A stretch of 64,000 nucleotides of DNA from Oceanithermus profundus DSM 14977 (lineage in GTDB: Bacteria; Deinococcota; Deinococci; Deinococcales; Marinithermaceae), in the NCBI RefSeq assembly GCF_000183745.1, contig NC_014761.1, positions 310,001 to 374,000 on the forward strand, written 5' to 3'. The notes below the pieces were generated by a model that was not told the origin of the DNA, made no database searches, and saw nothing but the letters and a program-made list of their open reading frames with translations. Position numbers and translations under genes: made by a program. Of this stretch, positions 1 through 64,000 are shown in pieces. The first letter of the stretch is position 1. The number at the start of each line of letters is the position of its first letter.

Positions 1-966
1 GCCCTGGTAGCGGTCGGGACCGCCGGCGCCAAGATCCTCTTCACCGGGGCGTCCAAGGTGCGCGGCTACTGGAAGGGCATCGTCTTCGATGCCGACGCCA
101 ACAGCTTCGACAACGAACTCAAGTACGTCGAGATCGAGTACGCCGGTGCGGACCAGCGCTGGGACGGCGGGGCCTACGGCAACTACCGCGCGGCGCTCGA
201 CCTGGAAAGCCGCAGCCGGCTCAAGATGACCTACTCGCTGATCCGCGAGAGCGCGGGCAGCGGTCTGCGCATGAGCACCGACGTGATCATCGGCGGCGAC
301 GACCTGCGCGACGGCGACTTCGCCCACAACACCGTGACCCAAAACGCCGGTTTCCCGGTCATCATGTACGCCAACGAGGTGGGTTTCCTGGACGCCAGCA
401 ACGACTTCACCGGAAACGACGCGGGTTACGACTACGTCCGCTTCTCGGGCGATTACGGTTACGTCCAGACGCAGACCTGGCAGCGGCTCAACGTGCCCTA
501 CCGGGTGATGGGGGCGCCCGCGACGGACAGCGGCCAGGTGCTGACCATCGCCCCGGGCGCCACGCTCGTCTTCGAACAGGACGCCTCGCTGTGGGCCTAC
601 GGCAGCAACTCGGCCCTCAAGGCCGTGGGCACCGTGACCGAGCCGATCACCTTCACCGCGCTCCAGCCTCAAAAGGGCTACTGGTACGGGCTCATCTTCA
701 ACGACACCGACAGCCACGACAACCTGCTGCACTACGTCGTCGTCGAGTACGGCGGTGCGGAAACCGACCCCGACCTGAAGGCCAACGTCACCGTTTACAG
801 TTCGGGCAACGCCTCGAGCCAGTGGATCGAGATCAAGAACAGTACGATCCAGCACTCCTCCGGCCACGGCGTCTCCGTGGCCCCCGAGACGGCCTACAAC
901 TCGGACATCCTCACGAGCAACACCTTCGCCGACATCGACGGCGACGACCTCCACATCCAGCCGTAG
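1..966 (+). CDS. Beta-helix repeat surface protein, C-terminal part (5' end outside window)
   Basis: The reading frame is open from base 1 and ends at TAG 964-966; there is no convincing start inside the window, so this is the C-terminal part of a longer gene. Two similar units can be aligned, one near the window start (ALVAVGT..FTGA..GYWKGIVF) and one about 200 residues later (ALKAVGT..FTAL..GYWYGLIF), each followed by an L.YV..EY.GA(D/E) strand motif. This pattern is typical of right-handed parallel beta-helix proteins on the cell surface or secreted. No catalytic motif is visible. Substrate and function are unknown; adhesin or polysaccharide-binding roles are only possibilities. The downstream lipoprotein gene converges on it. 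Confidence 0.75.
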   Translation, partial: ALVAVGTAGAKILFTGASKVRGYWKGIVFDADANSFDNELKYVEIEYAGADQRWDGGAYGNYRAALDLESRSRLKMTYSLIRESAGSGLRMSTDVIIGGDDLRDGDFAHNTVTQNAGFPVIMYANEVGFLDASNDFTGNDAGYDYVRFSGDYGYVQTQTWQRLNVPYRVMGAPATDSGQVLTIAPGATLVFEQDASLWAYGSNSALKAVGTVTEPITFTALQPQKGYWYGLIFNDTDSHDNLLHYVVVEYGGAETDPDLKANVTVYSSGNASSQWIEIKNSTIQHSSGHGVSVAPETAYNSDILTSNTFADIDGDDLHIQP

Positions 967-1004
967 CTGGCACGCCGCTGCGCCGGCGCGGCGGCGTGCG
1001 GTCT

Positions 1005-1844
1005 TCAAAGGTCCGGATAGGCTTCCTCGGCGATGTCCAGGGACTCGGCTCCGAATCCGCGCGTGACGATGATCTGGAATGCATCGGCGCGTAGGATGAT
1101 TCGTTTCAGCTCCCGGCTCATATCCAGGAAGTTCATACCGATCGACACCTCCGCGTCTCCTAGGCCTCCGTAGGCGCCGTAGTAGTAGACACCGGAGAGG
1201 AAGTTGGGTAAGTCGTCGACCGCGTCGAAGGTGGGTACCGCATGGACCTCGGTGTTCGCCGGCGGCGGTAGGGTTACGAGCCGGACCTTGGTGCCGCTAT
1301 GAAAGGCGAAGGTGATGCGGTAGTTGACCGGCTCGCCTCCCTCGGGACCGCCCGTCGTGCTCGTCAGCCGCCACAACACCTGCGATGCGTCCCCGGGTTG
1401 GATGAAGAGCGGGTCTTCGATCGATATGAAGGCAGGCGGGGTGGGTGGGTTGAGCGGCCGGGGTTCACCGTCCAGGCCCGCCAGAAAGCAGGTCGTGTAA
1501 ATCTGGTCCAAGACCGGTGAGAAGGTGATCGATCCACCGCCCTGCAACTTGACGCTGACGTAGGGGAAGGGGTTGTCGTACGCGTCCGCTTGCCCATCCT
1601 CGTAGGCCTTACGGCACACGGCGTCTCTGTCGGAGGGGGCGGGATTGAAGAGGTGATGCACCCAGCCGCTAACGGTGTTGCCTTTCCCCTCACCCCCGAA
1701 GATGGGAGGGGCCGGACGGTCCAAGGGAGAGCTGACCTGGGTGTCGGTTTGCGTAACCGGTGTCGTGGTGACGCAGCCAGCTGCTACAACGCTCACGAGC
1801 AACAGGGCGACGCCCAATGCCAGTTTTCGTTGTTGCGTAAACAT
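1005..1844 (-). CDS. Hypothetical lipoprotein
   Basis: A 279-residue protein with a clear lipoprotein signal: positive N-terminus, hydrophobic stretch and the lipobox VAAGC with Cys at about residue 24. The mature part is a mixed, mostly beta-looking sequence that I do not recognise. It would be anchored to a membrane facing the periplasm. A minus-strand -10 box (TATCAT at 1851-1856) lies six bases before the ATG, so the mRNA is probably leaderless. Base composition is slightly less GC-rich than its neighbours. It converges on the beta-helix gene; there is no operon partner. Confidence 0.75.
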   Translation of the reverse strand: MFTQQRKLALGVALLLVSVVAAGCVTTTPVTQTDTQVSSPLDRPAPPIFGGEGKGNTVSGWVHHLFNPAPSDRDAVCRKAYEDGQADAYDNPFPYVSVKLQGGGSITFSPVLDQIYTTCFLAGLDGEPRPLNPPTPPAFISIEDPLFIQPGDASQVLWRLTSTTGGPEGGEPVNYRITFAFHSGTKVRLVTLPPPANTEVHAVPTFDAVDDLPNFLSGVYYYGAYGGLGDAEVSIGMNFLDMSRELKRIILRADAFQIIVTRGFGAESLDIAEEAYPDL

Positions 1845-1850
1845 GAAGAC

Positions 1851-1856
1851 ATGATA
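1851..1856 (-). promoter_or_regulatory. -10 box of leaderless lipoprotein gene
   Basis: TATCAT on the minus strand, six bases before the ATG at 1844. A poor TTGCAG-like -35 lies 19 bases further upstream. The spacing places transcription start at or next to the A of ATG. Confidence 0.5.
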
Positions 1857-2070
1857 GCAAAGCGGCCCTGACTATCTGCAACAGTTCACATGCCGTTGCC
1901 CCGCACTTCCTGCCGGGTGGGCGGCGGGCGTATGGGCGATGACGGTAGGGTCGCGCTGGAGCGGGGCCCGGCACGGCATGGCCGTCTCGGCGGAGCAAGG
2001 AGAAAGTGGGCGTAGCGCGGCCGACGCCCGCCTGGAGGCCACAGCGGGCGTCGCCAAGGTGGAGGCAGCC

Positions 2071-2117
2071 TCAGCCCTGCTTGAGGGGGCGCTTGCGGGC
2101 CACGGGCGCGATGCGCT

Positions 2118-2121
<4 letters not shown>
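2071..2121 (-). CDS. Possible 16-residue basic peptide overlapping glmS stop
   Basis: An ATG overlaps the glmS stop codon as ATGA (glmS TGA at 2120-2118, this ATG at 2121-2119). It opens a 16-codon frame rich in Lys and Arg (MKRIAPVARKRPLKQG) ending in TGA at 2073-2071. The coupled overlap and strongly basic composition are suggestive, but so short a frame can occur by chance. No function is assigned. The rest of 1845-2117 shows no other convincing gene. Confidence 0.2.
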
Positions 2122-3932
<1,811 letters not shown>

Positions 3933-4305
3933 GCGTCCTCCTTGCCCAGCCCAAGGCTGGGAACGTCTTCACGTGATGTTTTTCCCGCTTTTGCAGTCGC
4001 GTTCCCGTTCGATTTCGTGCACGCGCCCCGCCTCGGGTTGTCCCCGCCTCGCGGCGTGGGCTTTCCCCTTCGGCTTCCTCTTGGGTCGGGAGGGCCGGGC
4101 CGGCCCTGGTGGCATCCGCGGAACCGTTCGATCTTTCCCGGCGGCGCGCCGGTTATCCCCCGTGGGGGTCCACCACCTCGTAAAGTGCGTGCTGCACGCA
4201 CTCCCTGCGCTCCCCGAAAACCTGCTGCCCCACCCCCTTTCCACGGCCGGCCTGCGCCGCCCCCAAAGTATACCGTCGGCGCGCCCGTGCATGAAGAAAA
4301 TTCGC
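3933..4305. other. Intergenic region between glmS and the S-layer gene
   Basis: About 370 bases of GC-rich sequence with no gene that I can support. It must hold the glmS promoter, which I cannot place with confidence. It contains a 19-base palindrome (4184-4202) listed separately. Confidence 0.5.
4184..4202. promoter_or_regulatory. 19-bp palindrome upstream of S-layer gene (possible operator)
   Basis: AGTGCGTG-CTG-CACGCACT: 8-bp perfect arms around a 3-base centre. It lies about 100 bases upstream of the S-layer promoter -35 box. Symmetry and position suit a dimeric repressor or activator site, but no cognate regulator is identified. Confidence 0.35.
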
Positions 4306-4335
4306 TTGACAGCGGCATGAGCGCGCCATTAGGAT
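4306..4335 (+). promoter_or_regulatory. Promoter of S-layer-type gene
   Basis: Consensus -35 TTGACA at 4306-4311, an 18-base spacer, and -10 TAGGAT at 4330-4335. Predicted start is near 4342, giving an untranslated leader of about 165 bases, unusually long for this organism group. Confidence 0.75.
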
Positions 4336-4460
4336 GCGTGTTGGATGCACCCCGTTACGGTCGTGCTTAACCCCGCTCGCGGGGTCACGGGTGAACGGGG
4401 GCTCCCGCGCGGGCGACGCCTTGATTCGGGAGAGGAAACACGGCAACTCGCCCCGAGCCG

Positions 4461-4502
4461 TACACCTCCCGCGCGCTTTTGGCAAACACCTTAGGAGGTG
4501 TA
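4461..4502 (+). promoter_or_regulatory. Shine-Dalgarno-sequestering alternative hairpins in S-layer leader
   Basis: The ribosome site GGAGGTGTA (4494-4502) is exactly complementary over nine bases to TACACCTCC at 4461-4469. A second, closer segment ACACCT (4486-4491) can instead pair with AGGTGT (4496-4501) around a four-base loop TAGG. The two pairings are mutually exclusive and both cover the ribosome site directly before the ATG at 4506, which suggests translational control of the surface protein. Confidence 0.6.
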
Positions 4503-4505
4503 GGT

Positions 4506-7181
4506 ATGAAGAAAGCAGTCATCTTGTTGGCCGGTCTCCTGACCGTGCTCTCCATGGGCTTCGCTTCGGCGCAGTTCTCGGACGTTCCCGCCGGGCACTG
4601 GGCCAAGGAAGCCGTGGAGAAGATCGCGGCCGAGGGGATCATTCTCGGGTTCCCCGACGGGACCTTCCGTGGTAACGAGAACCTGACCCGTTATCAGGCG
4701 GCCATGATCATCTACCGCCTGCTCCAGAAGCTGGAGCCGGGCCAGATGGGCGCGATGGATCAGGAAACCATCACCGCCCTCCGCAACGCGGTTCAGGAGC
4801 TCGCTGCCGAACTGGCTTCCCTGGGCGTACGCGTGAGCGCGCTCGAGGACAACGCCGCTTCCAAGAGCGACGTGGCCCGCCTCGAGAAGATGATCGCCGA
4901 GCTCAAGGGCATGCCCTCGGGTGAAGGCGCCAGCGGCGCCGCGCTCAAGGACCTCGCCGATCGCGTGGAAGCCGCGGCCATCGCCGCCGACACCGCGCTG
5001 GCGCAGGTGCAGGCCCTCGAGGGCAAGGTGGACGCCGTGGGCGCGCAGGCCTCGGCCAACGCCGACAGCATCAAGGCCCTCAACGAGCTGGCCGTGCTGC
5101 TCAACCAGGACGTCCTCAGCCTCCAGGACCGCGTCACCGCCCTGGAGAAGGCCTCGGGCATGACCGACCTCTCGGGCGTCGCCACCAAGGACGACGTGCA
5201 GTCGGTGCGTGACTACGTCACCGCCATCCGCGGCGACCTGGTCAACGTCTCGAACAAGGTCAGCGCCCTCGAAGCCAACGTGGGCGACCTGCAGGACCAG
5301 GTGGACGGCCTGAAGTTCTACCAGTTCACCGTCTCGGGCAGCATCTCGGGTGAGTACTCGGTCTACCGCGTGCTCGACGGCGGCCTCGAGGACTTCGACG
5401 CCGACCGCCTCTTCGGCACCGCCTTCAGCACCGGCGAAGCCACCAGCGACACCGGCGACGTGGCGGCCAAGGCGGACCTGGGCGCCGGCTTCCAGCAGGA
5501 AGGCACCTGGAGCTCGAGCCTGACCCTTCAGCTGCTCTTCCCTAACGCCTACGAAGTGGACGCCGCGGGCCTGACGATCAAGGGCATCGAGATCAACGGC
5601 ACCTGGAACGTCAGCGGCGGCAGCTACACCGGCACCACCGGCGGCTTCTGGGACATCACCGGCGTGCGCACCAGCTTCACCGTGGGCAACGACCCGCTGA
5701 TGATCACCCTGGCGCGCCAGCCGAAGGCCCACTTCACCGAGTACGTCTTTGACAACGACTACTACAGCCGCGGCACCGGCTACGTCGTCGAGTACAAGGG
5801 CATCCTCGACATCACCGGCGTGTACGGCTCGACCGGCGACGCCGACACCGTCAACGCCGACAACCGCTACTACCGCGGCGTGATGGCCGGCAAGAGCTTC
5901 GAGAACTTCTCGATCGCCGCCTACGCCGTGCAGGAAGCCGCCGACGTCTACGGCCCCGCCTACTCGAACACCGTCTACGGTGGTCACGCCACCGCCAGCT
6001 TCGGCCCCCTCAGCCTCGAGGGCGAGTACGACATGAGCAACGACGGCACCGCCGCCAGCGTCATGTACTTCAAGGGCGGGCTGAACCTGGGCGACGGCAA
6101 GTTCAAGGCCAACGCCAACTACCGCGCCATCGACCCGAACTTCGCCGGTGTCTCTCAGGACGTGGACACCGCCGGTTACCAGAGCCAGGACGCCAACGGC
6201 AACACCATCAACGGCGCCCCCTTCGGTAACGACCAGAAGGGCTACGGCTTCGACGCCGCGGCCGAGCTGGGCGCGTTCAGCGTCAGCGGTTACTACGACC
6301 ACCAGACCGACTTCGCCGGCACCGCCACCTCGCAGATCGACAAGTACGGTGCGGCGGCCGAGGCCGGCCTGGGCGTCATCACCCTCAAGGGCAACTACGA
6401 CTACTACAACGCCGACGCCACCGACCCGACCAACGACGAGGTGACCTACGGCGGTAGCGCCGCCATCGGCCCGATGAAGGGCTTCACCCTCGAGGCCTTC
6501 TACAGCTCGGCCACCCTTGGCGGTACGGCGGTGGACGGCCCGCTGCCCACCACCGAGGGCGAGTCGGCCTACGGCGCCAGCCTGACCCACGACGGCGGCA
6601 GCGAGAACGCCCTGATCGGCGGCCTCAACCTGACCGCCAAGTACAAGAAGTACACCGTCAGCGGCAACAGCCACATCTGGGTCTACGGTGACTTCGACGC
6701 CAACTTCGGTGTCGTGGGCATCCACCCGATGTTCCGCTACCACGCCCCCACCCCCGGCACCTCCACCATCAAGTACGGTGCGCAGGTCAAGGTGGGCGAG
6801 CTCGGCGTGGTCTTCAAGCCGACCCTGACGGGTGACTTCGTCAGCCGCACCACCGGCACGACCTCGGAAATGAAGTACGGCGTGGGCCTCGAGCTCGGCG
6901 ACTTCATCTTCGGCTCGAGCCTCAAGGGCGGCTACGCCAGCTACACCGCCACCAACGTCGCCAGCGTGCTGCTTGCCGACACCCAGCTGCTCGATCCGTT
7001 CAACCCTGCCGACGACCGCGTCTGGTCCTCGACCGGCACCACGAACGGCAGCCTCACCGGCTACTTCTTCGAGTGGACCTACGAAGGCATGCAGTTCGCC
7101 TACATCGACGCCATCGTCAACAACGGCGGCAACACCACCCACGGCCAGGCCTTCAAGGTCAGCTACTCCGTCGAGTTCTAA
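4506..7181 (+). CDS. S-layer/outer-envelope protein with SLH domain (SlpA-like)
   Basis: An 891-residue major surface protein. The ATG at 4506 is chosen because it follows the strong site GGAGGTG and opens a typical signal peptide (MKKAVILLAGLL...ASA, cleavage near 22); a frame extension to 4479 would include the ribosome site itself. Residues about 23-70 form one SLH domain (FSDVPAGHWAKEAVEKI), which in Thermus binds pyruvylated cell-wall polymer. Residues about 80-265 are coiled-coil heptads. The remaining 600 residues alternate glycine/aromatic beta strands and end in an aromatic-flanked strand (FKVSYSVEF), as in outer-membrane beta-barrels. The known Thermus SlpA has the same architecture. 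It has its own promoter, a regulated leader and a strong terminator, consistent with very high expression. Confidence 0.9.
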   Translation: MKKAVILLAGLLTVLSMGFASAQFSDVPAGHWAKEAVEKIAAEGIILGFPDGTFRGNENLTRYQAAMIIYRLLQKLEPGQMGAMDQETITALRNAVQELAAELASLGVRVSALEDNAASKSDVARLEKMIAELKGMPSGEGASGAALKDLADRVEAAAIAADTALAQVQALEGKVDAVGAQASANADSIKALNELAVLLNQDVLSLQDRVTALEKASGMTDLSGVATKDDVQSVRDYVTAIRGDLVNVSNKVSALEANVGDLQDQVDGLKFYQFTVSGSISGEYSVYRVLDGGLEDFDADRLFGTAFSTGEATSDTGDVAAKADLGAGFQQEGTWSSSLTLQLLFPNAYEVDAAGLTIKGIEINGTWNVSGGSYTGTTGGFWDITGVRTSFTVGNDPLMITLARQPKAHFTEYVFDNDYYSRGTGYVVEYKGILDITGVYGSTGDADTVNADNRYYRGVMAGKSFENFSIAAYAVQEAADVYGPAYSNTVYGGHATASFGPLSLEGEYDMSNDGTAASVMYFKGGLNLGDGKFKANANYRAIDPNFAGVSQDVDTAGYQSQDANGNTINGAPFGNDQKGYGFDAAAELGAFSVSGYYDHQTDFAGTATSQIDKYGAAAEAGLGVITLKGNYDYYNADATDPTNDEVTYGGSAAIGPMKGFTLEAFYSSATLGGTAVDGPLPTTEGESAYGASLTHDGGSENALIGGLNLTAKYKKYTVSGNSHIWVYGDFDANFGVVGIHPMFRYHAPTPGTSTIKYGAQVKVGELGVVFKPTLTGDFVSRTTGTTSEMKYGVGLELGDFIFGSSLKGGYASYTATNVASVLLADTQLLDPFNPADDRVWSSTGTTNGSLTGYFFEWTYEGMQFAYIDAIVNNGGNTTHGQAFKVSYSVEF

Positions 7182-7198
7182 TCCCGAACTCGCACGCC

Positions 7199-7224
7199 GA
7201 ACCCCCGCCCCCGGGCGGGGGTTC
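7199..7224 (+). terminator. Rho-independent terminator of S-layer gene
   Basis: GAACCCCCGCCC/GGGCGGGGGTTC type hairpin, nearly perfect, followed by a T-rich run (TCTCATTTTG). It lies 18 bases after the stop codon. Confidence 0.85.
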
Positions 7225-7238
7225 TCATTTTGCGGTGC

Positions 7239-7244
7239 CATAAT
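7239..7244 (+). promoter_or_regulatory. -10 box of leaderless TPR gene
   Basis: CATAAT ends seven bases before the ATG at 7252, placing transcription start at the initiator codon. No Shine-Dalgarno sequence is present. Confidence 0.5.
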
Positions 7245-7251
7245 GGGGCCG

Positions 7252-7962
7252 ATGAACCGGGTGCGGATCACGCTGTTGGCGCTGCTCGGGCTGTTGCTGG
7301 CCTCGCCGGTCGCGGCCGAAGAGCCCCTCAGCTACGCCGAGCAGCTGATTCGCAGCGGCGAGTACGCCCTGGCCGAGATCGCCCTGGAGAAGCAGATCGC
7401 CGACCACCCCGTCGCCGCGGCCCGCTTGCTCAGCGACGTCTACCTGTTCGAGGGCGACCTGGACCGGGCCCAGCACTGGCTCGAGCGCGCCCGGGAAGCG
7501 GGCCTCGACGACGCGGCCTACTACTGGCAGAAGGGCCGCATCGAGAGCGCCCGGGCCAACTGGCCCGCCGCCTGGGCGGCGCTGCGCAGCGCCGTCGCCC
7601 TGTCGCCCCGGCCCGAGTACGCCCTCCTCTGGGGCGCGGTCGGCCTGGCCCAGGGGGATGCGGAGCGCGCCCGGCTTGGTTTCGGCAAGGCCGAGCGCAG
7701 CGGCTCGGGGGCCAGCGCCCTCTTCCTCCAGGGCCTGACGCTGCTCGCCACCTCGCCGGAGCAGGCGCTCGCCCTCCTCCGCCGCGCTCAGCTGGAACTG
7801 GGGAGCGAGAGCCCGCTCAAGCCCCAGGCCATCTACTGGCAGGCGCGCGCCCTCGAGCGCCTGGGCCGGGTGAAGGAGGCCCGCAGCACGCTGCGCTTCC
7901 TGCTGCGCAGCTACCCCGGATACGGCCCGGCCCGCGACGAGCTGAACCGCCTCGGTCCCTGA
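7252..7962 (+). CDS. Exported tetratricopeptide-repeat protein
   Basis: A 236-residue protein with a signal peptide (about 1-23, ending SPVAA) and an all-helical mature part made of TPR-like helix pairs (repeated ALAEIALEK..., [18 protein letters not shown] patterns). TPR proteins are scaffolds for protein-protein contacts; here it would act in the periplasm. The start at 7252 is preferred to the in-frame ATG at 7243 because the latter lies within the -10 box. uvrB follows after two bases, so the two genes are co-transcribed, though no functional link is evident. The partner is unknown. Confidence 0.75.
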
Positions 7963-7964
7963 GC

Positions 7965-10016
7965 ATGTCCACGACCCGCAGCACCCTCCACGCAGACCAG
8001 ACCCCAGCGAACTTCGTCTACCGCGGCCCCGAGCCAAGGGGCGACCAGCCGAAGGCGATTCGCCAGCTCGTAGAGGGTTTCGCGTCGGGGTTGCGCTACC
8101 AGACGCTGCTCGGCGCCACCGGCACCGGCAAGACGGTGACGATGGCCAAGGTGATCGAAGCCCTGGGCCGCCCCACGCTGGTGATGGCGCCCAACAAGGT
8201 GCTGGCCGCGCAGCTGGCGGCCGAATTCCGCGAGCTCTTCCCCGAGAACGCGGTCGAGTACTTCATCAGCTACTACGACTACTACCAGCCCGAGGCCTAC
8301 GTGCCCGGCCGCGACCTCTTCATCGAGAAGGACGCCAGCATCAACCCCGAGATCGAGCGCCTGCGCCACTCCACCACCCAGAGCCTGCTCACCCGCCGCG
8401 ACGTGATCGTGGTGGCCTCGGTGAGCGCCATCTACGGCCTGGGCAGCCCCGAGGACTACTACGCCATGCACCTGGTGCTGCGGGTGGGCCAGGTCATGCG
8501 GCGCGAGGAGATTCTGGAGCGGCTGGTGGAGCTCTCCTACGACCGCAACGACATCGATCTGCAGCCCGGGCGCTTCCGCGCCAAGGGCGAGGTGATCGAG
8601 GTCTGGCCCGCCTACGGGACCGAACCGGTGCGCATCGAGCTCTGGGGCGACGAGATCGACCGCATCCACACCGTCCACCCCATCAGCGGCGAGCGCGGCG
8701 CTGAGCTGGACACCCTGATGCTCATGCCCGCGACCCACTACGCCACCCCGGAAGAGCGCCTGCGCCCGGCGATCCAGGCCATCGAGGCCGAGCTGAAGGC
8801 GCGGGTGGCCGAGTTCGAGAAGGCGGGCAAGCTGCTCGAGGCCCAGCGCCTGCGCGAGCGCACCCTCTACGACCTGGAGCTTTTGCGCCTCATGGGCCAC
8901 TGCCCCGGCATCGAGAACTACGCCCGCCACCTCTCCGGCCGCGCCCCCGGCGAGCCGCCCTACACGCTGCTCGACTACTTCCCCGAAGACTTCGTGACCT
9001 TCATCGACGAGTCGCACGTCACCGTGCCCCAGATCCGCGGCATGTACAACGGCGACTACGCCCGCAAGAAGGTGCTCGTCGAGTACGGCTTCCGCCTGCC
9101 CTCGGCGCTGGACAACCGCCCCCTCAAGCTGGACGAGTTTCTGGAGCGCACCGGCCAGATGGTCTTCGTCTCGGCGACGCCGGGCCCGGAGGAGCTGGAA
9201 ATGTCGGGCCAGGTCGTCGAGCAGATCATCCGCCCCACCGGCCTCCTCGACCCGAAGGTGACCGTCAAGCCCGCCGAGGGGCAGATGGAGGACCTGATGG
9301 CGGCGATCAAGGAGCGGGCCGCCAGGGACGAGCGCGTGCTCGTGACCGTGTTGACCAAGCGCATGGCCGAGGACCTGACGGCCTACCTGAGCGAGCACGG
9401 CCTGCGCGCCCGCTACATGCACCACGAGCTCGACGCCTTCGAGCGCCAGGCGCTGTTGCGCGACCTGCGCCTGGGCCACTTCGACGTGCTCGTGGGCATC
9501 AACCTGCTGCGCGAGGGGCTCGACCTGCCCGAGGTGAGCCTGGTGGCTATCCTCGACGCCGACAAGACCGGCTTCCTGCGCAGCGAGCGCAGCCTCATCC
9601 AGACGATCGGCCGGGCGGCGCGCAACGCCGGCGGCGAGGTTTACCTCTACGCCGAAGAGGTCTCCGAGGCGATGAAGGCCGCGGTCGAGGAGACGAACCG
9701 GCGGCGCGCGGTTCAGGAGGCCTACAACCGCGAGCACAACATCACCCCCCGCACCATCGACAAGAGCGTGCGCCGCATGGTCAAGCCCGAGGACTTCGAA
9801 GAGGCCCCCGAGCCGGCGGCGGCGGTCGACGAGGAGGAGCTGAAGCGGCAGATCGCCGACCTGGAGCTGGCCATGTGGTCGGCCTCGCAGGACCTCGACT
9901 TCGAGCGGGCCGCCGAGCTGCGCGACCAGCTCCGCGCCCTGGAGGCGCAGCTGAAGGGCGTGGCGCTGCCCCAGGCCACGCCGCCGAGCCGCAAGAAGCG
10001 CCGGCGGCGGAGGTGA
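7965..10016 (+). CDS. uvrB: Excinuclease ABC subunit B
   Basis: DNA damage recognition and verification helicase of nucleotide excision repair, working with UvrA and UvrC. The 683-residue length is normal. Walker A is GATGTGKT near residue 45; the damage-probing beta-hairpin region is [10 protein letters not shown] near 100; helicase motifs include [17 protein letters not shown] and the motif VI segment QTIGRAARN. The C-terminal UVR motif ([12 protein letters not shown]) that contacts UvrC is intact at about 640-675. The ATG at 7965 begins two bases after the upstream stop, implying translational coupling. The C-terminal tail is very basic (KKRRRRR). Confidence 0.97.
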
Positions 10017-10310
10017 GTTGGGGTGTGGGGTGTAGGGGGTGGGGTGTGGGCTGGCCATGTATAGGCGACGGGCTTTTGGCTCAGGCATCGCCAACGACCC
10101 CCACCCCGGCCCTCCCCAAGGAGGAGTTCTATTGCTCTGCGACCGAGCCAGTGGCTTTTTTCTCGTGGCGAAGAAAAACGCCACAGGCTACAGGCCACGG
10201 CTACAGGCTTCCGTTTTGCACGACGCACCACGTACCACGAACTGCGCACTACGAACCGCCCGAACAAACCCCCGGCCGCGGGGCCGGGGGCAGGGAGTCC
10301 GGGGTGCCGG
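10017..10310. other. Intergenic region with short-word repeats
   Basis: No gene is supported. The stretch is a mosaic of low-complexity words: GGGGTGTGG/GGTGTAGG repeats near 10020-10050, GGCTACAGG and variants near 10185-10210, and a run of ACGNACTACGAA-type words near 10220-10260. It ends in the terminator of the minus-strand gene. Confidence 0.6.
10269..10290 (-). terminator. Terminator of E2-like gene
   Basis: On the minus strand, CCCCCGGCC and its complement form a hairpin followed by TTTGTTCG, about 20 bases after the stop codon at 10311. Confidence 0.7.
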
Positions 10311-11774
10311 TCAGGCCAGCAGGATGGGCCGCTCCAGGTAGAAGGCCACGCGTTCGAGGAAGCGGGTGCGGTCGGTAGGCAGCTCGCCGCTGATCGAGAG
10401 CAGCCCCAGGTCTTCCGGGAGCCCGGCGCGGCCCAGGGCGAGGAGCACCTGGCCGGGGAGGATCACCTCGGCGTAGGGGGTTTCGCTCAGGTCCAGGACG
10501 ACCAGCCCTTCGCCCCCCTCTTCGGCGGCCAGCATCTGATCGAAGAGGTCGCGCAGGCCCAGCGCCGGCTGCACGGCCAGGGTCCGCGCCGTTTCGCCCT
10601 CGAGGCGGCCCAGCACCGGGCGCAACGGCACCTCCAGCTCCGCCAGGGCGCGGTCGGCGGCCCGGAAGAGCAGCAGCTCGAGCGGAACCTCGCGCCGCCA
10701 GGCGGCGGAAAGGTCGGCGCGCGCGCGTTCGGCGGCGGCCAGGTCGACGGCGCGGCGGAACGCCGGCGGGAAGGCGACGGCCGCCGCGGAGGCCGCTTCC
10801 TCCTCCGCGGGGGCGGCGAAGGCCGGTTCTTCCACGGCCGGCTCGGTCGGGGGAGGGGGTGCGGCGGGGGGTTCCGGCTCGGCTTCCGCGGGCGCGGTTT
10901 CGGGTTCCGCGGCCTCCAGTTCGGAGGCTTCGGGCTCCGGCTCGGCCGCCGACGGTTCCGGCTCGGGCGCTTCGGCGAAGGCCTCTTCGGGCTCCATCGG
11001 CCACGCGGCCTCGGCGGCCTCTTCCTCCAGGGGTTTGGCTTCGTCCAGGGGCTCGACGGCCTCCGGTTCCTCCGTTGCGGCCGCCGCCTCCGGGGCGGGT
11101 TCGCCGAAGTCGACGCCCGCGAAGGGCTCGGGTTCGGCGGCGGGTTCCGGCGCCGCGGCGATCTCCTCCGCGGGCCCGGGTTCGGGCGCCTCCCATTCGA
11201 AGGCGGGCTCCTCGGCGGCGGTCTCGACCGGTTCCTCCCAGCCCGGAGCCTCCTCGGAGGGAGCAGCCTCCTCGGGTTCGGGTTCGAGCCAGGGCGAGGC
11301 CGCCTCGGCCTCGGGCTCGACCACGGTCCAGCCCTCCTCGTCCAGGCCGGTCGCGCCCGCGGGCTCGCGCTCGGAGGCGGGGGTTTCCGCGACCTCCGCG
11401 ACCTCCGCGACCTCTTCCTCGAAGTCGACCTCGAAGAAGGTCTCCTCCTCGACGAAGACTTCTTCCGCGGTAGGCGCCGCCTCGACCGGCGCCGGAGGTT
11501 CGACGGGGGTTTCGGGGACGAGGTCGCCGATGTCCACGCCCTCGCGCGCCAGCACCTCCTGGACCTGGCTGATGTCGGGAACGGCCTCCGGAGGGGCCGC
11601 GTCGGTCGGTTCGGGGGGGAGCTCCACTTCGCCGGCCATCACCTTGGCGAGGAAGGCCAGAATGTCGCGCTCCACAATGGTCCCGTCGGGGCCCGTGCCC
11701 TCGAGGTTGTGCCAGTCGATGCCGTTTTCTTCGGCGAGCCGCCTGGCCAGGGGTGTAATCTTCGGTTCCGTCAT
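10311..11774 (-). CDS. E3-binding-domain protein with degenerate E2 acyltransferase-like C-terminus
   Basis: A 487-residue protein. Residues about 6-42 (ITPLARRLAEENGIDW...GTGPDGTIVERDI) are a standard peripheral subunit-binding (E3-binding) domain of 2-oxoacid dehydrogenase E2 subunits. Residues about 45-330 are a very long, almost wholly Glu/Ala/Pro linker. The last 150 residues follow the E2 catalytic fold pattern (RAVDLAAAERARADL, VPLELLLFRAADRAL, and a final RFLERVAFYLERPILL resembling the E2 C-terminus). The catalytic HxxxDG motif is missing: the corresponding place reads ISGELPTDRTRF. No lipoyl domain is present. It therefore looks like a pseudo-E2 adaptor or scaffold. It stands alone with its own terminator; a TATGAT-like -10 lies near 11797-11802. 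Confidence 0.7.
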   Translation of the reverse strand: MTEPKITPLARRLAEENGIDWHNLEGTGPDGTIVERDILAFLAKVMAGEVELPPEPTDAAPPEAVPDISQVQEVLAREGVDIGDLVPETPVEPPAPVEAAPTAEEVFVEEETFFEVDFEEEVAEVAEVAETPASEREPAGATGLDEEGWTVVEPEAEAASPWLEPEPEEAAPSEEAPGWEEPVETAAEEPAFEWEAPEPGPAEEIAAAPEPAAEPEPFAGVDFGEPAPEAAAATEEPEAVEPLDEAKPLEEEAAEAAWPMEPEEAFAEAPEPEPSAAEPEPEASELEAAEPETAPAEAEPEPPAAPPPPTEPAVEEPAFAAPAEEEAASAAAVAFPPAFRRAVDLAAAERARADLSAAWRREVPLELLLFRAADRALAELEVPLRPVLGRLEGETARTLAVQPALGLRDLFDQMLAAEEGGEGLVVLDLSETPYAEVILPGQVLLALGRAGLPEDLGLLSISGELPTDRTRFLERVAFYLERPILLA

Positions 11775-11847
11775 CTCGGATCTCCCTATGTTCCCCCTAT
11801 CATAGCCCAGTTCTAGCCGCGCGCGCCTGCAGCACGTACCCTGGGGT

Positions 11848-12933
11848 ATGGAACGGGAACTGGCACGCCTGATCTTGGACTACAGCCGGCCGGTGGAGGC
11901 CGGCGAGACGCTGCTGATCCAGGCCGAGATGGAAGCCTGGCCCCTGCTGCGGGAGCTCCACCGCGAGGCGCTCGCGCGCGGGGCCTACCCGCTGCTGCGG
12001 ATGGCCTACCCCGGCGAAGATGCGGAGTTCCTCGAGCGCGCCGGGGCGTGGCTGGAGCGGGTGCCCGAGGCGGAGCGGGCGCTCGTCGCCGCCAGCGACG
12101 CCTTCGTGCGCGTCCTCTCGCCCTCCGATCCCTTCGCCGCCGCAGGGGTCGACGGCGAGCGGTTGGCCCGACACCGCAAGGCCTGGGGGGCGTTGCGGCC
12201 GCCGCACGGGCGCCGCACGCTCACCCTCTGGCCCACGGCCGGTCTGGCGGCCATGGCAGGGATGAGCCAGCCCGCCTACCGCCGCCTCGTTCGCCGCGCC
12301 TTCTTCCTCGACCGGCCCGATCCCGCGGCCGCCTGGCGGGCGCTCTCGGAGGCGCAGGCCCGCCTGATCCGGCGGCTCGAGGGCGTGCGCGAGCTGCGCA
12401 TCCGCGCCGAGGGCACCGACCTGCGGATGCGGGTGGAGGGGCGCCGCTGGGTCAACTCCGACGGGCGCAGCAACTTCCCCAGCGGCGAGGTCTACACCGC
12501 GCCGCTCGAGGACAGCGTGGAGGGGGAGGTGCGCTTCGACCTGCCCATCCTCGCCGGCGGCCGCTGGGTGCGCGGCGTGCGGCTCGTCTTCGAGGCGGGG
12601 CGGGTCGTCGAGGCTTCGGCCGAGGAGGGGGACGCCTACCTGCAGGCCATGCTGGCCACCGACGCGGGCGCGCGCGGCGTGGGCGAGCTGGGCATCGGCA
12701 CGAACTCCGGTCTGGAAAGGGGCACCGGGTTGGTGCTGCTGGACGAGAAGATCGGGGGCACGGTGCACCTGGCGCTTGGGCAGGCCTACGCCGCCACCGG
12801 AGGAACCAACCGCTCGGCCATCCACTGGGACCTGATCGTCGACCTGCGCCGCGGCGGGGCGCTGATCGCGGACGGGGAGGTCGTCCAGGAGGACGGCCGC
12901 TTCAGCGAAGACTGGTTCGTTTGGCCGGGGTGA
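11848..12933 (+). CDS. M29 family metallo-aminopeptidase
   Basis: A 361-residue member of the thermophilic aminopeptidase T/AmpS family, two-metal enzymes that remove N-terminal residues from peptides in the cytoplasm. Visible signature segments are the Glu ligand region PSGEVYTAP, the ELGIGTN segment, HLALGQAY and the C-terminal IHWDLIVD with the last His and Asp ligands. The N-terminal half carries the usual Rossmann-like domain but is somewhat short for the family (about 400-410). There is no ribosome site before the ATG; a weak TACCCT lies five bases upstream, so the mRNA may be leaderless. Its 3' end overlaps the convergent cell-wall hydrolase gene by 32 bases. A longer paralogue lies at 34426-35661. 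Confidence 0.85.
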   Translation: MERELARLILDYSRPVEAGETLLIQAEMEAWPLLRELHREALARGAYPLLRMAYPGEDAEFLERAGAWLERVPEAERALVAASDAFVRVLSPSDPFAAAGVDGERLARHRKAWGALRPPHGRRTLTLWPTAGLAAMAGMSQPAYRRLVRRAFFLDRPDPAAAWRALSEAQARLIRRLEGVRELRIRAEGTDLRMRVEGRRWVNSDGRSNFPSGEVYTAPLEDSVEGEVRFDLPILAGGRWVRGVRLVFEAGRVVEASAEEGDAYLQAMLATDAGARGVGELGIGTNSGLERGTGLVLLDEKIGGTVHLALGQAYAATGGTNRSAIHWDLIVDLRRGGALIADGEVVQEDGRFSEDWFVWPG

Positions 12934-13657
12934 CGCGCCGCGCGCCCAGGTAGACCTTGCGGTACCAGGGGGCGCTGAACCGCTCGATCATTACCCGGTT
13001 CTTTACGCTGTTGGCGTGGATGAAGCGGTCGTTCCCCAGGTAGATGCCCACGTGGTCCACGCCGCGCCCGCCGAAGCTGAAGAAGACGAGGTCCCCGGGC
13101 CGCAGGTCGGAGGCGGGCTCGAGCCGGGCCCAGAGGTCGCGGGTGGAGCGGGGGAGGGCGACGCCCAGCTCGCCGTAGACGCGGCCCACGTAGCCCGAGC
13201 AGTCGAAGGCGTCAGGGCCGGTGGCGCCCCAGCGGTAAGGGGCGCCCAGATAGGCCGAGGCGATGCGCTCGAGCCGCCCCGGATCCACGGGCGGCTGCGC
13301 GGGTTCGGGCGCAGCGGGCGGGGCCGCAGGGGCGGGGGGGACCCAGAGCTCCTGCCCCACGGCCAGCGCGTCGCCCGCTAGGCCGTTGAGGCGTTTCAAG
13401 GTGGCCACGTCGGTGCCGTAGCGGCGGGCGATGCGCCACAGCGTCTCGCCCTTTGCGACCCGGTGGCGTTCGGGCAGGCGCAGCACCGCCCCGGCCTGCA
13501 GCCCACCCGCCGCCTCGGGGTTGAGCAGCAGCAGGACGGTGAGGTCGACGTCGTGGCTCACGGCGATGCGCCAAAGGGTGTCGCCGGGCTGGACCCGGTA
13601 GCTTCCGGCCAGCGCGCCGCCCAGAACGAGCAAGACCCCCAAGGCGAACGTTTTCAC
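12902..13657 (-). CDS. LysM and NlpC/P60 (C40) cell-wall endopeptidase
   Basis: A 251-residue exported peptidoglycan hydrolase. The GTG at 13657 is chosen because it starts a signal peptide (VKTFALGVLLVLGGALAG) and follows a TATACT -10 box by ten bases. Two LysM domains (YRVQPGDTLWRIA near 20; HRVAKGETLWRIA near 70) bind glycan strands. After a Pro/Ala linker comes the C40 domain with the catalytic Cys in DAFDCSGYV, the His in GVDHVGIYLG and the third polar residue in DRFIHANS. Such enzymes cut D-Glu-diamino acid bonds in stem peptides. The 3' end overlaps the convergent aminopeptidase gene. Confidence 0.88.
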   Translation of the reverse strand: MKTFALGVLLVLGGALAGSYRVQPGDTLWRIAVSHDVDLTVLLLLNPEAAGGLQAGAVLRLPERHRVAKGETLWRIARRYGTDVATLKRLNGLAGDALAVGQELWVPPAPAAPPAAPEPAQPPVDPGRLERIASAYLGAPYRWGATGPDAFDCSGYVGRVYGELGVALPRSTRDLWARLEPASDLRPGDLVFFSFGGRGVDHVGIYLGNDRFIHANSVKNRVMIERFSAPWYRKVYLGARRVTPAKRTSLR

Positions 13658-13680
13658 CTTAGGGGTCAGTATAGCGCGGA

Positions 13681-14919
13681 TCAGGCGGTTTCTTCGGTCA
13701 GCGGCACTTCGGGGTCGGCCCAGGCGATGAGCGGGCGCAGCGAGAGCGGCGCGATGATCGTGGTCACCACGACCATGAAGATCACGATCGCGAACTCCTT
13801 TTCGTCGACCGCCCCGGCCGAGAGCCCGATCGAGGCCACGATCAGCCCCACCTCGCCGCGCGGCACCATGCCCACGCCCACCACCAGCGCCTGCCGGAGG
13901 CCCTGGGAGAGGGCGCCGAACATGGAGACCAGCTTGCCGGCGATCGCGATCAGGCTGATGACCACGCCGGCGATCAGCACCTCGCGGCTGGTGAGCGCCG
14001 CCAGGTCGAGCTGCACGCCCATGTAGGCGAAGAAGATGGGGGCGAGGAACGACTCGATGGCGTGGATCGGCGGTTCCAGCTCGTGTTCCTCGCGCAGCTC
14101 CGCCATCACCATGCCCGCCATGAAGGCCCCCACGATGGGCGCCAACCCGATGAACGAGGCGAGCGTGGCCATGCCCATGCCGAAGGCGATGGCCACCCCC
14201 AGGGGGGACTGGAAGGGCAGACGGTCGAGCGGGATCCGGCGCACGAAGGGCACCAGGGCCATGGCCGCGCCCACGAAGGCGAAGGAGATGAGCACCAGGC
14301 GCACGATGCCGGAGGTCTCGACCGCGCCGGTCGTGGCGATGCCCGAGACGATGGCGAGCACGATCAGCCCCTCGATGTCGTCGATCACCGCCGCGCCCAG
14401 GATGATGCGGCTGTAGGGGCGCGAGAGCACCTCCAGCTCCTGCATCACCCGCGCGGTGATGCCCACGCTCGTCGCCACCAGCGCCGCGCCCAAGAAGAGG
14501 GCGGCCACCTGGTTGAAACCGATGTAGAGGCCGAAGTAGTACCCGCCGAAGAAGGGCAGGATCGCCCCCACCACCGCGACGACGAAGGCCTCCTTGCCCA
14601 CCTTGAGGATGTCGTGCATCCGCGTTTCCAGGCCGACCATGAAGAGCAGGAAGATGGCCCCGAGCTCGGCGATGAACTCGATCAGGCTGCCCTCGACGAC
14701 CCAGCCCAGCAGGGCCGGCCCCACGATCACGCCGGCCAGCAGCTCGCCGATGACCACCGGCTGCTTGATCTTCTGAAAGATCCAGCCCACCACCTGGGTG
14801 GCCAGGATGAGGATGAAGATCTCGAAGAGGTGGGCGGAAAGGGCTTTTTCCACCGCCTCGGCCTGGGCCATTCCGCCCTCGGTCACCTGCCCGGCGAGGG
14901 GTACGAAGATCGGGTTCAT
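13681..14919 (-). CDS. Monovalent cation:proton antiporter, CPA2 (KefB/NapA-like) family
   Basis: A 412-residue membrane protein with about 12 hydrophobic segments, exchanging Na+ or K+ for H+ at the cytoplasmic membrane. Family landmarks are KQPVVIGELLAGVIVGP in an early helix, LLFMVGLETR, the central ILGAAVIDDIEGL carrying the paired Asp residues of electrogenic members, and PRGEVGLIVASIGL near the end. There is no TrkA-N/RCK domain at its C-terminus. The upstream gene encodes a CBS-domain protein ending three bases before this ATG, so the CBS protein may supply the missing nucleotide-sensing regulation. The ion specificity cannot be read from sequence. Confidence 0.88.
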   Translation of the reverse strand: MNPIFVPLAGQVTEGGMAQAEAVEKALSAHLFEIFILILATQVVGWIFQKIKQPVVIGELLAGVIVGPALLGWVVEGSLIEFIAELGAIFLLFMVGLETRMHDILKVGKEAFVVAVVGAILPFFGGYYFGLYIGFNQVAALFLGAALVATSVGITARVMQELEVLSRPYSRIILGAAVIDDIEGLIVLAIVSGIATTGAVETSGIVRLVLISFAFVGAAMALVPFVRRIPLDRLPFQSPLGVAIAFGMGMATLASFIGLAPIVGAFMAGMVMAELREEHELEPPIHAIESFLAPIFFAYMGVQLDLAALTSREVLIAGVVISLIAIAGKLVSMFGALSQGLRQALVVGVGMVPRGEVGLIVASIGLSAGAVDEKEFAIVIFMVVVTTIIAPLSLRPLIAWADPEVPLTEETA

Positions 14920-14922
14920 CGT

Positions 14923-15378
14923 TTACTTTCTCCCCATCAGCAGCATGAGCAGGTCGCCCCGGGTGATGATGCCGACGAGGCGCCCCCCTTCGTCGACGAC
15001 CGGCATGCGGCGGTAGAGGTTCTCGATCAGCTTGTCGAGCACGACGCGCAGGGGGTCGCCGGGCTTCAGTACCGGCACTTCGGTGCGCATCACCTCCTCG
15101 ACGCGTTTTTCCTTGTAGATCTGGACGAAGTCGTGGATCGAGTGCTCGTCCACCCACTTGTCGAAGAGCTGCAGCGCGATCACGTCCGGTGCGCCCGGAA
15201 TGTTCTCCGGTTTGGGCAGCAGGTCGTCCATCTCCAGGACGCCCAGGTACACGCCCGTTTCGTCCACCACCGGAAGGCCCCCGTAGTGGTGGGCCGACAT
15301 CCGCTCGGCCGCCACCCAGAGGGTCTCGCCCTTCGTGGCGGTGAGGGGGTTTGCGGTCATAATGTCCACGGCTTTCAT
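14923..15378 (-). CDS. CBS-domain protein (putative antiporter regulator)
   Basis: A 151-residue protein made of two CBS domains (MKAVDIMTANPL..GLPVVDETGVYLG and VEEVMRTEVPVL..MPVVDEGGRLVGIITRGD), which pair to bind adenine nucleotides. The ATG at 15378 follows AAGGGG and a TATAGT -10 box, so longer upstream frames are rejected. The stop codon is three bases before the antiporter start, indicating one transcript and probably a shared function: sensing energy or ionic state through ATP, AMP or a cyclic nucleotide. An inserted helix between the CBS units (DVIALQLFDKWVDEHSIH) is atypical and could mediate contact with the transporter. Confidence 0.85.
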   Translation of the reverse strand: MKAVDIMTANPLTATKGETLWVAAERMSAHHYGGLPVVDETGVYLGVLEMDDLLPKPENIPGAPDVIALQLFDKWVDEHSIHDFVQIYKEKRVEEVMRTEVPVLKPGDPLRVVLDKLIENLYRRMPVVDEGGRLVGIITRGDLLMLLMGRK

Positions 15379-15387
15379 AGCCCCTTC

Positions 15388-15393
15388 ACTATA
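15388..15393 (-). promoter_or_regulatory. -10 box of CBS-antiporter operon
   Basis: TATAGT on the minus strand, nine bases before the ATG at 15378. The transcript leader would be only about three bases or absent. Confidence 0.5.
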
Positions 15394-15436
15394 ACGCCGG
15401 CCCCCGGGCGCGCTGGTCCCGGCGCGGGCGGAGGAG

Positions 15437-15442
15437 TAGAAT
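15437..15442 (+). promoter_or_regulatory. -10 box of cyclopropane synthase gene
   Basis: TAGAAT about 40 bases before the ATG at 15482; the -35 region is GC-rich and not recognisable. It is divergent from the CBS-antiporter promoter, the two -10 boxes being about 43 bases apart. Confidence 0.4.
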
Positions 15443-15481
15443 GAGGTGTTCAGCAGAACGTCGTGCAGAGGGGAGGAGGCC

Positions 15482-16771
15482 ATGGCCGAAACCGTACCCC
15501 GAAGCGACCGCTTGCAAGAAGCGGCCCGGAGGCTCGTCGAACGCCTGTTCGAGGGCGAGCGCCCCTTCGGCGTGAAGTTCTGGGACGGGACGTACCTGCC
15601 GCCGAGCCCGGGCGCGAGCGCGCGCGCCGACGTGGTGCTGCGCCGTCCCGAGGTGCTGGCGCGGCTGCTCGATCCCCCGTTGGATCTGGCGCTGGGGGAG
15701 GCCTACCTCGAGGGTTCCCTCGACGTCGAAGGCGACCTGGAGGCGGTGCTGGAGGCGCTCGAGCGGCACGCCGCCCGCTTGAGCCCGCGTCACTGGATCG
15801 GGCTGCTGCGCGAGGTGCGGGGGCTGCGCGCGGGGCTGCGCGACCTTGGACTGGCCGCGCGCCTGCGCGGGCGCACGCACTCCAAGCCGCGCGACCGGGC
15901 GGCCATCCGACACCACTACGACGTTTCCAACGCCTTCTACCGCCTGTGGCTGGACCGGCGCATGGTCTATTCCTGCGCCTACTTCCCCGAGGGCGACGAG
16001 GACCTGGACGCCGCGCAGGAAAAGAAGCTCGAGCACATCGCGCGTAAGCTGCGGTTGGCCCCGGGCGAGCGCCTGCTCGACATCGGCGCCGGCTGGGGCG
16101 GGCTCGTCCTCTTCGCCGCCGAGCGCTACGGCGTTCACGCGGTCGGGGTCACCGTGGCCGAACAGCAGGTGCGCTTCGTCCGCGATCGGGTTCGCCGTCT
16201 GGGGCTCGAGGGCCGCGTGGAGGTTCGCCCCGAAGACTACCGCGAGGTGCGCGGACGCTTCGACAAGATCGCCTCGGTAGGGATGGCCGAGCACGTCGGC
16301 CGCGAGCGGCTGCCCGACTACTTCCGCATCGCCTACGCCAATCTGGAGCCGGGCGGGCTGATGCTGCACCACGTGATCACCCGCGGCCCGGTGCCCAGCC
16401 GTTTTTCCGGCGAGCTGGCCTCCGGCGAGTTCCTGCGCCGCTACGTCTTCCCCGACGGCGAGATCCTGCCGCTGTGGACGCACCTCCAGGCCGCCGAAGC
16501 GGCGGGGTTCGAGGTGCGCGACGTGGAGGACTGGCGCGAACACTACGCCGTCACCCTGCGCCACTGGGTGCGGCGTCTGAACGCGCGCTTCGCGGAAGCG
16601 GCCGCCGAGGTGGGCGAGGCGCGCGCCCGTTTGTGGCGGCTTTACATGAGCGTCTCCGCTTATCAGTTCGCCGCCGGCCACCTGGCCGTGCACCAGGTGC
16701 TGCTGGCCAAGCCCGACGAACGGGGGCGGGTGGAGCTGCCCCGCTCGCGCGCCTGGATCTACGCCCCGTAG
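15482..16771 (+). CDS. cfa: Cyclopropane-fatty-acyl-phospholipid synthase family methyltransferase
   Basis: A 429-residue S-adenosylmethionine-dependent enzyme that adds a methylene across a cis double bond of membrane phospholipid acyl chains. The ATG at 15482 is preceded by GGGAGGAGG. The N-terminal lipid-binding domain spans about 1-130. The catalytic domain starts at RAAIRHHYDVSNAFYRLWLD, with the substrate-site motif YSCAYF near residue 164 and the SAM-binding LLDIGAGWGGL near 200; VGMAEHVG carries the conserved active-site Glu-His. Length is slightly above the E. coli enzyme. Thermaceae membranes are dominated by iso-branched chains, so some unsaturated substrate must also exist; related tuberculostearate- or hydroxy-type methyltransferases are alternatives. 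Confidence 0.88.
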   Translation: MAETVPRSDRLQEAARRLVERLFEGERPFGVKFWDGTYLPPSPGASARADVVLRRPEVLARLLDPPLDLALGEAYLEGSLDVEGDLEAVLEALERHAARLSPRHWIGLLREVRGLRAGLRDLGLAARLRGRTHSKPRDRAAIRHHYDVSNAFYRLWLDRRMVYSCAYFPEGDEDLDAAQEKKLEHIARKLRLAPGERLLDIGAGWGGLVLFAAERYGVHAVGVTVAEQQVRFVRDRVRRLGLEGRVEVRPEDYREVRGRFDKIASVGMAEHVGRERLPDYFRIAYANLEPGGLMLHHVITRGPVPSRFSGELASGEFLRRYVFPDGEILPLWTHLQAAEAAGFEVRDVEDWREHYAVTLRHWVRRLNARFAEAAAEVGEARARLWRLYMSVSAYQFAAGHLAVHQVLLAKPDERGRVELPRSRAWIYAP

Positions 16772-16787
16772 CCCCCTCCAGGACGCG

Positions 16788-16816
16788 TTGTCAAAGGCGG
16801 CGCGATTTGATATAGT
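16788..16816 (+). promoter_or_regulatory. tRNA-Asn promoter
   Basis: TTGTCA at 16788-16793, 17-base spacer, TATAGT at 16811-16816. The predicted start near 16823 gives a 15-base 5' leader before the mature tRNA. Confidence 0.75.
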
Positions 16817-16837
16817 AGCCCTTGCCTGGCGCCGCGG

Positions 16838-16913
16838 TCCGCGGTAGCTCAGCTGGTAGAGCGGTCGGCTGTTAACCGATTGGTCGCAGGTTCGAGTCCT
16901 GCCCGCGGAGCCA
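16838..16913 (+). tRNA. tRNA-Asn (anticodon GTT)
   Basis: A 76-base cloverleaf. The acceptor stem TCCGCGG pairs with CCGCGGA, the D-loop contains AGCTCAGCTGGTAGAGC, the anticodon loop reads CTGTTAA (GTT), the T-arm holds GGTTCGAGTCC, and CCA is encoded at 16911-16913. Confidence 0.97.
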
Positions 16914-16920
16914 GAAAACG

Positions 16921-16940
16921 CCCGCCCCCAAGGGGGCGGG
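16921..16940 (+). terminator. Terminator after tRNA-Asn (also near DUF3147 3' end)
   Basis: CCCGCCCCC-AA-GGGGGCGGG followed by TCTTTGTT. The DUF3147 stop codon lies within the T-rich tail on the other strand, so the hairpin may serve both convergent units. Confidence 0.8.
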
Positions 16941-16946
16941 TCTTTG

Positions 16947-17291
16947 TTAGGGAACGTCGAAACGCCGCAGCAGGGCGAGGGTGCCCGCGTACGCCAGTGC
17001 GGTGAGGACGAGGCCCAGGCCCAGCGCCGCGAAGAAGTGCACCCCCGCGCGCAGCAGCCAGGGCAGCGCCAGAAAGAGCGCCAGCGAGGGCAGCACCAGC
17101 CAGAAGACGTCCTGGGCGAAGGCCGCGATGCGCTCCGCGTCGCGGGTCTCCAGGTAGAGCCAGACCATGGCCAGCACCGAAACGAGCGGTATGGAAGCCA
17201 GAAGCGCACCCAGCAGCGTGCTCCGTTTTGCGACTTCCGAAGCGAGAACGATGAGCAGAGCGCTGACGACCAGCTTGACCAGGTAGGGCAC
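16947..17291 (-). CDS. DUF3147 family membrane protein
   Basis: A 114-residue protein with four predicted membrane helices. The GTG at 17291 is chosen because GGAGG lies eight bases upstream and the protein then starts PYLVKLVVSALLIVLASE, as in DUF3147 members. The family landmarks LLASIPLVSVLAM and WLYLETRD are present, and length matches the family (about 110-120). The function of the family is unknown. It is separated by terminators from both neighbours. Confidence 0.8.
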   Translation of the reverse strand: MPYLVKLVVSALLIVLASEVAKRSTLLGALLASIPLVSVLAMVWLYLETRDAERIAAFAQDVFWLVLPSLALFLALPWLLRAGVHFFAALGLGLVLTALAYAGTLALLRRFDVP

Positions 17292-17326
17292 GGCGGGACC
17301 TCCGCACCAGGCTACCGCATGAAGGC

Positions 17327-17350
17327 GACCCCCGGCGGCTGCCGGGGGTC
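17327..17350 (-). terminator. Terminator of aqualysin-like protease gene
   Basis: GACCCCCGGC-GGCT-GCCGGGGGTC, a 10-bp perfect stem ending 15 bases past the protease stop codon. The downstream minus-strand sequence (GCCTTCATG) is only weakly T-rich. Confidence 0.65.
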
Positions 17351-17364
17351 GCGGGGAGCCGTGG

Positions 17365-18936
17365 TTACGGTCGTTCCATCCAGAAGTCGTAGCTGCCCGA
17401 GCCGCTGTAGGACTCAATGCGCCAGACGTAGTAGCCGGCGGTGCCGCTGTAGGTCACCTGCTCGCTCGAGGTGTAGCTGGTCGAGCTGGCGACGGTGCGC
17501 CAACCCCAACCGGTCCACTTCCAGAGCTTGAGGTCGAAGTCGGTGCCGGCGGCCCCTTCGAGCCAGCCCTTGTGCACCCCCGCAGGAGCGTAGAAGTAGC
17601 TGCCGTTCGGCTGGTAGTCGTAATCGCCGGAGCCCGTCAGGGTGCCGCTGTAGTACTCGCAGCCGGTGCAGGGCGCGGTGCTGCCGCCGCCACCCCCGCC
17701 CCCGCCGGTCTCGGGGGTGAGGCCGCTGAAGAGCAGCAGGTTGGGCGAGCCGGCGACGTCGCTGATGCGACCGGCGCTGGCGGAGTCGAGGATCGCCTGC
17801 TTGACGGTGCTCGGCGAGGCGCCGGGGTCGGTCTCCAGGTAGAGCGCGGCCACACCGGCCACGTGGGGGGTGGCCATCGAGGTGCCGCTGATCGTGTTGG
17901 TGGCGGTGTCCGAGGTGTTCCAGGCGGAGGTGATGGAGACGCCCGGGGCGAAGAGGTCGACGCAGGAGCCGAAGTTCGAGAAGGAGGCGCGCACGTCGCT
18001 CGAGTCGCTGGCGGCCACGGTGAGCGCCTCGGCCACCCGCGCCGGCGACTTCGTGCAGGCGTCGGTGTTTTCGTTGCCGGCGGCGACCGCGAAGGTCACG
18101 CCCGAAGCGATGGCGTTGCGCACGGCGTCGTCCAGCGACTGGCTGGCCGAACCGCCCAGGCTCATGTTGGCGACGGCCGGGCTCTGGTGGTTGGCCGCCA
18201 CCCAGTCCACGCCGGCGATGACGCCGGAGGTCGTGCCCGAGCCGTTCGCGTCGAGAACGCGCACGGGGTGGAGCGTCACCGACTTGGCCACGCCGTAGGT
18301 GCTGCCGCCGACGGTGCCGGCCACGTGGGTGCCGTGCCCGTTGCCGTCCTCGACGCCAAGCCCGTCGCTGATGGCGGTGTAGCCGTTACCGATGCGGCCG
18401 GAGAACTCCTGGTGGGTCGTGCGGATGCCGGTGTCGATGATGTAGGCGTGCACGCCCGCACCGGTGGCGGTGTAGCTGTAGTTCCCGTCGAGCGGGAGGT
18501 CCCGCTGATCGATGCGGTCGAGCCCCCAGGTGGCCCCGCTTTGGGTGGCGGAGAGGGTGATGCGCTGATCCGCCTCGATGTAGGCCACCCGCGGATCCCT
18601 GGCGAGCTGCACGAGCGCAGCGTCGCTCAACACGGCCGCGAAGCCGGGAAGCGCAGTCGAGTATACGTACAACAGTTGAACGTCTTGATCCGATACACCC
18701 AGTCCCGATACGTTGCCCGATTGAAGCTGCTGCAATACCGGCGCGGCGGCGCCTTTCTTGAAGACCACAATGTACTGCCCCGGAATCGCGGCTTCGGCGT
18801 CCTGCCCGTAGATGGGGGCGACCGATTCGGCCGAAACGGAGAGATCAGGTGTGCCCGCTTGGTTCGGGGGCGTGGAACACGCCACCAAAACCCCTAACGA
18901 CAAAGCAAGAGCCAAGAGCCACGTTCTAAGGTTCAT
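17365..18936 (-). CDS. Aqualysin I-like subtilisin-family serine protease precursor (S8)
   Basis: A 523-residue secreted protease precursor. The ATG at 18936 has GGAGA upstream. Order: lipobox-type signal (LGVLVAC, Cys near 20), an inhibitor I9 propeptide ([22 protein letters not shown], about 50-128), then the proteinase K-type catalytic domain with Asp in [10 protein letters not shown], His in [11 protein letters not shown] and Ser in [11 protein letters not shown]. After a glycine linker comes a C-terminal beta domain ([17 protein letters not shown].., PPC-like) that in aqualysin I is removed on maturation. Compared with aqualysin I as I recall it, the cysteines of the first disulfide are absent (the sequence reads VEDGNGHG and VLDANGSG), while the second pair (TDACTKS and FGSCVDL) is kept. 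It has its own promoter and terminator. Confidence 0.95.
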
Positions 18937-18985
18937 ACCGTCTCCTTTCCTTGTAACCAACCCGTTGGTTTGGGGTGGTGGTCCC

Positions 18986-19015
18986 AGTCTAGGGAACGAA
19001 ACCCCCGCTTGTCAA
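18986..19015 (-). promoter_or_regulatory. Promoter of aqualysin-like protease
   Basis: Minus-strand TTGACA (19010-19015), 18-base spacer, TAGACT (18986-18991) followed by GGGA. It is very like the beta-helix lipoprotein operon promoter at 24287-24315. Confidence 0.75.
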
Positions 19016-19065
19016 TCGATGGAGCGAAATGGGTCTCGGCGCGGGGGTGCGGCCCGCCTTCCAGC

Positions 19066-19100
19066 CGCCGCCCCGGGGGTGACGGTCCCCCGGGGCGGCG
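19066..19100 (-). terminator. Terminator of beta-helix lipoprotein operon
   Basis: A long GC hairpin in which CCGCCCCGGGGG pairs with CCCCCGGGGCGG across a short loop, just after the stop codon at 19115. It has no clear T-run. Confidence 0.6.
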
Positions 19101-19114
19101 CGTCGAGGAGGGTG

Positions 19115-20797
19115 TCAGCGGACGTACTCGTACGCCCCCCGGTCCCAGGCGGCTCCCTGGGGCCTGGGGGTGCCCGCCGCGTCGCGGCGGATGTCGAGGC
19201 CGTAGAGGTCGAAGAACCGCTGGTAGACGTCGTTTTCGCTCCCCGAGTCGACGAGGGGGGAGGCGGCCTGGGGCCTCAGGTCTCCGGCCGCGGGGTCGGC
19301 GAGCAGGGGATCGGCCTCGAGGTTGCCCGAGGCCTGAGCCGCGGCGTCCAGCTCGGCGACGCCGGTGAAGGCGGTCGATCCGAGCCGGAAGGTGGGTGCG
19401 CCGCCGGCCTGGAAGAAGACGTTGCCCGTGATCCGGCTCGCGCTGACCGCGTTGCCGAGTTCGACGAAGACGTGCCGCCCCTGCCGGACGTTGGCGACGA
19501 GGTTGCCGTGGATCTGCAGGCTGCCGTCGCCGCCCGGGGAGTGGATGCCGCCGTCGACGTTCCAGATCGTGTTGTCCACGATGTGGCGGTTCCGCCCTCC
19601 GGCCAGCATGATGGCTGCGGGGGCCCAGCCGGTGTTGGGGTTGTAGGTGAAGTCGGGCGGAACGGCGATGTCGTAGATCACGTTCCCGATGATGTACTGC
19701 TCCTGTCCGGTGCCGCCGCTGTTGCTGCCGGCGGTGATGCCCGAGTTGGAATTGTAGATGCGGTTGAAGAGGATCCAGACGCGCTCGGGCCCGTACTGGA
19801 AGACGACCCCCGACTGGCCGGCGGCGTTGCTCTGGATCTTCTGGTTGTCGTGGAGGACGTTCTCGGAGATGATGACGTCGGTCGCCTGCTTGATGCCGAT
19901 CGGCGACTGACGGTTGGCGTAGAGGTCGTTGCGGGCCACGTAGAAGCGGCGGGAGCGGTTGAGCGCTTCGGTGCTGCCGTCGCCCCAATCGCCGATCTGA
20001 ATGAAGCTGCCGCCGTTGTGGTACCCCACGTTGTCGAGCACCCAGACGTCCTCGGTGTAGGACCCGAACTTGATGCCGTGGTTGTCGAGGTCGACGTCCG
20101 GATTCTGATCCCAGCCGTCCTGCGAGTGGATCTTGTTGTTGTAGATCACGATGTGGCGCACCCGCTCGGCGTCGGAGCGGCCGCCGCCGCCGATCTTTCC
20201 GGCCATGTCGTGCAACTCGCTGTTGCGCAGGGCGACGTGGTGCGAGGGGTAGTTGAAGGTCACCTTGCCGAAGTCCGTGAACTCGAAGCCTTCGAGGATC
20301 GTGTAGCTCGACTTGACGACCCACTTGCGCGTCACCAGCGCCGGTCCGCTGCCGCTGGGCTCGTCGCCCACGATGAAGACCGGCGCTTCGGCCGTGCCCT
20401 CGGCCTGCACCACGTCGTAGCCGGTGGGGGCGTAGTCGTAGCGGCCGTGGACCTCCACCACCGAGCCCGCGGGGATGGGATCGGGCAGGGTGGCGCGGGG
20501 GGCCGCGGGGGTGCCGTAGGTACGGGCGTCGCTGGCGTCGGGGTGATACTGGTCGACGTAGTACCAGCCGGGGGTTTCCTCGTCCCAGGGGTCGGGGCGG
20601 GTGTAGTAGTCCTCGAGTTTCTCGACGATCCCGAACTCGGGGTCGGGCACCCCCGCGGGCGCCACCCAGGCGCCGGGGGGCGGCTGGGAGCCGCCGGGTG
20701 GGGGGTTCTCCTTGGCCGGGTTGCAGGCGGCCAGCAGGGCCAGGGCGAAGGCGAGGAAGATCGTGGGGTACCGTTTGCGGGTTGCGCGCAAAGCCAT
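19115..20797 (-). CDS. Right-handed beta-helix lipoprotein (duplicate A)
   Basis: A 560-residue lipoprotein: basic start, hydrophobic segment and lipobox LLAAC (Cys near 25), then a Pro/Gly-rich spacer. The mature part has an N-terminal module with the words PEFGIVEKLEDYYTRPDPWD and a long parallel beta-helix with repeated N.IY(N/D).NSGI, NVIYDI and NTIWNVDGGI turns (PbH1 repeats), as in polysaccharide lyases such as chondroitinase B and related surface proteins. No lyase active site can be assigned with confidence. It is third in an operon of three and about half identical overall to the preceding gene, with DNA-identical blocks at both ends. A role in binding or cutting polysaccharide at the cell surface is inferred. 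Confidence 0.8.
   Translation of the reverse strand: MALRATRKRYPTIFLAFALALLAACNPAKENPPPGGSQPPPGAWVAPAGVPDPEFGIVEKLEDYYTRPDPWDEETPGWYYVDQYHPDASDARTYGTPAAPRATLPDPIPAGSVVEVHGRYDYAPTGYDVVQAEGTAEAPVFIVGDEPSGSGPALVTRKWVVKSSYTILEGFEFTDFGKVTFNYPSHHVALRNSELHDMAGKIGGGGRSDAERVRHIVIYNNKIHSQDGWDQNPDVDLDNHGIKFGSYTEDVWVLDNVGYHNGGSFIQIGDWGDGSTEALNRSRRFYVARNDLYANRQSPIGIKQATDVIISENVLHDNQKIQSNAAGQSGVVFQYGPERVWILFNRIYNSNSGITAGSNSGGTGQEQYIIGNVIYDIAVPPDFTYNPNTGWAPAAIMLAGGRNRHIVDNTIWNVDGGIHSPGGDGSLQIHGNLVANVRQGRHVFVELGNAVSASRITGNVFFQAGGAPTFRLGSTAFTGVAELDAAAQASGNLEADPLLADPAAGDLRPQAASPLVDSGSENDVYQRFFDLYGLDIRRDAAGTPRPQGAAWDRGAYEYVR
19128..19233. repeat. 106-bp perfect direct repeat, copy 1 (3' end of duplicate A)
   Basis: Identical base for base to 20831-20936. 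It encodes the shared C-terminus (VYQRFFDLYGLDIRRDAAG and onward to GAYE) of the two duplicate lipoproteins. Confidence 0.9.
20556..20642. repeat. 87-bp perfect direct repeat, copy 1 (5' part of duplicate A)
   Basis: Identical to 22247-22333. It encodes the shared N-terminal module (EFGIVEKLEDYYTRPDPWD followed by EETPGWYYV). Confidence 0.9.
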
Positions 20798-20817
20798 CTT
20801 CTCCTTTCCTGCCCGCG

Positions 20818-22476
20818 CTACTGCGGGCGTTCGTACGCCCCCCGGTCCCAGGCGGCTCCCTGGGGCCTGGGGGTGCCCGCCGCGTCGCGGCGGATGTCGA
20901 GGCCGTAGAGGTCGAAGAACCGCTGGTAGACGTCGTGCTCGCTTCCCGAGTCTATGGCTGGCGAGCCGGATTGGGGCCGAAAGTCGCGCGCGGTGATGTC
21001 GGTAAAACGCGGGTCGGCTTCCAGATTATGGCGCACACGGGCGGGCCAGGCGGCTTCGAAAGCGGAGACGCCGGTGTAGACCGTGGAGGAACCCATACGA
21101 AAGGTCGGCGACCCTTCCGGCTGGAAGAAGAGGTTGCCCTCGATGCGGCTCAGGTTCGCGCCCTCTTTGGTGTCGATGACGAGGTGGTGCCCTCCGCGAA
21201 CGCCGGCGACCACGTTGCCGTGAACGTAAAGCGGTCGGTTGCTCGGGCTGTAGATTCCGCCGTCGACGTTCCAGATCGTGTTGTCCACGACGTAGCGGTT
21301 CTGACCGCCGTTAAGGCGGATGGCCGCAGCGCCCCACGCGGATCCCGGGGGCTTGTCGTCGTCAGGGGCGGCGGCGATGTCGTAGATCACGTTGCCGATG
21401 AGGTACTGTTCCTGCCCCGTGCCGCCGCTGTTGCTGCCGCCGGTGATGCCCGAGTTGGAGTCGTAGATGCGGTTGTAGATCAGCCAGATGCGCTCGGGTC
21501 CGTACAGGAAGTAGATGCCCGCCTGGCCCCCGACGTTGCTCTGGATCTTCTTGTTGTCGTAGAAGACGTTCTGGGAAACGATCACGTCGGTCGCCTGCTT
21601 GATGCCGAGGGCGCTCTGGCGGTTGGCGTAGGCCACGTTGCGGCCGATGTAGAACCGGCGGGCGCGGTTGAGCGCTTCGGTGCTGCCGTCGCCCCAGTCG
21701 CCGACCTGGATGAAGTCGCCGGCGTTGTGGTAACCCACGTTGTCGAGGATCCATACGTCCTCGGTGTAGGGACCGAACTTTATGCCGTGGTTGTCCTTGT
21801 CTTCGGTACCCTCGTTCCAGCCCTCTTGCGAGTGGATCTTGTTGTTGTAGATCACGATGTCGTGAATGTACTCAGCCGGCGAAGCGCCGCCGCCGCCGAA
21901 CTTGCCTACGGTGTTGTGGTGCTCGCCGTTGCGGAAGGCGACGTGGTGGGAGGGGTAGCGGATCTCGATCCTGCCCCCGCCGGTGAACTCGAGCCCATCG
22001 ACGATCAGGTACGTCGACTGGATCCGCCACTTCCGGGTCACGACCGCGCCCTCTTCGCCCACGATGAAGACCGGCGCTTCGGCCGTGCCTTCGGCCAGGA
22101 TCGAGTCGTAGCCGGTCGGGGCGAAGGCGTAAGCGCCCGCCAGCACCACCACCGAGCCCGCGGGGATGGGGTCTGGGATCGTCGCCCTGGGGGCGGCGGG
22201 GGTGCCGTAAATACGGGCGTCGCTGGCGCTGGGGTGGTCGTGCTGCACGTAGTACCAGCCGGGGGTTTCCTCGTCCCAGGGGTCGGGGCGGGTGTAGTAG
22301 TCCTCGAGTTTCTCGACGATCCCGAACTCGGGGGGCGGGATGCCGATGGGGGGTTCGAAAGCGCCGCTTTCCGGGGGCGACCCGCCTCCGGGGCCGGGCG
22401 GCGTGCGCGCGGCCGGGTCGCAGGCCACGAGCAGGGCGAGGGCGAGCAAAGGAGCCATCCGAATGCGTGCAATCAT
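20818..22476 (-). CDS. Right-handed beta-helix lipoprotein (duplicate B)
   Basis: A 552-residue lipoprotein starting at the ATG at 22476, chosen for its GGAGG site and signal peptide with lipobox LLVAC. The architecture is the same as duplicate A: EFGIVEKLEDYY module, then a beta-helix with motifs DNHGIKFG, NVGYHN, IGDWGDGSTEALN, GIKQATDVI and SNSGITGGSNSGG shared almost word for word. The two genes are 20 bases apart and clearly arose by tandem duplication. The sequence between the identical end blocks has diverged more, especially before DDDKPPGSAWG and in the region of the last turns. Likely lipid-anchored at the cell surface; substrate unknown. Confidence 0.8.
   Translation of the reverse strand: MIARIRMAPLLALALLVACDPAARTPPGPGGGSPPESGAFEPPIGIPPPEFGIVEKLEDYYTRPDPWDEETPGWYYVQHDHPSASDARIYGTPAAPRATIPDPIPAGSVVVLAGAYAFAPTGYDSILAEGTAEAPVFIVGEEGAVVTRKWRIQSTYLIVDGLEFTGGGRIEIRYPSHHVAFRNGEHHNTVGKFGGGGASPAEYIHDIVIYNNKIHSQEGWNEGTEDKDNHGIKFGPYTEDVWILDNVGYHNAGDFIQVGDWGDGSTEALNRARRFYIGRNVAYANRQSALGIKQATDVIVSQNVFYDNKKIQSNVGGQAGIYFLYGPERIWLIYNRIYDSNSGITGGSNSGGTGQEQYLIGNVIYDIAAAPDDDKPPGSAWGAAAIRLNGGQNRYVVDNTIWNVDGGIYSPSNRPLYVHGNVVAGVRGGHHLVIDTKEGANLSRIEGNLFFQPEGSPTFRMGSSTVYTGVSAFEAAWPARVRHNLEADPRFTDITARDFRPQSGSPAIDSGSEHDVYQRFFDLYGLDIRRDAAGTPRPQGAAWDRGAYERPQ
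20831..20936. repeat. 106-bp perfect direct repeat, copy 2 (3' end of duplicate B)
   Basis: The partner of 19128-19233, in the same orientation, 1,703 bases away. Confidence 0.9.
22247..22333. repeat. 87-bp perfect direct repeat, copy 2 (5' part of duplicate B)
   Basis: The partner of 20556-20642, in the same orientation, 1,691 bases away. Confidence 0.9.
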
Positions 22477-22540
22477 GCGCGACCTCCAGGGTGCCGGCCG
22501 CGGTTGGCCGGCGCTGCCGAACGGGCGGTGGCGAACGGCT

Positions 22541-24244
22541 TCACGGCGCGTACCCGCCGATGTCCGGGGCCGTGCCCGCATAGGCGTACGCCACCCCCTG
22601 GCCGTCCTGCCAGTCCAGCTCGCGGTCCAGGTGCAGGACGTTGGCCTCGTCGTCGATGGCGACGACGCGGGCCCGCAGGTCGGAGCCCTGCAGCTGGATC
22701 ACGTCGCCGCGTTCGCCCGGGAGGCCGTAGCCGTCGTAGAAGTACCCGGCGTCGTCGACGGGCAGGGCGGTGCCGCGACCGCTGCCGACGGCCTGCGTCA
22801 GGAAGGCGCCGGCGTCGACGAGGGGGCTGTCCGGCGCGGGGGTGAAGTCGAGCCCTTCGGCGTCGCGGAAGCGCGGCGCCGCGGTGAGGTTGCCGCGGAA
22901 GCGCCCGGGCAGCGCGTCCTGCCACGCGCCCACGGTGCGCGGCGCCGAACGCGCGGAGGTCACCCCGTGGACCACCAGGTAGGGGTCGTCGCCTCCGTCG
23001 TAGGCGATCAGGTTGGCCTCGAAGAGGAAGCCGTCGGTCCGTCCCGTCTTGATCTGCACGGGTCGGCCGTCGAGCACGTCGGTGTACCAGCTCCAGCGGG
23101 TGTCGTTGGCCACGAAGCGGCTGCGGTAGAAGACGTTGTTCTTGAAGACGTTGTCCCCGAAGGTGTAGCGGGTGTTGCCGGAGAGCTCCACCCCGGCGTA
23201 GTCGGTGCGAAAGAAGACGTTGTGCACGACGCGGTTCCCGGTGTTGTGCGTCGCCTCCCCGCCGTAGAGGGCCATCTGGAGGCCGGGGCCGGTGGTGTCG
23301 TGGAAGAGGTTGAAGCGCACCAAAGTCTGCTGGGCGGCGAGCTGGATGCCCGCGTAGGGCGAGGCGTCGCCGCTCGAGGGGGTGTAGGCGAAGACGTTGC
23401 CCTCGACCAGGTTGCGGCGGGTGGCGTTCACGGCCGTGACGTCCTTGTCGAAGCCGACCCCGTCGCAGTCGTAGATCTCGCCGATCTTCTGATCGGCGTT
23501 GTGGAAGTCGTTGTTCCGCAGGACGTTGAAGTCGCCGCACTTGATCGCCCACAAGGCGTGGTCGGCTGCGCGGAAGACGTTGCCCTCGACCAGGTTGCGA
23601 TCGGAGTCGATGAGCACCAGGTGGTCCTGGGTCGAGTCTTCGAACCGGTTGCCCAGCAGGCGGTTGAAGTGGGCGCGCTCGAAGAAGAGGCCCGTCTTCG
23701 AGCTTCCGTAGGGATCGAGGGCGCGGCGGAAGGTGTTGCCGCGCAGCACGTTGCGGTGTGCGTCGCGGGCGTACAGCCAGCGGCGCACCCCTTCGACGGT
23801 CAGCCCCTCGATCACCAGGTAGCTGCGGCCGGAGATCTCGATGGCGGGGCTCAGGGCCTCGCCCGTGAGGACCGGGCGCTCGCCTTCGTGGTTGCGGAAG
23901 ACGATCGGCGCGTCCGCACGCCCGGAGTTCGCGGGGCGCAGGGCCTCGCGGTAGGTGCCGCCGCGGAGTGCGACGACGTCCCCGGCCACGGCCGCGGCGG
24001 CCGCGGCGGCGAGGGTGCGGTAGGCGCGCTCCTCACCGGAGCCACAGCGGCGCGCGGCGGGGTCGTAGTCGTCGCAGGCGTCGGCGTCGATCCCGGGGTC
24101 GACGTAGATCGTGGGCGGCGGGGTGGGTGCGGGCGGTGGGTCGGGCCCGGGATCCGCGTCCGTACCGGCGGCGCCGCAGGCGCCCAACAGCACGAGCGTG
24201 AGCGTTAGCGCGAGCGTCAGGGGCAGCCGGGCGGTAGGGTTCAT
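22541..24244 (-). CDS. Right-handed beta-helix lipoprotein, first gene of operon
   Basis: A 567-residue lipoprotein with lipobox LLGAC and a Pro-rich spacer. It then reads TIYVDPGIDAD (DUF1565-like start) and a long parallel beta-helix marked by N.V.GN.F and N.F.(R/N)..Y turns (NVLRGNTF, NLVEGNVF twice, NVLRNNDF, NRVVHNVFF). It is only distantly related to the two duplicates that follow. The family resembles chondroitinase-B-like and NosD-like beta-helices that bind or process sugars; no catalytic set is clear. It has a strong promoter with an 18-base-apart match to the protease promoter. The 64-base gap to the next gene has no terminator, so the three genes form one operon. Confidence 0.8.
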   Translation of the reverse strand: MNPTARLPLTLALTLTLVLLGACGAAGTDADPGPDPPPAPTPPPTIYVDPGIDADACDDYDPAARRCGSGEERAYRTLAAAAAAAVAGDVVALRGGTYREALRPANSGRADAPIVFRNHEGERPVLTGEALSPAIEISGRSYLVIEGLTVEGVRRWLYARDAHRNVLRGNTFRRALDPYGSSKTGLFFERAHFNRLLGNRFEDSTQDHLVLIDSDRNLVEGNVFRAADHALWAIKCGDFNVLRNNDFHNADQKIGEIYDCDGVGFDKDVTAVNATRRNLVEGNVFAYTPSSGDASPYAGIQLAAQQTLVRFNLFHDTTGPGLQMALYGGEATHNTGNRVVHNVFFRTDYAGVELSGNTRYTFGDNVFKNNVFYRSRFVANDTRWSWYTDVLDGRPVQIKTGRTDGFLFEANLIAYDGGDDPYLVVHGVTSARSAPRTVGAWQDALPGRFRGNLTAAPRFRDAEGLDFTPAPDSPLVDAGAFLTQAVGSGRGTALPVDDAGYFYDGYGLPGERGDVIQLQGSDLRARVVAIDDEANVLHLDRELDWQDGQGVAYAYAGTAPDIGGYAP

Positions 24245-24275
24245 GGGTCTCCGAGGTCGGGTCGCGGTGGCTCAT

Positions 24276-24287
24276 TGGGTTGACCCA
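24276..24287. promoter_or_regulatory. Possible operator at beta-helix operon start site
   Basis: TGGGT-TG-ACCCA, 5-bp arms, directly abutting the -10 box on its downstream side at the expected transcription start. Short, so it could be chance. Confidence 0.25.
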
Positions 24288-24315
24288 GTCTATATAACGA
24301 GCTAACGCGTGTCAA
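24287..24315 (-). promoter_or_regulatory. Promoter of beta-helix lipoprotein operon
   Basis: Minus-strand TTGACA (24310-24315), 17-base spacer, TAGACT (24287-24292) followed by GGGT. It shares both hexamers and the trailing GGG with the aqualysin-like protease promoter. Confidence 0.75.
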
Positions 24316-24349
24316 TCCAGAGACCGGCAAGCGGCTAGAGAAAAGATAA

Positions 24350-24372
24350 GCCCCGCCGTGTGCGGGCGGGGC
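24350..24372 (-). terminator. Terminator of tetR-carD operon
   Basis: On the minus strand GCCCCGCC-CGCACAC-GGCGGGGC is followed by TTATCTTTTC, about 20 bases after the carD stop. Confidence 0.85.
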
Positions 24373-24393
24373 CGGGTCCGCGGTGCGGACGGA

Positions 24394-24888
24394 TCAGTTG
24401 AGCTCTTCGCCCCAGGCCTCTTCGAAGACGACGCGGGTCTCGCTGACCGTAATCTCGAGCGCCTGGGCCACCTCCTCGGCGAGCAGGTTGATGGCGCGGC
24501 GGAACGCCTGGCGGTCCAGGTCGGGCAGGCCGCGCTCGGCGTCCCAGCGCCGCAGCTGCCCGGCCAGGATGGCGATGCGGTGCGGGTTGCCCTCGGAGAG
24601 GATCTCGGTGACCCGGCGGTGCCGCGCGGCCCACTGCTTGGGCAGCGGGAGCTGGCCGTGTTTGAGGTGCTCGAGGATCTGGGGCACCTCGTCCCGCGTC
24701 AGCGCGGGCCTCAGGCCCACCTGCTGGGGCGACTCGACCGGTACGAACGCCTTGGAACGCGAGCCGGGGAACTCGACCTGATAGTAGGATCGGCCGATGC
24801 CGGCCACGGTCCGCTGGGCGATGCCGGCCACGACGCCCACGCCGTAGGGGGGCAGCACTACCTTGTCTCCGGGACGGTACTCTTTCAC
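24394..24888 (-). CDS. carD: CarD family transcriptional regulator
   Basis: A 164-residue RNA-polymerase-binding factor that stabilises open promoter complexes; the length equals that of Thermus CarD. The GTG at 24888 is chosen for the upstream AAAGGAG. The N-terminal Tudor-like RNAP-interaction domain starts YRPGDKVVLPPYGVGVV (about 3-60); the helical DNA-binding domain follows, with QWAARHRRVTEILSEG and a C-terminal helix bundle (AINLLAEEVAQALEI). The start codon overlaps the stop of the tetR gene by four bases, an unusual arrangement that couples a global factor to a ligand-responsive regulator. Confidence 0.93.
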   Translation of the reverse strand: MKEYRPGDKVVLPPYGVGVVAGIAQRTVAGIGRSYYQVEFPGSRSKAFVPVESPQQVGLRPALTRDEVPQILEHLKHGQLPLPKQWAARHRRVTEILSEGNPHRIAILAGQLRRWDAERGLPDLDRQAFRRAINLLAEEVAQALEITVSETRVVFEEAWGEELN

Positions 24889-25451
24889 GCGCAAACTCCT
24901 TTCATGAAGACCTCGGCGAGCTGCTGGATGTAGGGCTCGCGAGGGAAATCGAGCTGAGGACTGCAGCCGAAGGCGGCCAGTGCGGCGGCGGTGAGCTCGA
25001 CGTCGAGGTCGGGGCGCAGCTCCCCGCTGGCGATGCCGCTGGCGACGAAGCGCTCGAGGATCCCCTGGTAGTGCTGGTGCAGACCGGTCAGCCAAGCCTT
25101 CTGCCCCTTGGGGTTGGCCTCGCGCGCGACCGCGGCCCAGAGGCCGCGCCACTCGTCGACGAAGGCGAGCCGCCGTGCGAGCAGCCGCTCCAGCCGCTCG
25201 CGAAAGGGCCGCTCGGACGCGGTGATCTCGGCGGCGTCGGCGTAAAAACGCTGCGTGTGGTACTCCACCAGCGCCTTGAGCAGGTCCTGTTTGTCCTCGA
25301 AGTAGAGGTAGACCGTACCCTTGCCCACCTCGGCCTGCCTGGCCACCTCCTCGACCTTGAGCCCGGACAGACCCCGTTCGCGGAGTACCCGGATCGTGGC
25401 CTCGAGGATGATGTCGCGCTTGTTGGGGACGCTCCGGGCTTCGGTGGTCAC
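24885..25451 (-). CDS. TetR family transcriptional regulator
   Basis: A regulator of about 188 residues. The helix-turn-helix lies near residues 10-55: RDIILEATIRVLRERGLSG, VEEVARQAEVGKGTVYLYFEDK, with the usual KGTVYLYF recognition helix. The C-terminal domain is helical and presumably binds a ligand; its nature cannot be told. The start is uncertain: GTG at 25451 fits a -10 box (TATGCT, 25464-25469) with a short leader, while GTG at 25460 and a frame beginning at 25487 are too close to or upstream of it. It overlaps carD by four bases (GTGA) and is divergent from the cyanophycinase-like gene. Confidence 0.85.
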   Translation of the reverse strand: MTTEARSVPNKRDIILEATIRVLRERGLSGLKVEEVARQAEVGKGTVYLYFEDKQDLLKALVEYHTQRFYADAAEITASERPFRERLERLLARRLAFVDEWRGLWAAVAREANPKGQKAWLTGLHQHYQGILERFVASGIASGELRPDLDVELTAAALAAFGCSPQLDFPREPYIQQLAEVFMKGVCA

Positions 25452-25463
25452 GTACTTCACTCT

Positions 25464-25551
25464 AGCATAGGTACACGGTTTATGCATGAGAAATCGGTGT
25501 TAAGCCGTATAAAAATACACTATTTACTGCATTATACGGTTGGGCTAGAAT
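25464..25551. promoter_or_regulatory. Divergent promoters and candidate TetR operator
   Basis: Minus strand: -10 TATGCT (25464-25469) for tetR. Plus strand: TTTACT (25523-25528), 17-base spacer, TAGAAT (25546-25551) for the cyanophycinase-like gene. Between them, CCGTATAA (25505-25512) and TTATACGG (25532-25539) form perfect 8-base inverted arms 19 bases apart, the second within the plus-strand promoter spacer. A TetR dimer pair could bind here and repress both directions. Confidence 0.45.
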
Positions 25552-25570
25552 AGGGGGCAGGAGGCCGACG

Positions 25571-26299
25571 ATGCGCAGAAGCGGATGGTTCGCGTTGCTG
25601 GGGCATGCGGATCCTCTGCGGGGCGAGACCCGGGCCGTCGAGGAACGGCTTCTGGAGATGGCCGGGGGCGTGGTGCTCTTCGTGACGCCCAAGGCCATGC
25701 TGCCGCTCGTCGAGGCCTGGCGCGAGATCTTTCACACCCACGGGGCCCGGCACACCGGGGTGCTGGCGCTGTCGCGGCGCGAGCAGGCCATGGACGCCCG
25801 GATCGCCGGGCAGGTGGCCGAGGCCCCGCTGGTGCTGCTGGTCGACGAGCAGGGCGAGCGCCTGCTGGAGCTGATCACGGGGACGCGGCTGGTGAACGCG
25901 CTGGCGCAGGTGCACCTGCGCGGGGGCGTGGTGGCGGCCGCGCTCGAGGCCTCGCCGCTGCTGGGCAGCGCCGTGCCGCTGGGCCGCGGGGAGACGCCCG
26001 CGGTGCGCTACGGGCTGGGCCTGCTGCCCGGCCTCGCCGTCCAGGAGGCCTTCGAGGGCGCCGGAGCCTTCCATCGGCTCAGCGAGGTCGTGATCGGCCG
26101 GCCCGACCTGCTGGGCGTGGGGCTCGAGCGCGGGGCGGCGGTCGTCGTCGGGCCCGAAGGGCGCGCCGAGGTGGTGACCGGCCGCGTGGCCCTGTTGGAC
26201 GCCTCGGGGGCGCGCTCGAGCCCGGCGGCGGTGCACGGGCTGCGGGTCGACGTGCTGGCGGCTCCGGCCCGCTTCGAGGTGCCGCTCTTTCCAGAGTAA
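25571..26299 (+). CDS. Cyanophycinase-like (peptidase S51 fold) protein lacking the nucleophile motif
   Basis: A 242-residue protein that aligns by pattern with cyanophycinase/S51 enzymes: the C-terminal half holds GLGLLPGLAVQEAF, RLSEVVIGRPDLLGVGLERGAAVVV and a V.G.V.L.D ending, as in that family. The expected nucleophile elbow (G-T-S-A-G type) is replaced by RGGVVAAALEAS, so the catalytic serine seems absent. It may be a non-catalytic relative or a divergent enzyme. The ATG follows AGGAGG. It lies nine bases before a P1 peptidase gene in the same direction and is divergent from tetR-carD. Shorter than classic cyanophycinases (about 270). Confidence 0.65.
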   Translation: MRRSGWFALLGHADPLRGETRAVEERLLEMAGGVVLFVTPKAMLPLVEAWREIFHTHGARHTGVLALSRREQAMDARIAGQVAEAPLVLLVDEQGERLLELITGTRLVNALAQVHLRGGVVAAALEASPLLGSAVPLGRGETPAVRYGLGLLPGLAVQEAFEGAGAFHRLSEVVIGRPDLLGVGLERGAAVVVGPEGRAEVVTGRVALLDASGARSSPAAVHGLRVDVLAAPARFEVPLFPE

Positions 26300-26308
26300 G
26301 CTGGGGGC

Positions 26309-27175
26309 GTGAACGCCAGCCTCACGGCCGTCGCGGGGCTGCGGGTCGGCCACTGGAGCGACCCGGTCGCCCGCACCGGCGTGACCGTGATCCTCTGCCC
26401 CGACGAGGGCTGCGTGGCCTCCGCGAGCTTCGCCGGACCCTCGCCGGGCACCCGCGAAGCGGCGCTGCTCGCCCCCGAGAAACGCGTGGAGCGGGTGCAC
26501 GCCCTCGTCTTCACCGGCGGTTCCGCCTTCGGGCTGGCCGCGGCCGATGGCGTGGTGCGCTTTCTTCACGAGCGCGGCGTAGGCCACCCCACGCGCATGG
26601 GCCCGGTGCCGATCGTTCCGGCCGCGGTGATCTACGACCTGCTGGTGGGAGAGCCGGTGTGGCCGGGGCCGCGGGAGGGCTACGCGGCCGCCGCGTCCGC
26701 GAGCGCGGACCCGGTGACGTCCGGGCCCGTTGGGGCCGGCGCCGGAGCCACCGCCGGCAAGTACAAGGCCCCCGTGCCCACGGGGCTGGGCAGCGCGCTG
26801 GCGCGCTGGCGGGACCTGCGCGTGGGGGCGCTCGCCGTGGTCAACCCCGTGGGCGACGTCTACGACCCAGGCGGCCGGCTGGTCGCCGGGCACGGGGACC
26901 GCGAGGCCTGGATGCGCGCCGAGCCGCGCCCCGCCGAGCACACCACCCTGGTGGCCCTGGCCACCCCTGCGCCGCTCGACAAGCGCGAAGCCCGGATGCT
27001 CGCGGAGGCGGGCCAGGCGGCGCTGGGCCGCGTGATCCGCCCTTCGCACACCCCCTGGGACGGCGACGCCGTCTTCGTGCTCAGCACCGGCCGCGGCGCC
27101 GCAGCGCCGCTGGCGGCGCTCTCGGCCCTGGTGCAGGAGGCCGTCTGCGCGGCGGTGACGGCGGCCGCGGGCTAG
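26309..27175 (+). CDS. P1 family peptidase (DmpA/BapA-like, S58)
   Basis: A 288-residue member of the P1 aminopeptidase family, N-terminal-nucleophile hydrolases that self-cleave into two chains and remove N-terminal D- or beta-amino acids. It starts at a GTG (26309). Typical segments are LRVGHWSDPVARTGVTV near the start, VFTGGSAFGLAAADGVVRFL, and the glycine-rich GAGAGATAGKYK; the autocleavage Ser would lie in the later conserved part near HTTLVALATPAPL. Together with the upstream cyanophycinase-like gene (nine-base gap) it suggests processing of unusual peptides. It overlaps the convergent tsaE gene by four bases. Confidence 0.8.
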   Translation: MNASLTAVAGLRVGHWSDPVARTGVTVILCPDEGCVASASFAGPSPGTREAALLAPEKRVERVHALVFTGGSAFGLAAADGVVRFLHERGVGHPTRMGPVPIVPAAVIYDLLVGEPVWPGPREGYAAAASASADPVTSGPVGAGAGATAGKYKAPVPTGLGSALARWRDLRVGALAVVNPVGDVYDPGGRLVAGHGDREAWMRAEPRPAEHTTLVALATPAPLDKREARMLAEAGQAALGRVIRPSHTPWDGDAVFVLSTGRGAAAPLAALSALVQEAVCAAVTAAAG

Positions 27176-27639
27176 GCCGGTTCGTCGTCCGCGGCCGCTT
27201 CCCGGGCGATCTCCGCGAGCAGCGGTTCCAGCTCCGGCCGCAGCGCCTCAAGGCGCGCCCGGCGCGCCCGTGCTTCGGGCTCGAGCTCCACGAGCACGTC
27301 GGCGTCGAAGTCCTGGGGCCGCCCCCACTCGATCAGGGTGAGGCGCGCCCCCGCCATCGCGTCCTCGAGCCCCAGGTCCCACAGCGACCGGGGGTCGGGC
27401 AGGCGGTAGACGTCGACGTGCAGCAGCGTTCCCGCGGGCGTGGGGTAGGTGTGCATCAGGGTGTAGGTGGGGCTGGTGACCCGGCCCCGAAAACCCAGAG
27501 CGCGGGCGAGGTGGCGGACGAGGGTCGTCTTCCCCGCGCCCATGGGGCCGGACAGCAGCACCACCGCGCCGGGCGGCAAGCGCCGGGCGAGCGCGTGCGC
27601 CAGGCGGGCGGTGGCGTCTTCGTCGTGCAGCCGGATCAA
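27172..27639 (-). CDS. tsaE: tRNA threonylcarbamoyladenosine biosynthesis ATPase TsaE
   Basis: A 155-residue P-loop ATPase that works with TsaB and TsaD to make t6A37 in ANN-decoding tRNAs. Walker A is GPMGAGKTTL (near 31-40), followed by SPTYTLMHTY and the Walker-B-like LTLIEWG. The start is TTG at 27639, overlapping the TGA of the upstream coiled-coil gene as TTGA, so translation is probably coupled. Its place at the end of the roadblock-protein operon is unexpected, as there is no obvious link to tRNA modification. Confidence 0.93.
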   Translation of the reverse strand: MIRLHDEDATARLAHALARRLPPGAVVLLSGPMGAGKTTLVRHLARALGFRGRVTSPTYTLMHTYPTPAGTLLHVDVYRLPDPRSLWDLGLEDAMAGARLTLIEWGRPQDFDADVLVELEPEARARRARLEALRPELEPLLAEIAREAAADDEPA

Positions 27640-30242
27640 GGCGTGGCGGAAAGACTCCGGTGGATCAGGGTGACGAGCCGGGAGAGTTGCGCCTTCTCGG
27701 CGAGGATGACCAGGTGGCGCCCCGCGTACGGCGCCAGCAGGAAGGCGTGGCCGGGCAGGGTGAGGACGGCCAGCCGCACCTGCTGCGCGCCGACCTCCTG
27801 GCGCAGGTGGTCGAGCTCGGTGAGCAGGTCGCGCACCCGGGCGACGTCCAGGTCGGCGGGCGGGGCCTCCTCGAGCCAGCCCACCCAGGTCACCCCGCGC
27901 ATGCGGAAGGGCGCGAGCGCGTCCTCGGCCCCCTCGCCCGCGGCCGGAGGTTCGGGTTCGGGCTGCGGAGCTTCGGCCTGCGGAGCTTCGGCCTCGGCGG
28001 GGGCCTCGAAGACGCCCAGTAGGTCGTCCAGGTCGGCGCCCGAAAGCTGTTCGGCCACCTCCCGGGCGGCGGCGAACTCCTGCTCGAGCTGGGTGACCAG
28101 CTGCTCCGCCTCCCCCAGCGAGCGCTCCATCTCGGCGAGGCCGCTCGTCCCCAGACGCTCGATGCGCCGCGCCCCTTTCTCAAGGAAGTCGAGCAGCGTC
28201 AGCGCCCGGTAGGCGGTCTCGCCGCCCACGGCCCGGGCGGCCTCGAAGCGTTCGCGCAGCGTGCGGTAGCGGCGGTCCAGCTCCTGGCGCCAGGCCTCGC
28301 GGCGCTCGAGCAGGGCGTGCAGGCGCTCCTTGAGGGGGGCGAGGTCGGGGAGCCCCGTCTCCAAAGCGGCCTCGGCCTCGGCGACGGCCTCGAGCAGCTT
28401 GTCGCCGCCGAGCTCCTTGAGGCGCTCGGCCGAGGCGCGCAGCGAACGCAGCTCCTGGCGTAGGTGCCCCTGGGCCTCGGCGATCTGTTGTTCGACCCGG
28501 CCCTCGAGCGCGCTCAGGTCGGGGAAACGACCGGCCTCGAGCTCGGCGCGGGCCTCGTCGACGCTGCCGGTGGCCAGCCCGAAGGCCTCGAGGCGTGCCG
28601 CCAGCTCGTCCAGGCGCGCCTGCGTGAGCCGCCGCGCCTCCGCCGCCAGGGCGGCCACCTCGTCCTCGACGCCGGCCGCCGCCCCCTCTTCGAGGCGCAC
28701 CCGAAGGCTGTCGCGGGTGCGCGCCAGCGGTTCCAGGTCGGGCAGGGCGTCCAGCTCGGCCAGCAGCCGCGCGCGCAGCGCGCGGGCGGCCTCGCCCGCC
28801 TGCGCCAGCTGGCTCAGCAGTTCGGGAAGCTCGGCCTTGAGGCGGCCCAGCAGGGCCTCGTCGACCTCGCCGGCCTCGAGCCCGGTTTCCAGGAGCGCCA
28901 GCCGCTCGCGGAAGCCCGCGAGCTCGGGCAGCTCGTCTTCGGGGAGCGCCTCGCGGGCGTGCTCGACCAGGCTGCGCGCCTCCTCGAGCAGCCGGCTCTG
29001 CCGCGCGCTCTCCTGCTTCTTGGCCGCGAGGGCCTCCTCCAGGGCCTTCACCTGGCGCTCCGCCTGCTCCAGGTCGCCCGGGAGCACGCCCATCTCGAGG
29101 CTTTCCTTGATGAGTTCCAGCTGGGTTCGGGCGCGCTGGCTGCCCAACTCGGCGTCCTCGAGCTCGAGGCTGCGAAGCCGCTCGGAAAGCCACTCGTAGC
29201 GTGCGCGCGCCTCGGCCACCGCGTCCTTGAAGGCCTCCTCGAGCGCGCGCTGCAGTTCGTCCAGGCGCTCGCCCGCGAGCTCGCCGGCGGCGAGCGCCGC
29301 TTCGACCGCCTCCAGCAGCGGCGCGACGCGCTCGGCCGCGAGGACGGCCGCGTACTGCTCCTTGAGCCGCTCCAGGCGGCGCCGCTCCTCGGCCAGGTCG
29401 ATCTCGCGGATGCGGTCGGCCACCTCGGGCTCGAGGTTCTCGAAGTCGATGAGGATCTCGAACTCCTCGCCCTCCCCCTCGCCCGCGACCAGCTCGGGGA
29501 CCTCTTCGTCCTCCAGCGCGATCACGCCCGCGTCGCCCGCGGCCTCGGGCGCCATTTCGGGGACGAGGGTGGGGTTTTGCACCACCGACGACTCGACGAG
29601 CTTGCGCAGGTCGGCGGCGAGCTTGCGGGCGCGCTCCACCTCGGCGGTGGCCAGGGTCTCTTGCTGCTGTGCCTCCTTGATCTGCTTGAGCAGCGAGCGC
29701 AGCCGGCGGGGCTTGGGCCCCCCGATGTTCTTCACGCGTTCGAGGGCGTCTTCGAGGTCCGAGATGTCGCGCGCCTGCCGCAACAGGGCGTTCTGCAGCT
29801 TTTCCTCGAGCAGGTCGATCTGGGCGAGCGCCTCCTTGAGCAGCTCCTCGGTGGACTCGCCCTCGCTCTCGCTGGCCTCGACGAGCGCGGCCAGGCTGCG
29901 CAGGCGCTGCACCTCGGGCCACTCGAAGTAGAGCTTGAAGCGCGAGACGGCCTGCTGCAGCGCCCGCTTGGGGTCGCGGCGGGCGGGGTCCGGCGTCCGC
30001 GCCGCGGGCGTTTCCTGGGCGAGGGCGCGCAGCGTCTCCTCGACGACCTTGCGCGCGCTCGCGGCGTCCATCTGCCCTTGCAGCTCGCGGTAGACGAAGC
30101 GTTTGAGCAGGATCGCGGCGCGGTCGGGGTCGAGCGCTCCGGGCTCGAGCCCCAGCCGGGCCAGGCCCTCCTTGAGGACGGCCTGGGTGCGGGCCCCCAG
30201 GTGGGGTTCCAGGGCTTCTTGGAGTCGGCTCAGTAGGGGCAC
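27636..30242 (-). CDS. Large coiled-coil protein with N-terminal helical domain and C-terminal roadblock/LC7-like domain
   Basis: An 868-residue cytoplasmic protein starting at GTG 30242 with GGAGG upstream. Residues about 1-77 form a helical domain (GLARLGLEPGALDP, FVYRELQGQM) that matches in pattern the N-terminus of the 217-residue protein two genes upstream. Residues about 110-740 are nearly continuous Glu/Ala/Leu/Arg coiled coil, interrupted by an acidic segment (VPELVAGEGEGEEFEIL). A Pro/Glu linker leads to residues 779-868, which resemble the roadblock/LC7 fold (GVTWVGWLEE, a helix, VRLAVLTLPGHAFLLAP, GRHLVILAEK, a final helix). It is the third gene of the operon, 25 bases after the membrane-protein gene. 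A structural, SMC-like or polarity-scaffold role is inferred only. Confidence 0.75.
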   Translation of the reverse strand: MPLLSRLQEALEPHLGARTQAVLKEGLARLGLEPGALDPDRAAILLKRFVYRELQGQMDAASARKVVEETLRALAQETPAARTPDPARRDPKRALQQAVSRFKLYFEWPEVQRLRSLAALVEASESEGESTEELLKEALAQIDLLEEKLQNALLRQARDISDLEDALERVKNIGGPKPRRLRSLLKQIKEAQQQETLATAEVERARKLAADLRKLVESSVVQNPTLVPEMAPEAAGDAGVIALEDEEVPELVAGEGEGEEFEILIDFENLEPEVADRIREIDLAEERRRLERLKEQYAAVLAAERVAPLLEAVEAALAAGELAGERLDELQRALEEAFKDAVAEARARYEWLSERLRSLELEDAELGSQRARTQLELIKESLEMGVLPGDLEQAERQVKALEEALAAKKQESARQSRLLEEARSLVEHAREALPEDELPELAGFRERLALLETGLEAGEVDEALLGRLKAELPELLSQLAQAGEAARALRARLLAELDALPDLEPLARTRDSLRVRLEEGAAAGVEDEVAALAAEARRLTQARLDELAARLEAFGLATGSVDEARAELEAGRFPDLSALEGRVEQQIAEAQGHLRQELRSLRASAERLKELGGDKLLEAVAEAEAALETGLPDLAPLKERLHALLERREAWRQELDRRYRTLRERFEAARAVGGETAYRALTLLDFLEKGARRIERLGTSGLAEMERSLGEAEQLVTQLEQEFAAAREVAEQLSGADLDDLLGVFEAPAEAEAPQAEAPQPEPEPPAAGEGAEDALAPFRMRGVTWVGWLEEAPPADLDVARVRDLLTELDHLRQEVGAQQVRLAVLTLPGHAFLLAPYAGRHLVILAEKAQLSRLVTLIHRSLSATP

Positions 30243-30267
30243 GGCGTCGGTTTACCTCCGGGTGGAG

Positions 30268-32091
30268 CTAGAACTCTTCGTCCCACTCCACGATCGTTTC
30301 GCTGGTGAGCGTGGGGTTGCGTTCCCCGGTCATGTCGGCCGAGGTCTGCACGGTGGTGGCCGCCTGACGGCGGTCCTGGATGAGGCCGAACTGGATGGCG
30401 ATGCCGCGCAGCCCCCAGGTGGCGAAGACGACGACGAGGAAGATCAACGCCCCCCAGGCCAGCTGCGCCACGATGTTCTGCAGGATCGAGAGGTTGTCGA
30501 GCACGAAGAGCTGCGGCACCCCCCCGTAAGTGGCGAGGATGTCGCCGAGGTAGCTGAGGCCTTCGATGATGCCCGGCAGCAGCAGGAAGAAGAAGGCGAG
30601 GCCCATGAGGCGCCAGTAGATGTTGCGGCCGCCGAAGGTCAGGTAGATCAGGTAGAGCGGGAAGAGGGCGAGCATGCCGACGAGGATGAAGAAGACCGCG
30701 CGGGGAAGGCCGAAGGTCGCGCGCTGCAGCGAGACCGTGAAGTCGTGCCAGGGGCCCAGCGGCCGCTCCAGCACGATGTCGGCCACGTTTTCCAGCTGGG
30801 CGTTGAGCACCGTGAGGTCCGAGGTGCGCAGACCCACGCCGCCCATCTGCTGCTCGAACATCGCCAGCGTCACCTTCGCCGCCTTGGGGTCGATGGCCTC
30901 GACGAGCGGATAGATCTCGTAGACGTAGCGGTTGCGGGCGTACTCCATGTACCTGCGGGCGTCCTGGGCGCGGCCCACGGAGACGTACGCCTGGGCGGTA
31001 GCCAGCAGGCCCTTGGTGATGTAGAGGCTGTTGCGCCAGTCGGTGTAGCTGTAGATCCCGACCTGCGCCATCGAGCGCGCGACCTTCTCCGCCTTCTTCT
31101 TGTCGCCGATCAGGAAGGTCATGTCCTGGTTGAGCTGCTCGATGGGCGAGACGAGGACCTGCGCCTGGATCTTGGGCTTGCCCGCGGCGGCGGCCGCAGG
31201 GGCGGGGGCCTGCGCGGGCGCGGCGGGCGCCGGCGCCGGCGCAGGCGCGGGCGCGGGGGCCGGCTGCGTTTGCGGTGCGGTGGGCTGGGGCGCGGCCTCG
31301 ACGGCGGGCGCGGGCGCGGGGGCCTGCGCGGGGGCGGCGGGTGCGGCCGCCGCGGCGGGGCCGGCCGCGCGGAAGAAGCGTTGCGCCGCGGCGATCAGCC
31401 GGTCGGTTTGCTGCTTGAAGCCGGCCTCGTCGCCGGCGACCAGCTTGGCGAGCGCGTCCACGTAGTCGCGCGCCAGGTTGTCGACCCGGGGCGAGTCCTG
31501 CACCACGAGGTAGAGGCCGTAGGCCTTGGCCGTCAGGGCGTAGGCCGAGGCGCGCTGCTTCTTCTGCTGGGCGAGCTGCAGCGACTTGTACATCGCCTCG
31601 GCATAGGCGCGCTCGAAGAGGGTGCGCAACCCCTCGATGTCGCCGGCCTGGATGAGCGGCACCGCCTTGGTCTTGAGGTCGGGGGTGCGCGCGGTGATCT
31701 CGATGAGCCGGTCGAGCAGCGCCAGGGCTTCGTCGGTGTTGCCCTTGTAGACGGCCTGGAACATGGCCTCGTACATCAGCTTGCCCAGGGAGCCGCGCAC
31801 GACCCAGAGCTGGCCTTCGAGGTCGGCCTTGCTCTTGCGCGACACGGCGATGCGGGCGTTGTTCAACGCCTGGACCACACCCTCACTCAACGCCTCGGGG
31901 ACGTTCTCGGCGCCGCTGCGGAAAATGTTGAGCGCGTCGTCGAGCGCCTGCAGGCTGGCGGTAGGATCGCGCAGCAGCTCGGTGCGCGCCGTCTCCAGTT
32001 TGGGGGCCAGCTGGTCGTAGAGCTGGGGGAGCGGCATCGCCCAAGCGACCGCGAAGAGAAAGACTAGAACGATCCAACGGGTGTGGTTCAT
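30268..32091 (-). CDS. Membrane protein with exported helical domain and cytoplasmic acidic tail (roadblock operon)
   Basis: A 607-residue protein. The ATG at 32091 overlaps the upstream stop by four bases (ATGA) and has GGAGG ahead. Residues 1-18 are a signal peptide (VLVFLFAVAWA). Residues about 20-245 and 305-455 are helical, with a 60-residue Ala/Pro linker between. Three clear membrane helices follow at about 463-486, 492-511 and 539-559, and the tail of about 45 residues ends TSETIVEWDEEF. With an exported N-terminus and three helices after the signal, the tail would be cytoplasmic. I do not recognise a family. Its position between two genes for related roadblock-like proteins suggests that these bind its tail. 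Confidence 0.75.
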   Translation of the reverse strand: MNHTRWIVLVFLFAVAWAMPLPQLYDQLAPKLETARTELLRDPTASLQALDDALNIFRSGAENVPEALSEGVVQALNNARIAVSRKSKADLEGQLWVVRGSLGKLMYEAMFQAVYKGNTDEALALLDRLIEITARTPDLKTKAVPLIQAGDIEGLRTLFERAYAEAMYKSLQLAQQKKQRASAYALTAKAYGLYLVVQDSPRVDNLARDYVDALAKLVAGDEAGFKQQTDRLIAAAQRFFRAAGPAAAAAPAAPAQAPAPAPAVEAAPQPTAPQTQPAPAPAPAPAPAPAAPAQAPAPAAAAAGKPKIQAQVLVSPIEQLNQDMTFLIGDKKKAEKVARSMAQVGIYSYTDWRNSLYITKGLLATAQAYVSVGRAQDARRYMEYARNRYVYEIYPLVEAIDPKAAKVTLAMFEQQMGGVGLRTSDLTVLNAQLENVADIVLERPLGPWHDFTVSLQRATFGLPRAVFFILVGMLALFPLYLIYLTFGGRNIYWRLMGLAFFFLLLPGIIEGLSYLGDILATYGGVPQLFVLDNLSILQNIVAQLAWGALIFLVVVFATWGLRGIAIQFGLIQDRRQAATTVQTSADMTGERNPTLTSETIVEWDEEF

Positions 32092-32741
32092 GGTTGACCT
32101 CCTTTGGCCTCGTAGCTGTTTAATACGTGCAGCAACCTGCCGAGGTTGGCCTCGCGCTTGGCCACGAGGGCGACCAGTGCAGGTCCGAGGGGGCGCACGA
32201 GCACCTGACCCTCCTGGAAAACGCTATAAAATAGTTTATACGGTTTTTGCTTTTGCAGGAGGCTGTGCACCACCCCAAGGATGGGGGCCAGGTCCTCCAC
32301 CCCGGGGAGCCGGGCCTCCTGGTAGGAGGGGCCTTGCAGCAGCACCCCGCTGACGCCCTCTTCGCGGGCCAGCTCGTTGACCAAGCCTTCGCGGGCCTCC
32401 GCGCGGTCCAGGTCGACCTCGCGACGCGGAAGGATCAGGGTGTTGCGGTCGCCGGCGGCGGCCGGCGCCGGCGCCGGCGCGGCGGGCTGGGGCCGGGCCG
32501 CTGCGGCCTCCTCCAGGCCGCGCAGCACCCGCCGCAGCGCGCCCGTGGGCTCCTGGATGGGGAAGACCTGCTGCAGCTCGGCGAGCAGCGGGCCGCGCAC
32601 GAAGCGCACCCAGGCCTCCGGGCCCATGGCGTCGGGGTTGACGCCGGCCCGGCGAAGCGCCCGGTTCATGATATTTTGCGCCGCAACCGGCGACGCGTAC
32701 TCGGTGAGGGCCTCGACCACGAGGCGTTCGATTTGCGGCAT
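32088..32741 (-). CDS. Small roadblock/LC7-like protein with helical N-terminal domain
   Basis: A 217-residue protein, first gene of the operon, with GGAGG before the ATG at 32741 and a TATAAT box upstream. Residues 1-78 form a helical domain (ALRRAGVNPDAMGP, LLAELQQVF) whose pattern matches the 868-residue protein. A Pro/Ala linker spans about 80-97. Residues about 117-212 have the roadblock/LC7 layout: helix (VNELAREEGVSGVLLQG), strand, helix (LAPILGVVHSLLQ), then FYSVFQEGQVLVRPLG, ALVALVAKREANLG and a final helix. Proteins of this fold (MglB, roadblock) form dimers and regulate small GTPases or act as scaffolds. No MglA-type GTPase gene is adjacent. An AT-rich patch encodes residues 166-175. 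Confidence 0.75.
   Translation of the reverse strand: MPQIERLVVEALTEYASPVAAQNIMNRALRRAGVNPDAMGPEAWVRFVRGPLLAELQQVFPIQEPTGALRRVLRGLEEAAAARPQPAAPAPAPAAAGDRNTLILPRREVDLDRAEAREGLVNELAREEGVSGVLLQGPSYQEARLPGVEDLAPILGVVHSLLQKQKPYKLFYSVFQEGQVLVRPLGPALVALVAKREANLGRLLHVLNSYEAKGGQP
32225..32240. repeat. AT-rich palindrome inside the small roadblock gene
   Basis: TATAAA-ATAG-TTTATA, 16 bases with perfect 6-base arms, inside coding sequence of about 70% GC. On the minus strand it offers TATAAA-like -10 boxes and might be an internal promoter for the membrane and coiled-coil genes. Confidence 0.35.
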
Positions 32742-32759
32742 ACGCCTCCTTACTCACGC

Positions 32760-32765
32760 ATTATA
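32760..32765 (-). promoter_or_regulatory. -10 box of roadblock operon
   Basis: Perfect TATAAT on the minus strand, 18 bases before the ATG at 32741; no good -35 is visible. Confidence 0.5.
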
Positions 32766-32790
32766 GAGGAAATGTCCAACTCGATTGGGT

Positions 32791-33474
32791 CTAGAGCCGG
32801 TACCCTTCGGCCGCGCCGCCCTCGACCCAGACCTCGCCGCCTTCCAGGTGCTCCTTCTTCCAGACCGGCAGGATCAGCTTGACGCGCTCGAGCGCGTAAC
32901 GGGCGGCTTCGAAGGCCTCGGGGCGGTGGGGCGAGGAGACGACGATCACGATCGAGGCCTCCGCGGGGTTCACGCGCCCCAGCCGGTGCACGATGGCCAC
33001 GCGCCCGAGCGGCCAGCGCGCCCGCATTTCGCCCGCGATGCGGGCCAGGGTGGCCTCGGCCATGCTCTCGTAGGCCTCGTAGGTGAGGTAGCGCACCTCG
33101 CGGCCCTTGTTGGGTGAGCGGGTCGTGCCCACGAAGCTGACCACCGCGCCGTAGGGGGGCGCGGTGGCCCAGGCGACGAGCTCGCCGATCAGGGGCTCGA
33201 GCGGCTCCTCGGTCAGCCCGGTGCGGTCGTCCCCGCCGCCGCCGGAGACCGGCGGCAGGAAGGCGAGTTCGGCGCCTTCGCGCAGGGGGGTGTCGGGCTT
33301 CACCAGCTCCTCGCCGAGCGCGGCCATGCCCCCGGAGAGGTCGAGGCCGGGCACGGCCGCCTCCACCGCGGCCTTGGCGTCGGCGACGGTGCTGCCCTCG
33401 GGCAGGTCGAGCTCGAGGCGGCCGGTTCCGGCCGCTTCGCGGTAGTGGGCGAAAAGGCGTACGTTAACGCGCAT
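32791..33474 (-). CDS. MoaD-MoaE fusion, molybdopterin synthase
   Basis: A 227-residue fusion of both molybdopterin synthase subunits, which put two sulfurs onto cPMP to make molybdopterin. Residues 1-79 are MoaD (ubiquitin fold, LFAHYREAAGTGRLELDLPEG) ending in FLPPVSGG. The normal C-terminal Gly-Gly is followed directly by GGDDRTGL and MoaE (about 86-227, with VVSFVGTTRSPNKG, YEAYESMAE, IVHRLGRVNPAE and VWKKEHLEGG). MoaD needs a free C-terminal glycine to receive sulfur, so the chain probably has to be cleaved after the double glycine, as is known for MoaX of mycobacteria. It overlaps the hrcA stop by 11 bases. Confidence 0.92.
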   Translation of the reverse strand: MRVNVRLFAHYREAAGTGRLELDLPEGSTVADAKAAVEAAVPGLDLSGGMAALGEELVKPDTPLREGAELAFLPPVSGGGGDDRTGLTEEPLEPLIGELVAWATAPPYGAVVSFVGTTRSPNKGREVRYLTYEAYESMAEATLARIAGEMRARWPLGRVAIVHRLGRVNPAEASIVIVVSSPHRPEAFEAARYALERVKLILPVWKKEHLEGGEVWVEGGAAEGYRL

Positions 33475-34396
33475 GAACGGTTTCTCCTTCCAGGGCGCGG
33501 CTCAGGCTCTCGGCCACCGAGAGCGCCTCGCGGTAGCGCATGCGCAGCGGACCGATCAGGGTCAGCTCGCCGGCGCGCCCGCCCCGCTGGAACCCCGCCT
33601 GCACCAGGCTGAGGCCTTCCACGTCGCCGACGCGGACGTTGAGCCGGCGCGCCGGGGTGATGGGGCCCGTGGGCAGTTGCTCGAGCAGATCGAGGGCGCG
33701 GCGCACGAACTCGGGGTCCTGCGCCTCCGGTTGCGCGAGCATGGCGCCGAGCCCCTCGAGGTAGCGCTCCGACCCCGGCCCGGCGAAGGCGCTGGTGAGC
33801 TTGCGCGCCAGCTCGGCGAGCTGGGGCGTGGGGGCGCTGCGGCGCCCCAGTTCGGCGAGCGGGTAGGGGCCGCGCAGCCAGCGCTCCGCCTGCTCCAGGA
33901 AGTCGTCGCCGTCGAGGTCGAAGGGGACCACCCCCTCGAGCACCCGGCCGCCTTCGAGCACGGCCACGGCCAGGAGCTGCCCTCCGCCCAGGTTGGAGAG
34001 GTGCACCTGCAGCACCCGCGGCGGGCCGGGTTCGCTCAGGCGGACGACGACCGGGTAGCCCCCGAGCCGGGTGGCCATCTGGGCGGCGAGCTGGGGCCAG
34101 CGGCTGCCCGAGCCGGTGAGCACGCGGGCGAGCCGCTCCACGGTGTCGTGCGGCAGCGGTTCGGGCGGGAGCTGCGCCAGCGCGTACTGGCGGAACCCCT
34201 GGCGCGTCGGCACCCGCCCCGCCGAGGCGTGGGGCTTCTCGATCAGCCCCGCGGCCTCCAGGTCGGCGAGGTCGTAGCGCACCGTCGCCGGGCTCACCCC
34301 GAGCCGTTCGGCGAGCCAGCGCGAAGGCACCGGCTTGCCGGTCTCGATGTAGGCGCGGGTGAGCAGGTGTAGCAGCCTCCGCTGACGCTCCGTCAC
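33464..34396 (-). CDS. hrcA: HrcA family heat-shock repressor
   Basis: A 310-residue repressor. The N-terminal winged helix (about 1-70: RQRRLLHLLTRAYIETGKPVPSRWLAERLGVSPATVRYDLADLE) is typical of HrcA, followed by HASAGRVPTRQGFRQY and a C-terminal GAF-like ligand or dimer domain. HrcA binds CIRCE elements before groE/dnaK operons and depends on GroEL for folding. None of those genes is in this window, and I saw no CIRCE palindrome. Its company here (moaD-moaE downstream with an 11-base overlap, M29 peptidase upstream by 29 bases) is not informative. A generic winged-helix regulator is the alternative. Confidence 0.82.
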   Translation of the reverse strand: MTERQRRLLHLLTRAYIETGKPVPSRWLAERLGVSPATVRYDLADLEAAGLIEKPHASAGRVPTRQGFRQYALAQLPPEPLPHDTVERLARVLTGSGSRWPQLAAQMATRLGGYPVVVRLSEPGPPRVLQVHLSNLGGGQLLAVAVLEGGRVLEGVVPFDLDGDDFLEQAERWLRGPYPLAELGRRSAPTPQLAELARKLTSAFAGPGSERYLEGLGAMLAQPEAQDPEFVRRALDLLEQLPTGPITPARRLNVRVGDVEGLSLVQAGFQRGGRAGELTLIGPLRMRYREALSVAESLSRALEGETVHAR

Positions 34397-34425
34397 GGCT
34401 TCATTTTACCCCCGCGCGAACGCGC

Positions 34426-35661
34426 CTACCGCGCCGCGTCCACCCAGCGCCCCCGCTCCAAGAGCGGCACCCGGGTGCCGTCCGCGCGCTCGCCCCAGAC
34501 GTCCACCTCGGGGGAGCCGATCATCCAGTCGAGGTGCACCGTGCTGGCGTTGCCGCCGGCGGCGGTGAGCGCGGCGTCGTCGCCCTCCGTGAGGCCTAGG
34601 GTGTCGGGGTAGGCGCGGCCGAAGGCGAGGTGGCTGGAAGCGTTCTCGTCGTAGAGGGTGTTCAGGAAGAGCCGCCCGGTGTCGAAGACGGGGTTGGGGG
34701 TCTCCACCAGCGCCACCTCGCCCAGCCGCCGCGCCGCCGCGTCGGTCTCGAGGACCGCCCGCACCGCCTCGAGGCCGCGCGCCGCCTCGAGCTCGACCGC
34801 GCGCCCCCCGGCGAAGGTGACGCGCAGCCCCTCGACCAGGGTGCCGCCGATGTTGAGCGGGCGGGTGCACGTGACCACGCCCTCGACCCGTTCGGGGTCG
34901 GGGGCGGTGAAGACCTCCTCGGTGGGCAGGTTGGGCACGAAGCGCACGCCGTTCTGGGCCTTGGCCACCGCGCTCTTCCAGACGTGGCGTTCGGCGAGGC
35001 CGACGCGCAGTTCGGTACCGGGCCCCTCGAAGATCAGGGCGGCGAAGCGCGCTCGGTTCAGCGCCGCCGCCCGCGCTTCGAGGCCGGCGACGTGGTCGCG
35101 CCAGGCGGCCTCGGGGTCGGGGCGGTCCAAGCGGACGGTGGCGAAGATCGCTTCCCAGAGGCGTTCGGTCGCTTCCTCGGGTTCCGGTTCGGGGAAGACC
35201 GCCCGCGCCCAGGCGGGCGTCGCCGCACCCAGCGCCAGCCAGTTGACCTTGTGGGCGCCGACGCGTTCGAGGTAAGGGCGGCGCACCCGCGCCGCGGCCT
35301 GCATGCGCCGCGCCAGGCGCGCGGGGTCGACGCCGCGGAGCAGGAAGGGGTCCTCGTCGGTCAGGCTGAGCAGGGCCGCGCCCGCGTCGACGGCGCGCAC
35401 CCGGGCCTGCACGAACCAGTCGGGGACCTCGTCGAGGTAGGCCTCCCGCACCTCCTCGAGGCCGATGCGGCCGAGGACGGGGTCGTGCAGGTCGACCACG
35501 ACGGCCCGCGCCCCCAACCGGTAGGCGCCGCGGGCCAGGGCGCGCAGCAGCGGTCGCGACTCGGCGGAGCCGCTGAGGACGAGGGGCTGGCCCTCCTGGA
35601 GGTTGAGTCCGACGCGGAGGGCCAGATCGGCGTAACGTTGCAGGCGTTCTTCGCTAGGCAT
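34426..35661 (-). CDS. M29 family metallo-aminopeptidase (second copy)
   Basis: A 411-residue thermophilic aminopeptidase of the AmpS/aminopeptidase T family, normal length. The two-metal site segments are visible: LPTEEVFTAPDPERVEGV, VALVETPNPV, the YDENASSHLAFG loop and HLDWMIGSPEVDV with the final His and Asp. Cytoplasmic peptide turnover is the likely job. It is about 50 residues longer than the paralogue at 11848-12933, mainly in the middle domain. It starts at ATG 35661, nine bases after the AlbA_2-type gene, so it is probably co-transcribed with it. Confidence 0.92.
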   Translation of the reverse strand: MPSEERLQRYADLALRVGLNLQEGQPLVLSGSAESRPLLRALARGAYRLGARAVVVDLHDPVLGRIGLEEVREAYLDEVPDWFVQARVRAVDAGAALLSLTDEDPFLLRGVDPARLARRMQAAARVRRPYLERVGAHKVNWLALGAATPAWARAVFPEPEPEEATERLWEAIFATVRLDRPDPEAAWRDHVAGLEARAAALNRARFAALIFEGPGTELRVGLAERHVWKSAVAKAQNGVRFVPNLPTEEVFTAPDPERVEGVVTCTRPLNIGGTLVEGLRVTFAGGRAVELEAARGLEAVRAVLETDAAARRLGEVALVETPNPVFDTGRLFLNTLYDENASSHLAFGRAYPDTLGLTEGDDAALTAAGGNASTVHLDWMIGSPEVDVWGERADGTRVPLLERGRWVDAAR

Positions 35662-35670
35662 GCCCGAAGT

Positions 35671-37053
35671 CTATCGGGGCAGGGGGGCCAGGCGCCAGCG
35701 CCGCCCGCGCCCCTGGCCCTCGGGGACGATCAGCCCCGCCGCCTCCATGCGCGCGAGCAGCTTGCGGGTCTGCGGCGGCTCCAGCGCCAGCGCCCGCGCC
35801 AGCTCGGCGGTGGGGCGGGGGCCGCGGCGCAGCGCCGCGGCGACGATCAGGTAGTCGAGGGTGAAGCTGCCCTGGCGGTTCTGGGCCTCGGAGACCCAGC
35901 GGACGAACTCGGCGTCGAAGCCGGGGTTGTGCAGCACCAGGGTGACGGCGTGGGGCCAGGCGCGGTACTCGGGGGGCTCCTTGCCGTAGCGCAGCATCAG
36001 CCGGTACATCTTGTCCACCCCCTGTCCGGCGCGCTCGACGTAGCCGAGCCGCGCCAGCGCCGCCGCCAGCGCCGGGTTGCGGCGGTGCGGGGGGTGGCGC
36101 AGGATGTTCTCCGGCGTCATTCCCGCCGGAAGGCCCCCGGGGTTGGCGATCTCCAGACGGTCGGGGTGGTGGTGCACCTGCACCGTGGCGTGGGCCGTCC
36201 AGTCGCGGTGCACGAAGGCGTTGAGCAAGCCCTCGCGGTAGACCTCGACGTCGAAGTCCCAGACCTCGAGGCGGAAGAGGCCCACGGTAAGCGGGTGGAA
36301 GCGGTTGCGGCCCTGGATCAGCTCGCGCAGCCGTTCGAGCGCCGCGGGGATGGGGCGCAGCAGGTCCTCGCGAAAGGCGTAGTCGACGTCGTCGTCCTCG
36401 TGGCGGTAGTAGCTCACCTCGGCCTGCGGCAGCAGGCGCGCGAGCGCCGCCGGCCGGCCCGCGAGCAGCAACCCGGTCACGCTGGGCACCCAGCGGCCGT
36501 CGACCTCGCGCGCCATGCCCAGCGCCTGCAGCCGTTCGAGCGGCGGGGCCTCGGCGAGGGGGCTGCCGCGTTCGCGCAGGCGGTCCTCGATCCGCGCCAG
36601 CTCCGCGGGGTCGAGGTCGTCGAGGCCGGCTTCGGGGAGGGGCCGGGCGGTGGGGTCGGGCGGGGCGGCGGCCGCGTCCCCGGCGGGCGCGGCGACGAGG
36701 CGCGCGCCGTCCCAGTAGGGGGCGGGGCCGGCGCCGGCCGAGACCACGTAGGGGCTCTTGGCCACGTGCAGCGCCCAGACCACCCCTTCGGCGGTCTCGA
36801 CGCGCTCCACGTGCGGGAGGACCGCGCCGGCGGTGAGCTCGAAGAGGGCGTGGCTGAGCTGCAGGGGCTCGAGCCCGCCCGCGTCCTCCACGCCCCCCGA
36901 GGGCCGGGCCCCCAGGAGGATCACCCCGCCGTCGCGGTTGGCGAGGCCCGCGGCGTAACGGGCGAGGGCCTCGGGCGCGACCTGGGCGCCGAGCAGCACC
37001 CGGCGCTCGTTGGGGCCCTCGAGCAGCGCTTGGTAGACCTCCGCTTCGGTCAC
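35671..37053 (-). CDS. AlbA_2/RecG-like ATP-binding regulator-type protein
   Basis: A 460-residue protein of the 'putative DNA-binding AlbA_2 / HATPase_c_4' type, found widely as transcription factors or DNA-associated proteins. The N-terminal AlbA_2 core is recognisable (EALARYAAGLANRDGGVILLGA, near 25-50) although its usual E-F-K entry is not. The central part has YREGLLNAFVHRDW and RLEIANPGGLPAGMTPENI, the hallmark of the ATPase-like domain, then RNPALAAALARLGYVERAGQGVDKM. A winged helix (RPTAELARALALEPPQTRKLL) ends the protein. The start is GTG at 37053. It is divergent from amt; a TATAGT box lies at 37116-37121. Target unknown. Confidence 0.8.
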   Translation of the reverse strand: MTEAEVYQALLEGPNERRVLLGAQVAPEALARYAAGLANRDGGVILLGARPSGGVEDAGGLEPLQLSHALFELTAGAVLPHVERVETAEGVVWALHVAKSPYVVSAGAGPAPYWDGARLVAAPAGDAAAAPPDPTARPLPEAGLDDLDPAELARIEDRLRERGSPLAEAPPLERLQALGMAREVDGRWVPSVTGLLLAGRPAALARLLPQAEVSYYRHEDDDVDYAFREDLLRPIPAALERLRELIQGRNRFHPLTVGLFRLEVWDFDVEVYREGLLNAFVHRDWTAHATVQVHHHPDRLEIANPGGLPAGMTPENILRHPPHRRNPALAAALARLGYVERAGQGVDKMYRLMLRYGKEPPEYRAWPHAVTLVLHNPGFDAEFVRWVSEAQNRQGSFTLDYLIVAAALRRGPRPTAELARALALEPPQTRKLLARMEAAGLIVPEGQGRGRRWRLAPLPR

Positions 37054-37103
37054 GGAACCACGATACCGCAGGCCCGCCCGTGTGCAAGATGCGCAAGGGA
37101 AAA

Positions 37104-37121
37104 TGACCTAGCGTCACTATA
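37104..37121 (-). promoter_or_regulatory. TGAC-N5-GTCA palindrome and minus-strand -10 box
   Basis: TGACCTAGCGTCA (37104-37116) is a 4-base-arm palindrome, and TATAGT on the minus strand (37116-37121) is the probable -10 of the AlbA_2-type gene. The overlap fits an operator near the start site, possibly autoregulatory. Confidence 0.35.
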
Positions 37122-37189
37122 TCGAAGAACAAAATGCAGGATATCGCGATGGGTTGCCTAATGTACCCGGTGAAGATTGCATAAAGATA

Positions 37190-37228
37190 CAAGAATACTT
37201 GACAAAGCGTATTTCCACTCGCTACACT
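37190..37228 (+). promoter_or_regulatory. amt-PII promoter with CAAG-N4-CTTG palindrome over the -35 box
   Basis: TTGACA at 37199-37204, 18-base spacer, TACACT at 37223-37228. CAAGAATACTTG (37190-37201) is a 4-base-arm inverted repeat covering the first half of the -35 box, a good position for a nitrogen-status regulator. Confidence 0.6.
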
Positions 37229-37266
37229 CGGACTGACCGGCCTGCGGCCGGAGGGAGGAAGTCTGG

Positions 37267-38583
37267 ATGATGATGCGACTCGGGACCCTATTCCTGTTCC
37301 TGCTGCCGGGCGCGGCCCTGGCCGCAGGGGACACCGACACCGGCACCACGGCCTGGATGCTCGTCTCCACGGCGCTCGTGCTGCTGATGACGCCGGCCCT
37401 GGCCTTCTTCTACGGCGGCCTGGTGCGCCAGAAGAACGTGCTCAACACCATGATGATGAGCTTCGGCGCCCTGGGTTTCGTCACCCTGGTCTGGGCCCTC
37501 TTCGGCTACTCGATCGCTTACGGCACCGGGAACAAGTTCGTGGGCGACCTCTCGATGGCCTTCCTGAACGGCCTCGACCTTTCCGGCGAGATGCCCGCCC
37601 TCCTAGACGTGGCCTTCCAGGGCACCTTCGCGGTGATCACCGCCGCGCTGATCTCGGGTTCGCTGGTGGGGCGGATGCGCTTTCCCGCGTGGCTGCTCTT
37701 CATCGCGCTCTGGACCGTCTTCGACTACGCGGTGCTGGCGCACTGGGTCTGGGGGCCGGCGGGGTCGGCGTTCCTCAAGGACCTGGGCGCCCTCGACTTC
37801 GCCGGGGGAACGGTGGTCCACATCAACGCCGCCATCGCCGGCGTCGTGGGCGTGGCCGTCCTGGGGGCGCGCAAGGACTTCGGCCGGCTCGCCTTCCTGC
37901 CCCACAACATCCCCTTCGTGCTCCTGGGCGCGGGGCTGTTGTGGTTCGGCTGGTTCGGCTTCAACGGCGGCAGCGCCTACGGGGCGAACGGCAGCGCCGC
38001 TTTGGCCTTCACCAACACCTTCCTGGCGCCGGCGGCGACGATGTCGGTATGGATGCTGCTCGAGCTCTGGCGCCACGGCCGCGCGACCGCGGTGGGCGCG
38101 GCCACCGCGGCGGTGGTGGGGCTCGTCGCCGTCACCCCCGCGGCCGGCTTTGTGGGGCCGCTGGGGGCGATCTGGCTGGGGGCCCTGGCCGCCTTCCCCA
38201 GCTTCTTCTTCATCCTGGCGCGGCCGCGGCTGGGCCTGGACGACTCGCTCGACGTCTTCGGGGCCCACGGGATCGGCGGCATCACCGGGGCGGTGCTGAC
38301 CGGCGTCTTCGCGTCCGAGGCCTGGGGCGGCACCCCCGGGCTGCTCGAGGGGAACGCGGCGCAGGTCGGGGTGCAGATCGTCGCCGTCGTCGCGGCGGTC
38401 CTCCTCAGCGCGGCGGCCTCCTTCGTGATCTTCAAGCTGGTGGGGCTGGTCCTCCCCCTCCGGGCGACCCAGCGCGAGGAAGCCGTGGGGCTCGACGCCG
38501 TGCAGCACGGTGAGGAGGCCTACCCCACCACCGAGGGGGCGATCCTGGTGCTCGACGGCGAGCGTGCGGGAGGTGCGGCATGA
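37267..38583 (+). CDS. amt: Ammonium transporter Amt
   Basis: A 438-residue trimeric membrane channel for ammonium. Signal-type first helix (LFLFLLPGAALA), then 11 membrane helices. Conserved points: FFYGGLVRQKNVLNT, the first pore His in GGTVVHINAAIAG, GWFGFNGGSA, and the second pore His in DVFGAHGIGGITG. The ribosome site is the GGAGGGAGG block upstream. The last base quartet overlaps the PII gene (ATGA), the classic amtB-glnK coupling in which PII blocks the transporter under nitrogen excess. Confidence 0.96.
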   Translation: MMMRLGTLFLFLLPGAALAAGDTDTGTTAWMLVSTALVLLMTPALAFFYGGLVRQKNVLNTMMMSFGALGFVTLVWALFGYSIAYGTGNKFVGDLSMAFLNGLDLSGEMPALLDVAFQGTFAVITAALISGSLVGRMRFPAWLLFIALWTVFDYAVLAHWVWGPAGSAFLKDLGALDFAGGTVVHINAAIAGVVGVAVLGARKDFGRLAFLPHNIPFVLLGAGLLWFGWFGFNGGSAYGANGSAALAFTNTFLAPAATMSVWMLLELWRHGRATAVGAATAAVVGLVAVTPAAGFVGPLGAIWLGALAAFPSFFFILARPRLGLDDSLDVFGAHGIGGITGAVLTGVFASEAWGGTPGLLEGNAAQVGVQIVAVVAAVLLSAAASFVIFKLVGLVLPLRATQREEAVGLDAVQHGEEAYPTTEGAILVLDGERAGGAA

Positions 38584-38936
38584 AGATGATCGTGGCCATC
38601 ATCCGGCCGGAGAAACTCAACGACGTGCTCGAGGCCCTGTTCAAGGCCGAGGTGCGCGGCCTGACGATCAGCCGCGTCCAGGGCCACGGCGGGGGGACCG
38701 AGCGGGTGGAGACCTACCGCGGGACGACGGTGAAGATGGGGCTCTACGACAAGGTGAAGCTCGAGATCGGCGTCTCCGAGGCCTTCGTGGAGCCGACGAT
38801 CCAGGCCATCCTGGCCGCGGCGCGCACCGGCGAGGTGGGCGACGGCAAGATCTTCGTCCTGCCCGTCGAGCGGGTGGTGCGGATCCGCACCGGCGAGGAG
38901 AACGAAGCCGCGGTAACCCCGGTCCGGCCCTCCTAA
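38580..38936 (+). CDS. glnK: PII nitrogen-regulatory protein (GlnK/GlnB)
   Basis: A 118-residue trimeric sensor of 2-oxoglutarate and ATP/ADP that regulates Amt and nitrogen enzymes. It starts MKMIVAIIRPEKLNDVLEAL; the B/C loops include TGEVGDGKIFVLPVE and RIRTGE. In the T-loop Tyr46 is present (TYRGTT) but position 51, the uridylylated Tyr of enterobacteria, is Val. Regulation is therefore by ligand binding, not UMPylation at 51. It overlaps amt by four bases. Confidence 0.95.
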   Translation: MKMIVAIIRPEKLNDVLEALFKAEVRGLTISRVQGHGGGTERVETYRGTTVKMGLYDKVKLEIGVSEAFVEPTIQAILAAARTGEVGDGKIFVLPVERVVRIRTGEENEAAVTPVRPS

Positions 38937-38950
38937 GCGGGACCGCGAAC

Positions 38951-38978
38951 GGCCGGCCCCGGCGCGCCGGGGCCGGCC
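38951..38978 (+). terminator. Hairpin after amt-PII operon
   Basis: GGCCGGCCCCGG and its perfect complement form a 28-base GC palindrome starting 14 bases after the PII stop. It lacks a T-run, so termination efficiency is uncertain; it also lies before the convergent DegV gene's stop. Confidence 0.55.
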
Positions 38979-38991
38979 GCGCCGTTGCGGC

Positions 38992-39729
38992 TCAGACGGG
39001 GTAGGCGAAGACGGCGAGGGCGTGGTCGCCCACGCGCATCCGCGCGACCGGGTCCATGGGGGCGAGGGTGCCGGCCTCCAGGTGCAGTTCGCGGGCCAGC
39101 GCCTCCTTGAGGCGGCCGCGCACCTCCTCGGGCAGGTCGCCGAAGGTGGCGCGCACCCGCAGCCGCACCGGTCCGTAGCGGCGTTTCAGCAGGCCGGCGA
39201 TCGTGGACAGCAGCTTGGCGTCGCGCACCGGGCGCGGCGCCTGGAAGCGCCCCTTTTCCAGGCCGATCAGCGCCCAGTGCCCCAGGGCCTGGCCGAAACG
39301 GCCCACCAGCGGCGGCAGCATGCGGTTCTCGACCAGCTGGCTGAGGTCGTGGGTGAGGAGGAAGAAGCGCCCCTCGCGGGCCAGGCGTTCGACCTCCCGC
39401 AGCGTCTCCTTCTCGTCGGCGCCGTGGGCGATCCACTCCGCCGCGCGCAGCGCCGCCGCCCCCAGGCCGGCGGAGCCCAGGCGGGTGTCGACGACACGCA
39501 CCCGGTCGGCCAGCCCCTCGGCCGCCTCGGCGGCCGCGTCGTGCATGGGGCAGAGCTCCGGCGAGGCGTGCAGCGAGAGCAGCCGGTCGAAGTGTTCGAG
39601 CAGGCGGCGGTACTGGGGTTCGAGGGGGGCCGTAGGATCGAGCAGCAGCACCCCCTTGCGGCGCGCGGCCTCCGGGGTGAGGCTGCTGCCGGGGTCGGTC
39701 ACCACACCGATGATTTCGTCCTTGGCCAT
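38992..39729 (-). CDS. DegV family fatty-acid-binding protein
   Basis: A 245-residue protein of DegV type. N-terminal VVTDPGSSLTPEAARRKGVLLL matches the family opening (D-S-x-x-D/L-T), and LADRVRVVDTRLGSAGLGAAALRAAEWIA matches the conserved substrate-binding segment. DegV proteins bind a fatty acid; in several bacteria (FakB) they present it to a FakA kinase for acyl-phosphate formation. No fakA-like gene is adjacent. Length is a little short (usual 270-290). It probably acts in the cytoplasm in lipid supply. Confidence 0.75.
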   Translation of the reverse strand: MAKDEIIGVVTDPGSSLTPEAARRKGVLLLDPTAPLEPQYRRLLEHFDRLLSLHASPELCPMHDAAAEAAEGLADRVRVVDTRLGSAGLGAAALRAAEWIAHGADEKETLREVERLAREGRFFLLTHDLSQLVENRMLPPLVGRFGQALGHWALIGLEKGRFQAPRPVRDAKLLSTIAGLLKRRYGPVRLRVRATFGDLPEEVRGRLKEALARELHLEAGTLAPMDPVARMRVGDHALAVFAYPV

Positions 39730-39794
39730 GTGCCCTCCACGGTACGGGTGCGTCCTACGCGCTCAAGCTAGCACGTCCGGGGAGGGACGTTTGT

Positions 39795-40646
39795 TCAGTC
39801 CTCGAGGCGAAAATCCAGCGGTCTCAGGTAGAACTCGCCGATCGCGGTGCTCGAGATCAGGGCCACCGCGGGCAGATGGCGCTTGTAGTGGGTGCGGTTG
39901 ACCCGGCGCTTGACCAGGGCCACCTCCTCGGGGGTGTAGCCGAGGCCGACGATGTAGGCGTCGGGGTAGCCCTTGAGGTAGTGCTCGAGGATCACGTCGG
40001 CGCGGCGGTAGCGCACGCCCAGGTCGGCCTCGTCGGTCTGGCCCGGTTCCAGGTCGGCCGTGGGGGCCTTGCGCACGATCTCGTCGGGCACCCCCAGGTG
40101 TTCGGCCAGCCCCCAGACCTGGGTCTTGTAGAGGTCGCCCAGGGGGTTGACCGGGGGGCTGTCGTCGGCGTGCCAGGTGAAGTAGCCGAAGAGGCGTTCG
40201 GTCTTGTTGCCGGTGCCCAGCGGCAGGGCGCGGTACTGCTCCGACTTGTCAAAGGTGACGATCATGCGCGCCCGCGCCATGACGTTGCCCTTGCGTCGGG
40301 GGGTGAGGTCCGGCGTCTGCGCGGCGTAGCCCTCGACCATGGGGGTGATGTCCACGGTCTCGAGCGCCACCCCGAAGCGCTCGGCCGCCAGCCGCGCGTG
40401 GGCGACCGACTCCGGGGAGGAGTCGCGGTGGGGCAGGCTGAGGGCGTGGACGTTCTCCGGGCCCAGGGCCCGCGCCGCCAGCGCCAGCGTGACCGACGAG
40501 TCGACGCCGCCGCTCGCGGCCACCACCGCCTTCGCGTAGCCCCGCTGGGCCAGTTCCTCGCGGATGAAGCGTTCCAGGGCGGCGGCCACCAGCGGGTAGT
40601 TGAGGTCGAGCACCTCGTGGTTGGGGGTCCCGCGGACGATCTTCAT
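39795..40646 (-). CDS. nadE: NAD(+) synthetase (ammonia-type catalytic unit)
   Basis: A 283-residue enzyme adenylating and amidating nicotinic acid adenine dinucleotide to NAD. The ATG at 40646 is chosen for the start KIVRGTPNHEVLDLNYPLV; an upstream open frame is only a shadow of the nitrilase gene. The P-loop of the N-type ATP pyrophosphatase is VAASGGVDSSVTLAL (near 40-55), with LPLGTGNKTERLFGYFT and PTADLEPGQTDEADLG typical of NadE. It has no glutaminase domain of its own. The upstream gene, overlapping by four bases, is a nitrilase-fold amidase that may supply the ammonia. Confidence 0.95.
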   Translation of the reverse strand: MKIVRGTPNHEVLDLNYPLVAAALERFIREELAQRGYAKAVVAASGGVDSSVTLALAARALGPENVHALSLPHRDSSPESVAHARLAAERFGVALETVDITPMVEGYAAQTPDLTPRRKGNVMARARMIVTFDKSEQYRALPLGTGNKTERLFGYFTWHADDSPPVNPLGDLYKTQVWGLAEHLGVPDEIVRKAPTADLEPGQTDEADLGVRYRRADVILEHYLKGYPDAYIVGLGYTPEEVALVKRRVNRTHYKRHLPAVALISSTAIGEFYLRPLDFRLED

Positions 40647-41503
40647 AGCTCCTCCACCAGCCGGCGCAGTTCGGGGAAGAGGAGGGGCAGGCCGGCCTTG
40701 AGGTCGGCGAGCATGGGGTTGTCGTAGCGCACCGGGGGGATGCGCCCCGGGTCGACGTCGGCGAGGAGGACGGCCTCCTCGAACTCGGGCGCCCGCGCCA
40801 GCACCTCGCCCTCGGGTCCGGCGATCAGGCTGCCGCCGCTCATCAGCTTGCCCGCCTCGCTGCCCACCAGGCTGGCGAGCGCCACGTAGAGGCCGTGCTC
40901 GCCGGAGACCGCCCGGGCCAGCGTCGCCCAGCGCTCCACGTTGGCGGGGGCGTCGCCGCCGAAGCCGCGGGCGGGCGAAGCCGAGGGCACGTAGATGATC
41001 TCGGCCCCCTGCAGCGCGACCGTGGTCGCGGTGACGGTGTGCCAGAAGTCCTCGCAGATCAGCAGGGCCGCGCGGCCGAAGCGGGTGGCGAAGCTGGCCA
41101 GCTCGTGGCCGCGGTCGAGGAAGCGCTCCTCGTCGAAGACGCCGTAGGTGGGCAGGAAGATCTTGCGGTGCAGGTGCACCAGCCCGCGCCCGCCCAGCTC
41201 CAGGTAGGCCGCGGCGTTGTAGTAGCTGCCGCCGTCGCGCTCGTAGAAGCCGATCACCAGGTCGAGCGGCTCCCGGTAGTGCGCGGCGTGCCAGCGGCCG
41301 AGCCGGTCTTCCAGCTCGGCGGCCTCGAGCGCCAGCTCGCGCACGCCCCCCTGCAGGAAGTAGCCCGTGGGGTAGGCCTCGGGCACGACGGCCACGTCGA
41401 CGCCTTCGTCCCTGAGGCCCAGGAGGGCCTGCTGCAGGTGCTCGAGGTTGCGCCCGATCCGGCCCTTCTCGGGCTTCAGTTGCAGGATTGCGTGGCGGAC
41501 CAT
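40643..41503 (-). CDS. Nitrilase-fold amidohydrolase, probable glutaminase partner of NadE
   Basis: A 286-residue carbon-nitrogen hydrolase. The Glu-Lys-Cys triad can be placed: Glu in VPEAYPTGY (near 42), Lys in HRKIFLPTYGVFDE (near 113) and Cys in LLICEDFWH (near 149). The arrangement and the FLPTYGVFDE segment match the glutaminase half of glutamine-dependent NAD synthetases. Here that half is a separate gene overlapping nadE by four bases (ATGA), a split version of the usual fused enzyme. A stand-alone amidase (for example omega-amidase or carbamoylputrescine type) is a less likely alternative. Confidence 0.85.
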   Translation of the reverse strand: MVRHAILQLKPEKGRIGRNLEHLQQALLGLRDEGVDVAVVPEAYPTGYFLQGGVRELALEAAELEDRLGRWHAAHYREPLDLVIGFYERDGGSYYNAAAYLELGGRGLVHLHRKIFLPTYGVFDEERFLDRGHELASFATRFGRAALLICEDFWHTVTATTVALQGAEIIYVPSASPARGFGGDAPANVERWATLARAVSGEHGLYVALASLVGSEAGKLMSGGSLIAGPEGEVLARAPEFEEAVLLADVDPGRIPPVRYDNPMLADLKAGLPLLFPELRRLVEEL

Positions 41504-41568
41504 ACCCCTTCAGGATACCCCGCGCTACAATGAGAGCCACAGACCCCACCGGGGAAAAGGAGGCCGTC

Positions 41569-42009
41569 ATGGCAACGGTACGCCAGATGCTGGACAAGAA
41601 GGGGCACGAGGTCTACACGGTGGCTCCCGACGTCACCGTCTTCGAGGCGCTGGAAAAGATGGCCGAGTACAACGTGGGGGCGCTGCCGGTCGTGGACGCC
41701 TCGGGCCAGATCGTGGGCCTGTTCTCGGAGCGCGACTACGCGCGCAAGGTGATCCTGCGCGGGAAGGCCTCCAAGGACATTCCCGTGAGCGAGATCATGA
41801 GCACCCACGTCCTCTACATCACCCCCGAGACCACGGACTGGCAGTGCATGGCCCTGATGACCGACAAGCGGGTGCGTCACCTGCCGGTGCTCGAGGAGGG
41901 CCGGCTGGTCGGCTTCATCTCGATCGGCGACGTGGTCAAGTCGATCATGGACGAGCAGAAGTTCCACATCGAGCAGCTCGAACAGTACATTCAGCGCGGG
42001 ATGAGCTAG
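41569..42009 (+). CDS. CBS-domain pair protein
   Basis: A 146-residue protein consisting of two CBS domains: [43 protein letters not shown] and [38 protein letters not shown]. This is the widespread 'inosine-5-monophosphate dehydrogenase-related' stand-alone CBS type, thought to sense adenine nucleotides. The ATG at 41569 follows AAAAGGAGG; TACAAT at 41526-41531 is a plausible -10. It is divergent from the nitrilase-nadE pair and convergent with the esterase gene (four-base overlap). Confidence 0.88.
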
Positions 42010-42689
42010 GCCCGCTGCGCGAGCCAGCCGGCGATCCGCTCCGCCCCCTCGCGGGCGTGGCGGTCGAGCAGGAAGTCGTGGCCGCCGCGCACGGTGACGA
42101 GCTCCTTGTCCTCCGACGCCAGCCCCTCGAGGTAGCGGCGCACCGCCGTGCGTGCGATGACCTTGTCCCCCTCCGCCCGCACCACCAGGGCCGGCGCGCG
42201 CACCGACCGCAACCAGGCCGGCGTGCGGCGGACGAGCGCGAGCAGCTCCACCAGCGCCGGGCTGGGGAAGTGCGGGTAGTTGGGGTTTTGCGCCTTCAGC
42301 TCCGGGTCCTCGATCGAGTCGGTGCCGGGCAGGCGCGGCAGCAGCCAGGTCAGGTAGGGCACCAGGGGAACCAGCGGGTTCCCGAGCCCCAGGGCGGGAA
42401 CCGCGGCCACCAGCGCGCGCGGCGGCCGCTCCGCGGCCAGCGCCGCCGCCAGCAGGGCCCCCATCGAGAGGCCGACGAGCGCGTAGTCCTCGAGGTCCGC
42501 AGCGGCGTCCCGCACCTGGCGGAGCCAGTCGTCGGCGCGCACCCCCCGCAGGTCCTCGGGGCGGGTGCCGTGCCCCGCGAGGGTGACGAAACGCACCGCG
42601 AAGCCGCGTTCCTCGAGGATTTCGGGCAGGGGACCCCAGACCCGCGTCGGGTGCGAGGTGAAGCCGTGGATGAGCAGTACCGGGTTCAC
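42006..42689 (-). CDS. Alpha/beta hydrolase, carboxylesterase/monoacylglycerol-lipase-like
   Basis: A 227-residue alpha/beta hydrolase. The oxyanion HG motif is [11 protein letters not shown] near the start, the nucleophile elbow is [11 protein letters not shown] (Ser near 93), the acid is in [10 protein letters not shown] (near 174) and the His is in [12 protein letters not shown] (near 203). The pattern resembles carboxylesterase Est30-type and thermostable monoacylglycerol lipases, acting on short-chain esters. The start is a GTG at 42689. No operon partner is seen; its 3' end overlaps the CBS gene by four bases. Confidence 0.88.
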
Positions 42690-42790
42690 GCCCCCATTAT
42701 CCCCCGCGAAGCCCGACGGGGTGAGAGTTCCATGTAAAGTTAGTGTTAATCTAAAGGGAGCTGTACGCGACGTTCGTTCTCGGAGGCAAC

Positions 42791-43597
42791 GTGCTCAAAG
42801 GCAACCTCTCAGAATTCCCTCTGGGTACCCTCATCCAAACCCTGGCCGCCGCGGGCCGCAGCGGGGTCTTGGTCGTGCAGCCCCCTTGGCTCGAAGGACG
42901 GGTCGCCCTCAAGGAGGGCGGCCTCTACGCGGCGCGCGCGGGGGCGCGGCGCGGCTGGGCGGCGCTGGAGCTCCTGGCGGGGCTGCCGCGCGCCCCGTTC
43001 GTCTTCGACGACACGATTCCGCTGCCGTCCGAGCCCAACCTCAACCTGCCCCTGGAGGCGGCGCTCGCGCGGATGCTCGCGGTGGGCGACCGCTGGTCGG
43101 GGCTCGTGCACCTTCCCGGCGACTGGCAGGTGGAGCTGGCGCTTTCGCGCAAGAGCGGCGAGATGAAGCTGACGCCGGTGATGCTCCAGGTGCTGGGGCT
43201 GGTCGAAGGGCGTTCCATCGCGCGCATCCTCGAGGAGGCCGAGGCGCCGCCGGTCGAGGTGGCCGAGGCCCTGGACCGGATGCTGGGCGAGGGGGTGCTG
43301 GAGCTGCGCACTCCCAGCGAGATGCGCGGCGAGGAGCTGGTCGCCCTTAGCTTCTACGGCAAGGAGACCGGGGTGGCCTACGTCGACGAGGCCCTCCACC
43401 GCGAGTGGCAGAAGCTGCTGCCGCACCCCTTCGGCGTGCGCGTCCGGTCGCCGCGGGGGCAGGAGGCCTTCTTTCAGGTGCGCCCCCGGGCCGACATCCC
43501 GGGGCGGATCATGCTGCACGACAAGGACCTGCGCAAGCTGCGCGCGGGGCGCGGTATCAAACTGAGCGTACAACCCGAGCTGACCACGGTCGGCTGA
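42791..43597 (+). CDS. DUF4388 (PATAN-type) protein
   Basis: A 268-residue cytoplasmic protein. Residues about 1-95 match the DUF4388/PATAN domain ([41 protein letters not shown]), a module found near response regulators, roadblock and MglA-type proteins in Thermus, Deinococcus and Myxococcus and thought to mediate protein contacts in signalling. A middle winged-helix-like segment ([27 protein letters not shown]) and a C-terminal beta region follow. The start is GTG at 42791 with GGAGG ahead. It is 12 bases upstream of the symporter gene and probably co-transcribed. Possible relevance to the roadblock operon at 27.6-32.7 kb is inference. Confidence 0.78.
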
Positions 43598-43609
43598 GGG
43601 GAGGGGACG

Positions 43610-44959
43610 ATGAACGTAATGGAGTGGATCAACCAGATCAACGGCTGGGTGTGGGGCTTCGAGATGATGCTCGTCTTCCTGGCGGTCGGCCTCTACCTGA
43701 CCATCCGTTCGGGCTTCATCCAGTTCGCCCGCATCGGCGTCATCTTCCGGGAGACCCTGGGCGCCATCCGCGAGCGCACCCTCGGCAGCGGCGGGGAGAT
43801 CTCGCCCTTCCAGGCCACCATGATCGCCATGGGGGCCACGATCGGCATCGGCAACATCGTGGGCGTGACCGCGGCCATCCTGGCCGGCGGCCCCGGCGCC
43901 ATCTTCTGGATGTGGATCGCCGCGCTGGTGGGCATGGCGACCAAGTTCGCCGAGGCCACCCTGGCCGTGCACTTCCGCCGCCAGTTCGCCGACGGGTCGG
44001 TCTCGGGCGGTCCCATGTACTACATCGCCCGCGGGCTGGGCCTCCCCTGGCTCGGCGGCCTATTCGCCGTCTTCGCCGCGGTGGCGGCGTTCGGCATCGG
44101 CAACGTGGTGCAGGTGAGCGCGATCGCCGGCACCCTCGAGACCCAGCTCCACATCGCCCCCGCCTGGACCGGCCTGCTGGCCGGCCTGGTGGTGGCGGTG
44201 GTGCTCGCGGGCGGGGTGCGGCGCATCGCCTACTTCGCCCAGGCCCTGGTGCCGCTGATGATCCTCTTCTACCTGATCCTCGCGGTCGCGGTGCTGGCCC
44301 TCAACGCCGCGGGGATCTGGCCGGCGCTGCGCTCGATCTTCGAGAGCGCTTTCAGCCTCCAGGCCGGTTTCGGCGGCGCCGTGGGGGTGGCCACGATCGA
44401 GATGATCAAGGCCGGCGTGGGCCGCGGCATCTTCTCCAACGAGGCCGGGCTCGGCTCCGCGGCCATCGCCCACGCCCAGGCCCAGGTGGACCACCCGGTG
44501 CGGCAGGGGTTCTGGGGGGTGATGGAGGTCTTCGTCGACAGCATCGTGATCAACACCTTCACCGCGCTCGTCGTTCTCTCCACCGGCGCCTGGATGGCCG
44601 GCGGCACCCCGTACGAGGTGCTGGGCCAGGGCTTCGGCGGCATCGTCTCCGCCCAGGCGCTGCTGGCCGTGGCGCTGGCGCTCTTCGCCTTCACCACCCT
44701 GATCTCCTGGGCCTTCTACGGCGAAGAGTCGGCGACCTTCCTCTTCGGCGAGGGCATTCGCTGGCCCTACCGGCTGGCCTACGTGGTCATGGCCTTCGTG
44801 GGCGGCCTGGGCAGCTTCACCACGCTGATCAAGCTTTCCGACACCATGAACGGCCTCATGGCCATCCCCAACCTGATCGCGCTGGTGCTGTTGGGCGGCG
44901 TGGTGGCCAAGCTGACGCGCGGCTTCTTCTCGGGTGAGCCCTGGACCCCGCCGAAGTAG
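43610..44959 (+). CDS. Sodium:alanine symporter family (AGCS) transporter
   Basis: A 449-residue inner-membrane symporter for alanine or glycine with Na+. Family landmarks: TIRSGFIQFARIG, MGATIGIGNIVGVTAAILAGGPGAIFWMW (the substrate/ion-site region), KFAEATLAVHFR, GGPMYYIARGLG, GVGRGIFSNEAGLGSAAIAHA and ALFAFTTLISWAFYGE. About 11 membrane helices. GGAGGGG precedes the ATG. It follows the DUF4388 gene by 12 bases and ends at a strong terminator. Confidence 0.93.
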   Translation: MNVMEWINQINGWVWGFEMMLVFLAVGLYLTIRSGFIQFARIGVIFRETLGAIRERTLGSGGEISPFQATMIAMGATIGIGNIVGVTAAILAGGPGAIFWMWIAALVGMATKFAEATLAVHFRRQFADGSVSGGPMYYIARGLGLPWLGGLFAVFAAVAAFGIGNVVQVSAIAGTLETQLHIAPAWTGLLAGLVVAVVLAGGVRRIAYFAQALVPLMILFYLILAVAVLALNAAGIWPALRSIFESAFSLQAGFGGAVGVATIEMIKAGVGRGIFSNEAGLGSAAIAHAQAQVDHPVRQGFWGVMEVFVDSIVINTFTALVVLSTGAWMAGGTPYEVLGQGFGGIVSAQALLAVALALFAFTTLISWAFYGEESATFLFGEGIRWPYRLAYVVMAFVGGLGSFTTLIKLSDTMNGLMAIPNLIALVLLGGVVAKLTRGFFSGEPWTPPK

Positions 44960-44974
44960 CCTTCGCCCCTCCCG

Positions 44975-44998
44975 AGCCGCGGCCACCCGGCCGCGGCT
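44975..44998 (+). terminator. Terminator after AGCS symporter gene
   Basis: AGCCGCGGCC-ACCC-GGCCGCGGCT with a 10-bp perfect stem followed by TTTTG. The next gene's -10 box begins right after it. Confidence 0.85.
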
Positions 44999-45002
44999 TT
45001 TG

Positions 45003-45008
45003 TATGCT
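45003..45008 (+). promoter_or_regulatory. -10 box of leaderless ubiX-ispD transcript
   Basis: TATGCT with six bases to the GTG at 45015, so the transcript would begin at the start codon. The preceding terminator stem occupies the -35 region. Confidence 0.45.
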
Positions 45009-45014
45009 GCAAGG

Positions 45015-45569
45015 GTGAAGCGCATCGTCGTGGGGGTCAGCGGAGCGTCGGGGATGCCCTACGCCCGCAACCTGCTGGGTCAGCTCGCGGTTCGTGAGGG
45101 CGTCGAGGTCCACCTCATCGTCAGCCGCGGGGCGCTCCGGGTCTACGCCCGGGAAGGGGGCGACCCCGCGGAGCTGGCGGCGCACGCCGACGTGGTCTAC
45201 GATCCCGACGACCTGGGCGCGGCCCCGGCCTCGGGCAGCTTCCCCACCGCCGGCATGGTCGTGGTGCCGGCGAGCGCCACCACCGTGGGCAAACTGGCCG
45301 CCGGCATCGCCGACAACCTGCTGCTCCGGGCCGCCTACGTGCACCTCAAGGAGCGGCGGCCCCTCGTGGTGGTGCCGCGGGAGGCGCCCCTGCCGGAGGT
45401 GACGCTCGAGGCTCTGCTCAAGCTGGCCCGGGCGGGCGCCGTGGTCCTCCCGGCGAGCCCCGGCTTCTACCACCGGCCCGAGACGATCGAAGACCTGCTT
45501 GGCTTCGTTTCCCAACGCATCCTCGACCATCTGGGCCTCGAGGGCGACGGGGCGCGCTGGGGAGGTTAG
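45015..45569 (+). CDS. ubiX: Flavin prenyltransferase UbiX
   Basis: A 184-residue flavoprotein that prenylates FMN to make the cofactor of UbiD-type decarboxylases, needed for ubiquinone/menaquinone-type pathways. The GTG at 45015 starts KRIVVGVSGASGMPYARNLL, the conserved FMN-binding opening; VVVPASATTVGKLAAGIADNLL and PLVVVPREAPLPEVTLEAL are family signatures. Length is normal (185-200). No UbiD gene is in the window. It is two bases before ispD-like coding sequence, hence one transcript for two isoprenoid-linked enzymes. Confidence 0.94.
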   Translation: MKRIVVGVSGASGMPYARNLLGQLAVREGVEVHLIVSRGALRVYAREGGDPAELAAHADVVYDPDDLGAAPASGSFPTAGMVVVPASATTVGKLAAGIADNLLLRAAYVHLKERRPLVVVPREAPLPEVTLEALLKLARAGAVVLPASPGFYHRPETIEDLLGFVSQRILDHLGLEGDGARWGG

Positions 45570-45570
45570 G

Positions 45571-46236
45571 GTGCCCCCGTCCACGACCGTCTCCGTCCTC
45601 GTCCCCGCCGCCGGCCAGGGCACGCGGCTGGGGCGCGGCCCCAAGGCCTTCGTGCGGGTGGGGGGCCGCACCCTGCTCGAATGGGTGCTCGAAGCCTTCG
45701 CCTGGGCCGACGAGGTGCGCGTGGCCCTGCCGCCCGAGGCCGAGCCGCCTGCGGCGCCGGCCAACGTCCGCTTTCTCGAGGGCGGGGAGGAGCGCCAGGA
45801 GAGCGTGGCGCGGCTGCTCCAGGGGGCCCGGGGCGACGTGGTGCTCGTGCACGACGCGGCCCGCCCCTTCGTGGTTCCCGCGGTCGTGGACCGGCTGCTG
45901 CAGGCCGTCGCCGCGGGTGGGGCGGCGGTGCCGGTGGTGCCGGTGCCCGACACCCTGATCGAGCCCGAGGAGGGCCGCTACGGGCCCGCGCTCGACCGCG
46001 GCCGCTACGCGCTGGTGCAGACCCCCCAGGCCTTCTTCCGCGAGCTGCTCGCCGAGGCCCACCAGCTCGCCCGCGCCCGGGGCCTGCTGGCCACCGACGA
46101 GGCCCAGCTGGTGCGGGCGCTGGGCTACCCCGTCGAGCTGGTTCCCGGTGACCGCCGCATGTTCAAGGTCACCTTCCCCGAAGACCTGGCCCTGGCCGAG
46201 GCCCTGGCCCGCACGTGGGACCGGCGTCCGGTTTGA
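45571..46236 (+). CDS. ispD: 2-C-methyl-D-erythritol 4-phosphate cytidylyltransferase
   Basis: A 221-residue enzyme of the MEP isoprenoid pathway, transferring CMP to methylerythritol 4-phosphate. The GTG at 45571 has GGAGG ten bases upstream. The nucleotide-binding start is VLVPAAGQGTRLGRGPKAFVRVGG; VLVHDAARPFV is the hallmark catalytic segment, with QTPQAFF and TDEAQLVRALG further on. It follows ubiX by one base. The gene ends the transcript before a long non-coding stretch. Confidence 0.94.
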   Translation: MPPSTTVSVLVPAAGQGTRLGRGPKAFVRVGGRTLLEWVLEAFAWADEVRVALPPEAEPPAAPANVRFLEGGEERQESVARLLQGARGDVVLVHDAARPFVVPAVVDRLLQAVAAGGAAVPVVPVPDTLIEPEEGRYGPALDRGRYALVQTPQAFFRELLAEAHQLARARGLLATDEAQLVRALGYPVELVPGDRRMFKVTFPEDLALAEALARTWDRRPV

Positions 46237-46249
46237 CCCGGCGGCCGGC

Positions 46250-46479
46250 GCCGCGCGGTCTGGAGTGGAGGCGCGAAGGTTCCGCGGTTGAACCCGGCGA
46301 CCGGGGAGTGGGAAACGAAGCTCCGGGACCAAGAGCCCTGAGCCCCCGTTCCGCACCGGCCGCCTAGCGCGCGAAAACCCGCGTTTGGTGCGGTTGTGGG
46401 CTGGAAAGCCAGCAAAAGGAACCGCCCTTCCCGCGGGAAGGGCGGCAACGGTTCATCCCCTTACGGGGCTTTTCTTTTT
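46250..46479 (+). ncRNA. Candidate structured RNA downstream of ispD
   Basis: No protein gene is supported here. The plus strand can form a row of stems: GGTTCC near 46280 with GGAACC near 46419; GGCTGG-AAAG-CCAGC near 46401; GCCCTTCCC with GGGAAGGGC near 46425-46444, closed by AACC and GGTT; and finally CCCC-TTAC-GGGG with a T-rich tail to 46479, a terminator shape. It could be a small RNA or a riboregulatory 3' region. It does not show the conserved cores of RNase P RNA, SRP RNA or tmRNA that I know. Confidence 0.35.
46456..46479 (+). terminator. Terminator at end of candidate RNA / ispD transcript
   Basis: A short stem CCCC-TTAC-GGGG followed by CTTTTCTTTTT. Confidence 0.65.
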
Positions 46480-46799
46480 GCGACAGGGCGATTCTCGGCC
46501 CCGTCTACGACGGCGTTCGCGCCACTTGACCGGATATATGGAAAATTCTAAGGCCCTTTTGGCCGTTTTTCGGGGCAAAAAATGCGAAATATGCGATAAG
46601 CATCGGGGTGGATAATGGACCGGCCGTCTCGGGCGCACCTAAACCCTCGAAAAAACCAGATTGTCAAGGTCTATTCGAGCCTAAAACGGTCCGTACCGGC
46701 ACGTTCTAGCATGTAAAATCCGGGCGCGCCGACCCTGGACCTCATTCGGCCCCCGCTAAGATCCTGCCTCTGGGCGTCGTCCTGTGGGCCGACCGCCGC
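46480..46799. other. AT-richer intergenic stretch before tRNA-Gly
   Basis: About 320 bases with no supported gene and a composition much richer in A/T than the rest of the window (46525-46620). It holds TTGACC near 46518, and GGCC-CTTTT-GGCC followed by GTTTTT near 46553-46570 that looks like a small terminator, and TTGTCA near 46662. These could bound a very short transcript. I do not assign more. Confidence 0.4.
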
Positions 46800-46828
46800 T
46801 TGCAGAAAAACCGCTCCTGTTGTACCAT
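46800..46828 (+). promoter_or_regulatory. tRNA-Gly promoter
   Basis: TTGCAG at 46800-46805, 17-base spacer, TACCAT at 46823-46828; predicted start about 19 bases before the mature tRNA. Confidence 0.6.
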
Positions 46829-46853
46829 CTTTCTTGCTGAGCGCCTGGTGCAC

Positions 46854-46929
46854 GCGGGAGTAGCTCAGTTGGTAGAGCACAACCTTGCCAAGGTTGGGGT
46901 CGCGGGTTCGAGTCCCGTCTCCCGCTCCA
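46854..46929 (+). tRNA. tRNA-Gly (anticodon GCC)
   Basis: A 76-base cloverleaf. The acceptor GCGGGAG pairs with CTCCCGC; D-arm AGCTCAGTTGGTAGAGC; anticodon loop TTGCCAA (GCC) on a CAACC/GGTTG-type stem; T-arm GGTTCGAGTCC; CCA encoded at 46927-46929. Confidence 0.97.
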
Positions 46930-46933
46930 GAAG

Positions 46934-46953
46934 AGCCCCCGGTTCCGGGGGCT
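46934..46953 (+). terminator. Terminator after tRNA-Gly
   Basis: AGCCCCCGG-TT-CCGGGGGCT followed by TTCCTTG. Confidence 0.85.
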
Positions 46954-46982
46954 TTCCTTGTGCGTCCCGGGCGGGGCCTGCG

Positions 46983-46988
46983 TATAAT
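46983..46988 (+). promoter_or_regulatory. -10 box of ferredoxin-NADP reductase gene
   Basis: Perfect TATAAT, 39 bases before the ATG; a weak TTGTGC lies 19 bases upstream as -35. Confidence 0.6.
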
Positions 46989-47027
46989 GGCGCGGGCGCG
47001 GCGGCGCCCAGCAAAGGAAGCGAAGCG

Positions 47028-47849
47028 ATGAGCACACCCGAACAGCTGCGCGAGACCCAGTACAACGCGACCGTCGTCAGCAAGATCATGGTCACCCCCA
47101 ACCTGATGATCCTGCGGGCGGTCACCGACGAACCTCGCGCCGAGTTTTCGGCGGGGCAGTACACCACCCTGGGCCGTTTCGGTTTCGAGCCGCGCTCGGC
47201 CAACTCCGACGACGAGTTCAAGCCGGCGCCGCCCGACAAGCTGATCCGCCGGGCCTACTCGATCGCCTCCGCGCGCCACGAGACGCGCGAGTTCGAGTTC
47301 TACATCACCCAGGTGAAGTCGGGTCAGCTAACCCCGCGCCTCTTCGCCCTCGAGGTGGGCGACCGCCTCTTCGTGGGCGACCGCATCGTCGGCAGCTTCC
47401 GGCTTTCCGACGTCCCACCCGAGCAGGACATCCTCATGATCGCCACCGGCACCGGCATCACCCCGTTCATCAGCTTCCTGCGCTCCCACGTCGCCGAGCG
47501 GCCCCAGAGCCGCATGGTGGTGGTTCAGGGGGCCTCGCACCAGCGCGACCTGGGGTACTACGCCGAGCTGGCCTTCCTGCGCAACGCCTTTCCCAACTTC
47601 CACTACCTCCCGACGCTCACCGACGCCGACGCCACCTGGAACGGCCACCGCATGTGGATCGAAGAGATGCTGGCGTCGGGCGAGATCGAGAAGGCGAGCG
47701 GGATCGCGCTCGATCCCGAGCGGACCCACGTCTACCTCTGCGGTAACCCGAAGATGGTCGAAAACGTCGCGGCCTGGCTGGAGACCAACGCCGGCTACCG
47801 CAAGGCCAAGGGCCGCGAACCCGGCGAGCTGTACATCGAAGAGTACTGA
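47028..47849 (+). CDS. Ferredoxin/flavodoxin--NADP(+) reductase (FprA type)
   Basis: A 273-residue FAD enzyme passing electrons between NADPH and ferredoxin or flavodoxin. The ATG at 47028 follows GGAAG. The FAD-binding beta-barrel has FSAGQYTTLG and RRAYSIASA (the R-x-Y-S motif, near 73), and the nucleotide-binding half has MIATGTGITPFISFLR (near 137) and VYLCGNPKMVENV. It ends in Tyr (IEEY), an aromatic C-terminus that can stack on FAD as in several FNRs. It stands alone between tRNA-Gly and a strong bidirectional hairpin. Confidence 0.92.
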   Translation: MSTPEQLRETQYNATVVSKIMVTPNLMILRAVTDEPRAEFSAGQYTTLGRFGFEPRSANSDDEFKPAPPDKLIRRAYSIASARHETREFEFYITQVKSGQLTPRLFALEVGDRLFVGDRIVGSFRLSDVPPEQDILMIATGTGITPFISFLRSHVAERPQSRMVVVQGASHQRDLGYYAELAFLRNAFPNFHYLPTLTDADATWNGHRMWIEEMLASGEIEKASGIALDPERTHVYLCGNPKMVENVAAWLETNAGYRKAKGREPGELYIEEY

Positions 47850-47862
47850 GCCCGCCCTCACG

Positions 47863-47895
47863 CCCGCGCGCCGCCGAGTTTCGGCGGCGCGCGGG
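47863..47895. terminator. Bidirectional hairpin between convergent fpr-like gene and sugar operon
   Basis: CCCGCGCGCCGCCGA and its perfect complement around a GTT loop: a 15-bp uninterrupted GC stem between the two convergent stop codons. No T-run on either side. Confidence 0.7.
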
Positions 47896-47911
47896 TAGGG
47901 ACGGTGGGCGC

Positions 47912-48943
47912 TCAGCGCTGGGGTTCGATGATGACCTTCATCGAGTCGCCGCCGGCGGCGGTCAGCTCGAAGCCCTTCTGCGTCTCGGCGAGCGGCAGAC
48001 GGTGGGTGATCAGGTCCTCCACCGGCACCCGCCGGGCCCGGATCAGCTCCAGCGCCTCGGCCAGGTCGCGCGGCGCGGCGGCGTAGGTGGAGAGCAGCTT
48101 GACCTGCTTCTTCCAGAAGGGGAAGACGTCGAACGCCACCTTGGTGCCCGGGGCCATGATGCCGTAGAGCAGCACGGTGCCGCCCTTCCTGACCGTCTGC
48201 ATGGCTTGGTCGAAGAGCGCCGGCGCGGCGGCGGTGGGGATGACGTAGTCCACGCCCTCGCCGTTCGTTTCCTCGAGCACCCGCTGCACCACGTCCTCGC
48301 GGGTGGCGTGGAGGGCCACCTCGGCCCCCGACCTGCGCGCCATCTCGAGCCGGAAGTCGTTGATGTCGGTGGCGATGATCTTCCCGGCGCCGTAGGCGCG
48401 GGCGGTGCGGATGACGAGCTGGCCTGAGAGCCCGCTCCCCAGCACCAGCACGCTGCGCGCGGGCTCGAACCCCATCACCCGCAGGCCCCGCACCACGCAA
48501 CCCAAGGGCTCGGTGAAGCTGCCCTCCTCGTAGCTCACCGAGTCGGGCAGCTTGAGCACCCCCCGGGTCTCGACGTTGATCGCGGGCACCCTCACGTACT
48601 CGGCGAAGCCCCCCGGGTCGTACGTGGTGTTGCTGATCAGGGGGCAAAGCGAGTGCTGGCCGCGCTGGCAGTATTCGCAGCGGCCGCAGGGCACGTGGTG
48701 GGTGGCGGTCACGCGGTCGCCGGGCTGGAACCCGGTCACGCCCTCGCCGACGGCCACGATGTCGCCGGCGATCTCGTGCCCCAGCACCAGCGGCGCCTTC
48801 TTGATGCGGTACCACTCCATCACGTCGGAGCCGCAGATGCCGCTGGCGACGATCTTGATGAGCACCTCGCCGGGCCCGATCTCGGGGACCGGCTGCTCCT
48901 CCAGGCGCACGTCGTGGTTGTTGTAGTACATGGCTACGCGCAC
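47912..48943 (-). CDS. Zinc-dependent alcohol/polyol dehydrogenase (last gene of RpiR operon)
   Basis: A 343-residue MDR-family dehydrogenase of the sorbitol/threonine dehydrogenase branch. Catalytic zinc ligands: Cys in GICGSDV (near 38) and the GHE of LVLGHEIAG (near 56-62). The structural zinc loop has four cysteines (PCGRCEYCQRGQHSLC). The NAD-binding turn is VLVLGSGLSGQL, with an acidic end (ATDIND) that favours NAD over NADP. As the ninth gene of the operon it would oxidise a polyol or, more likely in this context, reduce or oxidise the aldehyde released by the aldolase. It is 46 bases after the aldolase gene, with a hairpin between. Confidence 0.85.
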   Translation of the reverse strand: MRVAMYYNNHDVRLEEQPVPEIGPGEVLIKIVASGICGSDVMEWYRIKKAPLVLGHEIAGDIVAVGEGVTGFQPGDRVTATHHVPCGRCEYCQRGQHSLCPLISNTTYDPGGFAEYVRVPAINVETRGVLKLPDSVSYEEGSFTEPLGCVVRGLRVMGFEPARSVLVLGSGLSGQLVIRTARAYGAGKIIATDINDFRLEMARRSGAEVALHATREDVVQRVLEETNGEGVDYVIPTAAAPALFDQAMQTVRKGGTVLLYGIMAPGTKVAFDVFPFWKKQVKLLSTYAAAPRDLAEALELIRARRVPVEDLITHRLPLAETQKGFELTAAGGDSMKVIIEPQR

Positions 48944-48959
48944 GGCGGCCTCCTTCGCG

Positions 48960-48982
48960 GCCGGGGGCGGGCCGCCCCCGGC
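48960..48982 (-). other. Intercistronic hairpin between aldolase and dehydrogenase genes
   Basis: GCCGGGGGC and GCCCCCGGC pair perfectly around a five-base loop. No T-run follows, so it may be an RNA-processing or partial termination element setting expression ratios. Confidence 0.55.
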
Positions 48983-48989
48983 GCGGTCG

Positions 48990-49793
48990 CTAGTTGCCCT
49001 TGAGCTCCTGGTAGTAGGCGTAGGCGTCCTCGACGCTGCCGTCTTCGTGCACCAGCTTGGCCAGCGCCCGCATCATCGCCACCGGGTCGTCGGCCTGGAA
49101 GACGTTGCGGCCCATGTCCACGCCGATGGCGCCGGCGTCGAGGGCGTCGCGGGCCATCTGCAGCGCGTCGCGCTCGGGGATCTTCTTGCCGCCGGCGATG
49201 ACCACCGGGACCAGGCTGGTCTCGATGACGCGTTCGAAGTTCTCGCAGTAGTAGGTTTTCACCAGGCGCGCGCCCAGCTCGCCAACCATGCGGGTGGCGA
49301 GGCTGAGGTAGCGGGCGTCGCGGTCGAGGCCGCGGCCCACGGCCACCACGCCCAGGGTGGGGATGCCGTAGCGCTCGGCGGCGTCCACCATCTTGGAGAA
49401 TTCCAGGATGGTGTCGCGCTCACTCGCCGGCGTGCCCACCATCACCGAGAAGGCCACGAAGGCGGCGTTCATGCGCACGGCCTCCTCGATGCCCACCGAG
49501 ATGCCCTCGTGCAGCAGGTCCTCGTTGAGGATGCTGGTGCCGCTGGAGACGCGCAGCGAGATGGGCTTCTTCAGCTTGGGATCCACGGCGTTGCGCAGGG
49601 CTCCGCGGGTGAGCATGAGGGCGTCGGCGTAGTCGATCGCCGGGTGGATGGCCTTGTACATGTCTTCGAGGCCCGTCGTCGGCCCCATGAAGTAGCCGTG
49701 GTCCACCGCGAAGAAGATGGTGCGCCCGCTCTTTTCGTTGAAGACGCTGTGGTAGCGGTTCTTCATGCCCCAGTCCATGTTGAGTTCTCGCAT
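48990..49793 (-). CDS. LsrF-like class I aldolase/thiolase
   Basis: A 267-residue enzyme very close in pattern to E. coli LsrF (3-hydroxy-2,4-pentadione-5-phosphate thiolase) and DeoC/FbaB-type class I aldolases: LDWGM-like start [58 protein letters not shown] with Schiff-base Lys at about residue 179, [16 protein letters not shown] and [10 protein letters not shown]. In this operon it follows a kinase and an aldose-to-ketose isomerase that would give a ketose-1-phosphate. Cleavage to DHAP plus an aldehyde is therefore the inferred reaction. The gap to the epimerase gene is ten bases. Confidence 0.88.
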
Positions 49794-49803
49794 GTCCTTC
49801 CTC

Positions 49804-50469
49804 CTATCCTTTCCGTCCGAAGGCCGTATGGAACGCTTGGATGTTCTCCTCGGGTCCGGCGCCCTTGAAGACCGCCGAGCCCGAAACCACCACGTCGGCG
49901 CCGCTGGCGGCGACCTCGGCCGCGTTGGTCAGATCGATGCCGCCGTCGACGCCGATGCGGACGCCGCTCACCCCCAGGTCGTCGAGCTTCCGGCGCAGCT
50001 GCGCGACCTTGCGCAGCGTACCGCGAACGAAGCCGCCGCCCGGGAAGCCCGGGTCCACGGCCACGAAGAGGACGAGGTCGATTTCGTCGACCAGCGCCAC
50101 CACGCCGCTGATGTGGGTCCCGGGGTTCAGGGCCACGCCCGCCCTGGCTCCCACGCGCTTGGCCTCGGCCACCGCCCGGTGCAGGTGCGGCCCCGCCTCG
50201 GCGTGGACGGTGATCCAGTCCGCCCCCTCGAAGGCGGCCACGTGCCGCTCGGGGTTTTGCACCATCAGGTGCACGTCCAGCGGCAGGCTGGTAAGGCGGC
50301 GCACCGCCCTGAAGAGGGCGACGTCGCCCAGGATCTGCGGGGCGAAGACGCCGTCCATCACGTCGAGGTGGATCCAGTCCGCCCCGGCTTCCTCGAGCCG
50401 CGCCAGCTCCTCGGCCAGCCGCCCCAGGTCGGCCGCGAGCACGCCCACCGAAAGCAGGGTCTCAGGCAT
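49804..50469 (-). CDS. Ribulose-phosphate 3-epimerase family protein
   Basis: A 221-residue TIM barrel. Metal and active-site residues are visible: VGVLAADLGRLAEEL, WIHLDVMDGVFAP (His-x-Asp), LPLDVHLMVQNPE, FVAVDPGFPGGGF, and the phosphate-binding DGGIDLTNA plus SGSAVFKG. These match Rpe, which interconverts ribulose-5-P and xylulose-5-P. In this operon it may invert C3 (or C4) of the pathway's own ketose phosphate. Relatives acting on other sugar phosphates (AlsE, SgcE) exist, so the substrate is left open. Its start overlaps the kinase stop by eight bases. Confidence 0.87.
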   Translation of the reverse strand: MPETLLSVGVLAADLGRLAEELARLEEAGADWIHLDVMDGVFAPQILGDVALFRAVRRLTSLPLDVHLMVQNPERHVAAFEGADWITVHAEAGPHLHRAVAEAKRVGARAGVALNPGTHISGVVALVDEIDLVLFVAVDPGFPGGGFVRGTLRKVAQLRRKLDDLGVSGVRIGVDGGIDLTNAAEVAASGADVVVSGSAVFKGAGPEENIQAFHTAFGRKG

Positions 50470-51724
50470 GAACCCTTTCCGCCTCCTCCCGCATGACGTC
50501 GAGGAACCGGTCGATGTTCGCGATCTCGTCCATCTCCTTGATCCAGCGGCGCCCCACCTGGATGGCGAAGCGCTCGGCCACGGCGCGCTTTTCCGGATCC
50601 TCGATGCTGGAGATGTCCCAGACGCTGACGATGCCCATCATGCGCCGGAGCGCCTTGGTGCCGGCGATGCCCACCATGTCGCGGAAGATGCCGGCGAGGT
50701 AGTCCTTGCGGAAGCGGGCGAAGTCGGCTTCGCCGCCCGGGTAGTCCCAGTAGTCCGCGGGCATGAGGTCGCCCTCGGGGTGCGCGACCCAGAGGTTCTC
50801 GAACTTCTGGGCGAACCGCTCCCAGATCTGCTTCATCGTCTCCATGAGCCAGGCCTGGTAGTCGGCGCGCTCTTCCGGGTCGGGGGTGTGGGCGTAGTGG
50901 GAGGCGTAGCTGAGCATCAGGTTCTGCAGCACCGCGGCCACGTCGTACCCCGCCGGCCCCACGAAGGCGAACTCGGGGTCGATGACCCGGGTCTCTTCCT
51001 GGTTGATCATGATTGAGCCGGTGTGCAGGTCGGCGTGGATCAGCGACTGCGCATGGTTCATGTAGCCTTCCTTCAGCCAGGCCACGCGCTCCTTGAGCTC
51101 GCCGTCGCGGCGGACCTCCTGCACCAGGTCGTCGAGCAGCGGGTTCCAGTTGTTCTCGGGCGATTCTTTGAAGGGGTTGGTGTAGACGAAGTCCTCCTGC
51201 AGCTTGCGCAGATGGGGGTTCATGAAGCGCTCCACGAGCGCCTTCTTCTCCTCACCCTTCAGGTAGAGGTCGGAGGTGTGGAAGAGGGTGTTCGCTAGGA
51301 AGGTGGCGATGTCCTCGGCGAAGTTCGGGAACTTGACCCGACGGACCAGCGGCTTGCGCATGATCTCGTGGCGGTTCAGGTTCTCCATCATCAGCGTGGA
51401 CATCTCGTAGTCGTGGTCGTAGACCTGTGGCGCCAGCCCGGGGGCGTACTTGTTGTGGAGCTTGAGCGCCTCGGTCTCGTAGATGACGCGGTCGCGGGTG
51501 AGCGGCCAGTCCTCGCCGACGACGCGCAGGTAGGGGAGCGCCTGCTTGACCACCAGGGTGTGCACCGGGTTCTCGCGGCTCTGGACCACGAAGACCAGGT
51601 TGAGGTTGCCGTCCCCGACCTCCTGGACGTCGTAGGTCTCGTCCGGCGGCAGGATCCCGGCCAGCGCCGGCCGGCCCTTCAGGTAGTCGAGGAGCGTTTC
51701 GGGGGTGAGCGGTTGGTAGGCCAC
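50462..51724 (-). CDS. mtnK: S-methyl-5-thioribose kinase-like sugar kinase
   Basis: A 420-residue aminoglycoside-phosphotransferase-fold kinase matching MtnK, which phosphorylates methylthioribose on C1. The GTG at 51724 follows AGGAGG. Nucleotide region VGDGNLNLVFVV (near 36-47) with Lys in TLVVKQALPYLR; catalytic loop LIHADLHTGSIM (Asp232) and metal site VIDPEFAFVGPAGYD (Asp249), both diagnostic of MtnK. It is two bases after the mtnA-like gene. Because a ribose-type importer precedes it, the substrate may be imported methylthioribose, 5-deoxyribose or a similar 5-modified pentose. Confidence 0.9.
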   Translation of the reverse strand: MAYQPLTPETLLDYLKGRPALAGILPPDETYDVQEVGDGNLNLVFVVQSRENPVHTLVVKQALPYLRVVGEDWPLTRDRVIYETEALKLHNKYAPGLAPQVYDHDYEMSTLMMENLNRHEIMRKPLVRRVKFPNFAEDIATFLANTLFHTSDLYLKGEEKKALVERFMNPHLRKLQEDFVYTNPFKESPENNWNPLLDDLVQEVRRDGELKERVAWLKEGYMNHAQSLIHADLHTGSIMINQEETRVIDPEFAFVGPAGYDVAAVLQNLMLSYASHYAHTPDPEERADYQAWLMETMKQIWERFAQKFENLWVAHPEGDLMPADYWDYPGGEADFARFRKDYLAGIFRDMVGIAGTKALRRMMGIVSVWDISSIEDPEKRAVAERFAIQVGRRWIKEMDEIANIDRFLDVMREEAERVHA

Positions 51725-51726
51725 GG

Positions 51727-52839
<1,113 letters not shown>

Positions 52840-52840
52840 C

Positions 52841-53824
52841 TCATGCTTCCTTTCTGCCCGCGAAGAGGATGTTGAACACCAGCGCCGCGAGCAAGATGAC
52901 GCCGGTGATCAGGGTCTTCATGTAGATGTCCACCGAAACCTGGTCGAGGCCGTTGCGCAGCACCCCCAGGATCAAGAGCCCCACGATCGTCTGGGGGATG
53001 CCGCCCACGCCCCCGAAGAGCGAGGTGCCGCCGAGCACCACCGCGCCGATGGCGTCGATGAGCATGCCGTCGAAGGCGGTGGGGGTGGCGCTGCCGAGGC
53101 GGCCGATGCCCACCACGCCGGCGAGGCCGGCGGTGAGCGCCCCGATGACCATCACCGCGGTGACCACGCCCCGGGTGTTCACCCCGGCCAGCTCGGCGGC
53201 CTTGGGGTTGGCGCCGGTCATGTAGACGTACCGGCCGAAGCGGGTGTACTTGAGCACCAGGTGGCCGACCAGGAGGGTGAGCGCGGCGACGATGACCAGC
53301 CACTTGACCCCGAGGATGCGGCCGCTGCCCAGGGTCTCCGAGAGCGGCGGCAGGTCGAAGAGGATGCGGCCGCGCGTCAGGTAGAGGCTGAGGCCCGAGG
53401 CGATGAGCGACATGGCCAGGGTGACCATGAACGAGGGGATGCCGAGCCGTGCGGTGCCCACGCCGTTGATCCAGCCCAGCGCGCCCGCGGCCAGCAGCGC
53501 CGCGACGATGGGCCAGGGCTGGGGCAGGTGGCCGGCGGTGTAGTAGGCCGCCACCACCCCGGCGAAGGTGGCCATGTAGGAGACCGAGAGGTCGATCTGG
53601 GCGGTGAGCAGCACGAAGGTGATGCCCGTGCCCATGATGGCCAGCAGCGCGACCTGGTTGAGGATGTTGGCGGCGTTCTCCAGCGTGAGGAAGCTGTCGG
53701 AGTAGACCGAGAAGAACAGGATCAGCGCCAGCAGCGTCCAGACCGGGGCGAACTCGCGGCTCTTGGCCAGAAAGGTCCGCCAGCGGCCGGAGGGGTTGGG
53801 GGAGTCGTGGGGTTCGTTTGCCAT
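52841..53824 (-). CDS. Ribose-type ABC transporter permease
   Basis: A 327-residue inner-membrane protein of the RbsC/XylH/LsrC family with about nine to ten hydrophobic helices. Landmarks: FSVYSDSFLTLENAANILNQVALLAIMGTGITFVLLTAQIDLSV (the family motif G.T.V.L...IDLSVG region), INGVGTARLGIPSFMVTLAM, GANPKAAELAGVNTR (EAA-like coupling loop) and AVVLGGTSLFGGVGGI. It works as a homodimer with the double ATPase encoded four bases upstream and the binding protein before it. LsrC/LsrD systems have two permeases, whereas here there is one, as in ribose transporters. Confidence 0.92.
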   Translation of the reverse strand: MANEPHDSPNPSGRWRTFLAKSREFAPVWTLLALILFFSVYSDSFLTLENAANILNQVALLAIMGTGITFVLLTAQIDLSVSYMATFAGVVAAYYTAGHLPQPWPIVAALLAAGALGWINGVGTARLGIPSFMVTLAMSLIASGLSLYLTRGRILFDLPPLSETLGSGRILGVKWLVIVAALTLLVGHLVLKYTRFGRYVYMTGANPKAAELAGVNTRGVVTAVMVIGALTAGLAGVVGIGRLGSATPTAFDGMLIDAIGAVVLGGTSLFGGVGGIPQTIVGLLILGVLRNGLDQVSVDIYMKTLITGVILLAALVFNILFAGRKEA

Positions 53825-53828
53825 GGCG

Positions 53829-55352
53829 TTACCTCGCTTCGGCCAGCTCGCCGGCGGCGGCGTGCAGCAGCTGTTCCTTGGTCACGGTCTCGCCCACGAA
53901 CTCGCGCACGATGCGGCCCTTGGCCATCACCAAAATGCGCTCGCTCGCGGCCAGCACCGTCTCGGGTTCCGAGGAGATGAGCAGCACGCCCACGCCGGCC
54001 TGGCTGAGTTCACGCAGGATCTTCATCACCTCTTCCTTGGCCCCGACGTCCATGCCGCGCGTGGGCTCGCTGACGACGAAGACCTTCGGGGGTTCCACCA
54101 GCCAGCGGGCGATGGCCACCTTCTGCTGGTTGCCGCCGCTGAGGAAGACGACCTCCTTGAGCGGATCGGGCGGGCGCACGCCGACGCGGCGGATCACCTC
54201 GTCGGTCACGGCGACCTCGCGGGGGATCTGCGGCACCAGCCCGGAGATCTGCGCCAGCCAGGGCAGGGTTACGTTTTGGTAAATTGGTTTCTCCAAAAAC
54301 AGCCCGGTGCGCCGGGAAGGGGGCACGTAGGCGACGCCGCGGTCGATGGCCCGCCGCGGTCCGACGCCGACCGGCCGTCCTTCCAGGAGGATCCGGCCCG
54401 CGGCGGGCTTGAGCAGGCCGTACACCGCCTCGCCCAGCTCGAAGTGGCCCGAGCCGATCAGGCCGTAAAGGCCCAGGATCTCCCCGGGATGGAGCTCGAG
54501 GCGAACGTCGGTGAAGGTGCGCGGCCGCGTCAGGCCCTCCACGACGAGCACCGGCTCCGAGGCGGCGTGGCGGTCGACGACGGTGCGGCCGCCCATGTAG
54601 GACTCTTCGAAGAAGGCGGCCTCCTTGCCCAGCATGAGCCGGACGAGTTCTTGTTTGTCGGTGGCCCCGGCCTCGAGCGTGGCGATCTTGCGCCCGTCGC
54701 GCAGCACCGTGACCCGGTCGGCCACCCAGGTGACCTCCTCGAGAAAATGGGAGATGTAGACCACGGCCTTGCCGGCGCGCGCCAGGTTGCGCGTCAGCTC
54801 GAGCAGGTGGCGGGTCTCCATGGGGCTGAGGGCGCTGGTGGGCTCGTCCATGATGATCAGCTCGGCCCCCGAGGTGAGGGCGCGGGCGATCTCGGTGAGC
54901 TGGTGCACGCCCAGCGGGTAGCGCTCGAGCGGCTCGCGGACGTTCACGTGCGCGAAACCCAGCTCGGCCAGGATGGCCTCGGCCTCGCGGAAGATCCGCG
55001 GCCAGTCCACCACCCCGCCGGAGAGCGGCTGACGCCCCAGGAAGATGTTCTCGGCGACGGTCAGCTCGGGCATCACGCTCAACTCCTGGTGGATCATGGC
55101 GATGCCCAGGTCGAGGGCGTGGCGCGGGTTCTTGAGCCGCACCGTCCGGCCCTGCCAGACCATCTCCCCCTCGTAGTCGGGGATGACGCCGGCGAGGATC
55201 TTCATCATCGTGGACTTGCCCGCGCCGTTCTCGCCGACGAGGGCGTGCACCTCGCCGCGGCGCACGTCGAAGTCGATGTCCGAAAGGGCCTGGATGCCGC
55301 CGAAGCGCTTGGCGACGTGGTGGAGCTCGAGCAGGGGTGCGGTCGTTTCCAT
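53829..55352 (-). CDS. Sugar ABC transporter double ATPase (RbsA/LsrA-like)
   Basis: A 507-residue protein with two fused ATPase domains. The first is complete (Walker A GENGAGKSTMMKIL, Walker B LIIMDEPTSALS) though its signature is degenerate (YPLGVHQLTEIARAL). The second has a degenerate Walker A (YGLIGSGHFELGEAVYG) but an intact signature LSGGNQQKVAIARWL and FVVSEPTRGMDVGAKEE. This asymmetry is normal for CUT2-class carbohydrate importers. It lies between the binding-protein and permease genes. Confidence 0.94.
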   Translation of the reverse strand: METTAPLLELHHVAKRFGGIQALSDIDFDVRRGEVHALVGENGAGKSTMMKILAGVIPDYEGEMVWQGRTVRLKNPRHALDLGIAMIHQELSVMPELTVAENIFLGRQPLSGGVVDWPRIFREAEAILAELGFAHVNVREPLERYPLGVHQLTEIARALTSGAELIIMDEPTSALSPMETRHLLELTRNLARAGKAVVYISHFLEEVTWVADRVTVLRDGRKIATLEAGATDKQELVRLMLGKEAAFFEESYMGGRTVVDRHAASEPVLVVEGLTRPRTFTDVRLELHPGEILGLYGLIGSGHFELGEAVYGLLKPAAGRILLEGRPVGVGPRRAIDRGVAYVPPSRRTGLFLEKPIYQNVTLPWLAQISGLVPQIPREVAVTDEVIRRVGVRPPDPLKEVVFLSGGNQQKVAIARWLVEPPKVFVVSEPTRGMDVGAKEEVMKILRELSQAGVGVLLISSEPETVLAASERILVMAKGRIVREFVGETVTKEQLLHAAAGELAEAR

Positions 55353-55363
55353 GTCGGGGAGGC

Positions 55364-55389
55364 GCCCCCGGCCCCGCGGGGCCGGGGGC
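55364..55389 (-). other. Intercistronic hairpin after the binding-protein gene
   Basis: GCCCCCGGCCCC and its perfect complement: a 26-base GC palindrome between the binding-protein stop (55398) and the ATPase start (55352). Such elements commonly allow more binding protein than ATPase/permease to be made. Confidence 0.65.
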
Positions 55390-55397
55390 CGGGGAGG

Positions 55398-56456
55398 CTA
55401 GGCCAGGAAGTGCTTCTCCTGCCAGAGCAGGCCGGGGCCGGCGCCGATGCCGTAGCCCTTGAGCAGCCAGGGCTTGTCGGTCTTCTCCTTGCTCGGGGGC
55501 AGGATGGCGGGGCCGTCGGCGAGGATGAACTCGGGGATGTCCTTGCCCGGTTGCTCCTTGAGCATGGCCGCGTAGTACCCCGCGACCAGCGCGCCCCAGT
55601 GGATGCGCGCCGAGGAGTTGCGGGCGGTGGCGTGCAGCTTGCCGTCGAGCACCGCCTGGACCGCGGGGGGCATGCCGTCGATGCCGCCGAGGACGATCTC
55701 GTTCTCGCGGCCGGCGTTCTTGATCACGTGGTAGGCGGCCAGCGCCATGTCGTCGTTGTGGAAGAAGGCGGCGTCGATCTTCTTGTAGCGGTTGAGGAGG
55801 TTCTCCCAAAGCTGCGCCACCTTGGCCACGTCCCAGTCGGCGGGCGACTCGTCGATCACCTTGATATCGGGGTAGCGCTTGACCACGTTGTAAAAGCCCT
55901 GCGCCCGCCCCTGGGCCCCGGTGTGGCCCAGCGAGCCCTGGGTCATGACGATGTTGCCCTTGCCGCCGATGGCGTCCACCAGAGCCTGCGTAACCTGCTC
56001 GGCCATCCAGACGTTGTCGGGGGCGATGAAGGTGTGCTGCTTGATCTTGCCCCAGGGGGCGAGCATGGTGTCCATGGCGATGACCGGGATGCCCTTGTCG
56101 ATCATCTTCTGCACCGGCTCCACCAGCGAGCCGATCGAGAGCGACTGAATGGCGACGAAGTCCCAGTCCTTGGCGGCCATGGCGTCCACGGCGGCGCGCT
56201 GCTTGGCGACGTCGAGCTGCCCGTCGTACCAGTGGATCTCCACGCCCAGCCACTCGCCCCACTGCTCGACGGTGTCCTTGCCCTGGGCGCACCAGGTGGC
56301 CTGGAGGCCGGCGTTGGAGAAGGCGGCCTTGAGGGGCCGGTTCTTGCCTTCGGCGGCGCGCACGGTCTGCAGGAAGGCAGGGCCGGCGACGATGCCCATC
56401 GAGGCGAGGGCGCTTTGGATCATGAATTTACGGCGGCTGAGGTCGGGTTTACCCAT
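55398..56456 (-). CDS. Sugar-binding protein of ABC transporter (Tat-type signal)
   Basis: A 352-residue periplasmic binding protein of the RbsB/LsrB class (type I fold). The ATG at 56456 has AAGGAG upstream. The signal peptide carries a twin-arginine motif (LSRRKFMIQSA) and ends near LQTVRAAEG, so export of the folded protein by the Tat system is likely. Domain 1 begins LKAAFSNAGLQATWC, with FVAIQSLSIGSLVEPVQK and GIPVIAMDT; domain 2 has HNDDMALAAYHVI and LGGIDGMPPAV. The residues do not let me name the sugar. First transport gene of the operon, 105 bases after rpiR. Confidence 0.9.
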   Translation of the reverse strand: MGKPDLSRRKFMIQSALASMGIVAGPAFLQTVRAAEGKNRPLKAAFSNAGLQATWCAQGKDTVEQWGEWLGVEIHWYDGQLDVAKQRAAVDAMAAKDWDFVAIQSLSIGSLVEPVQKMIDKGIPVIAMDTMLAPWGKIKQHTFIAPDNVWMAEQVTQALVDAIGGKGNIVMTQGSLGHTGAQGRAQGFYNVVKRYPDIKVIDESPADWDVAKVAQLWENLLNRYKKIDAAFFHNDDMALAAYHVIKNAGRENEIVLGGIDGMPPAVQAVLDGKLHATARNSSARIHWGALVAGYYAAMLKEQPGKDIPEFILADGPAILPPSKEKTDKPWLLKGYGIGAGPGLLWQEKHFLA

Positions 56457-56475
56457 TTGGAACCACTCCTTCGGT

Positions 56476-56492
56476 CGCACCGCGGGGGTGCG
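56476..56492 (-). other. Hairpin between rpiR and binding-protein gene
   Basis: CGCACC-N5-GGTGCG without T-run. It may stabilise the 5' end of the binding-protein message or reduce read-through from rpiR. Confidence 0.4.
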
Positions 56493-56561
56493 GTGAATGC
56501 AAAAGGGATTTCAGGCCGAACGGTCCGGTGCGGTTGGTCGCGCTCTCACCTCCCTCCGTGC

Positions 56562-57407
56562 TCACAGGGTCTTTCGGGACAGGGCCTCCCAGATGCGCCG
56601 CTCGTCGGAGTCGGCGGTCTTGAGGCGGCGCATGCTCAGCGCGACGTAGATCGTCTCGACGATGGCGATCTGGGCGATGCGCGACGAGGCGGCTTCCGGG
56701 CGCAGTTCGTGGTAGCTGGAGTAGAGGGTGACGTCGGCCTGCTGGGTGATGGGCGACGAGAGCGAGCCGGTGATGGCCACGGTGGCGGCCCCGTGCTTCT
56801 TGGCCTCCTCGAGCGTGAGCACGGGGTCGGTCGAGGCCCCGGTCTGGGAGATGCCGACCACCACGTCGTCCGGCCCCAGGAGGGCGGCGTGCATGAGCTG
56901 CAGGTAGGAGTCGGTCTGGATCCAGACGGGCAGGCCCAGGCGGAAGAGGCGGTTGTAGAAGGTTTGGGCGATGGGTGCGGAGGTGCCCACGCCGATGATC
57001 AGGGTGCGCTTGGCGCCGTCGATGAGGTCGACGACGCGTTCGATGCCGGCCGTGTCGAGGCTCTGCAGGGTCTCCAGCAGCGCCCGGTTGGCGGCGGCGA
57101 AGACCTTCTGCGCGATCTCGCGGGGGCCGTCGGAGGGGTCGACGGTCTCGTGGATGAACTGCACCGGCGAGGCCAGGTCCTGGGTGAGGGCCACCTTGAA
57201 GTCGAGGTAGCCGCGGTAGCCGATGGCGCGGCAGAAGCGCAGCACCGAGGGGTCGCTCACCCCCGCCTGCTGGGCCAGCTTGGCCAGCGGCATGTGGATG
57301 ACCTGTTCCGGGTGCTCGCGCACGTAGTCGGCCACCCGCCGTTCCGAGGGCGAGAGCTTGTCGTAGAAGCTGTTGATGCGTGAGAGTACCCTTGCGTTCG
57401 TTCCCAT
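56562..57407 (-). CDS. MurR/RpiR family transcriptional regulator of the sugar operon
   Basis: A 281-residue regulator. N-terminal HTH_6 domain (about 5-80: RINSFYDKLSPSERRVADYVREHPE, MPLAKLAQQAGVSDPSVLRFCRAIGYRGYLDFK) and a C-terminal SIS domain (about 115-250: RTLIIGVGTSAPIAQ, VVVGISQTGASTDPV, TVAITGS) that binds a phosphosugar. It is the first gene of the operon, so it is likely an autoregulated repressor relieved by a pathway sugar phosphate. Two matching candidate operators lie over its own promoter. Confidence 0.93.
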   Translation of the reverse strand: MGTNARVLSRINSFYDKLSPSERRVADYVREHPEQVIHMPLAKLAQQAGVSDPSVLRFCRAIGYRGYLDFKVALTQDLASPVQFIHETVDPSDGPREIAQKVFAAANRALLETLQSLDTAGIERVVDLIDGAKRTLIIGVGTSAPIAQTFYNRLFRLGLPVWIQTDSYLQLMHAALLGPDDVVVGISQTGASTDPVLTLEEAKKHGAATVAITGSLSSPITQQADVTLYSSYHELRPEAASSRIAQIAIVETIYVALSMRRLKTADSDERRIWEALSRKTL

Positions 57408-57409
57408 TG

Positions 57410-57467
57410 TGTAGTCCCACTACCTCTGGGTTGTAGTGATTGTACCCCGGGGCGGGGCCGCTGTCAA
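57410..57467 (-). promoter_or_regulatory. Promoter of sugar operon with tandem candidate RpiR operators
   Basis: Minus strand: TTGACA (57462-57467), 17-base spacer, TACAAT (57439-57444). Plus-strand reading shows two copies of TGTAGT-N5-TACC, at 57410-57424 and 57432-57446, 22 bases apart, i.e. about two helical turns. One covers the -10 box and the other the first transcribed bases. The first contains the perfect palindrome GTAGT-CCC-ACTAC. This is a typical repressor layout. Confidence 0.7.
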
Positions 57468-57474
57468 CGGCGGG

Positions 57475-57480
57475 TATAGG
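57475..57480 (+). promoter_or_regulatory. -10 box of leaderless sfsA gene
   Basis: TATAGG, eight bases before the GTG at 57489; there is no ribosome site. Confidence 0.4.
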
Positions 57481-57488
57481 CTGATGGG

Positions 57489-58151
57489 GTGGGGTTGGAC
57501 GTGCGTTTTCCCGAGAGCCTCGAGGCCCGCCTGATTCGGCGGGAGAACCGCTTCGTGGTGCGGGCCCGGAGCGAGGGCCGGGAGCTGCGGCTGCACCTGC
57601 CCAACACCGGCCGGCTCGCCTGGCTGGCGCCGGAGGCGCGGCTGCGCTACCTGCCGCGCTCGGGCGGGCGCACCGAGGGGCGGGTGCTGCTGGCGCGGGA
57701 CGGGGCGGTCTGGGCGCTGCTCGACTCGGCGTACGCCGAGGCGGGGCTGCCGCGGCTGCTCGAGCGCTGGGGCTGGGGGTTCGTCTCCGCCCAGCCGCGG
57801 GTGGAGGGGAGCCGGCTCGACGCCCTCGTCCGCGACGAAGCGGGGCGCGAGCGGCTCTTGGAGCTCAAGTCGGTCACCCACGTGGAAGCGGGCGGCGCCT
57901 GCTTCCCCGACGCCCCCTCGGCGCGGGCCCTGCGGCACCTGCAGCTGCTCGTCCGGCACCGGGGGGCGCTCGTCTTCGCGGTGCTGCGGGCCGACGCCGA
58001 GCGGTTCGCCCCCTGCCCGGTCGACCCCGCCTTCGGCCGCGCGCTCTGCCGGGCGCTCGAGGCCGGCCTCTGGGCGCGGGCGGTGCGGGCGCGCGTCGAG
58101 CCTGCGGGCCTCGTATGGGACGCAGAGCTCCCCCTATACTGTGGAGCGTGA
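57489..58151 (+). CDS. sfsA: Sugar fermentation stimulation protein homologue SfsA
   Basis: A 220-residue SfsA family protein. N-terminal OB-like part (ARLIRRENRFVVRARSEGRELRLHLPNTGRL) and a PD-(D/E)XK nuclease-like part (GSRLDALVRDEAGRERLLELKSVTHVE, with D...ELK), then the family hallmark FPDAPSARALRHLQLL. SfsA is annotated as a nucleic-acid-binding regulator, but its real role is unsettled. It is divergent from the rpiR operon and ends 22 bases before hisZ; no functional link is evident. Confidence 0.9.
   Translation: MGLDVRFPESLEARLIRRENRFVVRARSEGRELRLHLPNTGRLAWLAPEARLRYLPRSGGRTEGRVLLARDGAVWALLDSAYAEAGLPRLLERWGWGFVSAQPRVEGSRLDALVRDEAGRERLLELKSVTHVEAGGACFPDAPSARALRHLQLLVRHRGALVFAVLRADAERFAPCPVDPAFGRALCRALEAGLWARAVRARVEPAGLVWDAELPLYCGA
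58135..58140 (+). promoter_or_regulatory. -10 box of hisZ-hisG transcript
   Basis: TATACT inside the sfsA 3' end; predicted start near 58147, followed by GAGGAGG and the GTG at 58174. Confidence 0.5.
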
Positions 58152-58173
58152 CGCGCGCGAGGAGGCCCGCAAC

Positions 58174-59274
58174 GTGATCCCCGAAGGGACCCGCTACTAC
58201 CTGCCGCCCGAGGCGCAGGCGCGGCTGCAGCTGACGGCGCGCTGGCGCGAGCTCTTCGCCGCCTGGGGCTACGCGCCCGTGGAGCTGCCGGCGCTGGAAA
58301 TCTTCGACCCCGCCCATCCGCTGGCGGAGCGCGCCTTCAAGCTGGTGGACAAGAGCGGCCGGGTGCTGGCGCTGCGCTCGGAGTTCACCACCGCGCTGGT
58401 GCGGATGGCGCAGACGCAGGACCTGGGGCCGGCGCCCCAGCGGCTGCAGTACGCCGGGCGGCTGTGGCTGCGCGACAGCGAGGTGGGGCTGGGGCGCATG
58501 CGCGAGTTCGCGCAGGTGGGCGTCGAGGTCTTCGGGGCCTCCTCGCCCCGGATCGACGCCGAGTTGATCGCGCTCGCGGCCGAGGCGCTGGCGGCGGCGG
58601 GGCTCGCGGGGGCGCGCATCGAGGTGGGCCTCCCCGCCTTCGTGGCCGACCTGCTCGACGCCACCGGCCTGGAGCCGGAACCGGTGCGGCGGCTCCACGC
58701 CGCCATCGACCGCAAGAACACCCCGGAGCTGGCCGAGCGGCTCGAGCGCTACGGGGTGCGCGGGGCGCTGGCGGAGGCGCTTCTGGCGTTGCCCGACCTC
58801 TTCGGAGGGCGCGAGGTGCTGGCGGCGGCGCGGCGGCACGCGGTGAGCGAGCGGGCGCGCATCGACCTCGACTGGCTCGAGGAGGTGCTGGCGCTCTTGC
58901 CCGCGGGGGTCGAGCCGCTCTTCGACCTGGGCATGGCCCGGGCCTACGACTACTACTCGGGCATCCACTTCCGCGCCTACACCCCCGACTTCGGCCTGCC
59001 CCTCCTCGGCGGCGGCCGCTACGACGGCGCGGGGGTGCCCTTCGCCGCCGGGTTCGCGTTGGGGCTCGAGCGCGTGCTCGAGGCCGCCGGGCGGCCCGCG
59101 GCCGCGCCGGTGCCGGACGCGCTGGCGCTGGACGCGGCCACGGCCCGCGCCCTGCGCGCGCAGGGCCTCGTGGTGGAGCTCGCCTGGACCGACGACCTGG
59201 ACGAACTCCGGGCCTACGCCCACGCCCGCGGGATCCCCCGCATCGCCGGCCCCGAAGGCGAGGTGCGGCCGTGA
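58174..59274 (+). CDS. hisZ: ATP phosphoribosyltransferase regulatory subunit HisZ
   Basis: A 366-residue HisRS-like protein without tRNA charging function, required by short HisG for activity and histidine feedback. The GTG at 58174 is chosen for the GAGGAGG site 8-15 bases upstream; the frame open from 58141 overlaps the promoter. Class II synthetase-like motifs are [31 protein letters not shown] (motif 2 region), [23 protein letters not shown], and near the end [13 protein letters not shown] with GGGRYDG. The C-terminal anticodon-binding domain is missing or reduced, as in HisZ. Its stop overlaps hisG by four bases. Confidence 0.93.
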
Positions 59275-59915
59275 CCTTCTCCAGCTTCGACTGGGTGGTG
59301 GCCCTGCCCAAGGGGCGGATGATGCAGGACGCCTACCGCATCTTCGCGCGCGCGGGCTACCCGCTGCCCGCGGCCGCCGGCGAACGCGAGCTGTGGCACG
59401 CAGGGGAGGGGGTGGCCGTGCTCGAGCTGCGCGGCGGCGACGTGCCCACCTACGTCGACCTGGGGATCGCCGACGTGGGCGTGGCCGGGCGCGACGTGCT
59501 GCTCGAGGCCGGGCGCGACCTCTACGAACCGGTGGACCTGGGGTTCGGCGCCTGCCGGCTCTCGCTCATCCGCCGGCCGGGCGACGGGGCCCCGGTGCGG
59601 CGGGTGGCGAGCAAGTACCCGCGGTTTACCCAGGCCTGGCTGCGCTCGCGGGGCCTGGTGGCCGACGTGGTCAAGCTCTCGGGCAACGTCGAGCTGGCGG
59701 TGCTCACGGGCCTGGCCGACGCGGTGGTGGACGTGGTGCAGACCGGCAGCACGATCCGCGCCGCCGGCCTCGTCGAGGTGGAGGTGCTGGCGCACTCGAG
59801 CGCCCGCCTGGTCGTGAACCGGAGCGCCCTCAAGCTCAAGCGCGCCGTTCTCTGGCCCTTGATCGAGCGCCTCCGCGAGGCGGCGCGGGCCGGCGGCGGG
59901 GCCGACCCCCGGTAG
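59271..59915 (+). CDS. hisG: ATP phosphoribosyltransferase, short form
   Basis: A 214-residue catalytic subunit for the first step of histidine synthesis, joining ATP and PRPP. The GTG at 59271 overlaps the hisZ stop (GTGA). Short-form HisG motifs are [83 protein letters not shown] (PRPP loop). There is no C-terminal regulatory ACT-like domain, consistent with its HisZ partner. No other his genes are nearby. Confidence 0.96.
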
Positions 59916-59918
59916 AAT
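59913..59918 (+). promoter_or_regulatory. -10 box of leaderless trmH gene
   Basis: TAGAAT overlaps the hisG stop and ends six bases before the GTG at 59925. Confidence 0.5.
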
Positions 59919-59924
59919 GCCCTC

Positions 59925-60569
59925 GTGACGCCCGAGCGCTACCGCCGCCTCAGGGACGTGCTGGACAAGCGCCAGCCCGACCTGACGGTCCTGATGGAGA
60001 ACGTCCACAAGCCCCACAACCTCTCGGCCATCCTGCGCACCGCCGACGCGGTGGGCGTCTACGAGGCCCACGCGGTCAACCCCACCGGTGGGGTGCCGAC
60101 CTTCCACGACACCTCCGGCGGCAGCGAGAAGTGGGTCTACCTGCGGGTGCACCCGAACGTCGAGGCGGCCCTCGAACACCTGAAGGGGCGGGGCTTCACC
60201 GTCTACGCCGCCAACCTCTCGGAGCGCGCGGTGGACTACCGCGAGGTCGACTACACCCGCCCCTCGGCGGTGCTCCTGGGCGCGGAGAAGTGGGGGGTGA
60301 GCCCGCGCGCCGCCGAGCTCGCCGACGCCGACGTCATCATCCCCATGATGGGCATGGTCCAGAGCCTCAACGTTTCGGTGGCCGCCGCGGTGATCCTCTT
60401 CGAGGCGCAGTGCCAGCGGCTCGCCGCCGGCCTCTACGCGCGGCCGCGGCTCGACCCCGAGACCTACCGACGCACCCTCTTCGAGTGGGCCTACCCGCGC
60501 GAGGCCGCGGTGCTGCGGCGGCAGGGGCTGCCCTACCCGCCGCTGGACGAAGAGGGCCGCATCGTTTGA
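59925..60569 (+). CDS. trmH: tRNA (guanosine-18-2'-O)-methyltransferase
   Basis: A 214-residue SPOUT methyltransferase making Gm18 in the D-loop of tRNA, a known stabilising modification in Thermus. It opens with [41 protein letters not shown], whose N-x-x-A-I-x-R-T-A motif 1 holds the catalytic Arg. Motif 2 is [12 protein letters not shown] and motif 3 is [21 protein letters not shown]. Length matches Thermus TrmH, including the C-terminal extension. It is nine bases after hisG but has its own -10 box for a leaderless transcript. Confidence 0.96.
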
Positions 60570-60570
60570 C

Positions 60571-60593
60571 GCGCCGCCCCGGGGGCGGCGCGC
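60571..60593. terminator. Hairpin between convergent trmH and lipoprotein genes
   Basis: GCGCCGCCCC and GGGGCGGCGC pair around a short GGG loop region just after the trmH stop. It lies between convergent genes and lacks a T-run. Confidence 0.6.
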
Positions 60594-60614
60594 CGTCATG
60601 GGGGATGCCGGCGT

Positions 60615-61880
60615 CTACTGCAGCGAGAAGCCGTACGGGTCGCTGCTGACCATGTAGCCGCTCTCGCTCAGCGGGGCGCCGAAGAAGGTGGCCAACAGGA
60701 TAAGCATGGGCGGGGTCTGGCCCGCGGCCGTCAGCTGGTCGAGGTCGCCCTCGAGCAGTCCGTCGAGGCGGAAGGCGACCACCTGCCAGGTGTAGGGGTT
60801 GGTGCCGTAGCTCGCGCCGAAGGGGCTCAGGTCGGGCAGCACGAACTCGCTCCCCGCGGTGTAGACGGTGAGGTTGAGGTCGCCGCTGAAGGCGAGCATC
60901 GTGATCGCCCCGTCCGGGGGCTGCCAGCGGAAGGGCGCGTCGGCGGCGATGCTGGCCCCGTCGCTGGGCTCGAGAAGGGCGACGGGATCGTAGAGGGCCA
61001 GGGTGTGCGCGGTCGCGGAGGTCGGGACGCCCGTCCAGCGGACGCTGAACAGCTGGCTGCCGCCCGAGGCGGCGGCGTAGAGCACCGTCCGGGCGGCGGC
61101 GAGGGTGGGGCTGCGCACGGTGAACTGGGCGCCGGCAGGGCTGGTGTCCTGGTAGGTGACGATGGCAAGCCCCCAGACGTCCGGAGCGGCGAAGCGGACG
61201 CCCGCGGCCTGGATCGAGGGGTTCAGCCCCGTGGGGATGTCGGTGGTGACGGTGAGGTCGTGGGTGCCGGAGATGGGGGTGAGCAGGACGTCCACGTTCG
61301 CCAGGTTGTCACCGGTCGCCAGGTTGAGGTCTGCGTGGGTGCCGTACCCCGCGAAGTCCTGCGCGTTCCCGTTCGCGTCCTCGCTCCACTCGAGCGCGTA
61401 GACGGCGGCGCTGGCTACGGGCTGAAGGAGCTTGACGTTGAGGCTGTAGCTGGTCGTGCTGCCGGGCGCCGTCACGCTGGTGTAGCCCAGGGCGTGGTCC
61501 GAGACGACCTGCACGCCGACGGTGTCGCCCGACGTCGTGCTTTGGACGTCCCCGCTCACGTCCGCGCTGTACGACCCCGTGCTGTCGTTCACGAAGACGT
61601 AGGGATCGGTGCGCGTGAGACCCTGGTAGACAACAAAGTCGTTGCTCTTCTGTTCCACGATCAGGGTGTAGGGCGTGGTGATCCCGTCGAACGAAAAGCG
61701 GCCGCTGCCGTCGGTGGTGACCACCGACTGTCCGGGCACGAGCACGCGGATCCCCGGCACCGGCAGGCCGTTCGAGTTCACGACGACGCCCGTTATCTGC
61801 ACCGTCGCCACCTTGGGGGCCCCGCAGGCGGCGAGCAGCGCGGCCGCCAGGACCGCGAGGGCAAGAAGCTTCCATTTCAT
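60615..61880 (-). CDS. Lipoprotein with carboxypeptidase-regulatory-like beta domain
   Basis: A 421-residue lipoprotein: lipobox ALLAAC (Cys near 19). Residues about 27-75 (VQITGVVVNSNGLPVPGIRVLVPGQSVVTTDGSGRFSFDGI) form a CarboxypepD_reg-like/SdrD-B-like beta sandwich. The rest is beta-rich and Thr/Ser/Ala-rich with no motif I know; a late segment LLEPSDGASIAADAPFRWQPP resembles fibronectin-type or bacterial Ig-like starts. Likely displayed on the outer surface. It has no operon partner; its function is unknown. Confidence 0.75.
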   Translation of the reverse strand: MKWKLLALAVLAAALLAACGAPKVATVQITGVVVNSNGLPVPGIRVLVPGQSVVTTDGSGRFSFDGITTPYTLIVEQKSNDFVVYQGLTRTDPYVFVNDSTGSYSADVSGDVQSTTSGDTVGVQVVSDHALGYTSVTAPGSTTSYSLNVKLLQPVASAAVYALEWSEDANGNAQDFAGYGTHADLNLATGDNLANVDVLLTPISGTHDLTVTTDIPTGLNPSIQAAGVRFAAPDVWGLAIVTYQDTSPAGAQFTVRSPTLAAARTVLYAAASGGSQLFSVRWTGVPTSATAHTLALYDPVALLEPSDGASIAADAPFRWQPPDGAITMLAFSGDLNLTVYTAGSEFVLPDLSPFGASYGTNPYTWQVVAFRLDGLLEGDLDQLTAAGQTPPMLILLATFFGAPLSESGYMVSSDPYGFSLQ

Positions 61881-61914
61881 CGCGCTTCACCTCCAGCTTG
61901 AGGCTAGCGGCGAA

Positions 61915-61936
61915 GCGTCACAAGAGCGTCACAAGC
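61915..61936. repeat. 11-bp tandem repeat upstream of lipoprotein gene
   Basis: GCGTCACAAGA followed directly by GCGTCACAAGC; on the minus strand this gives two TTGTGACGC words one helical turn apart, about 35 bases before the lipoprotein start. Possible activator site. Confidence 0.35.
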
Positions 61937-61967
61937 CCCTGCGGTTCGGTAAAGAAACGCCGTTCGG

Positions 61968-62699
61968 CTAGGGGGCGGGCTCGAGCGCCTTGACGAGTTC
62001 CAGCAGCTCGCGGTGATCGCGGATGCGGGCCGTGGGCTCGGGCCCGGGCTCGCCGGCGTGGTCATCCCCGAAGAGCACCGCGTGCCGGTACCCGGTGCGG
62101 CGGGCGCCGGCGATGTCGGTGCGCGGGTGGTCGCCGGTGTGCAGCGCCGCTGAGGGCTCCACCCCCAGCGCCTCGAGGGCGGTCAGGAAGGCGCGCGGGT
62201 CGGGTTTGAAGACCCGCGTCTCGTCGGAAAAGGAGAAGGCGGAGAAGTAGGGGAGCAGCCCCTCGCGGTCGAGGTAATGGCGCAGCATCGCCCCGCCCGA
62301 GACCCCGGTGTCGGAGACGATGGCCAGCTTGTAGTGGCGCGCCAGCTCGGGCAGCGCCTCGTGCACCCCGGGGCGGACGACCAGGTCGGCGTCGCGCCCG
62401 GTCTCGGCCAGCGCCCGGGCGGTGCGGCGCACGAGGTCGGGGTCGTAGCGCACGCCCAGCAGCTTGAAGGCGTAGGCCACCCGGTCCTCGAGGGCCATGA
62501 AGACCCCGGCGCGCCAGGCGTCGTTAAACTTGCGGGTCGCCTGGCTCCAGGCGTCGCGCACCTCGGCCTCGCCCGCGGGCACGCCGGCCTCGTCGCTGGC
62601 GGCCAGCAGGATCTCGTAACGCTCGGGCAGCACCTGAGCGGCGTAGTTCGGCCCCTCGACCATCAAGGTTCCCCAGAAGTCAAAGGTCATCGCCTTCAT
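61968..62699 (-). CDS. HAD family hydrolase
   Basis: A 243-residue haloacid dehalogenase-type hydrolase. Motif I is FDFWGTLM (DxWGT, a common variant of DxDGT), a helical cap domain spans about 15-100, motif II is AIVSDTGVSG, the motif III Lys is in TRVFKPDPRAF, and motif IV is ALHTGDHPRTDIAGARRTGY. Note that the second acid of motif I is Trp, seen in dehalogenase-like and some phosphatase-like members, so the substrate could be a phosphate ester or a haloacid. The ATG at 62699 begins MKAMTFDFWG. It stands alone. Confidence 0.88.
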   Translation of the reverse strand: MKAMTFDFWGTLMVEGPNYAAQVLPERYEILLAASDEAGVPAGEAEVRDAWSQATRKFNDAWRAGVFMALEDRVAYAFKLLGVRYDPDLVRRTARALAETGRDADLVVRPGVHEALPELARHYKLAIVSDTGVSGGAMLRHYLDREGLLPYFSAFSFSDETRVFKPDPRAFLTALEALGVEPSAALHTGDHPRTDIAGARRTGYRHAVLFGDDHAGEPGPEPTARIRDHRELLELVKALEPAP

Positions 62700-62849
62700 G
62701 CTTCACCTCGCTTGAGCCCTGCGCGGCCTGCCGGGGCGGCCCCGCCCCGCCGCGCCTCGGGGCGGGCGCCCGTTGAGGGTAAACACGGCCCGACCGGCAC
62801 GTAGGGGACGTCCGGTGCGGCGGTCTACCGAAGGCGGCTTTGGATTATT

Positions 62850-64000
62850 TTACAACCCGAAGCGGGCGTAGATCGTGTCCACGTGCCGCAGGTAGTGGGC
62901 GGGGTCGAAGGCCGCGGCCAGCTCCTCGGGGGTGAGCGGGTTTTCCGGGTCGGCGGCCAGCAGCTCGGCCAGGTCGCGCCCCTCCTCCCAGCACTTCATG
63001 GCGTTTCGCTGCACCAGGCGGTAGGCGCGGTCGCGCTCCAGCCCCTTCTCGATGAGCAGGTTCAGCACCCGCTGGCTGTAGACGAGGCCGCGGGTGAGCG
63101 CGAGGTTCCGCTGGATGCGGTCCTCGTGCACCACCAGCCCCCGCAGCACCCGGGTGAGGCGGCGGGTGAGGTAGTGGGCCAGGGTGGTGGAATCGGGCAG
63201 GATCACCCGCTCCACCGAGGAGTGGCTGATGTCGCGTTCGTGCCACAGGGCCACGTTCTCGAGGGCGGCCTGCAGGTTCGACTTGAGCAGGCGGGCGAGG
63301 CCGGAGACGTTCTCGAGCGCCACCGGGTTCTTCTTGTGGGGCATCGAGCTCGAGCCCGTCTGCCCCGTACGGAAGGGCTCGCTGACCTCGAGCACCTCGG
63401 TGCGGGCGAGGTGGCGCAGCTCGACGGCGGCGCGCTCGAGGTTGGCGCCGAAGACCGCGAGCGCCGCCAGCACCTCGGCGTGTCGGTCGCGCGGGGCCAC
63501 CTGGGTACTCACCGGCTCGGGTACGAGGCCCAGGCGTTCGGCCACGTAGGCCTCCACCTCGGGCGGGGTGTGGGCGTAGTTGCCCACCGAGCCGCTCACC
63601 ACCGCGGTGGCGATGGCCTCGCGGGCGCGGCGAAGGCGTTCGCGGTCGCGCAGCCCCGCGGCGTAGAAGCTCAGGAAGCGCAGGCCGAAGGCCGTCGGCT
63701 CGGCGTGCACCCCGTGGGTGCGGCCCACGGCGGGGGTGCGCTTGTAGCGCACGGCGAGGTCGGCGAGCGCCGCGAGGAGCCCTTCCAGCTCGGCCAGGAC
63801 GAGGTCCAGCGCCTCGGCGAGCAGCCGGTTCTGGGCGGTGTCCACCACGTCGGAGCTGGTGAGGCCGTAGTGGAGGTAGCGCCGCACCGCCGCGTCGCCG
63901 CTGCGCTCCGCCAGGGCGCGCACGAAGGCGACCACGTCGTGGTGGGTCTCGGCCTCGATCGCCGCCACCCGCTCGCTGAACTCGGGTTCGAAGTCGCCGG
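62850..64000 (-). CDS. purB: Adenylosuccinate lyase, partial (N-terminus outside window)
   Basis: 383 codons of the C-terminal part; the frame stays open to base 64000, so the true start is beyond the window. The enzyme splits SAICAR and adenylosuccinate in purine synthesis. Signature segments: HHDVVAFVRALAERSG, YGLTSSDVVDTAQNRLLAEAL, GRTHGVHAEPTAFGLRF (catalytic His), and the fumarase-superfamily loop TGQTGSSSMPHKKNPVALENVSGLAR. It ends HYLRHVDTIYARFGL. No other purine gene is visible. Confidence 0.95.
   Translation of the reverse strand, partial: GDFEPEFSERVAAIEAETHHDVVAFVRALAERSGDAAVRRYLHYGLTSSDVVDTAQNRLLAEALDLVLAELEGLLAALADLAVRYKRTPAVGRTHGVHAEPTAFGLRFLSFYAAGLRDRERLRRAREAIATAVVSGSVGNYAHTPPEVEAYVAERLGLVPEPVSTQVAPRDRHAEVLAALAVFGANLERAAVELRHLARTEVLEVSEPFRTGQTGSSSMPHKKNPVALENVSGLARLLKSNLQAALENVALWHERDISHSSVERVILPDSTTLAHYLTRRLTRVLRGLVVHEDRIQRNLALTRGLVYSQRVLNLLIEKGLERDRAYRLVQRNAMKCWEEGRDLAELLAADPENPLTPEELAAAFDPAHYLRHVDTIYARFGL

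Follow-up and report, generated by a model that had tools for sequence, protein, structure and literature searches.

Two related roadblock-type proteins and a membrane protein encoded together across sampled Deinococcota

Among the housekeeping genes of Oceanithermus profundus DSM 14977 lie three genes for proteins that match no named family, which raises the question of whether they encode a single system and, if so, where its parts meet. The window, meaning the whole stretch of 64,000 nucleotides analyzed here (positions 310,001 to 374,000 of contig NC_014761.1), comes from a 2.44 Mb genome of two contigs (G000; chromosome length 2,303,940). On its minus strand, to which all coordinates below refer as numbered within the window, the gene order is hrcA, a moaD-moaE fusion, S, M, L, and tsaE; the identities of hrcA, the fusion, and tsaE were confirmed by Pfam. 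S (32088..32741) encodes a small roadblock-type protein of 217 aa, M (30268..32091) a membrane protein of 607 aa, and L (27636..30242) a large roadblock-type protein of 868 aa that starts at GTG. All three are delimited by open reading frames and orthologs, and M by its predicted structure as well. The S and M reading frames overlap by 4 bases (ATGA), M and L are separated by 25 bases, and L and tsaE overlap by 4 bases (TTGA), in agreement with the coordinates, the junctions, and the tight S/M/L/tsaE operon given in a preliminary description of this DNA. All three proteins fall short of every Pfam and NCBIfam cut-off, and annotation pipelines would leave them unnamed. The matches that these libraries did return for the window proteins (BrxC helical, GltG, SMC, and MCP_Sipho) were at chance level, driven by composition, or due to coiled coil, and were rejected.

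S and L are related at both ends, as the preliminary description had proposed. When profiles built from the orthologs of S (A1) and of L (A2) were compared end by end with hhalign, the N-terminal domains aligned at 98.5% (profile-profile E 2.4e-15, over 78 columns) and the C-terminal domains at 95.6% (E 1.2e-8, over 97 columns), against only 0.1-0.2% in the crossed control comparisons. Each end profile also pulled the other protein out of the gene set, and these profiles had zero matches among shuffled sequences. The shared N-terminal domain spans aa 1-81 of S (32499..32741), where AlphaFold places four helices (3-12, 18-32, 41-59, and 67-81), and aa 1-79 of L (30006..30242), which profile comparison identifies as homologous to aa 2-79 of S. 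The same domain occurs in a third paralog, a protein of 791 aa in genome G018 (locus L054, 6147-8522; E 1.6e-23 for the domain with the Lnt profile), which adds an L-like helical stretch and in which a roadblock domain is not detectable. Given this paralog, the N-terminal domain seems to be a reusable module.

The C-terminal end of S is predicted to adopt a roadblock fold. In the AlphaFold2 model of S (pLDDT 85 overall), a disordered linker separates the four-helix N-terminal domain from a Roadblock/LC7 domain at aa 107-212 (32106..32423), over which the pLDDT is mostly 89-95. Foldseek returned 69 matches in the PDB at E <= 0.001, the best of which were roadblock/LAMTOR chains (E 7e-6 to 4e-4, prob 1.00), with TM-scores by target length of up to about 0.7 for the top matches. 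The sequence profile of S matched Robl_LC7 7f8m in the PDB with an E of 0.0012 and, weakly, cvnB5 3leq with an E of 0.022. The S protein of the window has no match to Pfam Robl_LC7 (PF03259) at the gathering score, and 3 of 38 S orthologs match this family weakly (best E 4.7e-4). The roadblock fold suggested in the preliminary description is therefore borne out for S, which by modeled fold and by profile can be placed as a divergent Roadblock/LC7 relative lying below the Pfam cut-off.

The corresponding domain of L (aa 778-862, 27657..27911) was located by its hhalign alignment to the C-terminal domain of S. Its profile retrieved standalone Pfam Robl_LC7 proteins (E 1.9e-9 and 3.5e-7) and had 0 matches in a shuffled protein set, and this profile homology points to a roadblock domain at the C-terminus of L as well. 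The unrelated C-terminal folds that the preliminary description had named as counterevidence were not seen. An N-x-G motif that is invariant in S is missing from the C-terminal domain of L.

Between its shared ends, L contains a helical insert of ~690 residues relative to S. The preliminary description had read L as S enlarged by a coiled coil of about 650 residues; the long helical insert stands, but the term giant coiled coil overstates it, because the longest runs free of glycine and proline are 45 residues, the periodicity over residues 500-745 peaks at 3.6 (z 9.2) rather than 3.5, and there is a weak internal repeat of ~58 residues. The heptad signal is clear over residues 86-230 (z 5.8 at a 3.5-residue period) and over residues 270-500 (z 4.2). 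Periodicity and repeat analysis delimit a helical rod at aa 273-745 (28008..29426), containing the weak ~58-residue repeats and glycine and proline breaks, and these sequence features favor a chain of helical hairpins over one continuous rod. The best conserved part of L in the ortholog alignment is the region of aa 101-220 (29583..29942), with the strongest conservation at aa 101-120 and 141-220, and this region is absent from S. Aligned L proteins are 650 to 980 aa long, and searches of the PDB with L returned helical noise only.

M begins with a signal peptide-like segment (aa 1-18, 32038..32091), which is followed by two confidently predicted all-helical domains (aa 21-242, 31366..32031; aa 316-459, 30715..31146) on either side of a Pro/Ala-rich linker (aa 243-315, 31147..31365) that has low pLDDT over most of its length. 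Weak TPR-like Pfam matches fall over the first helical domain in some orthologs. Three transmembrane helices (aa 462-567, 30391..30708; hydrophobic helices at about 458-488, 491-516, and 534-571) carry an invariant FGG-N loop and a G--GI--Q-G motif, and they lead into a mostly disordered tail (aa 568-607, 30271..30390; pLDDT below 50 over 576-602 and 604-607). Because the charges follow the positive-inside pattern, the tail is predicted to be cytoplasmic and the two helical domains periplasmic. Together with the signal-like N-terminus and the hydrophobic helices, this charge pattern bears out, at the level of prediction, a signal-bearing protein with three membrane helices and a cytoplasmic tail. 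No relative of M was found in the PDB by fold (the Foldseek matches, with a best E of 0.13, were for the most part noise from GPCRs and helical bundles), and PDB searches by sequence gave nothing beyond noise.

The tail ends in the peptide ETIVEWDEEF (30271..30300), which we propose as a docking motif on the basis of its conservation and of its disappearance alongside S and L, described below. Across five families, the consensus at the end of the disordered tail is [E/D]WD[E/D]EF, and W603, D604, and E606 do not vary among 30 orthologs from these five families; the ~25 residues before the terminal motif vary freely in both sequence and length. SSB likewise has an acidic/aromatic C-terminal docking peptide. 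The likeness is one of analogy only, consisting of a disordered tail that bears a short, invariant, acidic peptide with Phe as its last residue, and M differs from SSB in the sequence of the peptide, in being a membrane protein, and in having no DNA role.

We surveyed 111 Deinococcota genomes, none of them recognizable as Deinococcus, with M (C-terminal part), L, and the S profile. All three proteins were present in 94 of the 111; a further 11 genomes, most of them incomplete assemblies, had one or two, and six had no match at the thresholds used, although profile searches found a truncated M retained in two of these six. Wherever a single contig carried both S and M (88 genomes), the two were adjacent and co-oriented, and they stayed paired even where the surrounding genes differ; M and L were adjacent and co-oriented in 46 of 61. 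The genus of the window retains the ancestral order hrcA-moaE-S-M-L-tsaE, as for the most part do its sister, f2, and f3. S-M-L is contiguous in genera g24 and g25 of family f4, and most of f5 keeps M-L together. L has left the S-M pair in a Thermus-like genus (g6), a Meiothermus-like genus (g12), g23, and genus g3 of family f1, and in the last of these the relocated L is still beside tsaE; tight linkage of L is thus not required. The synteny survey proposed in the preliminary description accordingly found the trio inherited together across the phylum rather than dispersed, and this co-occurrence, with the constant adjacency of S and M, supports the idea that S, M, and L are one functional unit. 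A scan of contigs matched only three close Thermaceae MAGs, and tblastn searches of plasmids with M and S found nothing.

Several neighboring and related genes were noted alongside the survey. Downstream of L, tsaE follows in Oceanithermus-like and Trueperaceae-like genomes, and a relA/spoT-like gene follows, as judged by eye, in Thermus-like genomes and in g24/g25 (L099, L100, L103, L106, L111, and others). In Trueperaceae-like genomes (L107, L109, L134, L138, and L139), an MreB-like gene (GVDLGTATVLIYVKGKGI) was seen, also by eye, after tsaE-tsaB downstream of L. Roadblock genes occur at other loci as well. On contig C2 of the genome that carries the window, an MglA-like GTPase (Pfam Arf) adjoins a Robl_LC7 protein at about 1.66 Mb (L142, 5163-6248), likely the canonical MglAB pair, and at about 165 kb a small GTPase-like gene (Pfam ATP_bind_1/MMR_HSR1; L141, 5131-6051) adjoins a standalone roadblock gene downstream of response-regulator genes. 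Two to three small roadblock-like genes after recR (L140, 4985-6062; L143, 5742-6822) make up a second roadblock cluster in the family.

The two genomes G023 and G034, both of genus g11, bear on where the three proteins meet. In both, S and L are missing at the locus and tsaE comes directly after M, with about 70 bases between moaD and M in G023, and genome searches did not find S or L elsewhere in either. M persists (profile E ~3e-53) but stops soon after its last membrane helix (...NGRRGGTLVREGRGA, ...NGGRRGPVVRETRAS), without the WD motif. In G109, of the same genus, S and L are present and M ends in VDWDDDY. G019 and G110, which are Truepera-like, have L but no full S that could be detected, and their M proteins end in LDWDEDF and LNWDEDF. 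Among all readable C-termini of M, the motif is missing only in the two genomes without S and L. Since genomes without a full S keep the motif and genomes without both proteins lose it, the tail of M tracks L rather than S. The two congeneric genomes record a single evolutionary event, and this co-loss of tail and L cannot alone separate S from L as the receptor or exclude a general decay of M. The near-invariance of the terminal motif and its disappearance along with S and L support the tail as the meeting point, as the preliminary description had placed it, and suggest that the proteins may bind there.

On balance, we favor a reading in which S, M, and L together make up a single scaffold at the inner membrane, ancestral to the sampled Deinococcota, and in which the tail of M docks the roadblock proteins. 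M would be the anchor of such a physical complex and possibly its sensor, with two helical domains in the periplasm, three helices in the membrane, and a flexible tail in the cytoplasm. The terminal [E/D]WD[E/D]EF would dock the roadblock proteins, with L as the likeliest direct receptor, perhaps together with S. S and L would probably pair as dimers through their roadblock domains, their N-terminal domains, or both, and the helical rod of L and its conserved 101-220 region may bind another protein in the cytoplasm, for which an NTPase/GTPase of the sort that roadblock proteins regulate is the most plausible candidate. The preliminary description had conjectured homo- and heterodimers on the tail of M and a coiled coil that reaches a distant partner, for example in envelope organization, polarity, chromosome anchoring, or twitching motility. 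More tentatively, M may act as a transmembrane receptor that presents its invariant C-terminal peptide to S and L, relaying or anchoring a periplasmic state to a partner on the L rod, as a bacterial analogue of Ragulator type; we regard this more specific picture as plausible but hold it loosely. In Ragulator, roadblock dimers sit on the tail of a membrane anchor. The likeness to Ragulator/LAMTOR (p14-MP1 and HBXIP-C7orf59 on LAMTOR1) is one of layout only, namely roadblock-fold subunits and their proposed anchoring by the disordered tail of a membrane subunit. M crosses the membrane with three helices and has periplasmic domains, unlike LAMTOR1, a lipidated peripheral protein to which no homology of M was detected, and we make no claim that the two anchors share an ancestor.

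Roadblock proteins, which are seen as NTPase regulators of ancient origin, can also be purely structural, and eukaryotes provide the best-known cases in which they serve as platforms anchored to a membrane. Regulation would be the main role if S and L acted as GAP/GEF-like proteins or adaptors of an MglA-type small GTPase, with M as the receptor and the module setting polarity or type IV pilus activity. MglA is a known target of roadblock proteins such as MglB (PMC4316618), and the genome has both the MglA-like GTPase beside a Robl_LC7 protein and the second GTPase-roadblock pair. MglB, the roadblock GAP of MglA in Thermus thermophilus and Myxococcus xanthus, has the bacterial Roadblock/LC7 fold in common with S and L and is also found in Thermus. 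Unlike MglB, however, S and L add the N-terminal four-helix domain, L has ~690 residues more, a membrane protein accompanies them, and there is no adjacent GTPase gene: none lies in the operon, and none was noted in or near any of the S-M-L loci read. The MglA-like gene is at another locus, already with its own roadblock neighbor, and we judge this account unlikely. Streptomyces conservons (CvnB roadblock, CvnD GTPase) are also conserved bacterial operons with a roadblock protein, but they contain a histidine kinase and a GTPase, and S-M-L contains neither. A purely structural role, in which the trio tethers envelope to cytoplasm (in the envelope, cell-wall synthesis, or division) and the roadblock domains only dimerize, with no NTPase, would suit the large predicted periplasmic domains of M, the long helical rod of L, and a C-terminal domain of L without the N-x-G motif of S. 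The MreB-like gene of Trueperaceae-like genomes also favors such a tether, but neighbors are mostly housekeeping genes, so that its proximity may be chance, and we consider the tether, too, an improbable account.

It is highly improbable that L is an SMC-like coiled coil tethering the nucleoid or chromosome to the membrane: the weak match of L to NCBIfam SMC_prok_B (E 2.9e-5) that favors this role spans helical sequence only and scores 22 of 567 bits, far under the curated cut-off, and searches of Pfam, NCBIfam, and the PDB found no ATPase head or DNA-binding domain in L. That S, M, and L are merely neighbors in a conserved housekeeping cluster would agree with the conserved housekeeping character of most flanking genes (hrcA, moaE, and tsaE) and with the separation of L from S-M in Thermus and Meiothermus. 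Set against this are the two domains that S and L have in common, the persistence of the S-M pair in differing surroundings, and the joint loss of S, L, and the M tail, and we find mere proximity very unlikely.

A 2026 Tn-seq study of T. thermophilus reports no clear split between essential and non-essential genes (PMC13140390). In the open literature, outside of which most subscription journals lie, we found no description of the S-M-L module, the M family, the N-terminal domain of S and L, or the tail motif. The roadblock fold is known, and the trio, as a roadblock-based regulator or scaffold, is apparently undescribed. Built on two related roadblock proteins, a bacterial membrane module of phylum-wide occurrence offers a concrete, testable case in the genetically tractable thermophile Thermus thermophilus, and the proposed ten-residue docking peptide, together with the natural deletion of that peptide, makes the module testable.
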